Shown: positions 1 through 52,016 of the stretch, piece by piece | Numbering within the stretch: the stretch's first letter is position 1 | Layout of the letters: the number at the start of each line of letters is the position of its first letter | Assembly (NCBI GenBank): GCA_017415995.1 | Contig: JAFQDN010000026.1 | Span: forward strand, 1 to 52,016 | Length of the DNA stretch: 52,016 nt | DNA from: Akkermansia sp. | Lineage (GTDB): Bacteria > Verrucomicrobiota > Verrucomicrobiia > Verrucomicrobiales > Akkermansiaceae | Direction: 5' to 3' | Notes under the pieces: generated by a model | Told to the model about the DNA's origin: nothing | The model's database searches: none | What the model saw: only the letters and a program-made list of their open reading frames with translations | Made by a program: the position numbers and the translations under genes

Positions 1-22
1 ACGCCCTAGGCTAAGTTAGGTC

Positions 23-38
23 ACCCGCTGACGCGGGT
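23..38. other. short inverted repeat at window edge
   Basis: ACCCGC and GCGGGT are separated by four bases (TGAC) and form a small perfect hairpin. No gene is visible in bases 1-145. The words GCTAAGTT at about 11 and again at about 196 flank the segment, so it may be the edge of an intergenic repeat, but only one copy is visible here. Confidence 0.3.
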
Positions 39-145
39 TCAGAATTCCGCTCGCTTACGCTCGCAAAAATTCCCCACCATCGCCCCTTCAAATCCCGATT
101 TATCGAGCCGTTTGAAATCAACTGAAAACTTAAACAGCGCTTTTA

Positions 146-188
146 CAAAAAACGCGGCTGCCCCGGGATGGAGCAGCCACGTTTTTTT
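146..188 (-). terminator. rho-independent terminator of guaA
   Basis: The arms AACGCGGCTGC (151-161) and GCAGCCACGTT (173-183) pair with one mismatch around an 11-base loop. The stem is flanked by A-runs on the left and T-runs on the right, so it can work in both directions. It lies 26 bases beyond the guaA stop codon, which is where that gene's terminator is expected. Confidence 0.8.
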
Positions 189-213
189 GTGAAAAGCTAA
201 GTTCAGTGGGGCT

Positions 214-1737
214 TTACTCCCACTCAATGGATGCCGGGGGCTTGGTGCTGATGTCGAACAGCACACGGTTGATGCCCTTCACCTCATTGAGGATGCGGTT
301 GGAGGCCTCGCGCAGCAAATCATACGGCAACTGCACCCAGTCCGCCGTCATGGCATCCTCAGACACAATGGCACGCAGGTTGGTAGCAAACTCATATGAG
401 CGCTCATCCCCCTTTACACCCACAGTCTTAACGGGTATAAGGCCTGCATACGCCTGCCAGCACTTATCATACCAATCCCACTTACGCAGCGTACCGATGA
501 AGATGGCATCACACTCGCGGATGATGTCCAAACGCTCCTTGGTAACCTCACCGGGGCAGCGCACAGCCAAGCCGGGGCCGGGGAAGGGGTGGCGCCACAG
601 GATGTCATGGGAAATCCCCATGGAAGCACCCAACTCACGCACCTCATCCTTGAAGAGGAATGCGAGCGGCTCAATCACCTTGCCTTCCTCCTGCATTTTG
701 AGGACGCGCTCCACACGGTTGTGGTGAGTTTTGATGACGGAGGCCTTGCTCTTAGCGTTACTGGCGCTTTCAATCACGTCCGGGTACAATGTACCTTGGG
801 CAAGCATCTCGGCATCACCCACGGCATCCCAGAACACATCAATAAACAGGTTGCCGATGATGCGGCGCTTCTTCTCCGGCGCAGTCTCACCTGCCAAGGC
901 TTCCAAGAAGCGTGCAGAGGCGTCCACCGTCTCTATCTTCACGCCCATGCGCTCAAAGTTGGCCTGCACCTCTTTGGCCTCATCCTTGCGCAGCAAGCCG
1001 TTATCCACAAAAATGCAGCGCACATTCACACCGGCCTCATGCAGCAGAACGGCAAGCACCGTACTATCCACACCGCCGGAAACACCGCACACCACCTGTT
1101 TGTCACCCACCTTGGCACGGATGTCCTCAATGAGCTCACGCTTGAAATCACCGATGTCAAACGGTGCCAACTCCTTGGCGTAGGACAAAAAGTTCTTGAG
1201 GATGGTGCGTCCCTCGTGGGAGTGAGTCACCTCCGGGTGGAATTGAATGCCGAACATGTTATCCCCCCACTGCAGGGAAACAGGCACGCCCTCACTGTTG
1301 CGGGCAATTACCTTGCAGTTGTCGGCCAAGTGATCCACGGTATCGGAATGGCTCATCCATACCTGAGATGAGGCGCTCATATCGGCATACAGCCCTTCAA
1401 GCTTTTCCGGAATCAGCGCTGCAGGTCCGTACTCACGCTTGTTGCTGGAACGCACCGTGCCACCGGTCTTGATGTTCAGCAGCTGCATGCCGTAACATAC
1501 CCCGAGAATCGGTACGTTGAACGATTTCAACCACTCAAAATCAATATCCGGCGCATCAGGCTCGGACGTACTGCGCGGTCCTCCGGAAAGGATAATAGCT
1601 CCCGGTGCGCTGATCTCTTCCAGGTCCTCCAAGGCATAGAGCTTAGCCAAATAGCCCAGCTCGCGCACGCGGCGTACTATCAGCTGCGTGTACTGTGACC
1701 CGTAGTCAATTACGGCTACTATGTGTTTCGGCGTCAT
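214..1737 (-). CDS. guaA: GMP synthase (glutamine-hydrolysing)
   Basis: This enzyme converts XMP, glutamine and ATP to GMP, the last step of guanine nucleotide synthesis in the cytoplasm. The 507-residue protein has the standard two-part layout and length. The N-terminal class I glutamine amidotransferase has nucleophile Cys81 in GVCYGMQ and the His/Glu of QFHPEVTHS near residue 170. The ATP pyrophosphatase domain carries the P-loop SGGVDST near 220. The C-terminal dimerisation domain ends in the family-typical DISTKPPASIEWE. The ATG at 1737 gives the canonical N-terminus before IDYGSQYTQLI. The gene is monocistronic, with its own promoter and terminator. No riboswitch was recognised in the roughly 40-base leader. 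Confidence 0.97.
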   Translation of the reverse strand: MTPKHIVAVIDYGSQYTQLIVRRVRELGYLAKLYALEDLEEISAPGAIILSGGPRSTSEPDAPDIDFEWLKSFNVPILGVCYGMQLLNIKTGGTVRSSNKREYGPAALIPEKLEGLYADMSASSQVWMSHSDTVDHLADNCKVIARNSEGVPVSLQWGDNMFGIQFHPEVTHSHEGRTILKNFLSYAKELAPFDIGDFKRELIEDIRAKVGDKQVVCGVSGGVDSTVLAVLLHEAGVNVRCIFVDNGLLRKDEAKEVQANFERMGVKIETVDASARFLEALAGETAPEKKRRIIGNLFIDVFWDAVGDAEMLAQGTLYPDVIESASNAKSKASVIKTHHNRVERVLKMQEEGKVIEPLAFLFKDEVRELGASMGISHDILWRHPFPGPGLAVRCPGEVTKERLDIIRECDAIFIGTLRKWDWYDKCWQAYAGLIPVKTVGVKGDERSYEFATNLRAIVSEDAMTADWVQLPYDLLREASNRILNEVKGINRVLFDISTKPPASIEWE

Positions 1738-1780
1738 ATAAACTATCGTGTTGTCGCGTCTAACGCTTTGTTACGCGCTC

Positions 1781-1809
1781 ATTCTACCACACCTTTACCT
1801 CATTGTGAA
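1781..1809 (-). promoter_or_regulatory. guaA promoter
   Basis: Read on the minus strand, TTCACA (1804-1809), a 17-base spacer and TAGAAT (1781-1786) form a sigma70-like promoter. The predicted transcript would start near 1775, leaving a leader of about 38 bases before the guaA ATG. Confidence 0.6.
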
Positions 1810-1931
1810 GCCTAAATCTCTTTGTTTCCCTATTTTGCAGTTTTCTGAATAAACTGATTACGGCATATCCTCTTCCCCATCATCAAGAAAAAACGCACCT
1901 TTTCCGCTAAAATTCAAATCATTGAAAAATC

Positions 1932-1958
1932 TTGACAGCTCAAGGGAAATAATATAGA
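1932..1958 (+). promoter_or_regulatory. promoter of the GH20 gene
   Basis: TTGACA (1932-1937), a 15-base spacer and TATAGA (1953-1958) precede the ATG at 1968 by only nine bases. Transcription should begin within a few bases of the start codon. A GGAAG word sits at 1962-1966. Confidence 0.55.
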
Positions 1959-1967
1959 GTCGGAAGC

Positions 1968-3611
1968 ATGCAGATGAGAGCAGTAATTATACTGATGGGA
2001 GTATTGGGGAGTACGGTAACGGCAGCACCATCCGCACGGATTGAGAGCATACCGGGTATTATCCCGCAACCGGTTAAGCTGGAAAGCAAGACAGGTGAGG
2101 CCGGCTTCAGCTTGAAAGAGGGCATCCGGGTGCATTACAACGTGAGCCGCAGTGAGGAAGGGCGTGCCGCCATCCGCGCGCTGATGGCTGCGGGAATTAC
2201 AGAAGTGCTGCCGGAGGAAAATGAAGGAGAGCTTACCGTAACCATAGAGCCCGGGCACGGTAAAGAGTGGTATGCCATCCGTGTAACCCCGGAGGGGATA
2301 GAGCTGCGGGTAACGGAACTCGGGGCACTGCATTTGGCTGCTCAAACACTGGCTCAAAGCATCACTACGGATGCAGAGGGAAACCCTGCCCTGCCGACTA
2401 TGAATGTGGAGGACGAGCCCATGCTGCCGTACCGCGGGCTGATGCTGGACCCCTGCCGCCACCCGCAAAGCGTGGAGCAAACAAAAAAAATGCTGCGCAT
2501 TATGGCTCGCTATAAGCTTAACCGCTTACATTGGCACCTGACGGATGACCAAGGCTGGCGCATCGAAATCAAAAAATACCCGAAACTGACGGAAGTGGGG
2601 GCACGGCGTGATGAGACGCCCCTGCTCACCGACCACGAGAAAGGAGACGGCAAACCGACGCAGCCGTTTTACTTCACACAGGATGACATCCGCGAGGTAG
2701 TAGCCTACGCCGGCAGCCTAGGCATCACCGTTGTGCCGGAGATTGAGATACCCGGGCACGCCTCTGCCTGCATAGCAGCTTACCCACACTTGGGGAACAG
2801 CGATATTGAAGGCTATGCTCCGCGAGTGGCTACCACTTGGGGAGTGTTGCCCTTCACCATGGCTCCCAAGGAAGAAACGTTCCGTTTTATTGAAGATGTT
2901 ATGGCGGAGGTGCTGCCCTTATTCCCGCAGACGGAGTTCATCCACATCGGGGGGGATGAGGCACCGCGCGACCAGTGGGAAAAAAGCCCCTTTGCCCGGG
3001 AGTACATGAAAAAACACGGGCTGAGCAATGCCGGGCAAATTCAGCACCGATTCACCCACCGCGTAGCTGAGATGCTGGCACCGCACGGGCGCCGTATCAT
3101 CGGCTGGGATGAGATTATGATGGATGGCGAGGTACCGCACACGGCTGTTGTGATGGCGTGGCGCTCATGGGTGAAACCGGATGCCGCTCTTACGGCTGCA
3201 AACCGCGGACATGATGTCATCCTCTCCCCGGACTCTCACTTCTACTTTAACTTTGCACAGGGTAAAATACCTGCCGACCCTGCCTACACCCCGCACGGCA
3301 ACCCCGAGGCCGTGCAGGATTGGCGCCACGTCTACTCTTACAACCCGCTGCCCGCACACTACACACCGGAGCAACGCGCACGCATTATCGGCCTGCAAGC
3401 CAACTGCTGGAGCGAGAGTATTCAGAATGATGCCAAGTTGGAGTACCAAGTGGTGCCTCGCATCTGCGCCCTGGCGGAAATTGCCTGGACTCCCGCTTCC
3501 GATAAACGTGACGCCGAGGAGTTTTTGCAGCGCATCCGCTCCCATTATCCGTGGTTTAACGCCATGCAAATCAACTTCCGACACGAGGACGGTACCCCGA
3601 ATATCGACTAA
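1968..3611 (+). CDS. secreted beta-N-acetylhexosaminidase, family GH20
   Basis: A family 20 exo-hexosaminidase removes terminal GlcNAc or GalNAc from glycans such as mucin O-glycans, using the substrate N-acetyl group as nucleophile. The first 20 or so residues are a signal peptide (VIILMGVLGSTVTAAPSA). A GH20b-like domain follows at about 30-145 and the TIM barrel at about 150-500, starting PYRGLMLDPCRH. HLTDDQGW and the catalytic pair Asp330-Glu331 in HIGGDE are intact. The length of 547 residues suits a single-domain bacterial GH20 enzyme. The upstream promoter is very close to the ATG, which supports this start. The gene runs convergently with the M16 peptidase gene. Together with the GH2 enzyme downstream it suggests foraging on host glycans; the exact substrate is inferred. 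Confidence 0.93.
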   Translation: MQMRAVIILMGVLGSTVTAAPSARIESIPGIIPQPVKLESKTGEAGFSLKEGIRVHYNVSRSEEGRAAIRALMAAGITEVLPEENEGELTVTIEPGHGKEWYAIRVTPEGIELRVTELGALHLAAQTLAQSITTDAEGNPALPTMNVEDEPMLPYRGLMLDPCRHPQSVEQTKKMLRIMARYKLNRLHWHLTDDQGWRIEIKKYPKLTEVGARRDETPLLTDHEKGDGKPTQPFYFTQDDIREVVAYAGSLGITVVPEIEIPGHASACIAAYPHLGNSDIEGYAPRVATTWGVLPFTMAPKEETFRFIEDVMAEVLPLFPQTEFIHIGGDEAPRDQWEKSPFAREYMKKHGLSNAGQIQHRFTHRVAEMLAPHGRRIIGWDEIMMDGEVPHTAVVMAWRSWVKPDAALTAANRGHDVILSPDSHFYFNFAQGKIPADPAYTPHGNPEAVQDWRHVYSYNPLPAHYTPEQRARIIGLQANCWSESIQNDAKLEYQVVPRICALAEIAWTPASDKRDAEEFLQRIRSHYPWFNAMQINFRHEDGTPNID

Positions 3612-3647
3612 ATTCATTTACAAGGTACAAAGTACGATTTACAATTC

Positions 3648-3678
3648 AACCCCGGCGCGGATGATTCGCACCGGGGTT
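3648..3678. terminator. GC-rich hairpin between convergent genes
   Basis: AACCCCGG (3648-3655) and CCGGGGTT (3671-3678) pair perfectly, with an inner GCG/CGC pair shortening the loop. There is no strong T-run on either side. It lies between the GH20 stop and the M16 stop and is probably a shared, possibly rho-assisted, terminator. Confidence 0.5.
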
Positions 3679-3769
3679 GCACAATTTGCCTTGGGCTATT
3701 GAACTATCACCCCGCTAAAGCTCCAGCGAGGCAAGCCCGTATACCTCGTCAATCGTACCGTGTAGCCAA

Positions 3770-6262
3770 TCAGTTGACCGCGACCCAAGTACGCGTGGGT
3801 TGGGTAAGAGTGCGGCGGATGTAGGCCTGAATTTGCTCATGAGTGATGGCAGCGAGGCGCTCCGGCAAGTGGTCCACGCGGTCGGCGGGCAAACCGAGCA
3901 CGTAATCCACGGCAACGGCAGCACAAATTTTAGACGCAGATTGCGTATTGAGCAAGCGCTGCGTAAGCATGGTGGCACGCGTGCGCTCCAAAGCCTCCGG
4001 CGGCATGCCCTCGGTGGCCAGGCGTGCAAGCAGTTCCTCCAAGGCGGCGCGCGCCTGCGGCAAAGCTTGCGGCGAGGTACCCAAATAGAAGTAGAGACAC
4101 CCGGCATCCACCCCCTGCAAATCCGCCGCGGCAGCGTAGTAAGCCAAGCCGAGTTTCTCACGAATTTCGCTGAAAATGGGGCCGGACATATCACGGCACC
4201 ACTCCCCGAAGACGGATTGGAGGAGTTGGTCATCATCCGTTGCCGTCAGGCCGGGAATAGCCAGCACGAGTACGGCTTGTTCCTTATCCCCCCGGATGGT
4301 AAGGTCGGCCGCCTGTTGGGGTGGCGTGGTGCAACCAACGGCGGGCATACCGGTTGGCATATCCGCAAAAAGATTCTGCACACAGGCAGTAACGGCGGCG
4401 GGGTCAAAATCTCCGCATACCACCAGCACGGCATTGGCGGCACACACCAAGCGGGCATGCTGTTGCAACAGAGAGGCGCGGGTGAGGGAACCAATGCTTT
4501 CCACCGTGCCGTCCGGGTGGTTGCCGTAGGAGTGCTCCCCAAAGCAGGCACGGCGAATGTGGCGGAAGGCAAGTGCTGCCGGATCCTCCAAGGAGTCCAA
4601 CACATCGGCAATCATATCCTCACGGGCGGTGGCAATAGCCTCCTCCGGGAATACAGGGTGCAAGGCGCAATCCGCCATCAGCTCCAGCATGGTGCAGGCA
4701 TCCTCCGCCAATGAGCGAGAAGAGAGAATAAGCGTATTGTTACCGGCGGAGCAGTTGATGCTGCCACCGAGGTTTTCCACCGCATCAGCAAGCTGAGCGG
4801 CAGAGCGGGATGGCGTGCCTTTGAGGAGGCACTCCGCCAATAAGCTGTTGATGCCGGCATTCTGCGCAGTCTCCGTACGGCAACCGGCCTGCACAGCCAA
4901 ACGCGCACACACAACAGGCACCCGCTTATCCACCCGCAACACCAAGCGCAAACCATTGGGCAACTGTGTGACGATGGGGGCAGGCAGCCCCTGCACCGAG
5001 TCCGCTGCTTGTTCCGGCGGGTTGGAGCCGAGGGGGTCCACACTCACCTCAATCAGGCGCTGCGGTTGCAGGTAGGCGGCGGCTACTCGTGCCAAGTCCT
5101 CGGGAGTGACGCGTCGGAGGGCATCAGCCCACTCCTCATTGGCATTCAGATTACGTGCGCGGTGCCAGGAGATAGCCATAAGCCCGGCATAGCCCTGCAC
5201 AGTGGAGAGAGCCCGCAAGCGCTGAGCACGCATTTGGCGGAGAGCACGCTGTACCCCTTCGGCAAAATCCGCTTTCGGGAGCTCAGCCACCCAAGCCAGC
5301 AAAGCATCGCGGAGGGCATCACGCCCGGCGCGCTCTACATCGGCCTCAATCAAGAAGGTACCCTCACCGCAGCGATCCGGTATAATACTGGTGCTCACAT
5401 CATGAGCTTGGGCGGTTTCATCATGGAATTTTTTATAAAGCCAAGCAGCACGGCCATCACCCAGCACAGAGTTAAGCACGGCAAGGGGCGCGGCATCCGG
5501 GTGGCGAGTATCGGGGATACGCCAGCCGAGCATCAGGGTGCTGGTGGGCTGGGCAAACTCACACCGATGCAGGCGCGGCCCCCACTGGCGCGGCTCACAC
5601 ACCGGCGTTGTGGGTGCCGTTACTGCCGCCGGAACATCTGCCACGGCCTCCTCTAACAGGCGGAATACCTCCGCAGGCTCCACATCACCCACCACACACA
5701 CAAACATATTGCCCGGTGTATAACGCCGGCGGTGGTAACTGAGCATGTCCTCATAACGCAGGGAATCAAAAAATTGTTGCTCGCCGATAACGGGTAAACG
5801 GCGCGGATGCGTGGTGTAAAGCGTGCGGATAAGGGCTCGGTATGAAGCATCGCGCGGGTCGTCATTATACATGGCCATCTCACGGCGTATAACCTCGCGT
5901 TCCTTCTCAAACTCCTCCTCCGGGAAAGTGGGGCGGAACACCAATTGCAGCAAAATATGCGCAAAGCGTTGCCAATTGGCGGAGGGTCCGTCAATATGGT
6001 ATACAGTACGGTCTGTAGAGGTATAGGCATTCCATATACCACCGAGGGCAGCCACCTCTTCATTGAGTTGTTGGGCATTGAACTCGCCTGCACCCTTAAA
6101 GACCATGTGCTCAATGAGGTGGGATAATCCGGCTCCGGCGTGCTCCTCTTCATGCTCCGAGCCCGTACCTACCCATACCTGTACGGAAACCACGGGAAAC
6201 GCCGTCATGCGGTTTGCTATTACCGTCAGCCCATTCTTACACGTATACACCTCACCTTGCAT
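3770..6262 (-). CDS. tandem M16 family zinc peptidase (insulinase/PqqL type)
   Basis: M16 peptidases enclose and cut small peptides using an inverted zinc motif. The 830-residue protein contains two M16 units in one chain. In the N-terminal unit, HLIEH (His48, Glu51, His52) is the HxxEH zinc site, inside GLSHLIEHMVFKG. The second half begins near residue 430 with RLVLRVDKRVPVV. Its equivalent position reads GINSLLAECLLKG, without the zinc ligands, so it is expected to be the inactive partner half. No signal peptide is evident, so the protein is probably cytoplasmic. A promoter whose -10 box ends six bases before the ATG at 6262 fixes the start and implies a leaderless message. The substrate is unknown. 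Confidence 0.9.
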   Translation of the reverse strand: MQGEVYTCKNGLTVIANRMTAFPVVSVQVWVGTGSEHEEEHAGAGLSHLIEHMVFKGAGEFNAQQLNEEVAALGGIWNAYTSTDRTVYHIDGPSANWQRFAHILLQLVFRPTFPEEEFEKEREVIRREMAMYNDDPRDASYRALIRTLYTTHPRRLPVIGEQQFFDSLRYEDMLSYHRRRYTPGNMFVCVVGDVEPAEVFRLLEEAVADVPAAVTAPTTPVCEPRQWGPRLHRCEFAQPTSTLMLGWRIPDTRHPDAAPLAVLNSVLGDGRAAWLYKKFHDETAQAHDVSTSIIPDRCGEGTFLIEADVERAGRDALRDALLAWVAELPKADFAEGVQRALRQMRAQRLRALSTVQGYAGLMAISWHRARNLNANEEWADALRRVTPEDLARVAAAYLQPQRLIEVSVDPLGSNPPEQAADSVQGLPAPIVTQLPNGLRLVLRVDKRVPVVCARLAVQAGCRTETAQNAGINSLLAECLLKGTPSRSAAQLADAVENLGGSINCSAGNNTLILSSRSLAEDACTMLELMADCALHPVFPEEAIATAREDMIADVLDSLEDPAALAFRHIRRACFGEHSYGNHPDGTVESIGSLTRASLLQQHARLVCAANAVLVVCGDFDPAAVTACVQNLFADMPTGMPAVGCTTPPQQAADLTIRGDKEQAVLVLAIPGLTATDDDQLLQSVFGEWCRDMSGPIFSEIREKLGLAYYAAAADLQGVDAGCLYFYLGTSPQALPQARAALEELLARLATEGMPPEALERTRATMLTQRLLNTQSASKICAAVAVDYVLGLPADRVDHLPERLAAITHEQIQAYIRRTLTQPTRTWVAVN

Positions 6263-6268
6263 TCCTGC

Positions 6269-6297
6269 ATTCTACCGCCTCTCCCCCCACCCTGCAA
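6269..6297 (-). promoter_or_regulatory. leaderless-type promoter of the M16 gene
   Basis: On the minus strand, TTGCAG (6292-6297), 17 bases, then TAGAAT (6269-6274). Only six bases separate the -10 box from the ATG at 6262, so the transcript should begin at or next to the start codon. Confidence 0.6.
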
Positions 6298-6360
6298 GCC
6301 AAAATCGTGTCCGCCACACCGTACATATACATTACCGGGCGATATCCTGCAAATCTGTAA

Positions 6361-6400
6361 AAAAATCCCGGGTTTCGGCGTCATGGTACCGAAACCCGGG
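6361..6400 (-). terminator. rho-independent terminator of the GH2 galactosidase
   Basis: A perfect 12-bp stem, CCCGGGTTTCGG (6367-6378) with CCGAAACCCGGG (6389-6400), is followed on the minus strand by a run of T residues. It lies 25 bases past the GH2 stop codon. Confidence 0.88.
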
Positions 6401-6425
6401 GAAAAAATGCAGCACTGGCAGCAAA

Positions 6426-9400
6426 TCAGTCCGCTAAGATAACATCCAGCTCAGAGACGGCGGCAAAGTCACCATCAGAGTGAGAGGAAATGGCCACAAA
6501 GCGGATAAAGCGAGCACGTGCAGGAGCAAAGAAGTACACTTGTTGTTCACTGTCATTGTTCTCCAGCACACCGCGAGCCACGGGTTGGCCCCAGTTCTCA
6601 CCATCATTGCTGACGTACACCTCGTAGTCTTTCACATAAGCACCCTCCACTTTGGCGCCACGGTACATAATACCCTTGAGGTTACGCTCGCCACCCAAAT
6701 TCAAGCGAATATCATGCGGGTAGCTGGCAACGGTAACGCCCTTCATGCTGTGCCAGTAGGTATCCGGATTGCCATCCAGCACGTTGACAGCCGCACCGCC
6801 TTCCGGGAGCTCGGAGCTGGCGTATGCAACGGAGAAGAATGCATTGGCAGGGTACTCACCCACGGTTTTGGTCACAATGGGCTTGAGCTCGGCCACGGCG
6901 GCATAGGGCTCTCCCTTGCTGATGGCCTCCAAACATACCATCTTGATGTACTTGGTGACAATGGGCTCCGGCAGCAGTACGGTTTGCTCATCATCTGAAT
7001 CCGCCATCTGCAAGGTGCAATCCGGTTCTGCTGACCAAGTTTTGCCATCTTGGCTGAAGTAGAAGGCAATCTTGCCGACACGAGACGAGGAACGTCCTTG
7101 GCGCGGGGTTACTTTCACCCCGGAGAGCTCAGAGTCCACACCCAAATCCACCACTACCTCGTGCGGGTACTCGGCGCAAGGCTCATGCCAGCGGGAGTGC
7201 CAGTAGGTATCACGGCGTCCGTCAATGAGGCTCCACGGGGATTCCGCCTTGCCCGCATAGCTGGAGCATGATACGATGCGCAGCAAGTTTGCCGGGCGCC
7301 AGGAATCCAAACGCTGGAAACACAGGGCGGAGTTGATGCAGCCGGGAGCGGATGCATACGCGCGCACAATGCCTTCCTCACGCTGCAGGAAGGGCTCCGT
7401 ATAGATATGGTCGGAGCCATCCGGCAGAGTCATGTTAATGGTGGCACCACGCGTTGCGCATGAGGCATGCACGTAGCCCATGGCATCCCGCGAGATGGTA
7501 ACGGCACCGGCCAGCGGCAAGCTCTTGCGGCCTATCTCCTCCGGCTTGTCGGATGAAAGCAGCGGACGCAGCGAGAAGGTGAAGGTGGTGGGGGCAGCCA
7601 GCGGAATATCGCGGTTGATGGGGCGCGGACCGCATGCGGCACCGCCCAAGCCCAGCGTGAAGGCATCCACACTCAACACGGTGTGGCCGGTACCGGTAAG
7701 GTCCTCCGGGTGGGGGGCATCAAACAGTGCCTGCGGAGTGTAGGGCAAGGCGGAGAAGTTGAAGTTCTCGCCCTGCACGCTGGTAATCATCAGGCCCACG
7801 CCATTACCGTCAGTAACGGCAACCCACCTTGTATCCATACGGTTACCCTGCTCCATCGGCAGCGGGTAGCGCTCCGGCATCTTGCTGACGGTGGAGGAGT
7901 AAATGCCAATGGGAGAACCGGCCTTGCGATCCGGGTAGTTCTCACCGGGGCCGCGGCCATACCACTTCACATTGCTGAAGCGCTCCGGCAACGTCAGGAT
8001 ATAACCCAGCTTGGGCAATACGATGTTGCGCTCACTCGGTATAATACCGGCAGCCACGCTCACATAACCGTTGGGCAGAATGGTGTAGACCATCTGCGTG
8101 GTATAGCTGAAATCCTTTTCCGTGATGGGGCCGTTGTCCGTAAGCTCAAACTTACCTTGGTCATACTCACGGCTATCCAAGCTTTCCTTGCGCACACCAC
8201 GAGTCACAACATCGCAGGACACGCGCACGGCACCCTCCGACAAGCGCTCCACCAAAAGCGGTGATGCATCATGCACCATGTTGCGCATACCATTGTTGAG
8301 CCACTGGTTCATGGCCCACTTATCATTGGCCAGCGGCGCACGGAAGGAGTTGAGAAGCAGTGTAGCCTTATCTCCGATGAGCTCTTGCCCATTCACAATG
8401 TAATTGCGGATACCGCCGGTCGCCTTATCCACCGCAATGGTGAAGTTGCGGCCTGTTACCACCATGCGGTTGTCCTCATTGCGCACGTTGAGGCTAAGAC
8501 CCGGGTCCACCGTCATACGGCATGCATCGGCGCTGAATCCGTTGTAATTTTCCGGCAGACGCAGCTGCTCCGTTGCCACCACGTAACCGGCATCTGCCCA
8601 CTCGGTTTTCTCACGCAGGCGCAAATTGACGGTAAGATAGTAGTCACAGTCCTTACGCAACGCACCGGCATCTATTCCGTCGAAGGGCACGGTTATCTCC
8701 ACCGTTTCCAGCGGAGCAGCACTCACATTGAGCGTACCGGAACCTACGGGGCGGTCGCCTTCTTCCTTCAGGCACCAGTCAGCACTGTACTCGTTCAGGT
8801 TAGTGAAGAGGTGTTTGTTACGCACGCTGATGCGCACACCCTTGCCGTCCTCCGTAAGCCCCAGGAACTTGAACTCCGCATTCTGCTGTACCTTGCGGAT
8901 TTCATCATACAACGGGGTGACGGTGCGGTCACTGTATATCACACCTTTGATGCAGAAAATACCATCATGGGGGAACTCACCATGGTCACCGCCGTAGCTT
9001 TGGCGCACCACTTTCCGGCCATTGGGCAGGGTTACCTCTTGGTCATAGCTTTGGTGAATCCACTCCCAGATACCGCCACCGATGATGGAATCACTGGAGT
9101 CAATCGCCTCCCAGTAATCCTGCAAGTTACCCATGGAATTGCAGAGGATGTGGGCGTACTCGGAGATGTACCAAGGCTTGAGGAGCTTGCGACTCGCAAT
9201 CTCACGCGTCCAGTTGACGCTGGGGTACTGGTTGGAGCACAAATCCGCCAAGTCATTGTTACGCTCATACTGGGTGAGGCGTGAGGGGTCACGCTGTTTA
9301 ATCCAATCACGCACGGCGGCAAAGTTCTCACCGGGGCCGGCCTCATTACCGTAGGACCAAATCACCACGCAGGGGTGGTTTTTGCTTTGTTCCACCATGT

Positions 9401-10841
9401 TGATGTTGCGCCACACATGCTGGGCTTTCCACTCCTTGGGGTGGGAGAGGGAAAGCTCCCCGTAGTAGTAGCCGTGGGACTCAATATTGGCTTCATCGCA
9501 CACGTAAATACCGAGCTCATCGCACATTTCATAGAAAAATGCCGGCTGCGGATAATGTGAGTTGCGGATGTGATTGATGTTGCCGCGCTTCATAATAAGG
9601 AGCTCTTGGCGGCATTCTTCCTCCGTAACAGTATGGCCATTGGCGTGCTGGCTTTCGTGGCGGTTCACACCCTTGAGCTTCACCGGCATACCGTTTACCA
9701 AAAAGCGCCCGTTGAGCAGCTTGACATCGCGGAAGCCTATCTTGCGGGAGATGGTCTCCGTTACCTCACCCTTAGCATTCTTCAGGTAAATCACCAAGCG
9801 GTACAGATTGGGTTTCTCCGCACTCCACAGCGCCGGTTTCTCTACCCGGGTTCTCACGGTGGTAAGCAACTCATCCCCGGCTCCCAATTTGCCCTGTGCG
9901 GGGCTCAGGTCAGCCACTTTAGAGCCGTTCATATCCAACAACTCGGCTTCTACGGTAAATCCGGCTGCCTCCGTGCTGCGGTTGTTCACATTTACTTCCA
10001 CCCGCAGGTCAGATGCGCTGTAATCCGATGTACCATCACCATTCTGCGCAAAATCCGTGTGCACAAAGAAGTCACGCACCAACACCTGCGGCGTGCTGTA
10101 CATGAACACATCACGGAAAATGCCGGACAAACGCCACATATCCTGGCACTCCAGGTAAGAGCCATCGCTGTAGCGGTACACCTCGGCAGCTATGATGTTT
10201 TTGCCGGGCTTTACGTACGGCGTGATGTCGAATACGGCAGCCGTGCGGCTATCTTTGGAGAATCCCACCTTCTGCCCGTTCACAAAGAGGTAGAAGAAGG
10301 AATCCACACCGTCAAATTGAAGGAACACACGCCGCCCGTCCCAATTTGCGGGTATCTCCACCTCGCGGCGGTAGGAGCCCACGGCATTCGGCTCAGTCTT
10401 GGGTGTGCTGTACTTCTCCTCCGTCTTATCGCGCGGCGGAGTCATCACGCGCGGCCAATCACGCACAAAGGTGTAGCGCTGGTTGCTGTAAATCGGGATG
10501 CCGTACCCGCGCATCTGCCAGTTCGAGGGCACATCAATCGTTGCCCAGCTGCTTACATCTGTCTCGGGCTTATAAAAATCAACCGGGCGCTCTGCCGGTG
10601 AGGGTGCCCAGTGGAACTTCCACTCTCCGTTAAGGGATATCACCAATGATGAATCCTTACGCTTACCTTTAAGTGCCTCATTCTTATTAGCGAAGGGCAC
10701 AAAAAACGCCCGAGAATCCTCGCGTCCCTGCGATAAATTTTCCGGGTTTTCCCAATCCGGGTGTGGTTGGTAAGCCTCTTGTCCTGCTGCAACAGCTCCG
10801 GCCAAAGCCAGCGTTGCAGTAATGGTCTTGAGCATGTTCAT
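6426..10841 (-). CDS. secreted GH2 beta-galactosidase with two C-terminal discoidin-like domains
   Basis: This LacZ-type family 2 glycosidase hydrolyses terminal beta-galactosides. The chain has 1471 residues against about 1020 for E. coli LacZ. A signal peptide (MLKTITATLALAGAVAAG) is followed by the sugar-binding domain, an Ig-like domain and a TIM barrel. The acid/base is Glu500 in WSYGNEAGPGE and the nucleophile is Glu561 in WYISEYAH. The Bgal small-chain sandwich follows. The last 350 or so residues add two F5/8-type (discoidin) modules, each with a SPWSLIDGRRDTYWHS- or AVNVLDGNPDTYWHS-like start, probably for glycan binding. The open frame extends six codons further upstream, but the ATG at 10841 fits the signal peptide and lies eight bases after a good -10 box. 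It probably acts with the GH20 enzyme on host glycans. Confidence 0.92.
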   Translation of the reverse strand: MNMLKTITATLALAGAVAAGQEAYQPHPDWENPENLSQGREDSRAFFVPFANKNEALKGKRKDSSLVISLNGEWKFHWAPSPAERPVDFYKPETDVSSWATIDVPSNWQMRGYGIPIYSNQRYTFVRDWPRVMTPPRDKTEEKYSTPKTEPNAVGSYRREVEIPANWDGRRVFLQFDGVDSFFYLFVNGQKVGFSKDSRTAAVFDITPYVKPGKNIIAAEVYRYSDGSYLECQDMWRLSGIFRDVFMYSTPQVLVRDFFVHTDFAQNGDGTSDYSASDLRVEVNVNNRSTEAAGFTVEAELLDMNGSKVADLSPAQGKLGAGDELLTTVRTRVEKPALWSAEKPNLYRLVIYLKNAKGEVTETISRKIGFRDVKLLNGRFLVNGMPVKLKGVNRHESQHANGHTVTEEECRQELLIMKRGNINHIRNSHYPQPAFFYEMCDELGIYVCDEANIESHGYYYGELSLSHPKEWKAQHVWRNINMVEQSKNHPCVVIWSYGNEAGPGENFAAVRDWIKQRDPSRLTQYERNNDLADLCSNQYPSVNWTREIASRKLLKPWYISEYAHILCNSMGNLQDYWEAIDSSDSIIGGGIWEWIHQSYDQEVTLPNGRKVVRQSYGGDHGEFPHDGIFCIKGVIYSDRTVTPLYDEIRKVQQNAEFKFLGLTEDGKGVRISVRNKHLFTNLNEYSADWCLKEEGDRPVGSGTLNVSAAPLETVEITVPFDGIDAGALRKDCDYYLTVNLRLREKTEWADAGYVVATEQLRLPENYNGFSADACRMTVDPGLSLNVRNEDNRMVVTGRNFTIAVDKATGGIRNYIVNGQELIGDKATLLLNSFRAPLANDKWAMNQWLNNGMRNMVHDASPLLVERLSEGAVRVSCDVVTRGVRKESLDSREYDQGKFELTDNGPITEKDFSYTTQMVYTILPNGYVSVAAGIIPSERNIVLPKLGYILTLPERFSNVKWYGRGPGENYPDRKAGSPIGIYSSTVSKMPERYPLPMEQGNRMDTRWVAVTDGNGVGLMITSVQGENFNFSALPYTPQALFDAPHPEDLTGTGHTVLSVDAFTLGLGGAACGPRPINRDIPLAAPTTFTFSLRPLLSSDKPEEIGRKSLPLAGAVTISRDAMGYVHASCATRGATINMTLPDGSDHIYTEPFLQREEGIVRAYASAPGCINSALCFQRLDSWRPANLLRIVSCSSYAGKAESPWSLIDGRRDTYWHSRWHEPCAEYPHEVVVDLGVDSELSGVKVTPRQGRSSSRVGKIAFYFSQDGKTWSAEPDCTLQMADSDDEQTVLLPEPIVTKYIKMVCLEAISKGEPYAAVAELKPIVTKTVGEYPANAFFSVAYASSELPEGGAAVNVLDGNPDTYWHSMKGVTVASYPHDIRLNLGGERNLKGIMYRGAKVEGAYVKDYEVYVSNDGENWGQPVARGVLENNDSEQQVYFFAPARARFIRFVAISSHSDGDFAAVSELDVILAD

Positions 10842-10849
10842 ACCCGCAT

Positions 10850-10878
10850 ATACTACCAAATCCGGCTTTTCATGGCAA
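10850..10878 (-). promoter_or_regulatory. promoter of the GH2 gene
   Basis: On the minus strand, TTGCCA (10873-10878), 17 bases, then TAGTAT (10850-10855). The gap to the ATG at 10841 is eight bases, so the leader is close to zero. This decides between the nearby possible starts. Confidence 0.55.
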
Positions 10879-10954
10879 GCAAAAAAGCCGGGACAGGCTT
10901 ATAACGCGCATGCGCACGCGCGTACGACCTCTTGCCTAAGCTCATAAAAATAGC

Positions 10955-10982
10955 TGGACAAAAAGCGGCAATGTTGTATAGT
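10955..10982 (+). promoter_or_regulatory. promoter of the metzincin-ankyrin gene
   Basis: TGGACA (10955-10960), a 16-base spacer and TATAGT (10977-10982) lie 25 bases before the ATG at 11008. They share the divergent intergenic region with the GH2 promoter. Confidence 0.45.
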
Positions 10983-11007
10983 ATCAACATAACACACACG
11001 CAACGCC

Positions 11008-14000
11008 ATGTTCAATTTTCGCGCCGTAATACCCGCCATCAGCCTGCTTACCGTAACGTCGGCAGGAGCAGAGCCTGCACCGTTGCAGCCCATCACACTG
11101 CCCTGTGACCAAGAGGCAGGCTCCCCCGGCAAAGTGGTCATTGATGTCCTGTTGGCCATCAATTTGGCTCACTTGGGCAGTATTTATAAAACAGCGGAGC
11201 AATTGCAGGCGGAAACCATGGATGAGATTAACCGCATGCTGCAAAACTCGGCATTGGCAGATAAGGTGGAGTTCCGCGTGGCGGATGTGTACCTGTTCGT
11301 CTCAGGCGGTGAATCCATGCACAATACCCGCACGCTGCACCGCCGACGGGATGAGGTGAATGCGGACTTGGTGCTGGAGTTGTCATACATTGATGGGTTC
11401 GGCGTAGCGGGTGAGGCACACACAGGCGGAATTGTCGATGAGTTTATGGGCAATACCCTGCGCCACCCGGATGAAGATTGCTTTTACACCGTGGTGGATG
11501 TGCGCAAGAGTGACAGCACCATCAACAAAACGGCGCACGTAGCACCTCATGAACTGGCACACCTGCTGGGCTGCGGGCATAGTGATTCCCAAAGCACTCA
11601 GCCTTGGCAAGGAATGTATGATTTCTCCACCGGCGCCTTGGATAGTGAGGCCGATGCCGCCACCCTCATGACCTATGAGCAGCGCTCAGAGCATGGCGAT
11701 TTCTCCGGCAGCTTCAAAAGCCTGCTCGTCCTTTCCTCCCCGGGTACTTATACGGAAAACGGCACTACCTACCGCATCGGCAGTGCCATGGAGGACAACC
11801 GCCGCACCTTCCTGATGTCTGCCCCCATGGTGGCAGGCTACCGCGCGGGCAGCCCCTCTGCCGTACTGAATGATGCTCCTGCGCACGCCTTCGAACTGCC
11901 GCAACTGCGCCCGTTCTCATACTACGTGGCCCGATTGAGCAAAAATTGCGAACAAGAAGAGATATTTTTTCCCGGCAACGTGGCTTTGTTTTGCACCCAA
12001 CACGTTCCTTACCTGGTGCAAGACGATGAGTTTTGCCGCGTTTGGGGCACCACCGCAGCCGCCACGGCGGACTCTCAAGCCGGGGGAGCGGATGTTTGGT
12101 ACAAATTGCGCGTGGAAAAGACTGCGGAGTTCACGGCCGGCTTCCGCACACTCGGCAAAGACGTAAGGGATGCCACCCCCACGCACCCCATGCGCGTGCG
12201 GGTGTACAAACGCAACGGGCAAGAGCTACAGCCCCTGCCCTGCAACCCCGCCACAGCTCAGAATAAGGTGCACGGGGCCTGCTGTTTTCAGGCTCAGGCA
12301 GGGGATGAGCTCTATTTTGCCGTAGAGGCGGTGGAGCAACCCGGCATTTTCAACTTCTTTCTGCGCTCACGGCAAAGCACTCCGCCCGCCCTTGCAGAGT
12401 ATTACCACCTGAGCCCCACCGAGGCAGCCGCCTTGCAGCCCAATGCAGCTATGCTGCAACAAACCCTGCAACAAACTGACTCCGTACCGCAACAACAGCT
12501 GGATACTGCCCTCAAACTCAGCGCTGTCATGGGGTATACGGAACATTGCCGCATGCTGATGGCTGCCGGGGCCAATCCCTCCGCTGCTCGCAAAAATGAG
12601 CTCACGGCTCTGTTCCTTGCCATAGCCGGCGGGCATGCGGAAACTGCCCGCTTGCTGCGCGGTGCCGGTGCTTGCCTCCATACTGATGAGCAGCAATTGC
12701 AATATGCTTGGCACCTTGTTCTGCAAACTTTCTGCTTCTCCGCCGTTCAAAACCTTATCACCGATGGCACCGCGGCTGATACCGCAACGGAAGTGGGCTC
12801 TACCGCCCTCATGCACGCCGCCGGTGCCGGATACGCCTCCACCCTGCAATTCCTGCTGGCTGCCGGGGCGGATCCCAACGCCCGGACTCATGACGGCCTG
12901 ACTCCCCTCATCTACGCCACCGGTAACGGACATGCAGAATGCGTCCGCCTTCTGCTGGAAAACGGCGCCAACGCCAACCAAGCCAACGACACCGGCCTTA
13001 CACCCCTGTTCTTGGCAGCACTCAGGGGGTACCATGAATGCGTGGAAGCTCTGCTGCAAGCCGGAGCATCTACGGACGTAGTCGTCGATGGCAACTTCAC
13101 CCCCCTGTTCATCGCCATCCGCAATGAGCACACTCGCTGCGTGCAACTGTTGCTGGAGCACGGAACCGCCCATTCCTCCACCAAGAACGCCTATTCTGCT
13201 ATTATTTTTGCCGCCACCAACCGGAGCACGGATATTTTGCGCTCACTACTCCAAAACGGTGAAAACCCCAACTATACCACTGATAAGGGCGTAACTCCGC
13301 TCATTGTAGCTGCGGAACAAGGCCGGGCTGACAACATCCGCCTGCTCTTGGAACACGGTGCCAACATCAACCATACTGATGCCGACGGCGATTCCGCCCT
13401 CCTGGTTGCCATCATGAAAGGCCGCACGGACTGTGTACAGATTTTGCTGGAGGCCGGGGCGGACCCCACCATCCACAACGCCAACCATGTAACCCCCTTG
13501 CAGGGGGCTGCCGTCAATGGCCATGCGGAGTGTCTTAAATTACTGCTGGAGCTTGGCTGCCGTGATAGCGCCACAAAAAACGATGGTATAACGGCACTGA
13601 TGTTGGCCGCTGCCAACGGCTCTACCGAATGCGTGCGCCTGTTGCTGCAACACGGCGCCGATGCCGATGCCCGCAATAAGGAAAACATGACGGCTCTCTC
13701 ATACTCCGTACGCCGAGGCCACACGGAATGTGCCCGCATCCTGTTGGAAAACGGCGCCAATGTCAACATCTGCCACTCGGAGACCCAAAACACCCCCTTG
13801 TTGGATGCCGCCATCCTCGGCCACACGGACTGCCTGCGCCTGCTGTTGCAACACGGCGCCAACGCTAAGCAGGCGGATGCCAAGGCGAACTCCGCTCTTG
13901 TCCATGCCGTGCGCGAAAACCACCCGCAATGCGTTGCTTTGCTCTTGGAGTACGGGGCTCTCGCCAACTCTACGGATCCCCGGGGACTCACTCCCCTCCA

Positions 14001-15090
14001 CCATGCCGCGCTCAATGGGTACAAGGAATGCCTCCTCCTGCTCCTGCAGGCCGGTGCAAATGCCAATCCCCCCGTGCCTGAGAATTGCTATTCACCGCTG
14101 GAAGCGGCCGTCTCCCGCAACAGCATTGACTGCGCACGCATCCTGCTGGAGGCCGGGGCACGCGTCTCCGCTGACGGTACGCCGGATTCTTTCAGCCTGA
14201 TGGTATGCGAAAGCCCGGACATCATGCGCTTGCTACTGCAACACGGTGCTAACCCCAACAGCGTGCACGGTGATGATAAATTCTCCGCTCTCATGTTTGC
14301 CTTATCCTACCAAAAGCCCGACTGCGCGGAGTTATTGCTGGAGGCCGGGGCGGACATCTCGTACCGCAACAACAATGGCATATCCGTCATCCTTCATGCT
14401 GCCGGTGTCGCTTCTCCCGCCACATTCAACCTCCTCCTGCAAAAAGGTGCCAACCTCGCTGATGTCGATAATGAAGGCAACAACGTCCTCATGCGCGCAG
14501 CTGCAAATGAAAATACCCGCCTCATCGCCCACCTCCTGCAGCTGGGTGTGGACGTCAACGCCACCAATCATCAGGGCAAAAATGCTTACCTCTTCGCCTT
14601 GGAAAACGGTGACTCCGCTTCCGCCGACCTCCTGGAAAAACTCGGTGCCGATACCTCAAAAACCGACAACAGAGGCTACTCTCCGCTTCATTACGCCGCA
14701 TCATCGCCCACCCTCATTGCCAAACTCTTACAACGCGGAGCCAATGTCAACGCCACCGCGCATGATGGTACCACCCCGCTCATGCTCGCCGTCCACAGCG
14801 ACGACACGGAAGCCGCCTCCCTCCTCCTGCAAGCCGGTGCCGATGTCCACCTCCGCGATAACAATGGCCGCACTGCCTTCCTGCACGCTGTTGCCCACTG
14901 CGATAATCGGGATATCCTTGAACTCCTCCTCAAACACGGTGCAAATGCCTTTGTCAAGGATAACTCCGGTGCGAATGCCCTCCGCATCTCTCGCGAAGAA
15001 AACAATGGAAACTTCATTGATTTCCTCCGCTCCCTCGGCCCCGATGGCAAACCCAGAAAACGCTCCCGTTTACGCAAGCTGTTTGATTAA
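11008..15090 (+). CDS. secreted metzincin metalloprotease fused to a long ankyrin-repeat domain
   Basis: The 1360-residue protein starts with a signal peptide (residues 1-21, ending SAGAEP). The N-terminal domain carries HELAHLLGCGH at 181-191, an exact HExxHxxGxxH metzincin zinc site. A candidate Met-turn (LMTYEQ, Met221) follows 30 residues later, the spacing expected of reprolysin-like enzymes. Residues about 350-450 (DVWYKLRVEKTAEFTAGF to DELYFAVEA) resemble a PPC-type beta-sandwich. From about 496 to 1345 the chain is a run of some 25 ankyrin repeats of about 33 residues, with TPLxxAxxxGHxECxxLLLxxGAxxN signatures. It ends in a basic tail, KRSRLRKLFD. The coding strand is unusually C-rich, matching the strand bias of this side of the window. 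Target and activation are unknown; an exported protease with an ankyrin scaffold suggests binding of host or surface proteins. Confidence 0.88.
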   Translation: MFNFRAVIPAISLLTVTSAGAEPAPLQPITLPCDQEAGSPGKVVIDVLLAINLAHLGSIYKTAEQLQAETMDEINRMLQNSALADKVEFRVADVYLFVSGGESMHNTRTLHRRRDEVNADLVLELSYIDGFGVAGEAHTGGIVDEFMGNTLRHPDEDCFYTVVDVRKSDSTINKTAHVAPHELAHLLGCGHSDSQSTQPWQGMYDFSTGALDSEADAATLMTYEQRSEHGDFSGSFKSLLVLSSPGTYTENGTTYRIGSAMEDNRRTFLMSAPMVAGYRAGSPSAVLNDAPAHAFELPQLRPFSYYVARLSKNCEQEEIFFPGNVALFCTQHVPYLVQDDEFCRVWGTTAAATADSQAGGADVWYKLRVEKTAEFTAGFRTLGKDVRDATPTHPMRVRVYKRNGQELQPLPCNPATAQNKVHGACCFQAQAGDELYFAVEAVEQPGIFNFFLRSRQSTPPALAEYYHLSPTEAAALQPNAAMLQQTLQQTDSVPQQQLDTALKLSAVMGYTEHCRMLMAAGANPSAARKNELTALFLAIAGGHAETARLLRGAGACLHTDEQQLQYAWHLVLQTFCFSAVQNLITDGTAADTATEVGSTALMHAAGAGYASTLQFLLAAGADPNARTHDGLTPLIYATGNGHAECVRLLLENGANANQANDTGLTPLFLAALRGYHECVEALLQAGASTDVVVDGNFTPLFIAIRNEHTRCVQLLLEHGTAHSSTKNAYSAIIFAATNRSTDILRSLLQNGENPNYTTDKGVTPLIVAAEQGRADNIRLLLEHGANINHTDADGDSALLVAIMKGRTDCVQILLEAGADPTIHNANHVTPLQGAAVNGHAECLKLLLELGCRDSATKNDGITALMLAAANGSTECVRLLLQHGADADARNKENMTALSYSVRRGHTECARILLENGANVNICHSETQNTPLLDAAILGHTDCLRLLLQHGANAKQADAKANSALVHAVRENHPQCVALLLEYGALANSTDPRGLTPLHHAALNGYKECLLLLLQAGANANPPVPENCYSPLEAAVSRNSIDCARILLEAGARVSADGTPDSFSLMVCESPDIMRLLLQHGANPNSVHGDDKFSALMFALSYQKPDCAELLLEAGADISYRNNNGISVILHAAGVASPATFNLLLQKGANLADVDNEGNNVLMRAAANENTRLIAHLLQLGVDVNATNHQGKNAYLFALENGDSASADLLEKLGADTSKTDNRGYSPLHYAASSPTLIAKLLQRGANVNATAHDGTTPLMLAVHSDDTEAASLLLQAGADVHLRDNNGRTAFLHAVAHCDNRDILELLLKHGANAFVKDNSGANALRISREENNGNFIDFLRSLGPDGKPRKRSRLRKLFD
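12493..15040 (+). repeat. coding ankyrin-repeat array
   Basis: About 25 tandem units of roughly 99 bases encode the ankyrin repeats. Short stretches recur almost unchanged, for example GGAGGCCGGGGCGGA and CAACACGGCGCC, while other units have diverged. The array is therefore old and degenerate rather than a fresh tandem expansion. Confidence 0.9.
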
Positions 15091-15143
15091 CCAAGCGGCA
15101 GCATGCAAATACAGTAAAATACGTGCCCTCCACGGCTCAGAGC

Positions 15144-16238
15144 TCAGGAAGTGAGGGAGACAACTAATTTGTGCAGAATATCGCGGTCATCCACTTGAGT
15201 GGAAACGAGTTGCCTATCCGCCAGGGCACAGGCTTGGAGATCCTTACGGGCCTTACGGAGGGAAAGCTTACCGCAAGTACGGGCGGCATTGAAGAGGGCG
15301 TAGGAATTGGGGGAGCCGTCCTTTTTGAGGGGGAGCATTTTGCGGTCCATGGGCAGCAATTTGGCAATGGCCGCCTCAAAACTGCGGTAGTTGGAGGCAT
15401 CCACCCCAAAGGAATCCATGAGCAAACGAGCACAAAAACGGTTGCGAACGGTGGGGACAATGGCTGCACGCATAATGGAGACGGCTTGCTCGCCGTGCTC
15501 AAGCTGCTCATTGATGAGGCGTACGGCAAGGCGGCAGTTGCTTTGCTCGATAGCGCGCGAGATCTCAAAAATAACGCCGTTGCGGGACACCGCCACCATC
15601 AAATCCACGTCATCTACGGTAACACGGCGTCTCTCCGTGCCCAAGTATACGTCCAATTTTGCCAACTCATTGGCAATTTGCCGTGAGCTCTCATTCACTC
15701 GCTGCACAAACAAATCCAACGCTGCATTCTCAAATGTAAGTTCATGCGTTTTGGCCATGCGGAGTGTCAGCGCGGAGACTTCCGCCTCCCAGCCGGGTTT
15801 GGAGATGTCAATTTTGGAAAATTCCTTGAGCTCGGCAACTTTAGAGAGTTTTTTGAAGAAGACGCGGCGTTTGTCCATCTCCATGCAGCTCATCACCAAA
15901 TACGTATCGGCTGGCAGGTTTTCCAAGGCGGCTACCAGGCTCTCCATGGCCTCCTGAACAGCCTCACTGCGTGCACCGGAGGGCGTATCCCCCAAAAAAC
16001 TCACACCTTTGAGCCATATAACCTTGCGCCCGCCGAACATGTTGAACATCTGCAGCCCGGACACCGTACGCCCCAGGATTTCCACCGCATCATCCGCAGT
16101 AGCAGCTGCGCCGTCAATAATCTCATCGCCCCAGCCATCCCCGCCGGCAGTCAGCTTGCTATATGTTTTTTGCGCAGCGCTGCCCGCTGCACCTTCATCG
16201 CTACCGAAAAACACATATGCTATAGCTTCATCTGCCAT
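15144..16238 (-). CDS. holA: DNA polymerase III delta subunit
   Basis: The delta subunit opens the beta sliding clamp as part of the clamp loader. The 364-residue length is typical. The N-terminal domain (YVFFGSDEGAA), the GRKVIWLKGVSFL segment, the central DLFVQRVNESSRQIANELAKLDVYLG block and the C-terminal collar helices are all recognisable. HolA is poorly conserved between phyla, so this call rests on overall layout and the ANELxKL region. It has its own near-perfect promoter, with TATAAT ending six bases before the ATG, so it is probably transcribed apart from the acyltransferase upstream and as a leaderless message. It is convergent with the ankyrin gene, separated by 53 bases with no clear terminator. 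Confidence 0.88.
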   Translation of the reverse strand: MADEAIAYVFFGSDEGAAGSAAQKTYSKLTAGGDGWGDEIIDGAAATADDAVEILGRTVSGLQMFNMFGGRKVIWLKGVSFLGDTPSGARSEAVQEAMESLVAALENLPADTYLVMSCMEMDKRRVFFKKLSKVAELKEFSKIDISKPGWEAEVSALTLRMAKTHELTFENAALDLFVQRVNESSRQIANELAKLDVYLGTERRRVTVDDVDLMVAVSRNGVIFEISRAIEQSNCRLAVRLINEQLEHGEQAVSIMRAAIVPTVRNRFCARLLMDSFGVDASNYRSFEAAIAKLLPMDRKMLPLKKDGSPNSYALFNAARTCGKLSLRKARKDLQACALADRQLVSTQVDDRDILHKLVVSLTS

Positions 16239-16244
16239 GGCCTC

Positions 16245-16273
16245 ATTATACCCTACATGAACCGTTTAGTCAA
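16245..16273 (-). promoter_or_regulatory. leaderless-type promoter of holA
   Basis: On the minus strand, TTGACT (16268-16273), 17 bases, then a consensus TATAAT (16245-16250), with exactly six bases to the ATG at 16238. This is the clearest leaderless-type promoter in the window. Confidence 0.7.
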
Positions 16274-16310
16274 ATTTTTCAAAATCAACCATAAACTTTA
16301 ACAGAGCCAA

Positions 16311-17309
16311 TCAAATTATCCCGGATTTGCGCACTAAAGTAATCAGGAAACTCACTGCCGCCGCAATCAGGACGGACAAAACAAGCGCGCTGAACGGAAA
16401 CCATATGGTGGCACCTACCCACTCCCGCACCATGGGATAAAGCGGCAAATGCACCAAATAAAGCTCCAAGGAATGCCGCCCTGCCCATTCCACGGGAACA
16501 AGCACCCCTTGTGGCAGGTGCGGGCGCACGAGCCCAAGCAGGTAGCACCCTGCCGGCATGGCAAATACCAGCGCGGCCAAGGGCATGAGGTCACAGTACT
16601 CGGAGCACAACCACCCCTCACCCTGCCGGAACATGAAGCGCGCCGCCACGGAAAAGAGCAGACAAAGTGCAGCAGTAAAATAGTTGTTGCAACGCATGCC
16701 CTGTGCCACGCACATGCCGGCCAAAAAGGCGGGAAAACGCGCTAATCCCCAGCATACGGTGGCGCGGTACAAATTAAGCGTGCCGGAATCCGGTTGCAGG
16801 TAAATACACAGGGCCAGGAGTACCTCCGTAAGCAAGGTGAATACCAACAGCCATCCCCATGTATTAAAACGCCTCACTACAAGCAATAACAACGGGCTGA
16901 ACAGGTAAAACAGCAGAATAACCCGCACATACCACATATCCATACCCGTTACCTGCAACAACACGTGTTGCAAGGTGGGTGCGTGCGGTGCCCACAGGTA
17001 AAATAAGGTGCCGCAAAGCACACAGGCAGGCATAAGTCGCTTGATCCTCTTGGCATAAAAACCGGCCAAACTTTGCCCGGGCTGCCACCGCCGCAATGAA
17101 TACACAATACCGAAGCCGGAAAGAAACAAAAACACATCCACCCCCCACAAACCGTAGTAATTGCACACAAAACTGAACCACCCGAAATCCTCCGTTTGCA
17201 GGTGAAACAACATGATGAAGATAATGGCAAGCCCCATCAGCATGGTACGGGCTGCCGAGATGCCGGGGCGGGCATCCGCCGTGCTGTGTTCGGTATTCTC
17301 CGTATGCAT
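16311..17309 (-). CDS. membrane acyltransferase, family 3 (OafA/NodX type)
   Basis: These integral membrane enzymes transfer acetyl or other acyl groups to sugars of surface glycans. The 332-residue protein has about ten hydrophobic segments. The N-terminal TM1 contains IFIMLFHLQ (His36, the likely catalytic His), followed by GLWGVDVFLFLSGFGIVYSLRR, the family hallmark of a V(D)xFFxxSGF-type loop. The C-terminus carries WAGRHSLELYLVHLPLYP, also typical of the family. It starts seven bases after the stop of the cytochrome gene and is the last member of that operon. The acceptor glycan cannot be inferred. Confidence 0.85.
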   Translation of the reverse strand: MHTENTEHSTADARPGISAARTMLMGLAIIFIMLFHLQTEDFGWFSFVCNYYGLWGVDVFLFLSGFGIVYSLRRWQPGQSLAGFYAKRIKRLMPACVLCGTLFYLWAPHAPTLQHVLLQVTGMDMWYVRVILLFYLFSPLLLLVVRRFNTWGWLLVFTLLTEVLLALCIYLQPDSGTLNLYRATVCWGLARFPAFLAGMCVAQGMRCNNYFTAALCLLFSVAARFMFRQGEGWLCSEYCDLMPLAALVFAMPAGCYLLGLVRPHLPQGVLVPVEWAGRHSLELYLVHLPLYPMVREWVGATIWFPFSALVLSVLIAAAVSFLITLVRKSGII

Positions 17310-17316
17310 GGCTCAA

Positions 17317-17832
17317 TCAGTGGTGGCAGGAATCGCAGTTAAGGGGTAAGGCATGCTTTTCATGGCAATCCAGGCATGATTGCATGGTGTGGGCGGTGGG
17401 TGCATCCGGATTAGGGTGGCACTCTGCACAGCTTACCCCTTTGCGCGCGTGGTAACCGTGGTTAAAATGCACATGCGCAGGGAGCGGTGCTTGGCGTACC
17501 CAGCGCAGGGGCTCACCGTGGTACACGGATGAGTCCGCATTTGCCGCTGCATGCAGGGGCAGCAATCGTGCATCGTCCGCCAAAATGTGCCGGTGGCAAT
17601 CCATACAGGCAGAACTTGCAGGCATGCCCGCCCCGGCTCCTTTTTCCGCCCCCGCGTGGCAGCTTTGGCACTGCATATTCACCTTATCCGCCGCCGTATG
17701 GGTGCTGTGCTCAAACGGAACCGGTTGTTGCGCTACGTAGGTAGCGGCTGTATAGGCGTGCCGGTAGATGAGCACAAGACAAAGCACCCCCACTGCGGTG
17801 AATATGCAGAGGGGGTGCCTGAGGAATCTCAT
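17317..17832 (-). CDS. membrane-anchored pentaheme cytochrome c, ActA/c7-like
   Basis: The 171-residue protein has one N-terminal membrane anchor (residues 8-23) and five CxxCH heme-attachment motifs at 55-59, 76-80, 135-139, 153-157 and 166-170. The phrase GEPLRWVR...HFNHGYHARKGVSCAECH, with its distal His residues, matches the pentaheme ActA subunit of alternative complex III and related triheme/pentaheme proteins. It is shorter than ActA (about 200 or more residues) and the rest of that complex is not next to it. A strong ribosome site (GGAGGAG) lies before the ATG at 17832. It sits 18 bases after the preceding gene and seven before the next, so it belongs to an operon. The role is periplasmic electron transfer; the partner is unknown. 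Confidence 0.85.
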   Translation of the reverse strand: MRFLRHPLCIFTAVGVLCLVLIYRHAYTAATYVAQQPVPFEHSTHTAADKVNMQCQSCHAGAEKGAGAGMPASSACMDCHRHILADDARLLPLHAAANADSSVYHGEPLRWVRQAPLPAHVHFNHGYHARKGVSCAECHPNPDAPTAHTMQSCLDCHEKHALPLNCDSCHH

Positions 17833-17850
17833 GTGAGGGCTCCTCCGGGG

Positions 17851-19101
17851 TTATTTCTTCTCAATCTTGATGGTACCGTTGGACTGGCGATCTTTCTTCA
17901 TGTCAAAAATCACCTTCAGGTGCGGGTCTTTCACCTTAGCGCCCACCTCAAGGGTATAAACATTGTTATTATGTTTGATACCCGTGGTGCCACGGTGCAT
18001 GTCCTCCGCTACCTTCTTATTGCCGTCAAACAACTGCACGCCCAATACCACCAACTGGTGAGATCCGCTGCTGTAAGTGAACGTAACCTCATACGTACCG
18101 GCTCCCTTAATGGGCAAGGGGCCTGCAAGCTCCGTAGGAGTTTCATCCAACGGCAACACCGCAGGTGACCAACCGTCCGCATAGCTCAACTGTCTGGCCC
18201 AAATGGTTTGCGCATGCTCAGCGGATACACCGAGGATGGAATCCGGGTCTATGCTCTTCATCGAACGGATGTACTTGACGAGCTTCTTTTGCTCTGCCAT
18301 TGTACCGTGGCGGTGCAACAGGCCGATAGCCATGGCGTACAAACCCTGGCGCTGCTCATCGTTGTATGCCTTATCGGCAATTTTATCCTCAATCTCCTTG
18401 AGGATAGGCTTCCACTCTCCGGTTTCCGCTGCCTTTTTGGCGGTACCCTCAGCATAGCCATACATATTGAACTCCAAGCTGCGGATGTAACCGGACTTGT
18501 CATCCTTATCGCACTCCTTAATCATCTTGACGATGTTATCCGGACGGCGGATATTTTTGAAAGAAGCAGCCTTACCGAGCGTGAGGGCGCGGGCAAGTCC
18601 TGTCTCGCCTTTTGCTTTCTCCAAGAGAGCATTTTGCTCATCCACCGCCTTGTGGGCTTCCTCAATCAGGTTGGCTATTTTGCTGAAAGCCTTGCGGTCC
18701 TCATATGGTATACAAATGGTGGTATAGTAGCGACCTGATTTGTCATACAATGCAAAAGCCGGGTAGGTGTGAGGCCCTTCCCAACGCAGCTTACCAAGCT
18801 TAGCACCACGCGCCTTGTTGGTTTCCTCCGTGGAAAGATTGGCTACAGGCATCTCAATAAGAACAGAATCCGCAAACGCTTTCTTAATTTGTTTATTCTT
18901 CAGAAATTGTTTTGCCAGCTTCTCGCTGTACTTATCCCAGCCATCGGCATAAAGCACCACTACGTAACCATCCTTCGGCACATTGGCCTGCGCTGCCTCA
19001 TAGTTCTCAACTATATTGAGCTCAGCGGCTTTATCATTATCTGCCATGGCAAGCGGTGCCATGGCAGCAGCCATCAGTATGGTAGCTAATGTTTTTTTCA
19101 T
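17851..19101 (-). CDS. exported thioredoxin-fold-like protein of unknown function
   Basis: The 416-residue protein has a clear signal peptide (MKKTLATILMAAAMAPLAMA). Residues about 25-160 read like a thioredoxin fold (VVVLYADGWDKYSEKLAKQFL, then YPAFALYDKSGRYY with the cis-Pro position). The redox CxxC is replaced by WDKYS, so it should not be an active disulfide enzyme. A helical middle region and a C-terminal beta-sandwich (AGTYEVTFTYSSGSHQLVVLGVQLF) follow. It starts 21 bases after the 856-residue gene and is followed after 18 bases by the cytochrome gene. It shares with the upstream product a focus on the cell envelope. The function is not recognised. Confidence 0.8.
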   Translation of the reverse strand: MKKTLATILMAAAMAPLAMADNDKAAELNIVENYEAAQANVPKDGYVVVLYADGWDKYSEKLAKQFLKNKQIKKAFADSVLIEMPVANLSTEETNKARGAKLGKLRWEGPHTYPAFALYDKSGRYYTTICIPYEDRKAFSKIANLIEEAHKAVDEQNALLEKAKGETGLARALTLGKAASFKNIRRPDNIVKMIKECDKDDKSGYIRSLEFNMYGYAEGTAKKAAETGEWKPILKEIEDKIADKAYNDEQRQGLYAMAIGLLHRHGTMAEQKKLVKYIRSMKSIDPDSILGVSAEHAQTIWARQLSYADGWSPAVLPLDETPTELAGPLPIKGAGTYEVTFTYSSGSHQLVVLGVQLFDGNKKVAEDMHRGTTGIKHNNNVYTLEVGAKVKDPHLKVIFDMKKDRQSNGTIKIEKK

Positions 19102-19122
19102 CTTGTTTACGAAAGGTTAGAG

Positions 19123-21693
19123 TTATGCTGCTTGATTACCGTATACGAACACAGCGTTGAGATGGAAGAACTCCGGACCACCCGGACGCAAAATACGCAC
19201 GTACTTGGCCAAGGGTAATTTTTCCCCGAGGTCAGCACGCAGGACACGCTGATTACAGGGACCGAACTGGTGCACATCCGTCCACTTTTCGCCATCCTCC
19301 GACACCTGAATCTTCATATTATGGAGGCGGTCCCGGTTGCCGTCCGGTGCAATGATAACAACGCCGGTCACATTCACTTGACGCGGAAGTTGGACGACAA
19401 GGTAGGCATTTTCATCCTTTGCGGTATGGAAAGTGCCTCCGCAGGGCTCCAACAAGCCCCAGTGGTAGCAGGGCTTATCATACCCGCTGGTGGAGCTGGC
19501 CCATACCAGACCACCCTGCGAGGCAAGCTTGCCCGGGAATGGTTCGTGGCTCGGCAACGGATTCTCCGGCTTTCTGTACTTCTCCGGCAGCATGCGCCCT
19601 ATGGCTTGGAAGGTGTCCAAATCTCGGTTTCTTTCTGCCGTCAGCAAAGCGGAACCCAGCATCTTATCACGCTCTTCATCCTTCATGCCTTTGCCCTTCT
19701 GTATACCCTTAACCATAGCGATGTTAAACTTCGTACGGTCAGCATCCTTCATCTTCTCGGAAATCTTGTTACCCCATCCGAGAATCACGGACATATACTG
19801 AGCTGAGGAAGATACAGAGTTGAGCATATCCGAATAAGTGCTGCAAAGTTCCTCCGGCGTGGCAGCGGAAACTCCAAGCTGCTTGAGCTGGGCATCTGCC
19901 AAATTCTCGATACGCCAGCGATCCGGGCCCATCCCCTTACAGGCACGCCAGAAATCCAAGCAGCACTTGCGCAGTTTTTTCTTATCACTGCTCATGGCTT
20001 TTGCCATACCTTCCAAGGCTCCCTTGTGCAATACCTCGGAAGCTAACTCCGGATACACCGGAACAAGGAACTCGCAAAGGGAATCATTGAGCTCCTCCCA
20101 TGCTTTGGCATCATTGGCCGCCTTAGCTTTGAGCGCATCCGTCCACTCACGCCATGCCATGAAGTTGCGCGGCTGTTCCTCAACAGCAGCGGCAAAGCAC
20201 CCGGAAGCCTTCTCCATGTTACCCTGTTGAGCATATATGTTACCGGCTACGCGCAAGGCATTGGAGAGAGCTGTTTTCCCCGTTGCGGCATCATCCGCAT
20301 ACATCTCCGTGGCGGCATGCAATGAGGAGTATGTATACACATTACGGAAAACCTGCCAATGCAAGCCACGTTCCCAACTCAAGGAGTATGCCGGCGTCCA
20401 CTTATCGCCTACGAGTACAATGTATGCACAGTGTCCGGGTTCACCCGCTGTCATGGCCGGTACACCATTTGCCAACGCTGAAAATGCCCCGAAGTGCGAC
20501 AAACTACCACACACACCACCTACTAAATAGGTAAGTGCCGTGCGGTTCGGACCATAGGTAGCGGCCCACGGTGAGTAGTATTCCGGTCCGTGTATGGAAT
20601 CACCATAAATGTTATTAAGGCGGTACGCACAACGCCAACAACACCCCGTAAACTGGTCAGCGGGCAAGTGTACGTTTTCCAAGCTCCACTCCAAGCTTTC
20701 AATGCTGCCGTAATCGTTATCTCCCTTACAACCGCAAACCATTCGGCGCTGCCAGAAGGGGATTTCATCAAACACGCTGTTGAGGCGACCGGCCTTGTAG
20801 CTTTTGATGTAGAAGCCGGCACGCTCCACGGCGTCATCCGGATTCCACCCGGAGCGGGCATACTCCAATGCTGTAGCGGTAGCAATATCGCGCACCATGC
20901 GGTCACTGAAGCAGTCCGCATGCTTATCCGCAATCTCTGCCAGTATATAAACCGCTGTACCGGGGCGATTACACTCTCCGCTGAATGCAAACTGCTGCAA
21001 CCACTCCGCATCCTTGGCTATCATTTCCATGAGGGTGGCGCATTTCTTATTCTCCAAAGCTTCTGCCATGGTCAACGCCATTTCGCTCTCGGCCTCGGCT
21101 CGCTTGATTCTCTTCTCCAACTGGCTGATATTCCAAGCCGTGCGCTTGGAGGGTGTTACCCCTTCCGGAATAGCGGCTTTGGCTTTCTCCAAATCTTCAC
21201 GCAATTTAGCCAGGTTCTTTGCCTTATCCTCTTTGCGCTTGGCGGCATCTGCCAAGTTCTCCACCTCCGCCTGGGCTATTATCCACTGAGCCAACAGTAT
21301 ACGGTTTTCTTCCTTGTTGATAAAGCTCTCCGCTTGTGCCGTAGTGCTACCTCCCATGGCGGCGGTAATCTTTCCAGCAAGTTCATCTCGCTTAGCGGTT
21401 GCATCTTTCCAGCTACTATCGCTCACGAGCTTCATGCCGTCAAATGCACTCCCTCTCTTCTTCTTCTTTTTGGAAACTGCTTTGTCGCCTTTCTCAGCTG
21501 CCTGTGCACCCACTTCAGCACCTGCTGCTACAGGGTCGGGCTCTACACCGAATAGCTCCGGCTTTACATAATAAGTGGCACCTGCTGCCACACCGGCCAG
21601 CAGCAACGCTATCGCTGCTATAACCCCTCCCTTGGACCCTCCGCTTTTTTTCTGCGGTATCCGTGTCATTGGTGTGATTGTTCCTTTCTTCAT
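19123..21693 (-). CDS. membrane-anchored transglutaminase-like protein with C-terminal discoidin domain
   Basis: The 856-residue product has a single membrane anchor near residues 25-45 (GGVIAAIALLLAGVAAGATYYV). A charged coiled-coil stretch follows (about 90-230, rich in A, E and K). The central block contains GGVCGSLSHFGAFSALANGVPAM (Cys395) and GEPGHCAYIV (His421), the Cys and His of transglutaminase/papain-like folds. A TPR-like helical region and a terminal F5/8-type C domain (about 720-850, ending NAVFVYGNQAA) complete it. It heads an operon with the thioredoxin-like protein, the cytochrome and the acyltransferase. A promoter lies 34 bases before the ATG. It may be a peptide- or glycan-modifying envelope enzyme; the substrate is unknown. 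Confidence 0.78.
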   Translation of the reverse strand: MKKGTITPMTRIPQKKSGGSKGGVIAAIALLLAGVAAGATYYVKPELFGVEPDPVAAGAEVGAQAAEKGDKAVSKKKKKRGSAFDGMKLVSDSSWKDATAKRDELAGKITAAMGGSTTAQAESFINKEENRILLAQWIIAQAEVENLADAAKRKEDKAKNLAKLREDLEKAKAAIPEGVTPSKRTAWNISQLEKRIKRAEAESEMALTMAEALENKKCATLMEMIAKDAEWLQQFAFSGECNRPGTAVYILAEIADKHADCFSDRMVRDIATATALEYARSGWNPDDAVERAGFYIKSYKAGRLNSVFDEIPFWQRRMVCGCKGDNDYGSIESLEWSLENVHLPADQFTGCCWRCAYRLNNIYGDSIHGPEYYSPWAATYGPNRTALTYLVGGVCGSLSHFGAFSALANGVPAMTAGEPGHCAYIVLVGDKWTPAYSLSWERGLHWQVFRNVYTYSSLHAATEMYADDAATGKTALSNALRVAGNIYAQQGNMEKASGCFAAAVEEQPRNFMAWREWTDALKAKAANDAKAWEELNDSLCEFLVPVYPELASEVLHKGALEGMAKAMSSDKKKLRKCCLDFWRACKGMGPDRWRIENLADAQLKQLGVSAATPEELCSTYSDMLNSVSSSAQYMSVILGWGNKISEKMKDADRTKFNIAMVKGIQKGKGMKDEERDKMLGSALLTAERNRDLDTFQAIGRMLPEKYRKPENPLPSHEPFPGKLASQGGLVWASSTSGYDKPCYHWGLLEPCGGTFHTAKDENAYLVVQLPRQVNVTGVVIIAPDGNRDRLHNMKIQVSEDGEKWTDVHQFGPCNQRVLRADLGEKLPLAKYVRILRPGGPEFFHLNAVFVYGNQAA

Positions 21694-21727
21694 AAAAACT
21701 GGTACTCGTCTTTTCCGAGCTGTTTAC

Positions 21728-21756
21728 AGTCTACCCCAAGCCCTGCCTCTCCGCAA
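21728..21756 (-). promoter_or_regulatory. promoter of the exported-protein operon
   Basis: On the minus strand, TTGCGG (21751-21756), 17 bases, then TAGACT (21728-21733), 34 bases before the ATG at 21693. The same gap (21,694-21,918) shows no convincing terminator for hsdR. Confidence 0.45.
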
Positions 21757-21918
21757 GCAAAATTTTCTCCGCGTTACATGTTGTTTTCTTTTTCTGCATT
21801 ATTTTCCTCAAAATCTCTCCCTCCGTTACCGGGAAAATATTGCACCTTCAGGCTCATTATCAGTCCCGAAATTCCCGCAACATCATGGCCGGTGCTCAGA
21901 AAACGGCACTCACCTCAC

Positions 21919-24900
21919 TTAAGCTGCTGAAATGGTTATCGGTTCATGCAGTTTGTTGACAATTTGAATAACGGTCTGATATCGAGCACCAAAAAGATCA
22001 GTCAACATAAAGTTGTTGAACGGCTCTTGATTTACTACAATATTCGTATCTATGTCGCCATTGACTCTCACGTAGTTAATGATGCTACGGATGTATTCCT
22101 GCTGCATTGAGTTAAAGGTGTTGTCGTTCAGGTATTCGCTGAATTTCTCATTCACGACTTCTTGATTTAACCCTACAAGACTGCGCACAAATGCCGCTAA
22201 ATTACAGATATCTGTGGTTTTATTGTAATCATCCCGTGATCCTAATTTATGCCACAAGATATGTTCCAGCTCAAGCAAATCATCCTCGTTAATCGGCTCA
22301 AGGTTGTAAATCTTACTAATCACTTGACTATTGATATTTTCCATCAGGTAGTCAATAACTTTTTGCCGATAAGTGCGAATGTCGATAGCCGTACCGTCAA
22401 CGCCCGGTCCGTCACTAATCGTATCTGTAATATCAATGTCGTACTGAGCTCGTCCTTCTCCTTGTAAGAACTGCATCAACTCACGCAGACTCCGGCGCAA
22501 TCTCTCAAGCTCCGGTACGGATGGTGATTGCCAGAAATCATTGTCGACAATCATCTTCAAATCAGCAGCTTTTGCCTGAACTTGCGGGATAGAAGCCTTT
22601 TCCGTAAGCAAATAGTGCGCAACCTCACGGATTTTTTTCACATCTTTCGCAGCTTCCTTCACGTCACCACTACATACAAGAGCCAATGCTACATGCAGCA
22701 TGCGGCAATCAAAGGCCAGAGAGAGGGGATGCCCCTGAATCCCGGAATCCAGCAAGGGCACAATATGTTTCCTCAGCTCTTGTAATGCTACAGGCGTAAG
22801 AGCCGTCCAGTTCTCCCAATCGTAGAACTTATCCACGTATTGCATTTCCGCCCGCACTTGTATGCGGTTGCTGTGGGATTTAATAACGCCCATTTGACGA
22901 TGAAGCGCTTCCTTGAGCTCATCATAGTATCCTTTGAACCACTCGTCTTCTTGATATTGAATATCTTGCAGGCCATAGAGCATATCAGCTTGCAGGGTAA
23001 ACAAGCGTTGTGTCAGACTCAGCTGATTACCTTGCGATGGCTTACCTTCCGGCAAATTACCAAAATACTCAAAGTTAGCACAATAATCAAAAATGTAGAA
23101 TTCGCTCTTGTGGCGCCCGGGGCCATATATATTTTCGCACAGTCGAGTGCCTCGTCCAATCATCTGCACAAACTTTATCTTAGAGCGCACTTTCTTGAAG
23201 AACACCAGATTCAGCACTGCCGGAATATCCACGCCCGTATCCAGCATGTCCACCGATACGGCAATACGGAACTCCGGGTTGGTATCAAATTGCTCAATAA
23301 GACTATCAGCATTCTGTACATAATTATCCACCAGCTGACAGGTATTCGCCGGATAGTCCGGGTACAGCTCGTGGAAACAATCCACAATCATCTGAGCATG
23401 TTTATGATTGTAAGCAAAGATGATGCTTTTGCCCAGAGTCTCTCCATTGTTTACTTTCAGGCCCTGAGTCATCAATTCCTCAATGACTTGACGGCAAGTG
23501 TTCTTGTTGAACAGGAATCGGAACAATTCATTCCCGGGAACATTGAAATCCGGCGTGGGCAAACGCCTCTCGGCAAAGTAATCATCCAATTGCTCCCGTT
23601 CTTCCGGCGTCAATTTACTCGGGTCAATACCTTCGGAAATTAAAAGCGAGGTGCGGTTGATAACTTTGTACCCCACCAGATAATGCTCATCTATGGCTTC
23701 CTCCAATGAATAATCAGAGTCAGGCACGCCCGATTCGCAAGCAAACAAGCTGTAGGTATTAGCATCCACCTCGTTCTTGGGGGTTGCCGTCAGCCCTACG
23801 AGCAAACTATCGAAATACTTGAAAATGGAACCATATCGATTGAAGATACTGCGATGCGCCTCATCAATGATGATAAGGTCAAAACGCCCGGATTTGAACC
23901 GCTTATCCTCAGCATCAATGTAGTTAATCATCGTCTGGTATGTACAGAACATCAGGCGGGCATTGTAGTCCGGCTTCTCCCTGCCGGACAATTCGCAGAT
24001 GCTCGTATTCGGCATAAGCTTGGCATAATTCTGCTTGGCCTGATGCACCAGACTGGTGCGGTCTGCTAAGAAAAGTACATTCTTTACCCAGTTGTTGCGC
24101 GTCAGAATATCGACCAATGAGATGGAGACTCTCGTTTTTCCCGTCCCCGTTGCCATCACCAGCAATCCACGCCGCTGCATCTTGTTAAGTTTCTCACAAA
24201 GTCGAGTAATGGCTATCTTCTGATAAGGGCGATTCGTGATGTCATCGTTAATGGTGAAATCCGTTATATCGGAGCGCCCTCTTTTATGGAGCATCAGCTC
24301 CAACTCGTCTTGCGTATGAAATGCCAGCACTTGCCTGTCCGGGTACAGACCGTCCATTACCTTGGTGGTATAGCCGTTAGTGTAATAGAGCACGGGCTTG
24401 TAGCCATAGCGCTTCTTCATGCATTCGCCATACAAATCCACTTGGTGGCGGCCTTTCTCGGGGGATATGGATGTACGCTTGGCCTCTACGATAGCAAGGG
24501 GTTTACCATTCCGTCCATAGAGTACATAATCGCAATAGCCCAAACCTGTTGCGTTAGGCATTCCCTCTACTTCTATTTCAATGCCGGCCATGCTTGGCTG
24601 AGCCACATTCTCACTCTCAAGCACCTCCCAACCGGCCTCACGCAGATACAAATCTATATAGAGTTTGCGCGTATTTGCCTCGCTCATGTAAGGCGGCTTC
24701 CGGTAGGGAATGTCAGGGGTATGCTCTCGGTGGTCAATCAGTTCCGCCACGGCGGAAATATTCTCAACAGCCAGTTGAGCTTCTGCCTTGCGTATGCGCA
24801 CTGCATGTTCTGCATTCATACCCAGAATGCGCACATAGTGCATGGCCTGTATCACATCTGCATCGTTGATGAAGTCGACTACTGCCGAGTTGTCTATCAA

Positions 24901-25059
24901 CTCCAGCAAAGTCGCTTTTTTAGGGAGCTTGATGTTGAGATGCTGATAGATGCCCTCCACAAGTTCTTTGAGCATTTCCCGGCTCAATCGAGCCTTGTCT
25001 CCGGCATTTGATGCAGAGCGTATTTGTGTGAGCTTGGTCTGTACCTGTTCCCGATTCAT
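21919..25059 (-). CDS. hsdR: type I restriction enzyme, R (endonuclease and translocase) subunit
   Basis: HsdR pumps DNA and cuts it when the HsdM2S complex meets unmethylated sites. The 1046-residue chain has a PD-(D/E)xK nuclease core near residues 175-205 (GYCDYVLYG...LAIVEAKRT). The SF2 motor follows with Walker A ATGTGKT (Lys308), DEAH at 399-402 (IIIDEAHRS) and LVGLTATP. QMIGRGTRLC of motif VI is also present. A helical HsdM-binding region closes the chain. An N-terminal DUF4145-like helical block precedes the nuclease, as in EcoEI-type R subunits. It is the last gene of the operon, 17 bases after the YhcG-like gene. All catalytic motifs appear intact. Confidence 0.95.
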   Translation of the reverse strand: MNREQVQTKLTQIRSASNAGDKARLSREMLKELVEGIYQHLNIKLPKKATLLELIDNSAVVDFINDADVIQAMHYVRILGMNAEHAVRIRKAEAQLAVENISAVAELIDHREHTPDIPYRKPPYMSEANTRKLYIDLYLREAGWEVLESENVAQPSMAGIEIEVEGMPNATGLGYCDYVLYGRNGKPLAIVEAKRTSISPEKGRHQVDLYGECMKKRYGYKPVLYYTNGYTTKVMDGLYPDRQVLAFHTQDELELMLHKRGRSDITDFTINDDITNRPYQKIAITRLCEKLNKMQRRGLLVMATGTGKTRVSISLVDILTRNNWVKNVLFLADRTSLVHQAKQNYAKLMPNTSICELSGREKPDYNARLMFCTYQTMINYIDAEDKRFKSGRFDLIIIDEAHRSIFNRYGSIFKYFDSLLVGLTATPKNEVDANTYSLFACESGVPDSDYSLEEAIDEHYLVGYKVINRTSLLISEGIDPSKLTPEEREQLDDYFAERRLPTPDFNVPGNELFRFLFNKNTCRQVIEELMTQGLKVNNGETLGKSIIFAYNHKHAQMIVDCFHELYPDYPANTCQLVDNYVQNADSLIEQFDTNPEFRIAVSVDMLDTGVDIPAVLNLVFFKKVRSKIKFVQMIGRGTRLCENIYGPGRHKSEFYIFDYCANFEYFGNLPEGKPSQGNQLSLTQRLFTLQADMLYGLQDIQYQEDEWFKGYYDELKEALHRQMGVIKSHSNRIQVRAEMQYVDKFYDWENWTALTPVALQELRKHIVPLLDSGIQGHPLSLAFDCRMLHVALALVCSGDVKEAAKDVKKIREVAHYLLTEKASIPQVQAKAADLKMIVDNDFWQSPSVPELERLRRSLRELMQFLQGEGRAQYDIDITDTISDGPGVDGTAIDIRTYRQKVIDYLMENINSQVISKIYNLEPINEDDLLELEHILWHKLGSRDDYNKTTDICNLAAFVRSLVGLNQEVVNEKFSEYLNDNTFNSMQQEYIRSIINYVRVNGDIDTNIVVNQEPFNNFMLTDLFGARYQTVIQIVNKLHEPITISAA

Positions 25060-25076
25060 AGGTGTAGAGAAATTTA

Positions 25077-26255
25077 TTACAGGAGTTTTCGCAAATCTTC
25101 CATGCTGGGTAAAGCGCGGCGCAGCTTCTCCGGCATTTCATCTCGGGTCTTGTATACCGCTACGCCCATCGGTTTGGCATAGTCTCGCACGGCATATTCC
25201 ACATAGGGCTTTTCTGCATCCGAACATAAAATGATGCCTATGCTCTGGTTCTCCTGTGGCTTACGCACATAGTCATCCAGCAATTGCAGGTACATATTCA
25301 ACTGCCCCAAATACGCCGCCTTGAATGGTCCGGTTTTCAGCTCAATAGCCACGAGTGCCGTAAGCTCTCGGTTATAGAACAACAAATCTATAAAATGCTC
25401 CTTACCGTGCGCTTCGATGCGGTATTGATTGCCCATGAAGGTGAAATCCCGACCAAAGGTCATGATGAAATCACGAATGTTGTGTACAATGGCATTTTCC
25501 AGCACCCGCTCGTCAATATCCTCTTTGTCCCTCGCGCCAAGTTCTTCCACATTGATGAAGTCCAGCAAATACTCATCGCGGAACATTTCCACGGCTTTCA
25601 ATGCGGAACGTGTGTCTCTGAGAGCCAACTCGAAGTTATTCGGCATTTGCCCCCTATGGCGGTACATGTCGTTGGCTATCGCAGCCTTCAGCCGAGTTAC
25701 GCTCAGCTGCTCCGTTGCACTTAAGCGCACATAGTATGCGCGCTCTGCAACGTCTTTGACTTCTCGCAATATCATGCTATGGTGCGTAAAAGATACAGCC
25801 TGAAACTCCTCAAGCGTCATCCCCAATGTAACTGTAAAAATGTCACTTTTTTGTAACCATTCTAATTCGTCAGTCGCGACTAGCGAATTTACAATCGATT
25901 GAGATTCCGTACTTTGAGCATTTTTATCATCAAAGAGATGTGTCAATTTTCGTGGACTCCACTCTTCATAAAAAGTGCGCATTAATTTAATATTCGCAGG
26001 GGAAAATCCCCTCAATCCGGGCAACTGCTCCTGCAACCGTCGGCTAATATAATCTATAGCACCCTTACCCCATTGACCGCTTCGGGAATGGACTGATATA
26101 TACTGCCCTACACTATAATAAAGCGCAAGCTGTACCGCATTCACCTGTCGCGCAGCTTGTACCTGGCGCTGCAAGATGACGCTCTTGATAACTTGCACCG
26201 CCCAATCATAATTATCGTGCGCCCCCATGCCTTTATCTCCCTGCAGTTGTTCCAT
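25077..26255 (-). CDS. YhcG/DUF1016 family PD-(D/E)xK nuclease
   Basis: This 392-residue protein belongs to the YhcG family, often found inside type I restriction loci. The N-terminal DUF1016 helical domain spans about 15-170, with VQLALYYSVGQYI and LPGLRGFSPANIKLMRTFYEEW. The C-terminal nuclease domain spans about 200-350, with HFIDLLFYNRELTALVAIELK carrying the Asp and ExK catalytic residues. The ATG at 26255 is preceded by a good ribosome site (AAAGGAG). It sits between hsdS and hsdR, 33 bases after hsdS. Its role in restriction is not established for this family; it may be a second effector or a loading factor. Confidence 0.92.
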   Translation of the reverse strand: MEQLQGDKGMGAHDNYDWAVQVIKSVILQRQVQAARQVNAVQLALYYSVGQYISVHSRSGQWGKGAIDYISRRLQEQLPGLRGFSPANIKLMRTFYEEWSPRKLTHLFDDKNAQSTESQSIVNSLVATDELEWLQKSDIFTVTLGMTLEEFQAVSFTHHSMILREVKDVAERAYYVRLSATEQLSVTRLKAAIANDMYRHRGQMPNNFELALRDTRSALKAVEMFRDEYLLDFINVEELGARDKEDIDERVLENAIVHNIRDFIMTFGRDFTFMGNQYRIEAHGKEHFIDLLFYNRELTALVAIELKTGPFKAAYLGQLNMYLQLLDDYVRKPQENQSIGIILCSDAEKPYVEYAVRDYAKPMGVAVYKTRDEMPEKLRRALPSMEDLRKLL

Positions 26256-26288
26256 CGCCTTCTCCTTTACTACGTTTAGACTCCCAAG

Positions 26289-27383
26289 TCAATCAAAATA
26301 TTCCTGCATCAGACTATCAAAAAGCTTCTGCGTCTCATCAAGCGATTGCTGAATGACAAAGCGTAATTTGTAGATGCGGCGTAGAAAAATTGTAAAATCC
26401 CTTTGTAGTTGAATATCCGGCACTGCGATTCGCAGTTTTTTTAATTTTACACCAGGTAAATGAGCTATAGTAGCCTTTGCTCCTGCAATGACATCAAAAG
26501 CTTTGTGGTCACAATTATACTTAAACCACCATGCCACATAATCAGGCAACACCTTGTTAACATCACACCGTACGCGATGCAAAGCTTTCTGAAAAAAACA
26601 TTCTTTTAGTTCGTTATGCCACACCGCACATCTTCCTATTTCTCCTCCTTCACAGACGAGAATATCTCCTTCCTTTAGTTGGAACTCAATTCGTTCATTG
26701 TCGTCAAAGTCCATTTTGTTTAATTGATTTAATTCGAAATGGAACCACTGTACATTGAAGTTTGCCAAATAAGGATAGTTATTTCTTCCTGTTTTATGTT
26801 TCGTATCCAGCATTTTTCCTAATCTGGAAGAGGTTATATCTCCAAGATTATATATTGCCCACTTTTTATCATTGCGTATAATATCTCCAAACAACTCTAC
26901 AAATCGGCATTTGACGAGCTCATCCAGCTTGGCAAGCTGTTTGTTTCGTTTATCAATTGCTGATTTTACTTTTTCCAAACGCTCAACCAACGAGCGTTGC
27001 TGATTATAAGACGGCAACTCAATGAGGGCCTCCGTGAGATTACCCAATTTTATGTACTTTATTACCCCGCCAATTGCTAATTTTCTAAGTTCAACTATGT
27101 ACTTCTCCATGAAGTAGTACAAGTAAGGCATGTACAATACATTTGGCTGCTTAGCTTCAATAATGTATGTTCTCTGATACGCGTCAAATTTGCCGTTGTA
27201 ATATTTAACATTCAAATCGCCATTTCCCGCCACCAATATACATTCACACTCGTATGAGTAAGTGTTGATTTTTAATGGCTCCCTAGAGCATGTAAAAAAA
27301 GGATATGCTCCGTCTTCAGATGACGCATTGGCATCTAATTTACCAGTTCTGATTTTGGTAAGGTTTCCAAGTTTAACTTTCAT
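26289..27383 (-). CDS. hsdS: type I restriction-modification specificity subunit
   Basis: HsdS recognises the two half-sites of the target sequence. The 364-residue chain has two target-recognition domains, about 1-150 and 190-345, each followed by a coiled-coil spacer (SLVERLEKVKSAIDKRNKQLAKLDELV and the final FTIFLRRIYKL helix). The ATG at 27383 is chosen over a GTG two codons upstream because GGAGGGG sits seven bases before the ATG but only one before the GTG. The gene is visibly richer in A and T than its neighbours, which is common for hsdS genes that are exchanged between strains. It lies 16 bases after hsdM. Confidence 0.93.
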   Translation of the reverse strand: MKVKLGNLTKIRTGKLDANASSEDGAYPFFTCSREPLKINTYSYECECILVAGNGDLNVKYYNGKFDAYQRTYIIEAKQPNVLYMPYLYYFMEKYIVELRKLAIGGVIKYIKLGNLTEALIELPSYNQQRSLVERLEKVKSAIDKRNKQLAKLDELVKCRFVELFGDIIRNDKKWAIYNLGDITSSRLGKMLDTKHKTGRNNYPYLANFNVQWFHFELNQLNKMDFDDNERIEFQLKEGDILVCEGGEIGRCAVWHNELKECFFQKALHRVRCDVNKVLPDYVAWWFKYNCDHKAFDVIAGAKATIAHLPGVKLKKLRIAVPDIQLQRDFTIFLRRIYKLRFVIQQSLDETQKLFDSLMQEYFD

Positions 27384-27399
27384 ACACACCCCTCCAAAT

Positions 27400-28905
27400 T
27401 CAGATTTGTCGTTCCAGCAACTTACGCAATTCAGCCATTTCTGCCTGAATCTGCGTTTCCAACCTCTCGATATTATCCAAGATTTCCGAAGAAGGGGGAT
27501 ATTCGACCGGGATATAAACTGTTTTCTTGTACTTATTGATGCTCAAGTCATAGTCGTTGTCTACAATTTCCTGCTTCGGGACAAAGAAGCTCTGCTCGGT
27601 ACGTTCTCTTGCTGTTTCGGCATCGAGATTGGCAAAGCGGGCAATGATATCAGGGATATCATTCTGCTCGATAGGTGTGCGCTTATCGTCAAGGCTGAAG
27701 CCATCAGCCTTCATATCGTAGAACCAGACATGATCTGTCCCGCCGGCATCCGTACGAGTGAAGATGAGGATAGCCGTCGATACCCCCGCATAGGGTTTGA
27801 ACACCCCGGAGGGCATGGAGATAACGGCACGGAGCTGTTGATTTTCCACAAGCTCCTTACGCAAAGCTTTATGAGCCTTAGAACTGCCGAAGAGTACGCC
27901 GTCCGGCACGATAGAAGCGCAGCGTCCGCCGACAGAAAGCATTTTGGTGAAAAGAGCCATGAAAAGCAGCTCAGTCTTGGAGGTAGAACAAAGAGCAGTC
28001 AAATCCTTGCTGATATTTTCCTTAAACACGCTGCCCTTAAAGGGCGGATTAGCCATAATGAGCGAGTAGCAGTCACGCTCAGAATTCTCCTTGGAGAGCG
28101 AGTCACGATACTGAATATTCGGCTTCTCTACGCCATGTAGCATCATGTTCATTGCACCAATGCGAAGCATGGACTGGTCTGTATCATAACCGGAGAAAAG
28201 GCCTGATTTGAAGTAAGCCATGTTCTGAGTCTTCATCAACTCGGCACGTTGGTGCGCACTGATATAAGCACAACTCTGCTGCAAGAATCCGGCGCTTCCC
28301 ATCGCGGGGTCAAGAATCTTGTCCTTGAGGGTAGGCTTCATGAGCTGCACCATTATGTCAATAATATGGCGGGGAGTACGGAATTGCCCGTTTTCACCGG
28401 AAGCAGCAATCTTGCTCAGCAAGTATTCATAAACATCGCCCATGAGGTCTTTATTATTCATGTCCAGCGCATCAATACCATCCACAACCTTGGCCAACAC
28501 ATTACCGGTGGGAATCAGGAAGACGGTGTCCTTCATGTAGCGGCTGAAAGCCGTGTCTTTACCCTGGCCTATCGACTTGATGAAAGGGAACACATAGTTA
28601 CGTATATTCTCCAGCATTTCACCCGGCTCCATGTGGTGAAAAACACTCCAGCGCAGATTGCGGTAATCCGTTTCAATGCGTGGTGTTTCGCTGATGACGC
28701 AGATTCCATCTCCAAACACTTTATTGGCTAAAGGCACACCAAGGATATTGGCGTTGGCCTCAGCCTTGAGCTGATTATCATCCAGCAACTTCATGAACAT
28801 CAGATAGGTAATCTGCTCCAGCACCGTAATAGGGCTGGAAATGCCACCCGTCCACAGCGTTTCCCAAATGGCATCCACCTTGTTTTTTAACTCACCTGTA
28901 ATCAT
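27400..28905 (-). CDS. hsdM: type I restriction-modification N6-adenine methyltransferase
   Basis: HsdM methylates adenine in the HsdS target and marks DNA as self. The 501-residue protein starts with the N12-type helical domain (ITGELKNKVDAIWETLWTGG). It carries AdoMet motif I DPAMGSAGF and the catalytic NPPF at 286-289. The open frame extends to a GTG at 28974, but that part overlaps the operon's own -10 box and does not belong to the family N-terminus, so the ATG at 28905 is preferred. It is the first gene of the hsdM-hsdS-yhcG-hsdR operon. Confidence 0.95.
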   Translation of the reverse strand: MITGELKNKVDAIWETLWTGGISSPITVLEQITYLMFMKLLDDNQLKAEANANILGVPLANKVFGDGICVISETPRIETDYRNLRWSVFHHMEPGEMLENIRNYVFPFIKSIGQGKDTAFSRYMKDTVFLIPTGNVLAKVVDGIDALDMNNKDLMGDVYEYLLSKIAASGENGQFRTPRHIIDIMVQLMKPTLKDKILDPAMGSAGFLQQSCAYISAHQRAELMKTQNMAYFKSGLFSGYDTDQSMLRIGAMNMMLHGVEKPNIQYRDSLSKENSERDCYSLIMANPPFKGSVFKENISKDLTALCSTSKTELLFMALFTKMLSVGGRCASIVPDGVLFGSSKAHKALRKELVENQQLRAVISMPSGVFKPYAGVSTAILIFTRTDAGGTDHVWFYDMKADGFSLDDKRTPIEQNDIPDIIARFANLDAETARERTEQSFFVPKQEIVDNDYDLSINKYKKTVYIPVEYPPSSEILDNIERLETQIQAEMAELRKLLERQI

Positions 28906-28962
28906 GCGTATTGAAAAGTTTTGAGCTTGCTGAAGCTCGTCTTCATAGTATCGTACGCTGAT

Positions 28963-28971
28963 ATTATAGCA
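28963..28971 (-). promoter_or_regulatory. extended -10 promoter of the hsd operon
   Basis: On the minus strand TGC is followed directly by a consensus TATAAT (28963-28968), an extended -10 element. No good -35 box lies at the normal distance. Transcription would start near 28955, about 50 bases before the hsdM ATG. Confidence 0.6.
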
Positions 28972-29062
28972 CACAATACCCGGTTTACTCCAGCGTAAAA
29001 TGCATGTATCAAACTTTTATCCGTCCGTCATGTTGAGACAATAGAATGGAGGAAATAAATTC

Positions 29063-29090
29063 TTGCAATATGAGGTGCATATGGTAGACT
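29063..29090 (+). promoter_or_regulatory. leaderless-type promoter of the small lipoprotein gene
   Basis: TTGCAA (29063-29068), a 16-base spacer and TAGACT (29085-29090), with six bases to the ATG at 29097. Confidence 0.45.
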
Positions 29091-29096
29091 GTGGGC

Positions 29097-29729
29097 ATGA
29101 AGCGGTTAAACATTGCCATTGCAGCCTTGGCGTTACTTTGTCCTTCGTGTGCGTACATGCAAAGCCACAAAAATGTGGAAGAGATGGGGAGAGTATACGA
29201 AGGGAGCCGATTAGAGAAAAACGGGATTGCCTTGTACAGTGCCGGCGGTAATTGGTATTTGGCAGCACCGGCCGCCAAATTCCGCAAATCCTACCCACTT
29301 TTTCATGATTCCGTTTTACTGACGGAAAACAATGAGCCTGAGTTCAAAAAAGTACAGGGTACATTGCAATACAGCACCTTCTACTTCCGGATATCGGAGG
29401 GCACGGCAGCATGCTTGCGGAGAACGGATGGCTATGCTAACCTGGAAGACTTGGCACAGGAAATACGCAGCGGCACTGCTAAGCCCCTTTCATCCCTACC
29501 GGGCGGCGTACGCCATGCCATTGTAGCCCATATACAAGCGCCGAAAAACGCAGTAACGCTCGTCAATGAGCCCACAACAACGCCCTCTATGGCAACCAAG
29601 ATGCTCAGCAAGGCGGATTTTGTGCTGCTGGACATTCCCGGAACAGTGGCATACAACGTGGCCATTCCCTTTATGGCACCTTTTGTATTCTTCCGCGAGT
29701 TCACGAACGAAGAGAATGAGTTTCATTGA
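29097..29729 (+). CDS. small exported protein, possible lipoprotein
   Basis: The 210-residue protein has a hydrophobic N-terminus ending LALLCPSCAYMQ, so Cys near residue 18 could be lipidated, although the box is not canonical. A Tyr- and Lys-rich beta region follows (GNWYLAAPAAKFRKSYP, then TLQYSTFYFRISEGTAACLRR). A hydrophobic stretch near the end (AYNVAIPFMAPFVFF) may be a second membrane contact. A GTG two codons upstream is possible, but the promoter spacing favours the ATG. The gene ends at the edge of the candidate replication origin. No family was recognised. Confidence 0.75.
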   Translation: MKRLNIAIAALALLCPSCAYMQSHKNVEEMGRVYEGSRLEKNGIALYSAGGNWYLAAPAAKFRKSYPLFHDSVLLTENNEPEFKKVQGTLQYSTFYFRISEGTAACLRRTDGYANLEDLAQEIRSGTAKPLSSLPGGVRHAIVAHIQAPKNAVTLVNEPTTTPSMATKMLSKADFVLLDIPGTVAYNVAIPFMAPFVFFREFTNEENEFH

Positions 29730-29739
29730 GTTAGCATAC

Positions 29740-29953
29740 TTATTCACATAAATTGTTAATAACTCTGTGAATAAGTGTGTTAATAACAATGTGAGTAACT
29801 ATCTATTCACGAAACAGACAAGTTACTGACTCGGATATTCACATGGGAACAACGCACGGAAAAACTGATAACTAACGGGTTAGAGCACTTATTAACGTTA
29901 TTCACATGGTATATGAAGATGAATTTATAAATTTAAATTCTATATTATTCAGA
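29740..29953. other. candidate chromosomal replication origin (oriC) with DnaA boxes
   Basis: Three perfect TTATTCACA DnaA boxes (consensus TTATNCACA) occur: 29740-29748 plus, 29766-29774 minus, 29898-29906 plus. Three one-mismatch copies lie at 29790-29798 (minus), 29835-29843 and 29945-29953 (plus), and a two-mismatch copy at 29803-29811. An almost pure A/T stretch at 29922-29949 could be the unwinding element. The whole 295-base gap 29,730-30,024 has no open frame of interest. Support comes from three parS sites within 11 kb to the right and an apparent change of strand composition around this point. It could instead be a DnaA-regulated promoter region for ribD. Confidence 0.72.
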
Positions 29954-29986
29954 TAAGCGGAAAAAGAGGAGCAGAGCCGGCATACC

Positions 29987-30014
29987 TTGACAGAGCAAAA
30001 CACAGTGATACAAT
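29987..30014 (+). promoter_or_regulatory. promoter of ribD
   Basis: TTGACA (29987-29992), a 16-base spacer and TACAAT (30009-30014), with only ten bases to the ATG at 30025. It borders the DnaA-box cluster, so DnaA binding could influence it. Confidence 0.65.
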
Positions 30015-30024
30015 ACAAGCACGG

Positions 30025-31071
30025 ATGGACACATACTCGATAGATCAGGACAGCCTTTGGATGGCACGCGCGCTGGAATTAGCACATAAGGGCTTGGGGA
30101 CTACCAGCCCCAATCCGCCTGTGGGTGCAGTTATTGTAAAAAACGGGGTACTGCTGGGCGAGGGATGGCATGAGGTAGCCGGGGAGGCACATGCAGAGCG
30201 CCGCGCCATAGCCAATGCCTACTTACGCGGGCATGCTGAGGATTTGGTAGGTTCCACGATATATATAACGTTAGAGCCCTGCTCCAGCCATGGAAAAACG
30301 CCACCCTGCACGGATGCAATCATTGCAGCAGGTATCAGCCGAGTTGTTTACGGGGCCGTGGACCCGGATGAACGCCACAGGGGCCGTGCAGATGCCGTCC
30401 TGCAGGAGCATGGCATTGCGGTGCGCAGTGAGTGCTGCGCGGCCACCTGCGAGCTGCTGGTGCGCCCATGGGCGTATTCTGTGTTGCACAAGCGGCCGTG
30501 GGTTACAGCTAAGATTGCCTGTACCTTAGATGGGCGGTTGACGCGTGCGGGGCTCCGGTGGCTCAGCTGCGAGGAATCCGTACGTTTTGCTCACCAAATG
30601 AGGCTGGAGAGTGATGCCATTTTAGTGGGGGGAAACACATTGCGGGCAGATAACCCGGCTCTCACCATCCGCAAACCCTACCGCGAGGTTCCTTTTGTAA
30701 AAAAACAACCTTGGCGCGTGGTGATGACGCGCGATGCCTCTACCCTGCCGGATACGGCCAAGGTATTTACGGATGAACATGCAAGCCGTACCCTTATCCG
30801 TGAGAATGTGGGGGATTTGAAGGCCATGCTGCATGCTTTGTATGAGCAACAAGGCGTGGTCAACCTGATGTTGGAGTGCGGCGGCAACCTGTTACGCGCA
30901 TTCCTGGAGGCCGGTTTGGTCAATGAGTGGGTGCAGATACTGACTCCGCGCATTACCGGCGGGCCGGATGCCTTGCTGCCCGGCTACTTTATGCCCTGCG
31001 AGCGCTTTTTTGAGCAAGAAGAGCTGATTCCCAGCGGACAGGATATTATTATCCGTGGTCTTATTCATTGA
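30025..31071 (+). CDS. ribD: bifunctional riboflavin biosynthesis deaminase/reductase
   Basis: RibD deaminates and then reduces the pyrimidine intermediate of riboflavin synthesis. The deaminase domain (1-145) has its zinc and catalytic residues in HAE (His56, Glu58) and PCSSHGKTPPC (Cys86, Cys95). The reductase domain (150-348) begins RPWVTAKIACTLDGR and contains the substrate/NADPH loop SDAILVGGNTLRADNP. The length of 348 residues is normal. The gene lies directly right of the candidate oriC and is followed without a gap by the metallophosphoesterase gene. The other riboflavin genes are absent except ribF at 41-42 kb. Confidence 0.95.
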   Translation: MDTYSIDQDSLWMARALELAHKGLGTTSPNPPVGAVIVKNGVLLGEGWHEVAGEAHAERRAIANAYLRGHAEDLVGSTIYITLEPCSSHGKTPPCTDAIIAAGISRVVYGAVDPDERHRGRADAVLQEHGIAVRSECCAATCELLVRPWAYSVLHKRPWVTAKIACTLDGRLTRAGLRWLSCEESVRFAHQMRLESDAILVGGNTLRADNPALTIRKPYREVPFVKKQPWRVVMTRDASTLPDTAKVFTDEHASRTLIRENVGDLKAMLHALYEQQGVVNLMLECGGNLLRAFLEAGLVNEWVQILTPRITGGPDALLPGYFMPCERFFEQEELIPSGQDIIIRGLIH

Positions 31072-31076
31072 TTAAT

Positions 31077-31892
31077 ATGCGTAAACTGTTGCTTTTCAGT
31101 TTATTATTGCTCTGTGTTGCAGTTTCGGCCACAACTTGGATTTGGATGCGCTTTGTGGAGCGAGAACGCATTGAGCTGACGGAGTTTGAGCTTACCTGCG
31201 CGGATTGGCAGGGGGAGGAGTTGCGTTTTGCCGTGATAACGGATATACATGCCCGGCCGGAGGATGGAGAATACTTGGACCGAGTGGTGCAAATGGCGCT
31301 GGCACAAAATCCGCATGCTGTTTTACTGTTGGGGGATTACCTGAATGACCACCACCCGCATGAGAGTATGCCCATGGAGGAGCTGGTGCAACACCTCAAG
31401 CCACTCACTGCCCTGCCCTGCTTTGCCGTGCTGGGAAATCATGATTATTACCACGGGGCGGATGAAGTGGCGGCCGCGTTGCGCAGCATAGGCATCATGC
31501 CGTTGGAGGGAGGCCGCGCTACACTCCGCACCGGCGGGGGGATGATTGATATTGGCGGTATACGCTGTTGTTACACTTTTGATACCCCGGGGGCAGTACC
31601 GCAACCGCGCGCGGGGGTGCCGCTGCTGTTGCTCTCACACACTCCGGTGGGGGCTCAGTTTGCCCATGAGGACACCGCCTTGGTGTTGGCCGGGCATTCC
31701 CACGGTGGACAAGTGTGTTGGCCGGATGGCTCACCTATTTGGATGGCCGACGGAAAAACACCTGCTGAATGGGCTGCGGGTGCTGTACGGGTGCAGGGGC
31801 GACTTTGTTATGTGAGCCGCGGTATAGGTACCAGTACCCTGCCCATCCGCCTCTTTTGCCGCCCGGAACTCATGCTGCTGCGTGTTCACTGA
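31077..31892 (+). CDS. membrane-anchored metallophosphoesterase (YaeI/YkuE type)
   Basis: Calcineurin-like phosphoesterase of 271 residues with an N-terminal membrane anchor (LLLFSLLLLCVAVSATTWIWM). All metal-binding motifs are present: DIH (ITDIHARPEDG), GD (LLLGDYLND), GNHD (LGNHDYYHG) and GHSHGGQ. Related proteins hydrolyse the lipid A precursor UDP-diacylglucosamine or other phosphodiesters; the substrate here is not determined. A TTG codon overlapping the ribD stop at 31068 is an alternative start, but the ATG at 31077 gives the better signal anchor. It is probably co-transcribed with ribD and ends six bases from the convergent GYF gene. Confidence 0.88.
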   Translation: MRKLLLFSLLLLCVAVSATTWIWMRFVERERIELTEFELTCADWQGEELRFAVITDIHARPEDGEYLDRVVQMALAQNPHAVLLLGDYLNDHHPHESMPMEELVQHLKPLTALPCFAVLGNHDYYHGADEVAAALRSIGIMPLEGGRATLRTGGGMIDIGGIRCCYTFDTPGAVPQPRAGVPLLLLSHTPVGAQFAHEDTALVLAGHSHGGQVCWPDGSPIWMADGKTPAEWAAGAVRVQGRLCYVSRGIGTSTLPIRLFCRPELMLLRVH

Positions 31893-31898
31893 GGCTTA

Positions 31899-32447
31899 TC
31901 AGCCCACGGAGGCAATGCAGAGAAATATGATGAAAACCAAGGGTATCAGCAAGGAGATGGTACCCCAACTTTTGGCAGATGCCGATGCCTTGATGGCCTC
32001 TTCATACTTGCCTACCCTCCAATAAGTCTCCACGTTGAAGGATTTGATTAAGGCTATAACACCGCAAATGCAGGACGGTAAACAACAAAAAAATCCGATG
32101 CAGATGCCGATGATGCTCATGACCATGTGATTCTCCGGCATAGGGCGAACCGGTGGAATGAGCGTTCCCGCGTACGGGTTGATGCCGCCGGGTACCGGAG
32201 CGGGCGGAATGTTGAGCCGTTTGGGCTGTGGGGCGCCGGGTGTTTTCTGCTTGTGTAGCTCGGCCAGTGTACTGAGCGGTTGCCACGCTTCCATTTGCTC
32301 TGTGCAGTACAAATAATCTGCAGGAATACTGCCGTTTTTGAGTCCGGAGCGGATTTGTTCCAGGCTCAGCGGGCCTATATACTGCTGATTACCGGCTTCT
32401 GCCAAAAAATATTCTTCCGGCTTATTATCTTCGGTGGCTGTGGTCAT
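31899..32447 (-). CDS. GYF-domain protein with CD225-like membrane part (paralogue 1)
   Basis: The 182-residue protein starts with a GYF_2-type domain (about residues 10-65: EYFLAEAGNQQYIGPLSLEQIRSGL... YCTEQMEAWQPL). A Pro-rich linker and two membrane segments of the CD225/dispanin type follow (NHMVMSIIGICIGFFCCLPSCICGVIALIKS, then a C-terminal helix). A GTG ten codons upstream keeps the frame open, but the ATG at 32447 fits the other two paralogues better. GYF_2 domains bind proline-rich peptides in eukaryotes; the bacterial role is unknown. It is the most divergent of three copies in 2.2 kb. Confidence 0.82.
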   Translation of the reverse strand: MTTATEDNKPEEYFLAEAGNQQYIGPLSLEQIRSGLKNGSIPADYLYCTEQMEAWQPLSTLAELHKQKTPGAPQPKRLNIPPAPVPGGINPYAGTLIPPVRPMPENHMVMSIIGICIGFFCCLPSCICGVIALIKSFNVETYWRVGKYEEAIKASASAKSWGTISLLIPLVFIIFLCIASVG

Positions 32448-32503
32448 TTGGATTGACGAGGTAGGCGTGCTTACCACGCCGGTGCTTTAAGCGGAGGGTG
32501 ACG

Positions 32504-32541
32504 ATAATGGGCGGGGTTTATGTAGTTGAGCCCCGCATTAT
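32504..32541. other. hairpin between GYF-domain genes
   Basis: ATAAT-GG-GCGGGG (32504-32516) pairs with CCCCGC-ATTAT (32531-32541), an 11-bp stem with a GG bulge. It lies between the stop of paralogue 2 (32582) and the start of paralogue 1. No U-run follows, so it may be a weak terminator or an RNA-stability element. Confidence 0.4.
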
Positions 32542-32581
32542 GCCACCCCCTTGTGTGGTGCAGAATATCTGCATGCGCGGA

Positions 32582-33064
32582 TTAACCTGCAGCAACGCTT
32601 ACAACAATCAGTAGAATATAAAGAATAATGCCGATTACAGAACCCACCACGCCGTATATGCACCATTTTTTAGCGGCTTCCGCTGCCTGTTTGGCCTCAT
32701 TGACGCGTCCCTGTGCCCAGAAAGTATTCACTTCATTGGATTTGATGATAGCAACAATACCGAAAGGCACGCAGCACAATACGGTAACAAGTATGCTCCA
32801 TACCAAGTAGTTGTTCGGTTGGGGCTGCATGGGGGCATGTCCATAGGGCATACCGCCACCCATGGGCTGAGGAACTCCCATCGGCACGCCGGCAGGTGTC
32901 AGACCGGGAAGAGTGTTAAGCGGTTTCCATTGCGGCATTTCCGGAGTGCAGTAAACGCAGTCGGGAGTAATGCTTCCCTGTTGCATGCCCATGCGGATTT
33001 GCTCCACATTCATCGGCCCCATCGGTTGTTGTGAACCGGGTTTTGCTACGTAATATTGTTTCAT
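32582..33064 (-). CDS. GYF-domain protein with CD225-like membrane part (paralogue 2)
   Basis: The 160-residue protein has an N-terminal GYF_2 domain (YYVAKPGSQQPMGPMNVEQI, ending MPQWKPLNTLPG), a Pro/Met/Gly linker and two membrane helices (VWSILVTVLCCVPFGIVAIIKS and VVGSVIGIILYILLIVVSV). The conserved VNTFWAQGRVNEAKQAAEAAKKW lies between the helices. It is about two-thirds identical by eye to paralogue 3 in the first 55 residues. TTGACA...AACAAT upstream ends ten bases before its ATG. It is probably a small inner-membrane protein; the function is unknown. Confidence 0.85.
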   Translation of the reverse strand: MKQYYVAKPGSQQPMGPMNVEQIRMGMQQGSITPDCVYCTPEMPQWKPLNTLPGLTPAGVPMGVPQPMGGGMPYGHAPMQPQPNNYLVWSILVTVLCCVPFGIVAIIKSNEVNTFWAQGRVNEAKQAAEAAKKWCIYGVVGSVIGIILYILLIVVSVAAG

Positions 33065-33074
33065 GTCGGTGTAG

Positions 33075-33102
33075 ATTGTTGCAAAAAAATGCGTATTGTC
33101 AA
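33075..33102 (-). promoter_or_regulatory. promoter of GYF paralogue 2
   Basis: On the minus strand, TTGACA (33097-33102), 16 bases, AACAAT (33075-33080), then ten bases to the ATG. Confidence 0.5.
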
Positions 33103-33110
33103 GCTATAAT

Positions 33111-33557
33111 TCAGATACCGAAGATGTTTCTGGCAATAAACCAGATGCACACCAGCCAAGCATAGATAACAAAAAAGCGGATGTAGGTGCGGGAGTGCAT
33201 CCAGCGATTGTTATGGGTGAAATGGACAAGCCAAAGACGAATGTACTCTACCAAAAGAGCCAGCAGAGATATGGGCAGCAAGAGGTTGTACTGAAAAGCT
33301 CCCCAAATGTCGCCGCGTAAAAGTGCCCCGGCGGCGCGTGTTCCTCCGCAGCCCGGACAGGATATACCCGTCAGCTTGCGGAAGGTGCAACCGGGCGAGA
33401 TTTCCCTCACGGCTGCGGCCATTTCCGCTGTGTAAAAAATGCCGCTAACCAGCAACAGTACAATGATAATGCTGGAGATAACCAGCGCGAAACGTGACCA
33501 AAATATGCGCCGTTTCAGTGCTGTATCTGCTGCCGGTATGGGAGGGAGTGTTTGCAT
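33111..33557 (-). CDS. DUF2752 family membrane protein
   Basis: The 148-residue protein has three hydrophobic segments (SRFALVISSIIIVLLLVSGIFY, YNLLLPISLLALLVEYI and FFVIYAWLVCIWFIARNIFG). It carries the DUF2752 hallmark CPGCGGTRA followed by ALLRGDIWGAFQYN. The family is widespread in Bacteroidota and Verrucomicrobiota and has no assigned biochemical role. It lies between GYF paralogues 3 and 2 and may share their expression or function. Confidence 0.87.
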   Translation of the reverse strand: MQTLPPIPAADTALKRRIFWSRFALVISSIIIVLLLVSGIFYTAEMAAAVREISPGCTFRKLTGISCPGCGGTRAAGALLRGDIWGAFQYNLLLPISLLALLVEYIRLWLVHFTHNNRWMHSRTYIRFFVIYAWLVCIWFIARNIFGI

Positions 33558-33571
33558 CTCTTATAACAAAT

Positions 33572-33599
33572 CCACCCGCGCCGATGGTGGTGCGGGTGG
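33572..33599 (-). terminator. hairpin after GYF paralogue 3
   Basis: CCACCCGC (33572-33579) pairs perfectly with GCGGGTGG (33592-33599). On the minus strand it is followed by ATTTGTTAT, a moderately T-rich tract, 30 bases past the stop of paralogue 3. Confidence 0.5.
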
Positions 33600-33631
33600 G
33601 AATGGGGGTAAACCATAAAGGTGTTTACATA

Positions 33632-34129
33632 TCAAGAGGCCGCAACAGCTATCTGAAGAACTCCAACGACCAAACCGATAACAGCGCTGATGATGCACCA
33701 CTGCTTAGCGGAATCCGCAGCCTGCTTAGCTTCAGCAAAACGTCCCTGTGCCCAGAGTGTGTTCACGGATGAGGATTTGACAATTGCCACAACACCGCCG
33801 ATAAGGCAGCAAAGAATCGTGACAAGAATGCTCCAAACCATGTAGTTGTCAGGCTTAGCCATCGGCATTCCGGCTTGTCCGGGCATAACACCCGGCATGG
33901 GAGCACCCATTGGCATACCACCACCCATTGGCATGGGGGCAGGAGTGGGAGCTGCAGCGGGCATCAGACCGGGCAGTGTGGAGAGCGGCTGCCACTGCGG
34001 CATGGAGGTAGTGCAGTACACACAATCAGGAGTAATGGTGCCCTGCTGCATACCCATGCGGATTTGGTCGATAGACATCGGTCCCATCGGTTGCTGGGAA
34101 CCGGGTTTTGCTACGTAATATTCGTTCAT
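33632..34129 (-). CDS. GYF-domain protein with CD225-like membrane part (paralogue 3)
   Basis: The 165-residue protein has the same plan as paralogue 2: GYF_2 domain (YYVAKPGSQQPMGPMSIDQI), a Met/Pro/Gly-rich linker (PMGGGMPMGAPMPG), then two membrane helices with VNTLWAQGRFAEAKQAADSAKQW between them. It lies furthest upstream of the cluster and has a TTGACA promoter ending nine bases before the ATG. Duplication of this small gene within 2 kb suggests local amplification. Confidence 0.86.
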   Translation of the reverse strand: MNEYYVAKPGSQQPMGPMSIDQIRMGMQQGTITPDCVYCTTSMPQWQPLSTLPGLMPAAAPTPAPMPMGGGMPMGAPMPGVMPGQAGMPMAKPDNYMVWSILVTILCCLIGGVVAIVKSSSVNTLWAQGRFAEAKQAADSAKQWCIISAVIGLVVGVLQIAVAAS

Positions 34130-34138
34130 GACGAGGTT

Positions 34139-34167
34139 ATTTTCACAAAAATAAGGTGTTATGTCAA
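34139..34167 (-). promoter_or_regulatory. promoter of GYF paralogue 3
   Basis: On the minus strand, TTGACA (34162-34167), 17 bases, GAAAAT (34139-34144), then nine bases to the ATG at 34129. Confidence 0.5.
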
Positions 34168-34221
34168 GAAGGAAACGCAGGAAGGAGTCGCTTTTTTGAG
34201 ATAGTTCGTTGAATTATGCTC

Positions 34222-34414
34222 AAAAAAGGGGGGACCACTGTGCCGTCGGTGGAATGAGAGCCACGATCCCTCAATTTTAGGTGGGTGCGAAGCCGGGGTT
34301 GTCTGAGGTATCCTGATAATGGACGGAACATTAACCCCATGTAAGCTTTAGTGCCCCTTGATATAGTACAACGGTCCGGGCCTGTATGACCACACGTCAC
34401 GTGCACAGCAGCCG
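34222..34414 (-). ncRNA. structured small RNA, possible 6S RNA
   Basis: This RNA would fill most of the 434-base gap before argS. Read on the minus strand, GGACCGUUGU (34368-34377) pairs with ACAGUGGUCC (34232-34241) over ten continuous pairs, two of them G-U. Those two pairs would be A-C mismatches on the other strand, so the minus strand is the transcript. A U6 run follows the stem at once. Inner helices include UCAA/UUGA, AAGC/GCUU and GGGGUU/AACCCC, plus a GUGG/CCAC hairpin in the large 3' bulge. A rod with a central asymmetric bubble, about 160-190 nucleotides long, matches 6S RNA, which binds the housekeeping RNA polymerase. The 5' end is uncertain (34414 from the promoter, or processing near 34380). 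Identity as 6S is tentative; existence of an RNA is likelier. Confidence 0.55.
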
Positions 34415-34420
34415 ATTGTG

Positions 34421-34449
34421 TTTATAGCATACCGGCGGTGTATTTGCAA
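34421..34449 (-). promoter_or_regulatory. promoter of the small RNA
   Basis: On the minus strand, TTGCAA (34444-34449), exactly 17 bases, then TATAAA (34421-34426) preceded by an extended -10 TGC. It points into the structured RNA and away from argS. Confidence 0.6.
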
Positions 34450-34524
34450 GTAAAAATCCGTGAAAAGAACATAACAATTGTATTGAATAACGGGGGAGAG
34501 AAGAGCGGAAAATGCGATGAAATG

Positions 34525-34553
34525 TTGACAAAAGGCAATTTAGAGTGTATAAA
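34525..34553 (+). promoter_or_regulatory. promoter of argS
   Basis: TTGACA (34525-34530), 17 bases, TATAAA (34548-34553), then ten bases to the ATG at 34564. It overlaps a 5' extension of the open frame and thereby rules out the upstream start at 34438. Confidence 0.7.
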
Positions 34554-34563
34554 AGGCGCGAAC

Positions 34564-36318
34564 ATGACGATACCGCAACAACTTTCAGAACAATTGCTGG
34601 CAGCATTGAAAAACGTGCTGGGTGATGCTTTGCCGGAGGGATTTGAACCCGCAGTGACAGCGTCTCAGGATTTGCGCTTCGGGGACTACCAGAGCAATGC
34701 CGCCATGGTGTTGGCCAAACAGGTAAAAACGAATCCGCGCGCCTTGGCCACGCAGGTGACGGAGGCCATGAGCGATTGCGCCGTTGCAACGCTCGAGATT
34801 GCAGGCCCGGGTTTCATTAACTTCCGGATTAGGCCGGAGTATTTTGCAGCGCGCGCACAGGCCATGTTGACGGATGACCGCTTGGGTGTAGCCGTAACGG
34901 ATAAGCCCAAGAGCCTGGTCATCGACTTTTCCGCCCCGAACGTCGCCAAACCCATGCACGTGGGGCACATCCGCTCCACCATTATCGGTGATACCCTGGC
35001 TCGCTTAGCCCGCTTTATGGGGCACACGGTTGTGACGGATAACCACATCGGCGACTGGGGAACCCAGTTCGGGATGATTCTCTGGGGGTGGAAAAACATT
35101 CTCCGCGCTGAGGATTTGGAGAGTGACCCCATCGAGGCTCTGCTTGATGTCTACAAAAAGGTTAATACCATGTGCAAGGAGGATGACTCCCTGCTGCCGG
35201 TGTGCAAGGCTGAGCTCGTGAAGTTGCAGAGCGGTGATGAGGAAAACCTCGGTATCTGGAAGCGCTGCATTGAGGTGACTAAGACCGGCTTGGAGAGGAT
35301 TTACGCCCAGCTGGACATCAGCTTCGATTACTGGCTCGGTGAGTCCGCCTATAATGATGCCCTGGCCCCCTTGGTAAATGATTTGCTGGAAAAAGGAATT
35401 GCCCGCGAGAGTGACGGCGCCGTGTGCGTGTTCTCCGATGGCTACCACAAGCCGCAGAATGACCCCTTCCTCGTGCAGAAAAACGGTGAGTGGGCAGCTG
35501 TGCCGGCCATCATTCGCAAGGCTGATGGCGGCTTCCTCTATGCAACCACGGACCTTGCCACACTGGATTACCGCACGGAGCACTTCAATGCGGATTCTAT
35601 CTGGTACGTTGTCGGTGCCCCCCAGGAAAAGCACTTTAAGCAGATTTTTGATATCGAGCGCATGCGTGGCGTAACCGGAGATTTCCGTCACGTTGCGTTC
35701 GGTTCCATCCTCGGGAAGGACCGCCGCCCCTTCAAGACTCGCTCCGGTGATACCGTAAGCCTCCAAGATGTGATTGACGAAGCCGTTGCCCGCGCTACTA
35801 AGGTGGTGGAAGAGAAAAGCCCGGATATGCCCGCCGATGAAAAAGCACGCGTGGCGCAGATTGTGGGCGTGGGTGCCATTAAGTTTGCGGAGCTCTCCCA
35901 AAACCGCATGAGTGATTACATCTTTGACTGGGATAAGATGCTCTCCCTCTCCGGTGATACAGCTCCTTACCTCCAGAATTCTTATGTGCGTGTACGCTCC
36001 ATCTTCCGTAAGATAGATTCGCAAGAGTTTGAGATTAAAAATATTACGCTTAACGAAGATGCTGAGATTCATTTGGCTCGCTTGCTGGTGCGCTATGCGG
36101 AAGTTGTGCCGAGCACCTTGGATGATTGCCGCCCGAACCTGCTGGCTGCTTACCTTTATGACTTGGCGCGCGCCTTCCATAGTTTCTATGAGGCTTGCCC
36201 CGTGCTCAAGAGTGAAGGTACCGTGCGTGAAACACGCTTGGCCCTTTGCGAGCTGACGGCTCGCGTCCTTAAACAGGGTATGGGCCTCTTCGGTATTCAG
36301 ATGCCTGAACGCATGTAA
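34564..36318 (+). CDS. argS: arginyl-tRNA synthetase
   Basis: Class I synthetase that charges tRNA-Arg. The ATG at 34564 gives 584 residues, the usual length, and begins MTIPQQLSEQLLAAL. The frame is open back to 34438, but that part holds the promoter. An N-terminal Add1-like domain (about 1-110) is followed by the catalytic core with HVGH at 132-135 (PNVAKPMHVGHIRST), the HIGH-equivalent signature. The KMSKS loop is degenerate (GKDRRPFKTRSGDTV), as in many ArgRS. The C-terminal DALR-type anticodon-binding domain ends GMGLFGIQMPERM. The message would have almost no leader. The downstream TPR-like gene follows after 20 bases and may be co-transcribed. Confidence 0.97.
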   Translation: MTIPQQLSEQLLAALKNVLGDALPEGFEPAVTASQDLRFGDYQSNAAMVLAKQVKTNPRALATQVTEAMSDCAVATLEIAGPGFINFRIRPEYFAARAQAMLTDDRLGVAVTDKPKSLVIDFSAPNVAKPMHVGHIRSTIIGDTLARLARFMGHTVVTDNHIGDWGTQFGMILWGWKNILRAEDLESDPIEALLDVYKKVNTMCKEDDSLLPVCKAELVKLQSGDEENLGIWKRCIEVTKTGLERIYAQLDISFDYWLGESAYNDALAPLVNDLLEKGIARESDGAVCVFSDGYHKPQNDPFLVQKNGEWAAVPAIIRKADGGFLYATTDLATLDYRTEHFNADSIWYVVGAPQEKHFKQIFDIERMRGVTGDFRHVAFGSILGKDRRPFKTRSGDTVSLQDVIDEAVARATKVVEEKSPDMPADEKARVAQIVGVGAIKFAELSQNRMSDYIFDWDKMLSLSGDTAPYLQNSYVRVRSIFRKIDSQEFEIKNITLNEDAEIHLARLLVRYAEVVPSTLDDCRPNLLAAYLYDLARAFHSFYEACPVLKSEGTVRETRLALCELTARVLKQGMGLFGIQMPERM

Positions 36319-36338
36319 TCTCCCATCAGCTAATTGTT

Positions 36339-38000
36339 ATGTTCCACGTGGAACAGCTGGCTCTTGCTTTGGTTTCAGCTGCTGCTATTGCGGCAGCTGA
36401 GTCAACGGTTGGCTACAGCTTAAAATTTGAAGATGACGAGTATGCGGAACCGGTGGAAGAAGCGTCCGCTACCGAGCCTGCACCGGAGCTAACCCCCTCC
36501 CCTGCCCCGGTTGATGAAGAGACTGCGGAGGAGGTTGTGGAAGTGGAACCGGAGGAGACGGAGTTGAAGCGTTATCCGGAGCAAAACTTACCCTTGGCAA
36601 CGTCTGACGCCGATGTGGCGCGTTGTGTGGAGGCGGGCATGGTGGATTTGTTGCTGGGGTGGGAAGAGTCCGCGCAGCGACATTTTGAAGCAGCCATCGT
36701 GCATGGGGTACACCCGGATAGCGAGTGTATGCTGGCACACATCGGCATGATTATGTCGGTGCCGGATACGCGGTTGAAGGAAGAGAACCGCAACAAGCTG
36801 ATGGAAAAAATTGATGTGGTGGCAGCCACACCGGTTGAGCAATTCTATCTGGCAACCTTCCTGAAATTAATATCACGGGAGCATGATGCAGCGGCGAATG
36901 ACTTTGCGGAACGCGCCACGCGCTACCGGGCAGACACGTTTTCCGCCGCCTGGGCAATCATGCTTTTGCACTGTGCAGATGTGGGCTATGATGCTACCGG
37001 GCGTCCGAATATGCACCAGGCGCGTGCATTGGAATTGGCAGAGCAATTTTATCAACAATATCCGGAGGATGCACTGATATGTTACGTACGTGCCTACATT
37101 GAGGAATCGGCGCCGAAGATATCGGAGCAGGCGCTGGAGGCCTCTGCAAAGGCCTCGCAACTGTTGCCGGGGCATCCCATGCCACAGCTGTTGCATGGGC
37201 ATCTTCTGTACCGTTCTGAGCGCGCTGCTGAGTCAGTGCCGTATTTCCGCAAAGCGGCGGAGTTGGCAGCAGGTGCAGAATTGCAACCCTTGCAGGAGCG
37301 ATTGCGCATGATAGCTCGTTTGTATGAGTCCACCGCATTATGGAGTGCTTGGAGGGATGAGGAAGCGCTGGAAACCCGCAAAGCCATGAACGCCGTGGCA
37401 GTGGATTCCACTTGCATGAAAACGCCTCTGATGGTGCTTTTGCGCTGGGAGGCCAACACCCTGCCCCTGCGTATACTTATCCGGCGTGAGGAAGCGCCGA
37501 CGGTAACGGAGATACGCGCCGCCGCAACGGCTGCAACGCCCTCCCCTGCTCTGCCCGGTGAGGACACCGTGCTGAAGGTGCGTAATTGCCTGCGTGCTGC
37601 TCTCTACGCCCGCGCTCGCATGAAGTCAGGTGATGTACAAAGCGCGCAAAAATCACTGTGTCTTGCACAAGAGGCATTGGCTGAGTTTCAGGATACGGAG
37701 GAGGATGTATTTGCACAAGGGGTGGAGTTTATTACGCCGTGGTACCGAGCGTTGGAGGCTTGCAAAATTGCCGTCCTGGTAGCAGGTTCCGAGGTGTACC
37801 CGGACCCGGATGAATTTTGGAAGAAGGTAGCAGCTTCATCCATGCGCCCCGGCACCATGTTGCTGCCGCCCCCGGTACCGAAACGCTGTGGAGAAAACCC
37901 GAATCCCAAGCCTGCTGCAAGCGCGGCTTCCAAGAGTGCCGGTGGTCATAAAAACAGCACTAAAAACACGAGAAAACGTAACCGGAAACGCAGAAGATGA
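36339..38000 (+). CDS. exported TPR-like protein of unknown function
   Basis: The 553-residue product starts MFHVEQLALALVSAAAIAAAES; its first six codons are the parS site itself. A hydrophobic signal-like stretch (6-20) precedes an acidic, Pro-rich segment (about 30-85). Helical TPR/Sel1-like repeats follow (about 95-340, with AALEASAKASQLLPGHPM... YFRKAAELAAGAELQPLQERL). The last 30 or so residues are very basic (HKNSTKNTRKRNRKRRR). No enzyme motif is visible. No in-frame start lies upstream before a stop codon, and the next ATG is far inside, so this start seems right although no ribosome site is evident. It overlaps the next gene by four bases (ATGA). Confidence 0.8.
   Translation: MFHVEQLALALVSAAAIAAAESTVGYSLKFEDDEYAEPVEEASATEPAPELTPSPAPVDEETAEEVVEVEPEETELKRYPEQNLPLATSDADVARCVEAGMVDLLLGWEESAQRHFEAAIVHGVHPDSECMLAHIGMIMSVPDTRLKEENRNKLMEKIDVVAATPVEQFYLATFLKLISREHDAAANDFAERATRYRADTFSAAWAIMLLHCADVGYDATGRPNMHQARALELAEQFYQQYPEDALICYVRAYIEESAPKISEQALEASAKASQLLPGHPMPQLLHGHLLYRSERAAESVPYFRKAAELAAGAELQPLQERLRMIARLYESTALWSAWRDEEALETRKAMNAVAVDSTCMKTPLMVLLRWEANTLPLRILIRREEAPTVTEIRAAATAATPSPALPGEDTVLKVRNCLRAALYARARMKSGDVQSAQKSLCLAQEALAEFQDTEEDVFAQGVEFITPWYRALEACKIAVLVAGSEVYPDPDEFWKKVAASSMRPGTMLLPPPVPKRCGENPNPKPAASAASKSAGGHKNSTKNTRKRNRKRRR
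36340..36355. other. parS centromere site 1
   Basis: The perfect 16-bp palindrome TGTTCCACGTGGAACA fits the chromosomal parS consensus TGTTNCACGTGNAACA bound by ParB. It overlaps the start codon of the TPR-like gene (ATG at 36339-36341), so a bound ParB could affect that gene's expression. It lies about 6.4 kb from the DnaA-box cluster. Confidence 0.92.
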
Positions 38001-39451
38001 GGTCGTGGGCAACACGCATTCCTGTAGTAGGAGCTTTGCTGTATTTATTGCTCCCGAACCTCCTGTTTTTGCTGGGTTGGGTGAAACCGTGGCTCAGCAT
38101 TCCGCTTTGTATGGCTCTCATTGTGGCGGTGTTCACTTTTATTTGGCGTTTACCTGCGCTGCGGTACAAGTGCGAGAAAAAAGACTTGCTGTTCCTGTTT
38201 TTGTTGCTGATTGGATGCTTGTTTGCAGTAGAATCATTGGGGATAAACGGGCATGCTCAGCAGTCCGGTGACTTTATTGTTCGCAATGCCATTTATGACT
38301 CACTGGTGCGGGAGGATTGGCCATTGTACAGTGAGCGCGGGGAGTATTTTGTGTATTATGCTGCTTATTGGTTGCCCCCTGCCCTGCTCAGTAAATGGCT
38401 TGGCGCAGCGTGTTCGGATGCCCTTCTCTGGCTGTGGACTACACTTGGTTTTGCGCTTGGTTTTGCCCTCTTGTACAGTCGTTTCAAGAGAGTAACGCTC
38501 CTCCTGATGGGCATACTCTTCCTCACCGGGCCCATTGCTACTTGGGGGGAGCTGCCTTATATCCTGAAGGAACTCTCAGAAAAAATCCCCGCTCTCACAC
38601 CTTGTGTCGCACCTGCTTATTCTCTTCTCGGTAGCCTGAATGCAGGCTTTAATTATGTGAGTTTTTGGAATCAGATTGCCTTCAATTCCTTTAATTCCGC
38701 TTTGCCCTTTTTTGTGTTTATTGCTCTCCTGATGGCTAGCCGACCCAAACCTACCGAGGCGTTTTCGTCGGCTGCTCTCATGGTTTCAACTTCTCCGTTA
38801 ATTGCTGTTGTAACTTTTCCGTATCTTATTGCTAATCAATGGAATAGAAGAAAATTCTTTCAATTGACGGATTTGGTAAGGCTAGCGCCGTTTCTATTAT
38901 TACTTGGCTGTGTAGCATGTTATTTTTCATGTGGAAACGGGGGTACTGCAGCCTGTTTGTTCAGTGATTTACCGGAGGTAACGGGCGAGCTGAGTCATCC
39001 TGCCAAGCGCTTTGCTCGCTATGTGCTTATCATGCACCTGATGATAATACCAACCTTTTTTCTGCTGCGAAAGCAGTTCAAACGCACCGCTGCTTACAAA
39101 TACTCCGTGCTATTAATTGCGCTGCTCCCCCTAGTTTGGATTGGAAGGTGGAATAATGAATTGCTGATAAAAGGCAGTACCCTGCTTTTCTTTCTGCTCT
39201 CGGTCATGTACGCCCTCTTAATCAGATATGGTAAGGGGCTAAGACGCACGGCTGCTATTATTTTCCTTTCCCTTACTACCATCATGTTCTTCTGGGATAT
39301 GGCTGCAAGATTCCTTCACTACTATTCTTGGAATCCTGCTCGTATGGAGAAAAATATCCGTTCCTCGTGGAATGGTCATCTCAATCACCCGGACCACCGC
39401 TGGTATCGTAATTTCTGGGGTGCTCGAAACTCATCCGTCCTTAAACCCTGA
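37997..39451 (+). CDS. polytopic membrane protein, possibly glycosyltransferase-like
   Basis: The 484-residue protein has roughly ten hydrophobic segments spread over its length (for example VVGALLYLLLPNLLFLLGWV, LLFLFLLLIGCLFAV, FALGFALLYSRF and VLLIALLPLVWIG). A soluble loop follows TM3 (SGDFIVRNAIYDSLVREDWPLYSERGEYFVYYAAYWLPPALLSKWLG). A membrane topology with an acidic/aromatic first loop resembles GT-C-type glycosyltransferases or O-antigen enzymes, but no diagnostic motif was found. The gene overlaps the TPR-like gene by four bases and is translationally coupled. Parts of the region 38.8-39.2 kb look richer in A and T. It ends at the parS2 hairpin. Confidence 0.75.
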   Translation: MRSWATRIPVVGALLYLLLPNLLFLLGWVKPWLSIPLCMALIVAVFTFIWRLPALRYKCEKKDLLFLFLLLIGCLFAVESLGINGHAQQSGDFIVRNAIYDSLVREDWPLYSERGEYFVYYAAYWLPPALLSKWLGAACSDALLWLWTTLGFALGFALLYSRFKRVTLLLMGILFLTGPIATWGELPYILKELSEKIPALTPCVAPAYSLLGSLNAGFNYVSFWNQIAFNSFNSALPFFVFIALLMASRPKPTEAFSSAALMVSTSPLIAVVTFPYLIANQWNRRKFFQLTDLVRLAPFLLLLGCVACYFSCGNGGTAACLFSDLPEVTGELSHPAKRFARYVLIMHLMIIPTFFLLRKQFKRTAAYKYSVLLIALLPLVWIGRWNNELLIKGSTLLFFLLSVMYALLIRYGKGLRRTAAIIFLSLTTIMFFWDMAARFLHYYSWNPARMEKNIRSSWNGHLNHPDHRWYRNFWGARNSSVLKP

Positions 39452-39525
39452 CTTGTTGAGCGTGGACTTTACTTTAATGTAACGGTATTATCTACGGACG
39501 CGATCGCTATATTAAAATGAAAAAC

Positions 39526-39541
39526 TGTTCCACGTGGAACA
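39526..39541. other. parS centromere site 2, doubling as a hairpin
   Basis: A perfect TGTTCCACGTGGAACA lies in the gap between two convergent genes. The palindrome extends to 26 bp (39521-39546), and on both strands it is bordered by T-rich sequence. As RNA it would form a stem of 11 bp with a four-base loop followed by UUUU, so the site could also act as a terminator for both genes. Confidence 0.92.
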
Positions 39542-39550
39542 GTTTTCATT

Positions 39551-40045
39551 TCAAAATTTTGAATCGTCCTGCCAGATGATTGTGTAGGCGTCATCGAGTT
39601 CCCGTACGGATTTCGGATGACGCTGTGCGTAATGCAATAGCTCCTGCAACAAGTCGCCGGTGGCATATTGTTTCAACCGCTCGAATGTGTCGCCTTTGAG
39701 AGCGGGGCAATTTTTATAAAGACCGAGGACTAATGAAGAGCCGCGCTTCATTAAACGCAGGGGCCATATTCTGCATTCAAAGGGACGTAGTTCACGCGGT
39801 AGGGTGCAACCTGCATCCGGGTTGAGCATCGGGCAGTTTGCCGTTTCAATTTCAGAGTCGGTGCAAAAGTGCAGATAAAAAGTTGTGGAACCATCCGCGC
39901 GTTTGTAAAGCGGGACAGCTTCTTCTTGGAGCAGATATATCAGCTCGTCTTCCAGGGAGGGAGTTTCCCACGCGGAACATTTGCGAAAGTTACAACAAAG
40001 CTTGCAGGCGGCGCAGTCTGCAGGTGTGAAGATTCCGGTCAGCAT
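39551..40045 (-). CDS. YkgJ-family cysteine-cluster protein
   Basis: The 164-residue protein carries the cysteine pattern of the YkgJ (zinc- or iron-binding, UPF0153) family. CAACKLCC is near residues 11-18, followed by CSAW, CPMLNPDAGCTLPRELRPFECRIWPL in the middle, and a last Cys in KNCPAL. Such clusters probably bind Zn or an Fe-S cluster; the biochemical role of the family is unknown. The ATG at 40043-40045 overlaps the end of the DUF2156 gene by seven bases, so the two are translationally coupled. It ends ten bases from parS2. Confidence 0.88.
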   Translation of the reverse strand: MLTGIFTPADCAACKLCCNFRKCSAWETPSLEDELIYLLQEEAVPLYKRADGSTTFYLHFCTDSEIETANCPMLNPDAGCTLPRELRPFECRIWPLRLMKRGSSLVLGLYKNCPALKGDTFERLKQYATGDLLQELLHYAQRHPKSVRELDDAYTIIWQDDSKF

Positions 40046-40938
40046 GTGATGTGTGCGTTAAATTTTTTCAGAATGAGTGAGGGATAGTAAGAAAGCTTGG
40101 CGCGTCGCAAGCCTTCTATGTTCAAATCCTCTTCGCGGTTAATGAGTGGGGTGTGGGTTCTCAGAGCAAACTCACGGTTGATGATGGGGTACGCATCACG
40201 GAACTCCGGTATGCATTTTTCGTAGTGAATATCCGTAATGTTTTCGTTGATGACGGAGGCAACACACATAGCAATAGGTCTGTTGTTCAGTAATAAGATG
40301 CCACCCCGCAGCCGCAGAAGCTCCGGCATGGAAAGTGCTTTTTTGATGGCTGCAAACTCATGCTCCGGGGCAGGGGAGTTGTACATATTTTCCTTCCAAG
40401 CGGCTGCTATGCCAAGTGCCTTGTCGCTGTTTTCCGCTGTAAGTTCCATGTAGATGCACTTGCCGTACACTCGCTCAAACTTGCGGATGTGGTTCCTTTT
40501 TTTATGGTATAAAGTGCCCGGTAAGTTTGCCAATGCTGCCGTATTGTAGATGTAATCAGAGTCTCCCTCATCACAGCTTACGGTCATTTTGTTGCCGTAA
40601 CGTGTCTTTAATTTGGCAACTTCTTCTTCCGTCAGTAGGCAAAATCTAAGCTCTTTTTCGCGTCTTTCCGCATCGGTTTCTATCACATGAAGACAGCTTT
40701 TTATGGCATCCGTATCACCTTTTCCGGCCGGAAAAGCGTATCCTTTCAGTCGTGTTTCACCCCCGAAATAGCGCAACAAATGTTCCACGTGGAACATGAT
40801 TTCTGTGTGATATTTTTCACGCAAAAGGTAGAGATTGGTAAATGAAAGATCACTTTGGAGGGCAGATAGAGCGCACCTACGCACAGCGTCTGCATCGCTG
40901 AGCTCGGGTATTCTGAATATAGGTGCCGCGTTGTTCAT
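40039..40938 (-). CDS. DUF2156 family acyltransferase-like protein
   Basis: DUF2156 proteins are GNAT-fold relatives of the lysyl-phosphatidylglycerol synthase catalytic domain. The 299-residue protein shows the family signature LYHKKRNHIRKFERVYG, the HYEKCIPEFRDAYPIINREFA block and the end LNIEGLRRAKLSYYPSLILKKF. The ATG at 40938 was chosen because an extended -10 box lies 13 bases upstream; two earlier methionines fall in or before that promoter. The third parS site lies inside the coding region and is read as MFHVEH. The substrate is unknown. Confidence 0.87.
   Translation of the reverse strand: MNNAAPIFRIPELSDADAVRRCALSALQSDLSFTNLYLLREKYHTEIMFHVEHLLRYFGGETRLKGYAFPAGKGDTDAIKSCLHVIETDAERREKELRFCLLTEEEVAKLKTRYGNKMTVSCDEGDSDYIYNTAALANLPGTLYHKKRNHIRKFERVYGKCIYMELTAENSDKALGIAAAWKENMYNSPAPEHEFAAIKKALSMPELLRLRGGILLLNNRPIAMCVASVINENITDIHYEKCIPEFRDAYPIINREFALRTHTPLINREEDLNIEGLRRAKLSYYPSLILKKFNAHITC
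40781..40796. other. parS centromere site 3, inside a gene
   Basis: A perfect TGTTCCACGTGGAACA (18 bp as ATGTTCCACGTGGAACAT) lies inside the DUF2156 coding region and encodes MFHVEH. Conservation of the exact 16-mer inside a gene would indicate selection for ParB binding over codon choice. Confidence 0.9.
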
Positions 40939-40951
40939 ACGTTGATGCTCC

Positions 40952-40960
40952 ATTATACCA
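40952..40960 (-). promoter_or_regulatory. extended -10 promoter of the DUF2156-YkgJ pair
   Basis: On the minus strand TGG is followed by TATAAT (40952-40957). A TTGACA word sits too close (seven bases) to serve as its -35. The ATG at 40938 follows after 13 bases. Confidence 0.5.
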
Positions 40961-41114
40961 TCATTGTCAAGCAATGTTATTTTATTGCTATTTAATCCTC
41001 TTTATTTCAGTGTATTATAAATAATTTATCAAGCTGTCTTCCGTGAGTGTCTGCATGGATTGGGTTAATTTTCAAGCAGCAGCAAATTCTGATTTATCGG
41101 GCACGGAAGGCATA

Positions 41115-42023
41115 TCAGAAGCACGCGGATATATCCTTTTCAATCTGAGCGCGGAGCTCATCAACGGAGGCAAACTTACGTTCCGGGCGGATAAAGCGGA
41201 GGAGTTCCACGCGGAGTTCGGTGCCGTAGAACTCGCCTTGATTCCAAGTAGGGAAGTGCGCCTCCAGGCGGGTTATTTTAAGATTTTCCGCAATGGTGGG
41301 GCGGGTGCCGATGTTGGCGATGCCGGTATAGAGCGTACCGTTCAGCTTTGTTTGCACGGAATAAACTCCGTGCGCGGGTGTGGCGGCAATAGCGGGAACT
41401 GCGATATTGGCCGTCGGGAAACCCAGTTTTCGGGCAAGTTTTTGCCCGTGCTCCACAGTGCCGCAAATGCTGAACGGGCGTCCGAGCATGGCATTGGCAA
41501 TATGCAGATTTCCCTCTGCCAGATGCCTGCGTATAGCTGAAGAGCACACCACTTCATTCTTGTGCAGCAGCATATCATTCACGCAGGCACGGAAGCCGCG
41601 TTGAGTGGCTTGTTGCGTCAAAAAGTGGGCATTACCTGCGCCGTGTTTTCCGAAATGCCAGTTGGAGCCCACGGATATTCCCGCCACCTGTGAAGCGCTG
41701 CACAGGGCATCCAAAAAGAGCAGGGGCGGCATTTCCGCAAGCTCGGCGGTGAAGGGAAGTTCCAGCAGGACATCTACCCCAAGTTCCTCCAGCAGGCGGT
41801 ATTTTTCCGCAGGGGTAGGTGTAAGGAGCAGGGGAGCATGTTCCGGGCGCAACACGGCCAGCGGGTGGGGCGAAAAGCAGAGAACCCCGCGCAGGGAGCC
41901 CGGTGTGTTTGCGGATTCAATCACGCGCTTATGACCTTCATGCACGCCATCGAAGAAACCCGCAGCCCAATGCACAGGTTGCTTAATATCAATAAGTTGC
42001 GTGAATGAATGGTATATATGCAC
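41115..42023 (-). CDS. ribF: bifunctional riboflavin kinase/FAD synthetase
   Basis: RibF makes FMN and then FAD. The N-terminal FAD synthetase (nucleotidyltransferase) domain has the HxGH-type motif in FFDGVHEGHKRV (His28, His31) and a CSSAIRRHLAEG motif. The C-terminal flavokinase domain (about 180-300) has KLGFPTANI and ANIGTRPT. The length of 302 residues is normal. It is the last gene of the eamA-nrnA-truB-ribF operon, 14 bases after truB; truB-ribF is a common bacterial pair. The 140 bases after its stop show no terminator. Confidence 0.95.
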   Translation of the reverse strand: MHIYHSFTQLIDIKQPVHWAAGFFDGVHEGHKRVIESANTPGSLRGVLCFSPHPLAVLRPEHAPLLLTPTPAEKYRLLEELGVDVLLELPFTAELAEMPPLLFLDALCSASQVAGISVGSNWHFGKHGAGNAHFLTQQATQRGFRACVNDMLLHKNEVVCSSAIRRHLAEGNLHIANAMLGRPFSICGTVEHGQKLARKLGFPTANIAVPAIAATPAHGVYSVQTKLNGTLYTGIANIGTRPTIAENLKITRLEAHFPTWNQGEFYGTELRVELLRFIRPERKFASVDELRAQIEKDISACF

Positions 42024-42037
42024 TGATTATCAATCTG

Positions 42038-42778
42038 TTACATGTTTCTATCGGCCAGCACTTTTTCGATGGGGAGGAGTTTGGCTGCTAATTCCTCGCG
42101 CGATGCAGCTTTGAGGGTAGGAACATCAATCGCCTCGGAAATATCGAAATGGCCGGAGCGAATACGGCGCAGCGCCGTCAGATGGGCACCGCAGCCCAAG
42201 TATTGGCCAATGTCGTGAGCGTAGGTACGGACGTAGAAACCCTTGCTGCAATGCACGGTAAAATCCACCTCGGCAGCAGCGGTGTCAATACGTGTAATCT
42301 CGTAGGAGAGCACCTGCACGTGGCGAGCCTTACGCTCCACCTCCTTTCCTTTGCGGGCGAGCTTGTAGCACGGGACGCCGTTAATCTTCACAGCGGAGTA
42401 CATGGGCGGCACTTGGTCAAAAGCTCCTGTAAAGTGACGGAAAGCCTCGCGAATGGCGTCCTCCGTAATATCCTGCGTGGGTTTTACGGCCACCACTTCG
42501 CCGTCGGCATCCTGGCTGTTCGTTTCGATGCCCAGCTTCATGGTGGCTGTGTACACCTTATCCTCACACATAAGGAGGTCTTGCATCTTGGTAGCCTTAC
42601 CCACCACTACAATCAGCATGCCGGTGGCCATGGGATCCAGCGTGCCGCAGTGACCTACTTTTTTTGTGTTCAGAATTCGCCTGCACAGTGCCACGGCATT
42701 GTGTGAGGTGAATCCGGGGTCTTTATCGACAAGAAGCACCCCGCAAGGGGCTTCCGGGGTGGTGGTAGGGGTGGTCAT
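42038..42778 (-). CDS. truB: tRNA pseudouridine-55 synthase
   Basis: TruB makes pseudouridine 55 in the T-loop of tRNAs. The 246-residue protein has the family block KVGHCGTLDPMATGML with the catalytic Asp48, followed by the YSAVKINGVPCYKLARKG motif and the KGFYVRTYAHDIG block near residue 175. The ATG at 42778 overlaps the end of nrnA by four bases, so the two are coupled. The protein is shorter than E. coli TruB because it lacks a full PUA-type C-terminal domain, as in many bacteria. Confidence 0.96.
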   Translation of the reverse strand: MTTPTTTPEAPCGVLLVDKDPGFTSHNAVALCRRILNTKKVGHCGTLDPMATGMLIVVVGKATKMQDLLMCEDKVYTATMKLGIETNSQDADGEVVAVKPTQDITEDAIREAFRHFTGAFDQVPPMYSAVKINGVPCYKLARKGKEVERKARHVQVLSYEITRIDTAAAEVDFTVHCSKGFYVRTYAHDIGQYLGCGAHLTALRRIRSGHFDISEAIDVPTLKAASREELAAKLLPIEKVLADRNM

Positions 42779-43749
42779 GATAAATTGCGCAGTACTTTTC
42801 TGATGGAGTTCAGCACCTGTTCACGGCACTCATCAAGCTTGCCCTGCATGGGAATACCCGCTGCCATCTTATGTCCGCCGCCGCCGTGTTCGAGGGCAAT
42901 ATCCGCCACATTCACACGTTCATCTTTGGAGCGCAGCGAGACGCGGACTTTGCCGTTTTCCATTTCCTCGAAAATGGCGCAGGCCTTCACCTTGGCCCAC
43001 GGGCGTATGTGGTCCACCAAGTCCTTGGTATCCTCCAGGCTGAGCTGCAGTTCTGCCTTTCTGGTCCGTGTCAGTGAGTAGTGTGAGAGGGCGCCGTTTT
43101 CCTCTATGACCATATTAGCGAGCACCTCGCGTGCGGTTATGAGTTCTCCCTCACTTTTTTCATCATATATTTTGCGGTTGATTTCCGCCACATCCACCCC
43201 GGCTTCTATCAGGTCTGCTGCAATTCGCATCTCCGTCGGGCGGGTGCTGCCGTACTTAAAGGAACCGGTATCCGTGCTGATGGCAGCGTACAGGGCTTCG
43301 GCAATCTCTTTGCTCAAAGGTACACCCAGCTCCGTGATGAGTTCATAAATGATGCTGCCGCATGCTGCTGCTTGGCTGCGCACCATGTTGATGTGGGCGT
43401 ATTGTAGATTTGTGCCGTGGTGGTCTATATTCAGCGAAAGCGGCGCAGCTGCCAGCAAGGCTTTCCCGGGGTTGCCCAATCGCCGGTCATCCCCGGTGTC
43501 CACACAGATAAAACATTCCACATTTGCCGGCAGGGCAGGGGGGGGAGGCGTTATCTCTTCGGCTCCCGCCAAAAAGGCGTAGCGCTGTGGGCAGCCGTCG
43601 TGGTTCCACATCTGCACCGTTTTACCGAGGCTGCGCAAGGCCAGCCCAAGCGCCAGCGTGGACCCTATCGCATCCCCATCCGGGCGATAATGTGAGATGA
43701 TGGCAAAGTTGTTCTTTTCCCGTATGGCGTTGCAGATTTCTGTTTTCAT
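42775..43749 (-). CDS. nrnA: DHH/DHHA1 phosphoesterase (NrnA, nanoRNase/pAp phosphatase)
   Basis: NrnA degrades very short RNAs and, in many bacteria, also removes phosphate from pAp. The 324-residue chain has motif I (ISHYRPDGDAIGS, residues about 19-30), motif II (CVDTGDDRR) and DHH motif III (NIDHHGTNLQ). The DHHA1 domain carries the GGGGHKMAAG motif near residue 290. The order nrnA-truB-ribF is typical, since these genes often sit with rbfA and infB. It starts three bases after the eamA stop and overlaps truB by four bases. Confidence 0.94.
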   Translation of the reverse strand: MKTEICNAIREKNNFAIISHYRPDGDAIGSTLALGLALRSLGKTVQMWNHDGCPQRYAFLAGAEEITPPPPALPANVECFICVDTGDDRRLGNPGKALLAAAPLSLNIDHHGTNLQYAHINMVRSQAAACGSIIYELITELGVPLSKEIAEALYAAISTDTGSFKYGSTRPTEMRIAADLIEAGVDVAEINRKIYDEKSEGELITAREVLANMVIEENGALSHYSLTRTRKAELQLSLEDTKDLVDHIRPWAKVKACAIFEEMENGKVRVSLRSKDERVNVADIALEHGGGGHKMAAGIPMQGKLDECREQVLNSIRKVLRNLS

Positions 43750-43752
43750 AAA

Positions 43753-44694
43753 TCAGGTAAGGCTTTCATTATACTCCTCTTCGTAATCATCGTCAAGGGC
43801 AGGTTTTGCAGCAGGTTCCACACTCGTGCTGCGCGTCAGTACCGACTTTGCCAATATGGCCGACAGCACCAAGGCAAATCCGCACCATTGCCCTGCCATG
43901 ATGACCTCCGAGTACACGAAAAAGCCGATGAGCGCCGCCTCCAACGGCTCCAGACACGATACGATGCCGAACTCCAGCGAGCTGAGCTTGCGCATGGCAA
44001 ATGCCACCAATACCAGCACCCCTACGCCTTGGCATAACCCGATTCCCAGCAACCACGGCCACCCACTGCTCAGGTTGTTGAGGGCTCCTGCCGTAAAACT
44101 GAGCGGTATCAGCAACACCATGGTCCCCGCAGCCGATTGCCAGAAGGTGCGCTGCAAAATGCTTACATCCGCCGTCATAAATCGGTTCAATACAATATAG
44201 AGCGAGTAGAATAGACCGGAAAGTAGCCCGTAGAGGATTCCCAATGCATCATTTTGCCCGCCACTGCCGGACCCGGATAGCACGGATACCAGCACTATGC
44301 CCAGCCCGGCTGTCAGTATCAACAATGCATCTCGCTTAGGCGGTAAATGGTGCTCCAGCAAGGCCTCCCACACCGCCGCAAATAACGGCCCCGTTGCCGG
44401 TAATAATGCCGCTATGCCCGCTGAGGTCTCTTGTATCGCCAAAAAATAAAATAAAATGCACAGGCTGATGCCGATGCCCGATATAAATGCCTTGCCGGAG
44501 AACTTCAGGCTCCCTTTGCCCCGTACCACTGCCACTGCTCCGTACAGCCCGATGAGCAGCAGCCCTATCCCGAATCTTCCCAGTGAACATGCCGGTGCGC
44601 TGCATGCAGACTCACGTACGAATACACACAGTGAGCCCATCAGGATTGCTGCCATCATGGCTGCCACAAATGCGCTGAGATATCCTTTGTTCAT
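43753..44694 (-). CDS. EamA/DMT-family transporter
   Basis: Drug/metabolite-type membrane transporter of 313 residues with about ten helices and two internal EamA repeats (residues about 5-140 and 155-285). Typical segments are GLLLIGLYGAVAVV, AGIAALLPATGPLFAAVWEALLEHH and SSLEFGIVSCLEPLEAALIGFFVYSE. The C-terminus is acidic (DDDYEEEYNESLT). It is the first gene of the operon and has a good promoter 25 bases upstream. The substrate cannot be predicted. Confidence 0.9.
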   Translation of the reverse strand: MNKGYLSAFVAAMMAAILMGSLCVFVRESACSAPACSLGRFGIGLLLIGLYGAVAVVRGKGSLKFSGKAFISGIGISLCILFYFLAIQETSAGIAALLPATGPLFAAVWEALLEHHLPPKRDALLILTAGLGIVLVSVLSGSGSGGQNDALGILYGLLSGLFYSLYIVLNRFMTADVSILQRTFWQSAAGTMVLLIPLSFTAGALNNLSSGWPWLLGIGLCQGVGVLVLVAFAMRKLSSLEFGIVSCLEPLEAALIGFFVYSEVIMAGQWCGFALVLSAILAKSVLTRSTSVEPAAKPALDDDYEEEYNESLT

Positions 44695-44702
44695 GTCTTA
44701 CC

Positions 44703-44714
44703 CGCTCGCGAGCG
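44703..44714. other. 12-bp perfect palindrome in the eamA leader
   Basis: CGCTCGCGAGCG lies between the eamA -10 box and its start codon. It may be an operator or a small RNA hairpin. A single copy, so chance is possible. Confidence 0.35.
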
Positions 44715-44719
44715 CGCGG

Positions 44720-44748
44720 ATTATATCACCTCATCTTTCCTATGGCAA
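44720..44748 (-). promoter_or_regulatory. promoter of the eamA-nrnA-truB-ribF operon
   Basis: On the minus strand, TTGCCA (44743-44748), 17 bases, TATAAT (44720-44725), then 25 bases to the eamA ATG. Confidence 0.7.
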
Positions 44749-44820
44749 TCCTTTTGTTGTTTATTATCGACGCTTGTATGTGTTTTCGGATTTTGTTATT
44801 CCGGGTTATTGTATGGAAAA

Positions 44821-44877
44821 CTCCGCTTCGCTATCGCGCGCCGAATTCGGGACTCAAAAGCCGGAGGGGTATTTTTT
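44821..44877 (+). other. terminator-like hairpin in the 44.7-45.0 kb gap
   Basis: CTCCGCTT (44821-44828) pairs with AAGCCGGAG (44858-44866, one bulged C), followed by GGGT and a T6 run. It would end plus-strand transcripts just before the autotransporter promoter, although no plus-strand gene lies upstream. The 296-base gap 44,695-44,990 otherwise holds only the two promoters and a short palindrome; no gene is supported in it. Confidence 0.35.
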
Positions 44878-44880
44878 GCT

Positions 44881-44908
44881 TTGCTTTTGAAGAATACAGG
44901 GTTAAAAT
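44881..44908 (+). promoter_or_regulatory. promoter of the autotransporter gene
   Basis: TTGCTT (44881-44886), a 16-base spacer and TAAAAT (44903-44908) lie 82 bases before the ATG at 44991, leaving a conventional leader of about 75 bases. Confidence 0.45.
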
Positions 44909-44990
44909 AGATTGCGAGAGAAAACAGTGAACAAAAGAGGGGAAAAGCGAGTCAGAAGAACGAAGGAAAAAGCAAACAAAACGCCGAGCA

Positions 44991-47900
44991 ATGAAACTGA
45001 GACTGAACCGAAAGATGCTGCAAGCCGTCATGGCTGCCGTAAGCGCCATTACACTGACGGCAGAGGCAGGTACTGTGTATATAACGGATGGAGTCAATAA
45101 AGATGATGTAATAGGCTCAGAACGTTTTTTTGATACCGGTAAAGGATATTACTTTGAGTGGTTGGATAATAACAATTACTACACAGAACTGCGAGCAGAG
45201 TATAACAAGCAGGGTAATTTTGCATTTTTAGGGGATTTGTGCGACCGGATGCCGAGCAGTGCGGGTAGTTTGGAGGGATATTTTGTAAACCTGACGGATG
45301 ATAAAGATACATGCTGGGCACAGGCCGCCATGAACTTGGTGGAGTATTGGCATACGTATTACGGAGTATTTTACCGAGGCGAGCGCGATTTATTGTATGG
45401 ATATACATATGATGAAGCGTACTTGGGGATGACGGGCGGTACATTGTCGCTGAAGCAGAATTTGGTCTTTTTGGATACGTTCAACAATGAGGGGGATCAT
45501 TTCGGTTCCTACATAGATTGGTACATGAGCGGGGATGACAAGCCTTCTTACAGTGAGGTAGAGGTGAAAGGGCAGGGGGGATATTGGAAGGACGTTTTTG
45601 GGAGCACGGCGCATCGGCACAAAGCGATAAACCGCTACAGTGAGTTGACATCCACCGTTATCTCCATGATGGGGTACGAGAAAGATGGGAACGGCAACTA
45701 TGTGCAGACCACCAAGGGGCAGTTGCTGGGAATCTCCATGGAGGCGCATGATGAAGGCGGACATGCCATAGCCGGGCATGGGTTTGAGCTGAATGCAGCG
45801 GGGCAGCTGACGGCGCTGTGGGTAACAAACTCCGATGATATCGAGTACAAGTTATTCCCGCTTTACCTGAATCCGGAGCAGAGTAGGCCGTGGCTGTATG
45901 AAGATGAGGCATGCACGGTGCTGTGGGAGTACGCGGATTCCAACTGGTATATAGACTGGCTGTACTGCATTGATACGCCGGAGGAATTTGTGACGATGCA
46001 GGAGCAGTACAGCAACCCGGAGCGCGCCATTTTTTGGAATGGGCAAGCCCCCGGCAATGTGGTGCAGATGGAAGAGGGCTCACTGAAAGAACTACCGACG
46101 GCCGAGACAGGATGGGATGTGTATTTATCCGATGCGGGGGAATACACCGGCTATTACCACACCTGGTACGGCAACTGTAGCTATGTTTGCTTTAATGATG
46201 CAGCAACAAGCGGTACCGTGCGGGTAAACAGCACGCTTAACCCATACTCCGTACAGTTCCTGAATACGAATTTGGCTTACACCGTAACAGGTACCGGAAC
46301 AAGCTCCGGCGGCATTAACGTCAGTTTTTTGTACCAAGGTAATGGTGGCAAAGTGCAGCTGAATAGCATGCGCGTGCAGGCCACACAAATGCGGCTGAAT
46401 GCCGGCAGCATGACCCTCAACTCCTCGCTGCTGCGTGGCAGTGTGCTCGGGGTGGAGAACGCAGCAACCCTGACCCTCAATAACTCAGCCATACAGCTCA
46501 GCGGAAGCGGTTCCGCCCTTACATTGGGGGGCACCCTGAAGCTGGCCGGGAGCAGCAGCATAGGGCTGAATGGCGGTTCTCTCATCTTCCAAGCGGGGTC
46601 CACCCTTGCCGTGGAGCTCGGGACGACAACCGCCTCCATCACCGGCGGGAGTTTGCGTTTTGACGGGGCGGTGAATATAGTGGTATCCGGGGCGGGATTG
46701 GTGGATTCCCACACGTATTACATTTTGGGCATAGATTCCTTCAGCAGCTCGCAGCTCAGCAACATGAGCTGTGCATCCGGCGTGTTGGGGTACGATGGCA
46801 GCAGCCTTACCCTCACCTACTATTCCAATACTTGGAAGGACTACAGCGGCACTTGGAGTTCCACCCGTTGGGCGGGTAATTATGAATCCCGTGATGGTAT
46901 GGTGGCTCGCTTCTCCGGGGCTTCCTCCGCACAGAACAAAGTGAGTATCAGCGGTGAGGTGGCTCCGTCATCTATCTACATCAGCAGTGGTAACTACCTG
47001 TTCAGCAATGCCGGAGGCGGTAGCATCAGCACCGGATTGCTGCAAATCAGCGGGACGTCTGCTTTGACAACGGATATACTGCCGAGCGCCGATTTGGTGG
47101 AAGTGGGGGGCAGTGCTGAGTTTACGCTGCGCATCAATGCGGATGATGTGCAGTTGCCCTCAATAGCCCTGGCAACAGGGGCAAGCCTGAACCTGAGCAA
47201 AACCCAAAGCAGCCGGGTGAGCTACACCACCTATGCACCGCAGAAGCTGAATGGGCAGGTAACAGTGGCTGACGGCGTTGGACTGCGCTTACGCGGGGAA
47301 GGTACGGTGCAGGTGGATGCCGTGTTCAACCTGGGTAATGACAGCGGATTGTACCTGAACCCGGCTACCTATGGCAATGCCGTTACCTATAAGCTGAAAA
47401 ACAGCGTCCGCAGCCAAGGCGGATATGTGGTAATAGGGTATGATGACAGTACCGTGGGAGCAACGCGTGTGTACGCGCCGGCGGCAAGCACCGCGGATTA
47501 CTATTTGTGGAAGAGTGGCGAGCTGGTATTGCAGGGAACGGGTGATTTTACCGGTCACGTGTACCAAAACGGCAGCTTGGTGGTGGATAGCGGGGCTGAT
47601 GTGCGTTTTGGGGTCAGTTCCAACGTGCCGGTGTTCTCATCCGAGGTAAATTTGGAGGTGCTGGGCAGCGCCGCCGTGGGCTCGGAGAGCAATCCGCTTA
47701 ACAGCACCTTGGCAAATGCCGTGACTGTGGAAGGTAAATTGACCTTGGCTGTAGATTGTACGGTGGGTGCTACCTCCTCCAAGCGCGTGAGCCTCAATAT
47801 CCCCTCTCTTACCCTGCGCGGGGGTACCGTGCAGGTGGATGCCTACTTTGATAATCCAAAGCAATGGAGCTCATTGCAGACGAATTGCCGTTTGGGGGTG

Positions 47901-50900
47901 GATACCCTCACTTTGGATGGCGGTGGCACCATCATGCGTACCACGCCGAATGGCCAAGGGTATTACGAGTACGGAACGGCCATTTCCGTAGGCACATTGC
48001 AGGGCCGCGGGGACCTGACGCTGGATGTTGATACCTGGAATCAGTTTACCCGTGTCACCATTGCGGATTTGAGTGCCTACACGGGCAACATCAACGTGCT
48101 CAATACCTCCACATGGCGTGAGAACGCCGACAGCAACGGCAATGTGGTGCATTTTCACGTCAATGCCCTGGAGTTGGTGAACCAAGAGCTCAAGGGTGCG
48201 GTGCACTTGGCGGTGACAAATCGTGAGGATTATGCCACGGCTGCCCTCGGGGTATCCGGCAGGGTTTCCGTGCAGGGGCTCAGCAGTGCGGGTACGGGGC
48301 CTGTTTATTTGTTCAGCGGTACATTCAGCCGTGCGGAGTGCCTGACGCAAAAGGGCTTCTTTTACCATACCGCAGCGGATTCCGCAGCTGTGTTGAGTGT
48401 GAATACAGGCAGCGAGTCTTACAGTTTCGGCGGTACGGTAGGTGCTTCTCTCTCCTTGGAGAAAAAAGGCAGCGGCACGCAGAGTTTTACCGGTGATATG
48501 AGCGCCTTCAACGGCTCCTTGGCGGTGCAGGAGGGCGTGCTGGACGTCGCTTCCGCCTTCAGTGCTGCATCTGCGGTGCTGCACACAGGTACCACGTTGC
48601 GGGCGCGTTCCGGTGCAAGCATCAGCTCCCTGACGTTGGGTGGCGGTGCCCAAGTGACTGCGACCGGCGGGGCTCTTACGCTTGCCAACGCAGCCGTGTA
48701 CGGTGCCAACACCCTCACGGCAACAGCGTTCCGTGGTACGGAGTGGATATTCAACCTGACCACGACCGACAGAAAGAAGTTGATGCTCAACATGCAGGGA
48801 ACAAGCTCATCCGCAGTGTTCAGCTTGGAGAATCTGACGCTCAGTTTCGATGAAGCGAGCTTGGCAAACGGCTATTATTATCTTTTTGCTTATGATGACA
48901 ACGTGAGCTTGAGCGGCAGCATCAGCCTTACCAACAGTTACAGCGATTTTTACCATTGGGAGAATATGCTGCTCAATGGTGAAAACATGCACGTGCTGGT
49001 GTACGAGCACACCACCGGCGAAGATGCCCCCATGGAGCGTGATTTTACCACCCTCATTTGGACGGGCACGGGCTCCGTATGGGCTGCTTCCAGCGGTGAG
49101 GAGTCCGCAGCGTGGAGCTGCCAATCGTACAGCAAGGACCTCAACTATTACAACGGTGATTCCGTGTTGTTCAGTACAGCCGGCACCGTATGTTTCAGCG
49201 GTAAGTTGCGTCCGGCTTCCGTGATGGTGAACCATGACTCCGGTTCTTTGCTTTTGAAGCCGGAAAATTCCGCCTCTGTTTTATCCGGCAATATGAGCCT
49301 GACCAAGATGGGTGGCGGTAAGCTTATTGTGGCCGGTAATAACTCATATACGGGTACGACATATCTTTTAAACGGTACGCTGGAGGCTGCATCTGAGCAG
49401 GCTTTCGGCACCGGGACTATTAAGGTAAGCGGTGGTACATTGGAGCTGGGGCGTTATGCGCTGAGTAATGATATTATAGCCGAGGGCGGCACCATCAGTG
49501 CTGTGGCTCATACCGGTTTGCTGAATGTAAATGGTGATGTTACTCTTGCCGGGAACGGTACATCCGGCCGCATCAAGTTGTCCTCCGGCGGGGTACTCCG
49601 CACATCTGCCGGTCTTACTCTGCAAAGCGGGGAATCCCTGATCATTGAGGGCGGGAGCGTGCAGGGCAACCTCACTCTGGCCGGTGGTGAGCTGCATTTC
49701 AGTACAAAGCCGCTGACGGTATCCGGCGTCTTTGCCGTGACGGAGCTTTCCGCGTTCTCGCTGAGTGGCTATGAGCTCGGTAAGGAGTACACCTTGGTAA
49801 ATTACGGCTCATTCTCCGGGGATGTGGGCTTGGTGGACTTGCCGTCCACCGGGGTGGCGCGTCTGGAATATGAGCTCACGGCCGGTTCTTCAGCACTGAC
49901 CTTGCGTGTGGTGGAGGCTCCCGGTACCCTCTCTTGGATAGGCGGTAAAAAAGCCGTGTGGGCAGAGGGAAATTCCACCCTGTGGAATGACGGCATGGGC
50001 GGGTCCGCTTTCTATGCGTCGGATCATGTCACTTTTACATCCGGTTCCATCAGCATTTCCGGGGAGGTGCAGCCGGGCTCTGTTTTGGTGGCTTGTGATA
50101 AGTCCGTGACTTTCAAAACCTCTTATAAAAAGAAGACGGCGAGCTACACCGGCGCCATTATCGGCAATGCTTCCCTTACCAAGTACGGTAAAGGCAAGCT
50201 TACGCTTAATGACGGAAACTTGAATTGGTACGGTGATACGTATTTGCATGCCGGGTCCATTATTGCCAAGGGGGCAACTTCCTTCGGGCGCGGAGATATT
50301 TACGTGTACGGTGGTACATTGGACCTCAAGAGCAAGGCTGTGATGAATGACGTGGTACTGGAGGGCAATGCCGTGATTAAGGGGGGCAAAAAGTACACGG
50401 GGCATTTCACGCTGGCGGGTGGTGAGCTGATGAAGGGCTCCTCACTCAGCATTGCGGGTAATGCCGAGCTGGCATCCGGTACGGTGAACGGCACTCTCAG
50501 CGGGGTGGGTACCGTGGCGGTTACGGGGGATGTGTTCCTGAATACCAAGGGCAAGATTACGGCGTATACTTTGGATATTACGGGTGCTTTGTCGGCGTCA
50601 TCCAAAGGCTTGGCCATGAATACCAAGACGTCCGCCATCACGATTGACGGCGGCTCCCTGAGTTCGGCGGGCAAGGTAAGTGCTCATTCCATGCTGCTGG
50701 ACGGCGGCACGCTGGATGTCACCAATGGCAAGCCTATGTCGGTATCTCTCAAGGGGGCATTTGCTGCCGAGGCGAATTCCGTTGTGCATACCTACGGTGC
50801 TTTCAGTGCGGCTTCTTTCGGGTTGGTGAAATCTGAGTTTGAGCTGGCGATGGATGCAGCGGATATTACGGACAAACTTAAGCCCAAAGCTCAGTCTGTT

Positions 50901-52016
50901 TCCGTGAAGGGGGCTGCCTTGTTGCAGGATTCGGACATGGTGGTAGCGGGCAAGATGACGGTGGGGAGTCTCTCCATGCAGAACTCTTCTCTGTGGCTTT
51001 ATGACCCCTCGGGCAAAAATAAGGCGATGGGGCTGACTTCCAAGGGCGCTCTGACGCTCGGTAGTGGCTCTTCCATCACCCTCAGCGGTAAGTTGTCAGC
51101 CAAGGATTTGACGCTGACGGGTGGTTCCGTTACGTTTACCTCTTCCAAGCTGCAAACTATTGCGGTTAAAAACCAACTGACGCTCAGTGGCGAGGTGGAT
51201 TTGAACATGTGCTGCAATTTGGTGGCGGGTAAGGAGTATAAGCTCTTTACTTTTAAGAGCGGGGTGCTCGATGCCTATACCTCTGATGCCTTGGCGTCCA
51301 TGCTGGGACTGGAGGATGCCGGCTGCCGCCTCAATGTGTATTCCAAGTCCATTACGCTGACGGTGCTTAATCCCTATCTCTGGCAGGATTACATTGAGGA
51401 GAATATCAAGGCGGCAACGGCGGTTTCTGCTGCTGATTCGGTGTGCCGCCCGGATGCGGAAGATGTGGCTGATTCGTCTGCTGAAGAGCTGTTGACGGCA
51501 CCCAAACCCGTGGCCGCTGCGGTGGATCCGCTGCTGCGCAAGGCGGCGGATACGCTGGTGCAGAGCACGTGGGGTACGGTGAATGCCTCCCGCGCGTTCG
51601 GCGACACGATTGCCGCCCGTGGGGCTCATGCCACGCTGTTGGCGGAGGGCAGGGGGGCTGCTTGGTTGTCCACCATGGGTGGCAGCAGCCGTATTTCCAC
51701 GGATGGAGAGCGCAACGGCGCGGATTTCACGCTCAGCGGTGCAGCATTCGGTGTGGAGGGGCGCGTGACGGAAAAATCCACGCTCGGCGTTGCCATTGGT
51801 AACAGCTGGGGCAAGGTGAGCACCTTCTCCTCCTTCCCGGTGGACCAGGATTCCATGCACATCGGCATTTACGGCAACCACACGCTCACGGAAAGCCTGA
51901 CGCTGAGCTGGATGGCCACCCACACCCGCACGGAAAGCGAGCTGAATCTGCTTGGGCTTCCCTACGAGTGGGCGCAGGATGCCCTGCAGCTGGATGCCCG
52001 CCTGACTTGGGCAACC
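44991..52016 (+). CDS. giant autotransporter with IdeS/Mac-like cysteine protease domain (partial, 3' end outside window)
   Basis: The frame is open from 44991 to the window edge (2342 codons, no stop). A signal peptide (residues 1-26, ending LTAEA) precedes a protease-like domain at about 30-340. Cys108 in DTCWAQAAMNLVEYW, His258 in GGHAIAGHGFELN and Asp282/283 in VTNSDD follow the order and context of IdeS/Mac (C66) IgG-cleaving proteases. From about 380 on the chain is a Ser/Gly/Thr-rich beta-helix passenger with PATR-type repeats, such as LTKMGGGKLIVAGNNSYTG near 1437 and LTKYGKGKLTLNDG near 1730. The final segment (AAWLSTMGGSSRIST onward, from about 2225) is the start of an autotransporter beta-barrel. 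The coding strand is G-rich in sampled lines. It is likely displayed on or released from the outer membrane; immunoglobulin as substrate is inference. Confidence 0.85.
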   Translation, partial: MKLRLNRKMLQAVMAAVSAITLTAEAGTVYITDGVNKDDVIGSERFFDTGKGYYFEWLDNNNYYTELRAEYNKQGNFAFLGDLCDRMPSSAGSLEGYFVNLTDDKDTCWAQAAMNLVEYWHTYYGVFYRGERDLLYGYTYDEAYLGMTGGTLSLKQNLVFLDTFNNEGDHFGSYIDWYMSGDDKPSYSEVEVKGQGGYWKDVFGSTAHRHKAINRYSELTSTVISMMGYEKDGNGNYVQTTKGQLLGISMEAHDEGGHAIAGHGFELNAAGQLTALWVTNSDDIEYKLFPLYLNPEQSRPWLYEDEACTVLWEYADSNWYIDWLYCIDTPEEFVTMQEQYSNPERAIFWNGQAPGNVVQMEEGSLKELPTAETGWDVYLSDAGEYTGYYHTWYGNCSYVCFNDAATSGTVRVNSTLNPYSVQFLNTNLAYTVTGTGTSSGGINVSFLYQGNGGKVQLNSMRVQATQMRLNAGSMTLNSSLLRGSVLGVENAATLTLNNSAIQLSGSGSALTLGGTLKLAGSSSIGLNGGSLIFQAGSTLAVELGTTTASITGGSLRFDGAVNIVVSGAGLVDSHTYYILGIDSFSSSQLSNMSCASGVLGYDGSSLTLTYYSNTWKDYSGTWSSTRWAGNYESRDGMVARFSGASSAQNKVSISGEVAPSSIYISSGNYLFSNAGGGSISTGLLQISGTSALTTDILPSADLVEVGGSAEFTLRINADDVQLPSIALATGASLNLSKTQSSRVSYTTYAPQKLNGQVTVADGVGLRLRGEGTVQVDAVFNLGNDSGLYLNPATYGNAVTYKLKNSVRSQGGYVVIGYDDSTVGATRVYAPAASTADYYLWKSGELVLQGTGDFTGHVYQNGSLVVDSGADVRFGVSSNVPVFSSEVNLEVLGSAAVGSESNPLNSTLANAVTVEGKLTLAVDCTVGATSSKRVSLNIPSLTLRGGTVQVDAYFDNPKQWSSLQTNCRLGVDTLTLDGGGTIMRTTPNGQGYYEYGTAISVGTLQGRGDLTLDVDTWNQFTRVTIADLSAYTGNINVLNTSTWRENADSNGNVVHFHVNALELVNQELKGAVHLAVTNREDYATAALGVSGRVSVQGLSSAGTGPVYLFSGTFSRAECLTQKGFFYHTAADSAAVLSVNTGSESYSFGGTVGASLSLEKKGSGTQSFTGDMSAFNGSLAVQEGVLDVASAFSAASAVLHTGTTLRARSGASISSLTLGGGAQVTATGGALTLANAAVYGANTLTATAFRGTEWIFNLTTTDRKKLMLNMQGTSSSAVFSLENLTLSFDEASLANGYYYLFAYDDNVSLSGSISLTNSYSDFYHWENMLLNGENMHVLVYEHTTGEDAPMERDFTTLIWTGTGSVWAASSGEESAAWSCQSYSKDLNYYNGDSVLFSTAGTVCFSGKLRPASVMVNHDSGSLLLKPENSASVLSGNMSLTKMGGGKLIVAGNNSYTGTTYLLNGTLEAASEQAFGTGTIKVSGGTLELGRYALSNDIIAEGGTISAVAHTGLLNVNGDVTLAGNGTSGRIKLSSGGVLRTSAGLTLQSGESLIIEGGSVQGNLTLAGGELHFSTKPLTVSGVFAVTELSAFSLSGYELGKEYTLVNYGSFSGDVGLVDLPSTGVARLEYELTAGSSALTLRVVEAPGTLSWIGGKKAVWAEGNSTLWNDGMGGSAFYASDHVTFTSGSISISGEVQPGSVLVACDKSVTFKTSYKKKTASYTGAIIGNASLTKYGKGKLTLNDGNLNWYGDTYLHAGSIIAKGATSFGRGDIYVYGGTLDLKSKAVMNDVVLEGNAVIKGGKKYTGHFTLAGGELMKGSSLSIAGNAELASGTVNGTLSGVGTVAVTGDVFLNTKGKITAYTLDITGALSASSKGLAMNTKTSAITIDGGSLSSAGKVSAHSMLLDGGTLDVTNGKPMSVSLKGAFAAEANSVVHTYGAFSAASFGLVKSEFELAMDAADITDKLKPKAQSVSVKGAALLQDSDMVVAGKMTVGSLSMQNSSLWLYDPSGKNKAMGLTSKGALTLGSGSSITLSGKLSAKDLTLTGGSVTFTSSKLQTIAVKNQLTLSGEVDLNMCCNLVAGKEYKLFTFKSGVLDAYTSDALASMLGLEDAGCRLNVYSKSITLTVLNPYLWQDYIEENIKAATAVSAADSVCRPDAEDVADSSAEELLTAPKPVAAAVDPLLRKAADTLVQSTWGTVNASRAFGDTIAARGAHATLLAEGRGAAWLSTMGGSSRISTDGERNGADFTLSGAAFGVEGRVTEKSTLGVAIGNSWGKVSTFSSFPVDQDSMHIGIYGNHTLTESLTLSWMATHTRTESELNLLGLPYEWAQDALQLDARLTWAT

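Follow-up and report, generated by a model that had tools for sequence, protein, structure and literature searches.

A likely chromosomal replication origin away from dnaA in Akkermansia, with candidate cytosine-centred DnaA-trios

The stretch of DNA analyzed here (the window, 52,016 nucleotides) corresponds to contig C21 in a 99-contig Akkermansia sp. genome of 2.8 Mb. Its gene ribD (30025 to 31071, plus strand), with Pfam RibD_C and cytidine deaminase domains, is preceded by a gap of 295 nt, within which a candidate origin occupies positions 29730 to 29965. The left neighbor of the gap is a small putative lipoprotein gene (29091 to 29729, plus strand), an open reading frame with an uncertain start codon and without a Pfam match. 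Further left, at 21919 to 28974 on the minus strand, lie genes that by eye resemble a type I restriction-modification system (HsdR, HsdS, HsdM-like). Between the candidate origin and ribD, at 29987 to 30014, a promoter-like TTGACA and TACAAT with 16 nt between them could be discerned by eye, and similar letters also precede ribD in many of the named relatives described below.

A sequence-only reading had proposed this gap as a chromosomal origin away from dnaA, pointing to three perfect and three one-mismatch DnaA boxes beside an almost pure A/T stretch. In the gap we found the three exact TTATNCACA boxes (29740, plus; 29766, minus; 29898, plus), while the one-mismatch boxes numbered five instead of three (29754, 29778, and 29790, minus; 29835 and 29945, plus). 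All exact boxes read TTATTCACA, and 0 of the 3 match the strict form TTATCCACA. This clustering exceeds chance, as not one of 2000 dinucleotide shuffles of the 295-nt gap reached 3 exact boxes, and not one reached 8 boxes in total (mean 0.62, maximum 4). The outer exact box on the left (TTATTCACA, 29740 to 29748, plus) lies 158 nt from the exact box that is proximal to the predicted unwinding element (the DUE-proximal box). It is followed by a tandem array of four minus-strand boxes with a 12-nt pitch, in which the second box is exact (TTATTCACA, 29766 to 29774) and the first (29754 to 29762) and third (29778 to 29786) are one-mismatch copies that both read TTATTAACA. The fourth, a one-mismatch TTACTCACA at 29790 to 29798, is 108 nt from the DUE-proximal box and GTGRATAA-like in most alignment rows. 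A one-mismatch middle box (ATATTCACA, 29835 to 29843, plus) was recovered by both the box search and the alignment. Finally, a weak box with two mismatches (TTATTAACG, 29889 to 29897, plus), noticed by eye and CTTAT-like in most alignment rows, abuts the exact DUE-proximal box (TTATTCACA, 29898 to 29906, plus) and is possibly its tandem partner.

The A/T stretch at 29922 to 29949 was confirmed (27 of 28 positions A/T); it is the sole 28-mer with at least 27 A/T in the whole window and the predicted melting site. A one-mismatch DnaA-box-like TTATTCAGA (29945 to 29953, plus) sits at its right edge. The DUE-proximal box is oriented toward this element, and between the two we observed a tract that the sequence-only reading had not noticed. 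After a 4-nt spacer, TGGT (29907 to 29910, plus, delimited by the alignment), the plus strand continues at 29911 to 29925 as ATA TGA AGA TGA ATT, with the last triplets overlapping the unwinding element. Read in the fashion of Bacillus subtilis, the minus strand gives 3'-TAT ACT TCT ACT TAA-5', a series of candidate DnaA-trios with middle bases A, C, C, C, and A and with A or T as the first base. In B. subtilis, the box is followed by a GGCC spacer and by 3'-GAT-5' trios on the opposite strand, which is captured 3' to 5' (PMC8287927, PMC8235120, PMC10316083). The spacing from box 29898 (4 nt to the first triplet, 7 nt to the first WGA triplet) is within the 16-bp limit of the basal unwinding system (BUS). 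The published trio rule of at least three 3'-NAN-5' triplets near a box (PMC8287927) does not hold at box 29898; within 16 nt of this box in the window, no A-centred run of three was present in any register.

A skew minimum had been expected at the gap, and the expectation was borne out both in the window and in two closed relatives. In the window, 28 of 29 two-kb skew windows starting at 1 to 28001 were negative and 20 of 22 starting at 29001 to 50001 were positive, with mean values of -0.078 for the left arm and +0.076 for the right arm. The cumulative minimum fell at 29026, which is 0.7 kb to the left of the gap, and the steepest rise with 15-kb arms at 27.4 kb, so that the turn is located to one to three kb. 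Since the genome itself is fragmented, we sampled 20 stretches each from two closed genomes of the same genus, G038 and G028. In G038, all nine samples up to base 972,000 were negative, all ten from 972,001 to 2.25 Mb were positive, and the final one at 2.5 Mb was negative again, which fits a terminus opposite. G028 behaved in the same way (9/9 negative up to 1,237,000; 9/10 positive from there to 2.71 Mb; negative at 2.94 Mb, with the terminus opposite the turn), with a noisy 2-kb profile near the gap. These turns match the positions of ribD and the boxes at 973.1 kb (G038) and 1,237.9 kb (G028). The ribD match of G038 falls in two separate pieces (C1:971953-972980), as if the gene were split in this closed genome.

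Both closed contigs begin at dnaA (bases 385 and 422), with negative samples on either side of the gene, and the skew turn is approximately 1.0 and 1.2 Mb away. In the genome that contains the window, dnaA is on contig C67 and dnaN on contig C31, away from the gap as had been stated, and skew was negative across all 20 kb of the dnaA region. An origin at dnaA was rejected on the grounds of skew. The further claim that gene order would not reveal the origin needs some qualification for G038 and G028, where dnaN lies approximately 1.5 to 2 kb from the origin and gene order is thus not wholly silent.

To the right of the gap, a pattern search returned three parS-like palindromes, TGTTCCACGTGGAACA, at 36340 to 36355, 39526 to 39541, and 40781 to 40796. 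They are the only three parS-like sites at no more than one mismatch in the genome, all within the window and 6.4 to 10.8 kb from the gap. Such sites often lie close to bacterial origins, although they do not strictly define them. A TGTTCCACGTGGAACA site was found near ribD in 5/5 genus genomes, and G028 has one more site elsewhere, with two mismatches. The reversed-pattern control matched once in the genome under study, twice in G038, and once in G055; with a tighter search it gave 0 matches in the genome under study. A ParB domain, sought near the parS-like sites, was absent among the 10 window proteins scanned with Pfam.

Fifteen named relatives were fetched with the RibD protein of the window. 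All are labelled as Akkermansia or Akkermansiaceae MAGs, and because of these labels genus g1 was taken as Akkermansia and family f1 as Akkermansiaceae. The boxes had been predicted to be conserved in relatives, and they are: the gap region was alignable in 15/15, and at least one exact TTWTNCACA box occurs within 600 nt upstream of ribD in 14 of them, the exception being L045 with none. Ten relatives have exact copies of both the outer and the DUE-proximal box, and in all ten the distance from one to the other is 157 to 159 nt, to be compared with the 158 nt of the window. In the alignment of the window with the 15 relatives, the outer box, the tandem array, the CTTAT-like weak box, the DUE-proximal box, the triplet tract, and the A/T stretch are kept, with exceptions. 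Skew rises across the gap in 14 of the 15 and changes sign in 13, several left arms being short (423 nt in L036); L045 runs in the opposite direction and L037 is negative throughout. In another genus member, G002, the 4-kb locus holds 0 TTWTNCACA boxes and the tract (TAGATGATGATGAATT) is still present. Altogether, the skew turn, the conservation of the boxes, and the nearby parS-like sites agree in supporting an oriC away from dnaA, and we infer that the ribD gap is very likely the site at which chromosomal replication initiates.

The reading frame of the triplet tract was examined in 16 rows (the window and the 15 named relatives), all of one genus and chosen by RibD rather than by motif; these rows, like the motif rows below, are related by descent. 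The middle base is A or C in 16/16 rows for each of triplets 1 to 4, never G or T, and in 14/16 for triplet 5. The two bases replace one another at the same position, with 6 A and 10 C in triplet 1, and 10 C and 6 A in triplet 2. When the register was moved one base to the right, an A or C middle was found in 0/16 rows for each of triplets 1 to 4, and one base to the left the counts were 10, 10, 15, and 13 of 16. The rule is broken by triplets 1 and 2 at offset 4 in a lineage with a 13-nt spacer (G038, G167, and G415; G028, G047, and G055; also L004, L005, and L007), as if a second, degenerate box intervened.

To see how far the tract extends, we turned to genomes of the family and the phylum. 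The pattern TTATNCACAN{0,9}AGAWGAWGAW gave one match each in 20/60 family genomes, from 9/16 genera, and its reversed form gave 0. A looser pattern matched 54/195 genomes and 12/16 genera (reversed pattern, 1 match), of which nine genera were left after dropping g4, g8, and g16, whose matches are unsupported. The tract marks places that resemble origins, as skew was higher on the right at 19 of the 20 first motif sites, with a sign change in 12; it rose barely in G044 and G017 and not in G058. Of these 20 sites, 17 have a parS-like site no more than 18 kb away on their own contig (G011 qualifies only if two mismatches are allowed), at two others it was on another contig (G012, G005), and in G017 it was absent; the reversed parS pattern had matches in 6/11 of a group of family genomes searched. 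Without a parS-like site and with nearly unchanged skew, the G017 match is unlikely to be an origin. The same can be said of an identical string in three g16 genomes, two of which have ribD and parS on another contig.

Among the 43 sites with flanking DNA, the spacer from the box to the C-centred run is 4, 7, or 13 nt in 13/13 genomes of the genus and 0, 3, or 6 nt in 30/30 other family genomes. The genus thus has a register of 1 mod 3 and the other genera one of 0 mod 3, so that box and tract are not separated by a single fixed distance. The remaining 11 of the 54 motif genomes are known as matched strings only; six fit the spacer rule and five, not being 0 mod 3, do not (G375, G029, and the identical string in the three g16 genomes). 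Triplets that lie outside the search pattern follow the same trend, as triplet 2 at spacer 6 is TTA or ATA (A-centred) in 9/9, and 23 of 28 sites with spacers 3 and 6 have A or C at the center of triplet 1. Seven genomes missed by both patterns were inspected within about 20 kb of parS. Four have a tract after a one-mismatch box, with spacers of 3, 0, 6, and 6 and a skew rise at each, and in three (G019, G006, and G056) no tract was found within that distance. By eye, a similar module is located upstream of ribD in reversed orientation in genera g8, g9, g12, g14, and g16. In g10, g13, G030, and G058 the module is on a different contig from ribD, yet together with parS, and a tie of the tract to ribD is thereby ruled out. 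In 3/60 family genomes, a box is followed by four consecutive Y-T-W triplets. Across the phylum, the strict pattern matched 7/288 genomes (4/32 in the family, 3/256 outside), and since the reversed pattern matched 2 genomes, the 3/256 give no sign of a phylum-wide code.

Two further elements were seen by eye in other genera of the family. Many of these origins (L104-L123) carry one or two GTGGAAC-like copies before the DUE-proximal box, within about 110 bases of the tract, which resemble half of the parS palindrome. In g12 (L006, L008, L009, L011, and L016), a second box-like GTGAATAA or GAGAATAAC lies beyond the unwinding element and points back toward the first; the element may therefore sit between two boxes that face each other.

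On the strand predicted to be captured, the tract reads 3'-W(C/A)T-5', as against the known DnaA-trio 3'-GAT-5'. We lean, with some reserve, toward a family-wide change of the base that is read, in which at least nine Akkermansia-related genera would use 3'-W(C/A)T-5' trios with A and C interchangeable and a distance to the box that changes by whole triplets.

The DnaA protein was considered next to these sequences, because the contacts of B. subtilis DnaA have been described. It captures the first two bases of each trio, with the amino group of the middle base contacting Asn187, and it tolerates C in place of the middle A better than G or T, both in vitro and in vivo, as reported in PMC10721633. 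For B. subtilis, Arg202 and Glu228 contact G, the first trio base, and Asn196 is reported to contact the third base. Residues 58-513 of the DnaA from the genome under study align with B. subtilis DnaA (8btg). Glu183, Asn187, Ile190, Arg202, and Glu228 (B. subtilis numbering) are kept in 7/7 family DnaA proteins; Asn187, the reported reader of the middle base, is thus retained. Arg202 and Glu228 are kept, yet the first base of the trios in the tract is A or T and not G. Position 193 is I in the DnaA under study, V in three proteins, and S in the three others; position 196 varies, with Asn196 kept in 0/7, and the stretch 183-202 is longer by two to three residues in the four genus DnaA proteins examined.

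These observations have to be weighed against other readings of the same DNA. The strongest of them, which we consider improbable though deserving of serious attention, accepts the origin and denies that DnaA reads the minus strand of the tract as C-centred trios. The tract could instead be used as 5'-GAW repeats on the plus strand, be bound as duplex by another factor, be read in an A-centred register where one is present, or simply be an easily melted flank. Outward from the box, the plus strand indeed reads G-A-W, the known trio letters in opposite polarity. This mirror-trio reading (5'-GAW-3' on the box strand) is retained only as an alternative, since the C-centred reading leaves the known polarity unchanged; moreover, DnaA was reported to require trios carried on a 5' tail, and hence a single polarity, to form oligomers (PMC8287927). 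An A-centred reading is possible in some relatives, because TGATGATGA reads as 3'-TAC-5' when the register is moved by one base. Up to 16 nt from the box, A-centred runs of at least three occur in some register in 6/16 aligned rows (L034, L036, and L043-L046) and in 19/43 motif rows (11/43 within 7 nt), but 24/43 motif rows have none, and the C-centred register alone covers all 16 aligned rows for triplets 1 to 4. Also against this alternative, the spacer lengths vary by multiples of three, the interchange of A and C is expected from the known DnaA pocket, and the residues of this pocket are mostly kept.

A far less probable alternative is that the cluster titrates DnaA or has a regulatory function (datA-like, or controlling ribD), with the origin elsewhere, for example at dnaA. 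DnaA-box clusters outside origins are known in bacteria, and the promoter-like letters between the boxes and ribD would fit a regulatory role. In another verrucomicrobium, Methylacidiphilum infernorum, skew mapping put the origin upstream of dnaA, at a distance of 250 nt (PMC2474590). Against this stand the turn of skew, which in the two closed relatives falls at the gap rather than at dnaA, the negative skew of the genome's own dnaA region, and the parS-like sites on this contig; furthermore, in other genera the module is reversed relative to ribD or unlinked from it, yet mostly stays with parS and a skew rise. A second cluster in the same genome (C15:62,579-62,670), with three exact TTATTCACA and one TTATACACA in 92 bases, has next to no chance of being the chromosomal origin and was ruled out, as the genes around it resemble phage genes by eye (portal, tail) and it shows no consistent skew turn.

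This C15 cluster (L047 9979-10070) may be a prophage site that uses the host DnaA. Another array, C51:18382-19479 (in L049), consists of twelve TTATTCACA copies that share an orientation and are mostly spaced by 87 nt, a tandem repeat with one DnaA box per unit; it was set aside as an origin, skew being positive on both sides.

We therefore return to the reading of the gap as the origin with C-centred trios. As a whole, namely that the gap is the origin and that DnaA from box 29898 opens the duplex by way of the cytosine-centred trios at 29911 to 29925, we hold it to be likely, with the call of the origin as its stronger part. In such a scheme DnaA would fill the outer box, the 12-nt array, and the DUE-proximal box, with the outer array presumably assembling the remainder of the complex. 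From its anchor at 29898, a filament would grow along the minus strand 3' to 5', as in B. subtilis, and would capture the first two bases of each triplet, so that C or A, both of which bear an amino group, would sit in the pocket equivalent to that of Asn187. The A/T stretch would then open and helicase would enter there, forks would depart both ways, as skew suggests, and the parS sites on the right would serve segregation. Judged from its sequence, the tract is best described as a variant that probably works like BUS rather than as a proven member, since it departs from the published trio rule at box 29898 and agrees with the amino-group rule. As an oriC, the locus adds a member to a known type.

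The location of the origin alone may be known already, because a Hi-C study with A. muciniphila YL44 among its strains used skew and parS to locate origins and noted that these need not coincide with dnaA (PMC10197239). In one comparison of A. muciniphila genomes, the genome start was set at dnaA, which was taken to be the origin of replication (PMC6624636); A. muciniphila itself probably behaves like G038 and G028, given the genus that it shares with the window. Among the matches listed in our searches of the literature on Akkermansia and Verrucomicrobia origins and on DnaA-trios, there was no report of this origin sequence, and DoriC may list the locus; nor was there, among the matches listed for the DnaA-trio literature, a report of natural C-centred trios. 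For this gut genus, an origin approximately 1 Mb from dnaA in two closed genomes matters for growth-rate estimates based on coverage and for the rotation of genomes. In a survey of BUS, 15% of origins yielded no trios, and the authors suspected that deviant forms exist, such as trios lacking the central adenine (PMC8287927). The Akkermansiaceae tract is a candidate for such deviant trios and matches the amino-group rule later found in B. subtilis (PMC10721633), and how far the melting code can drift becomes directly testable with one purified DnaA.

The proposed arrangement can be compared with several characterized origins. As in the B. subtilis BUS (DnaA-box #6/#7), a box lies beside the tract, followed by a 4-nt spacer, 3-nt repeats, and an A/T-rich stretch beyond; the third trio base is T in triplets 1 to 4, and most DnaA pocket residues are kept. 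It differs from BUS in that the middle base is mostly C and not A, the first base is A or T and not G, the spacer is TGGT and not GGCC, and the origin lies away from dnaA. The order of box, triplets, and unwinding element is shared with oriC2 of Helicobacter pylori and of Clostridioides difficile (PMC8235120, PMC7561715), where the strand complementary to the trios has a T in the center (5'-YTD-3'; PMC8235120) in the place that is mostly G here. Tandem triplets are likewise found in the eTrio of Thermotoga maritima, where they are needed for opening (PMC10316083); there, TAG triplets are combined with a divergent DnaA box, whereas the captured strand here reads 5'-TCW-3'. With oriC of Escherichia coli, the locus has in common that the origin is apart from dnaA and that weaker boxes form an oriented array. 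Unlike the recruitment of DnaA to the E. coli single-stranded DUE through TTGT or TTATT motifs, both of which are absent from the minus strand of 29907 to 29950, recruitment at the ribD gap would involve the triplet tract instead.
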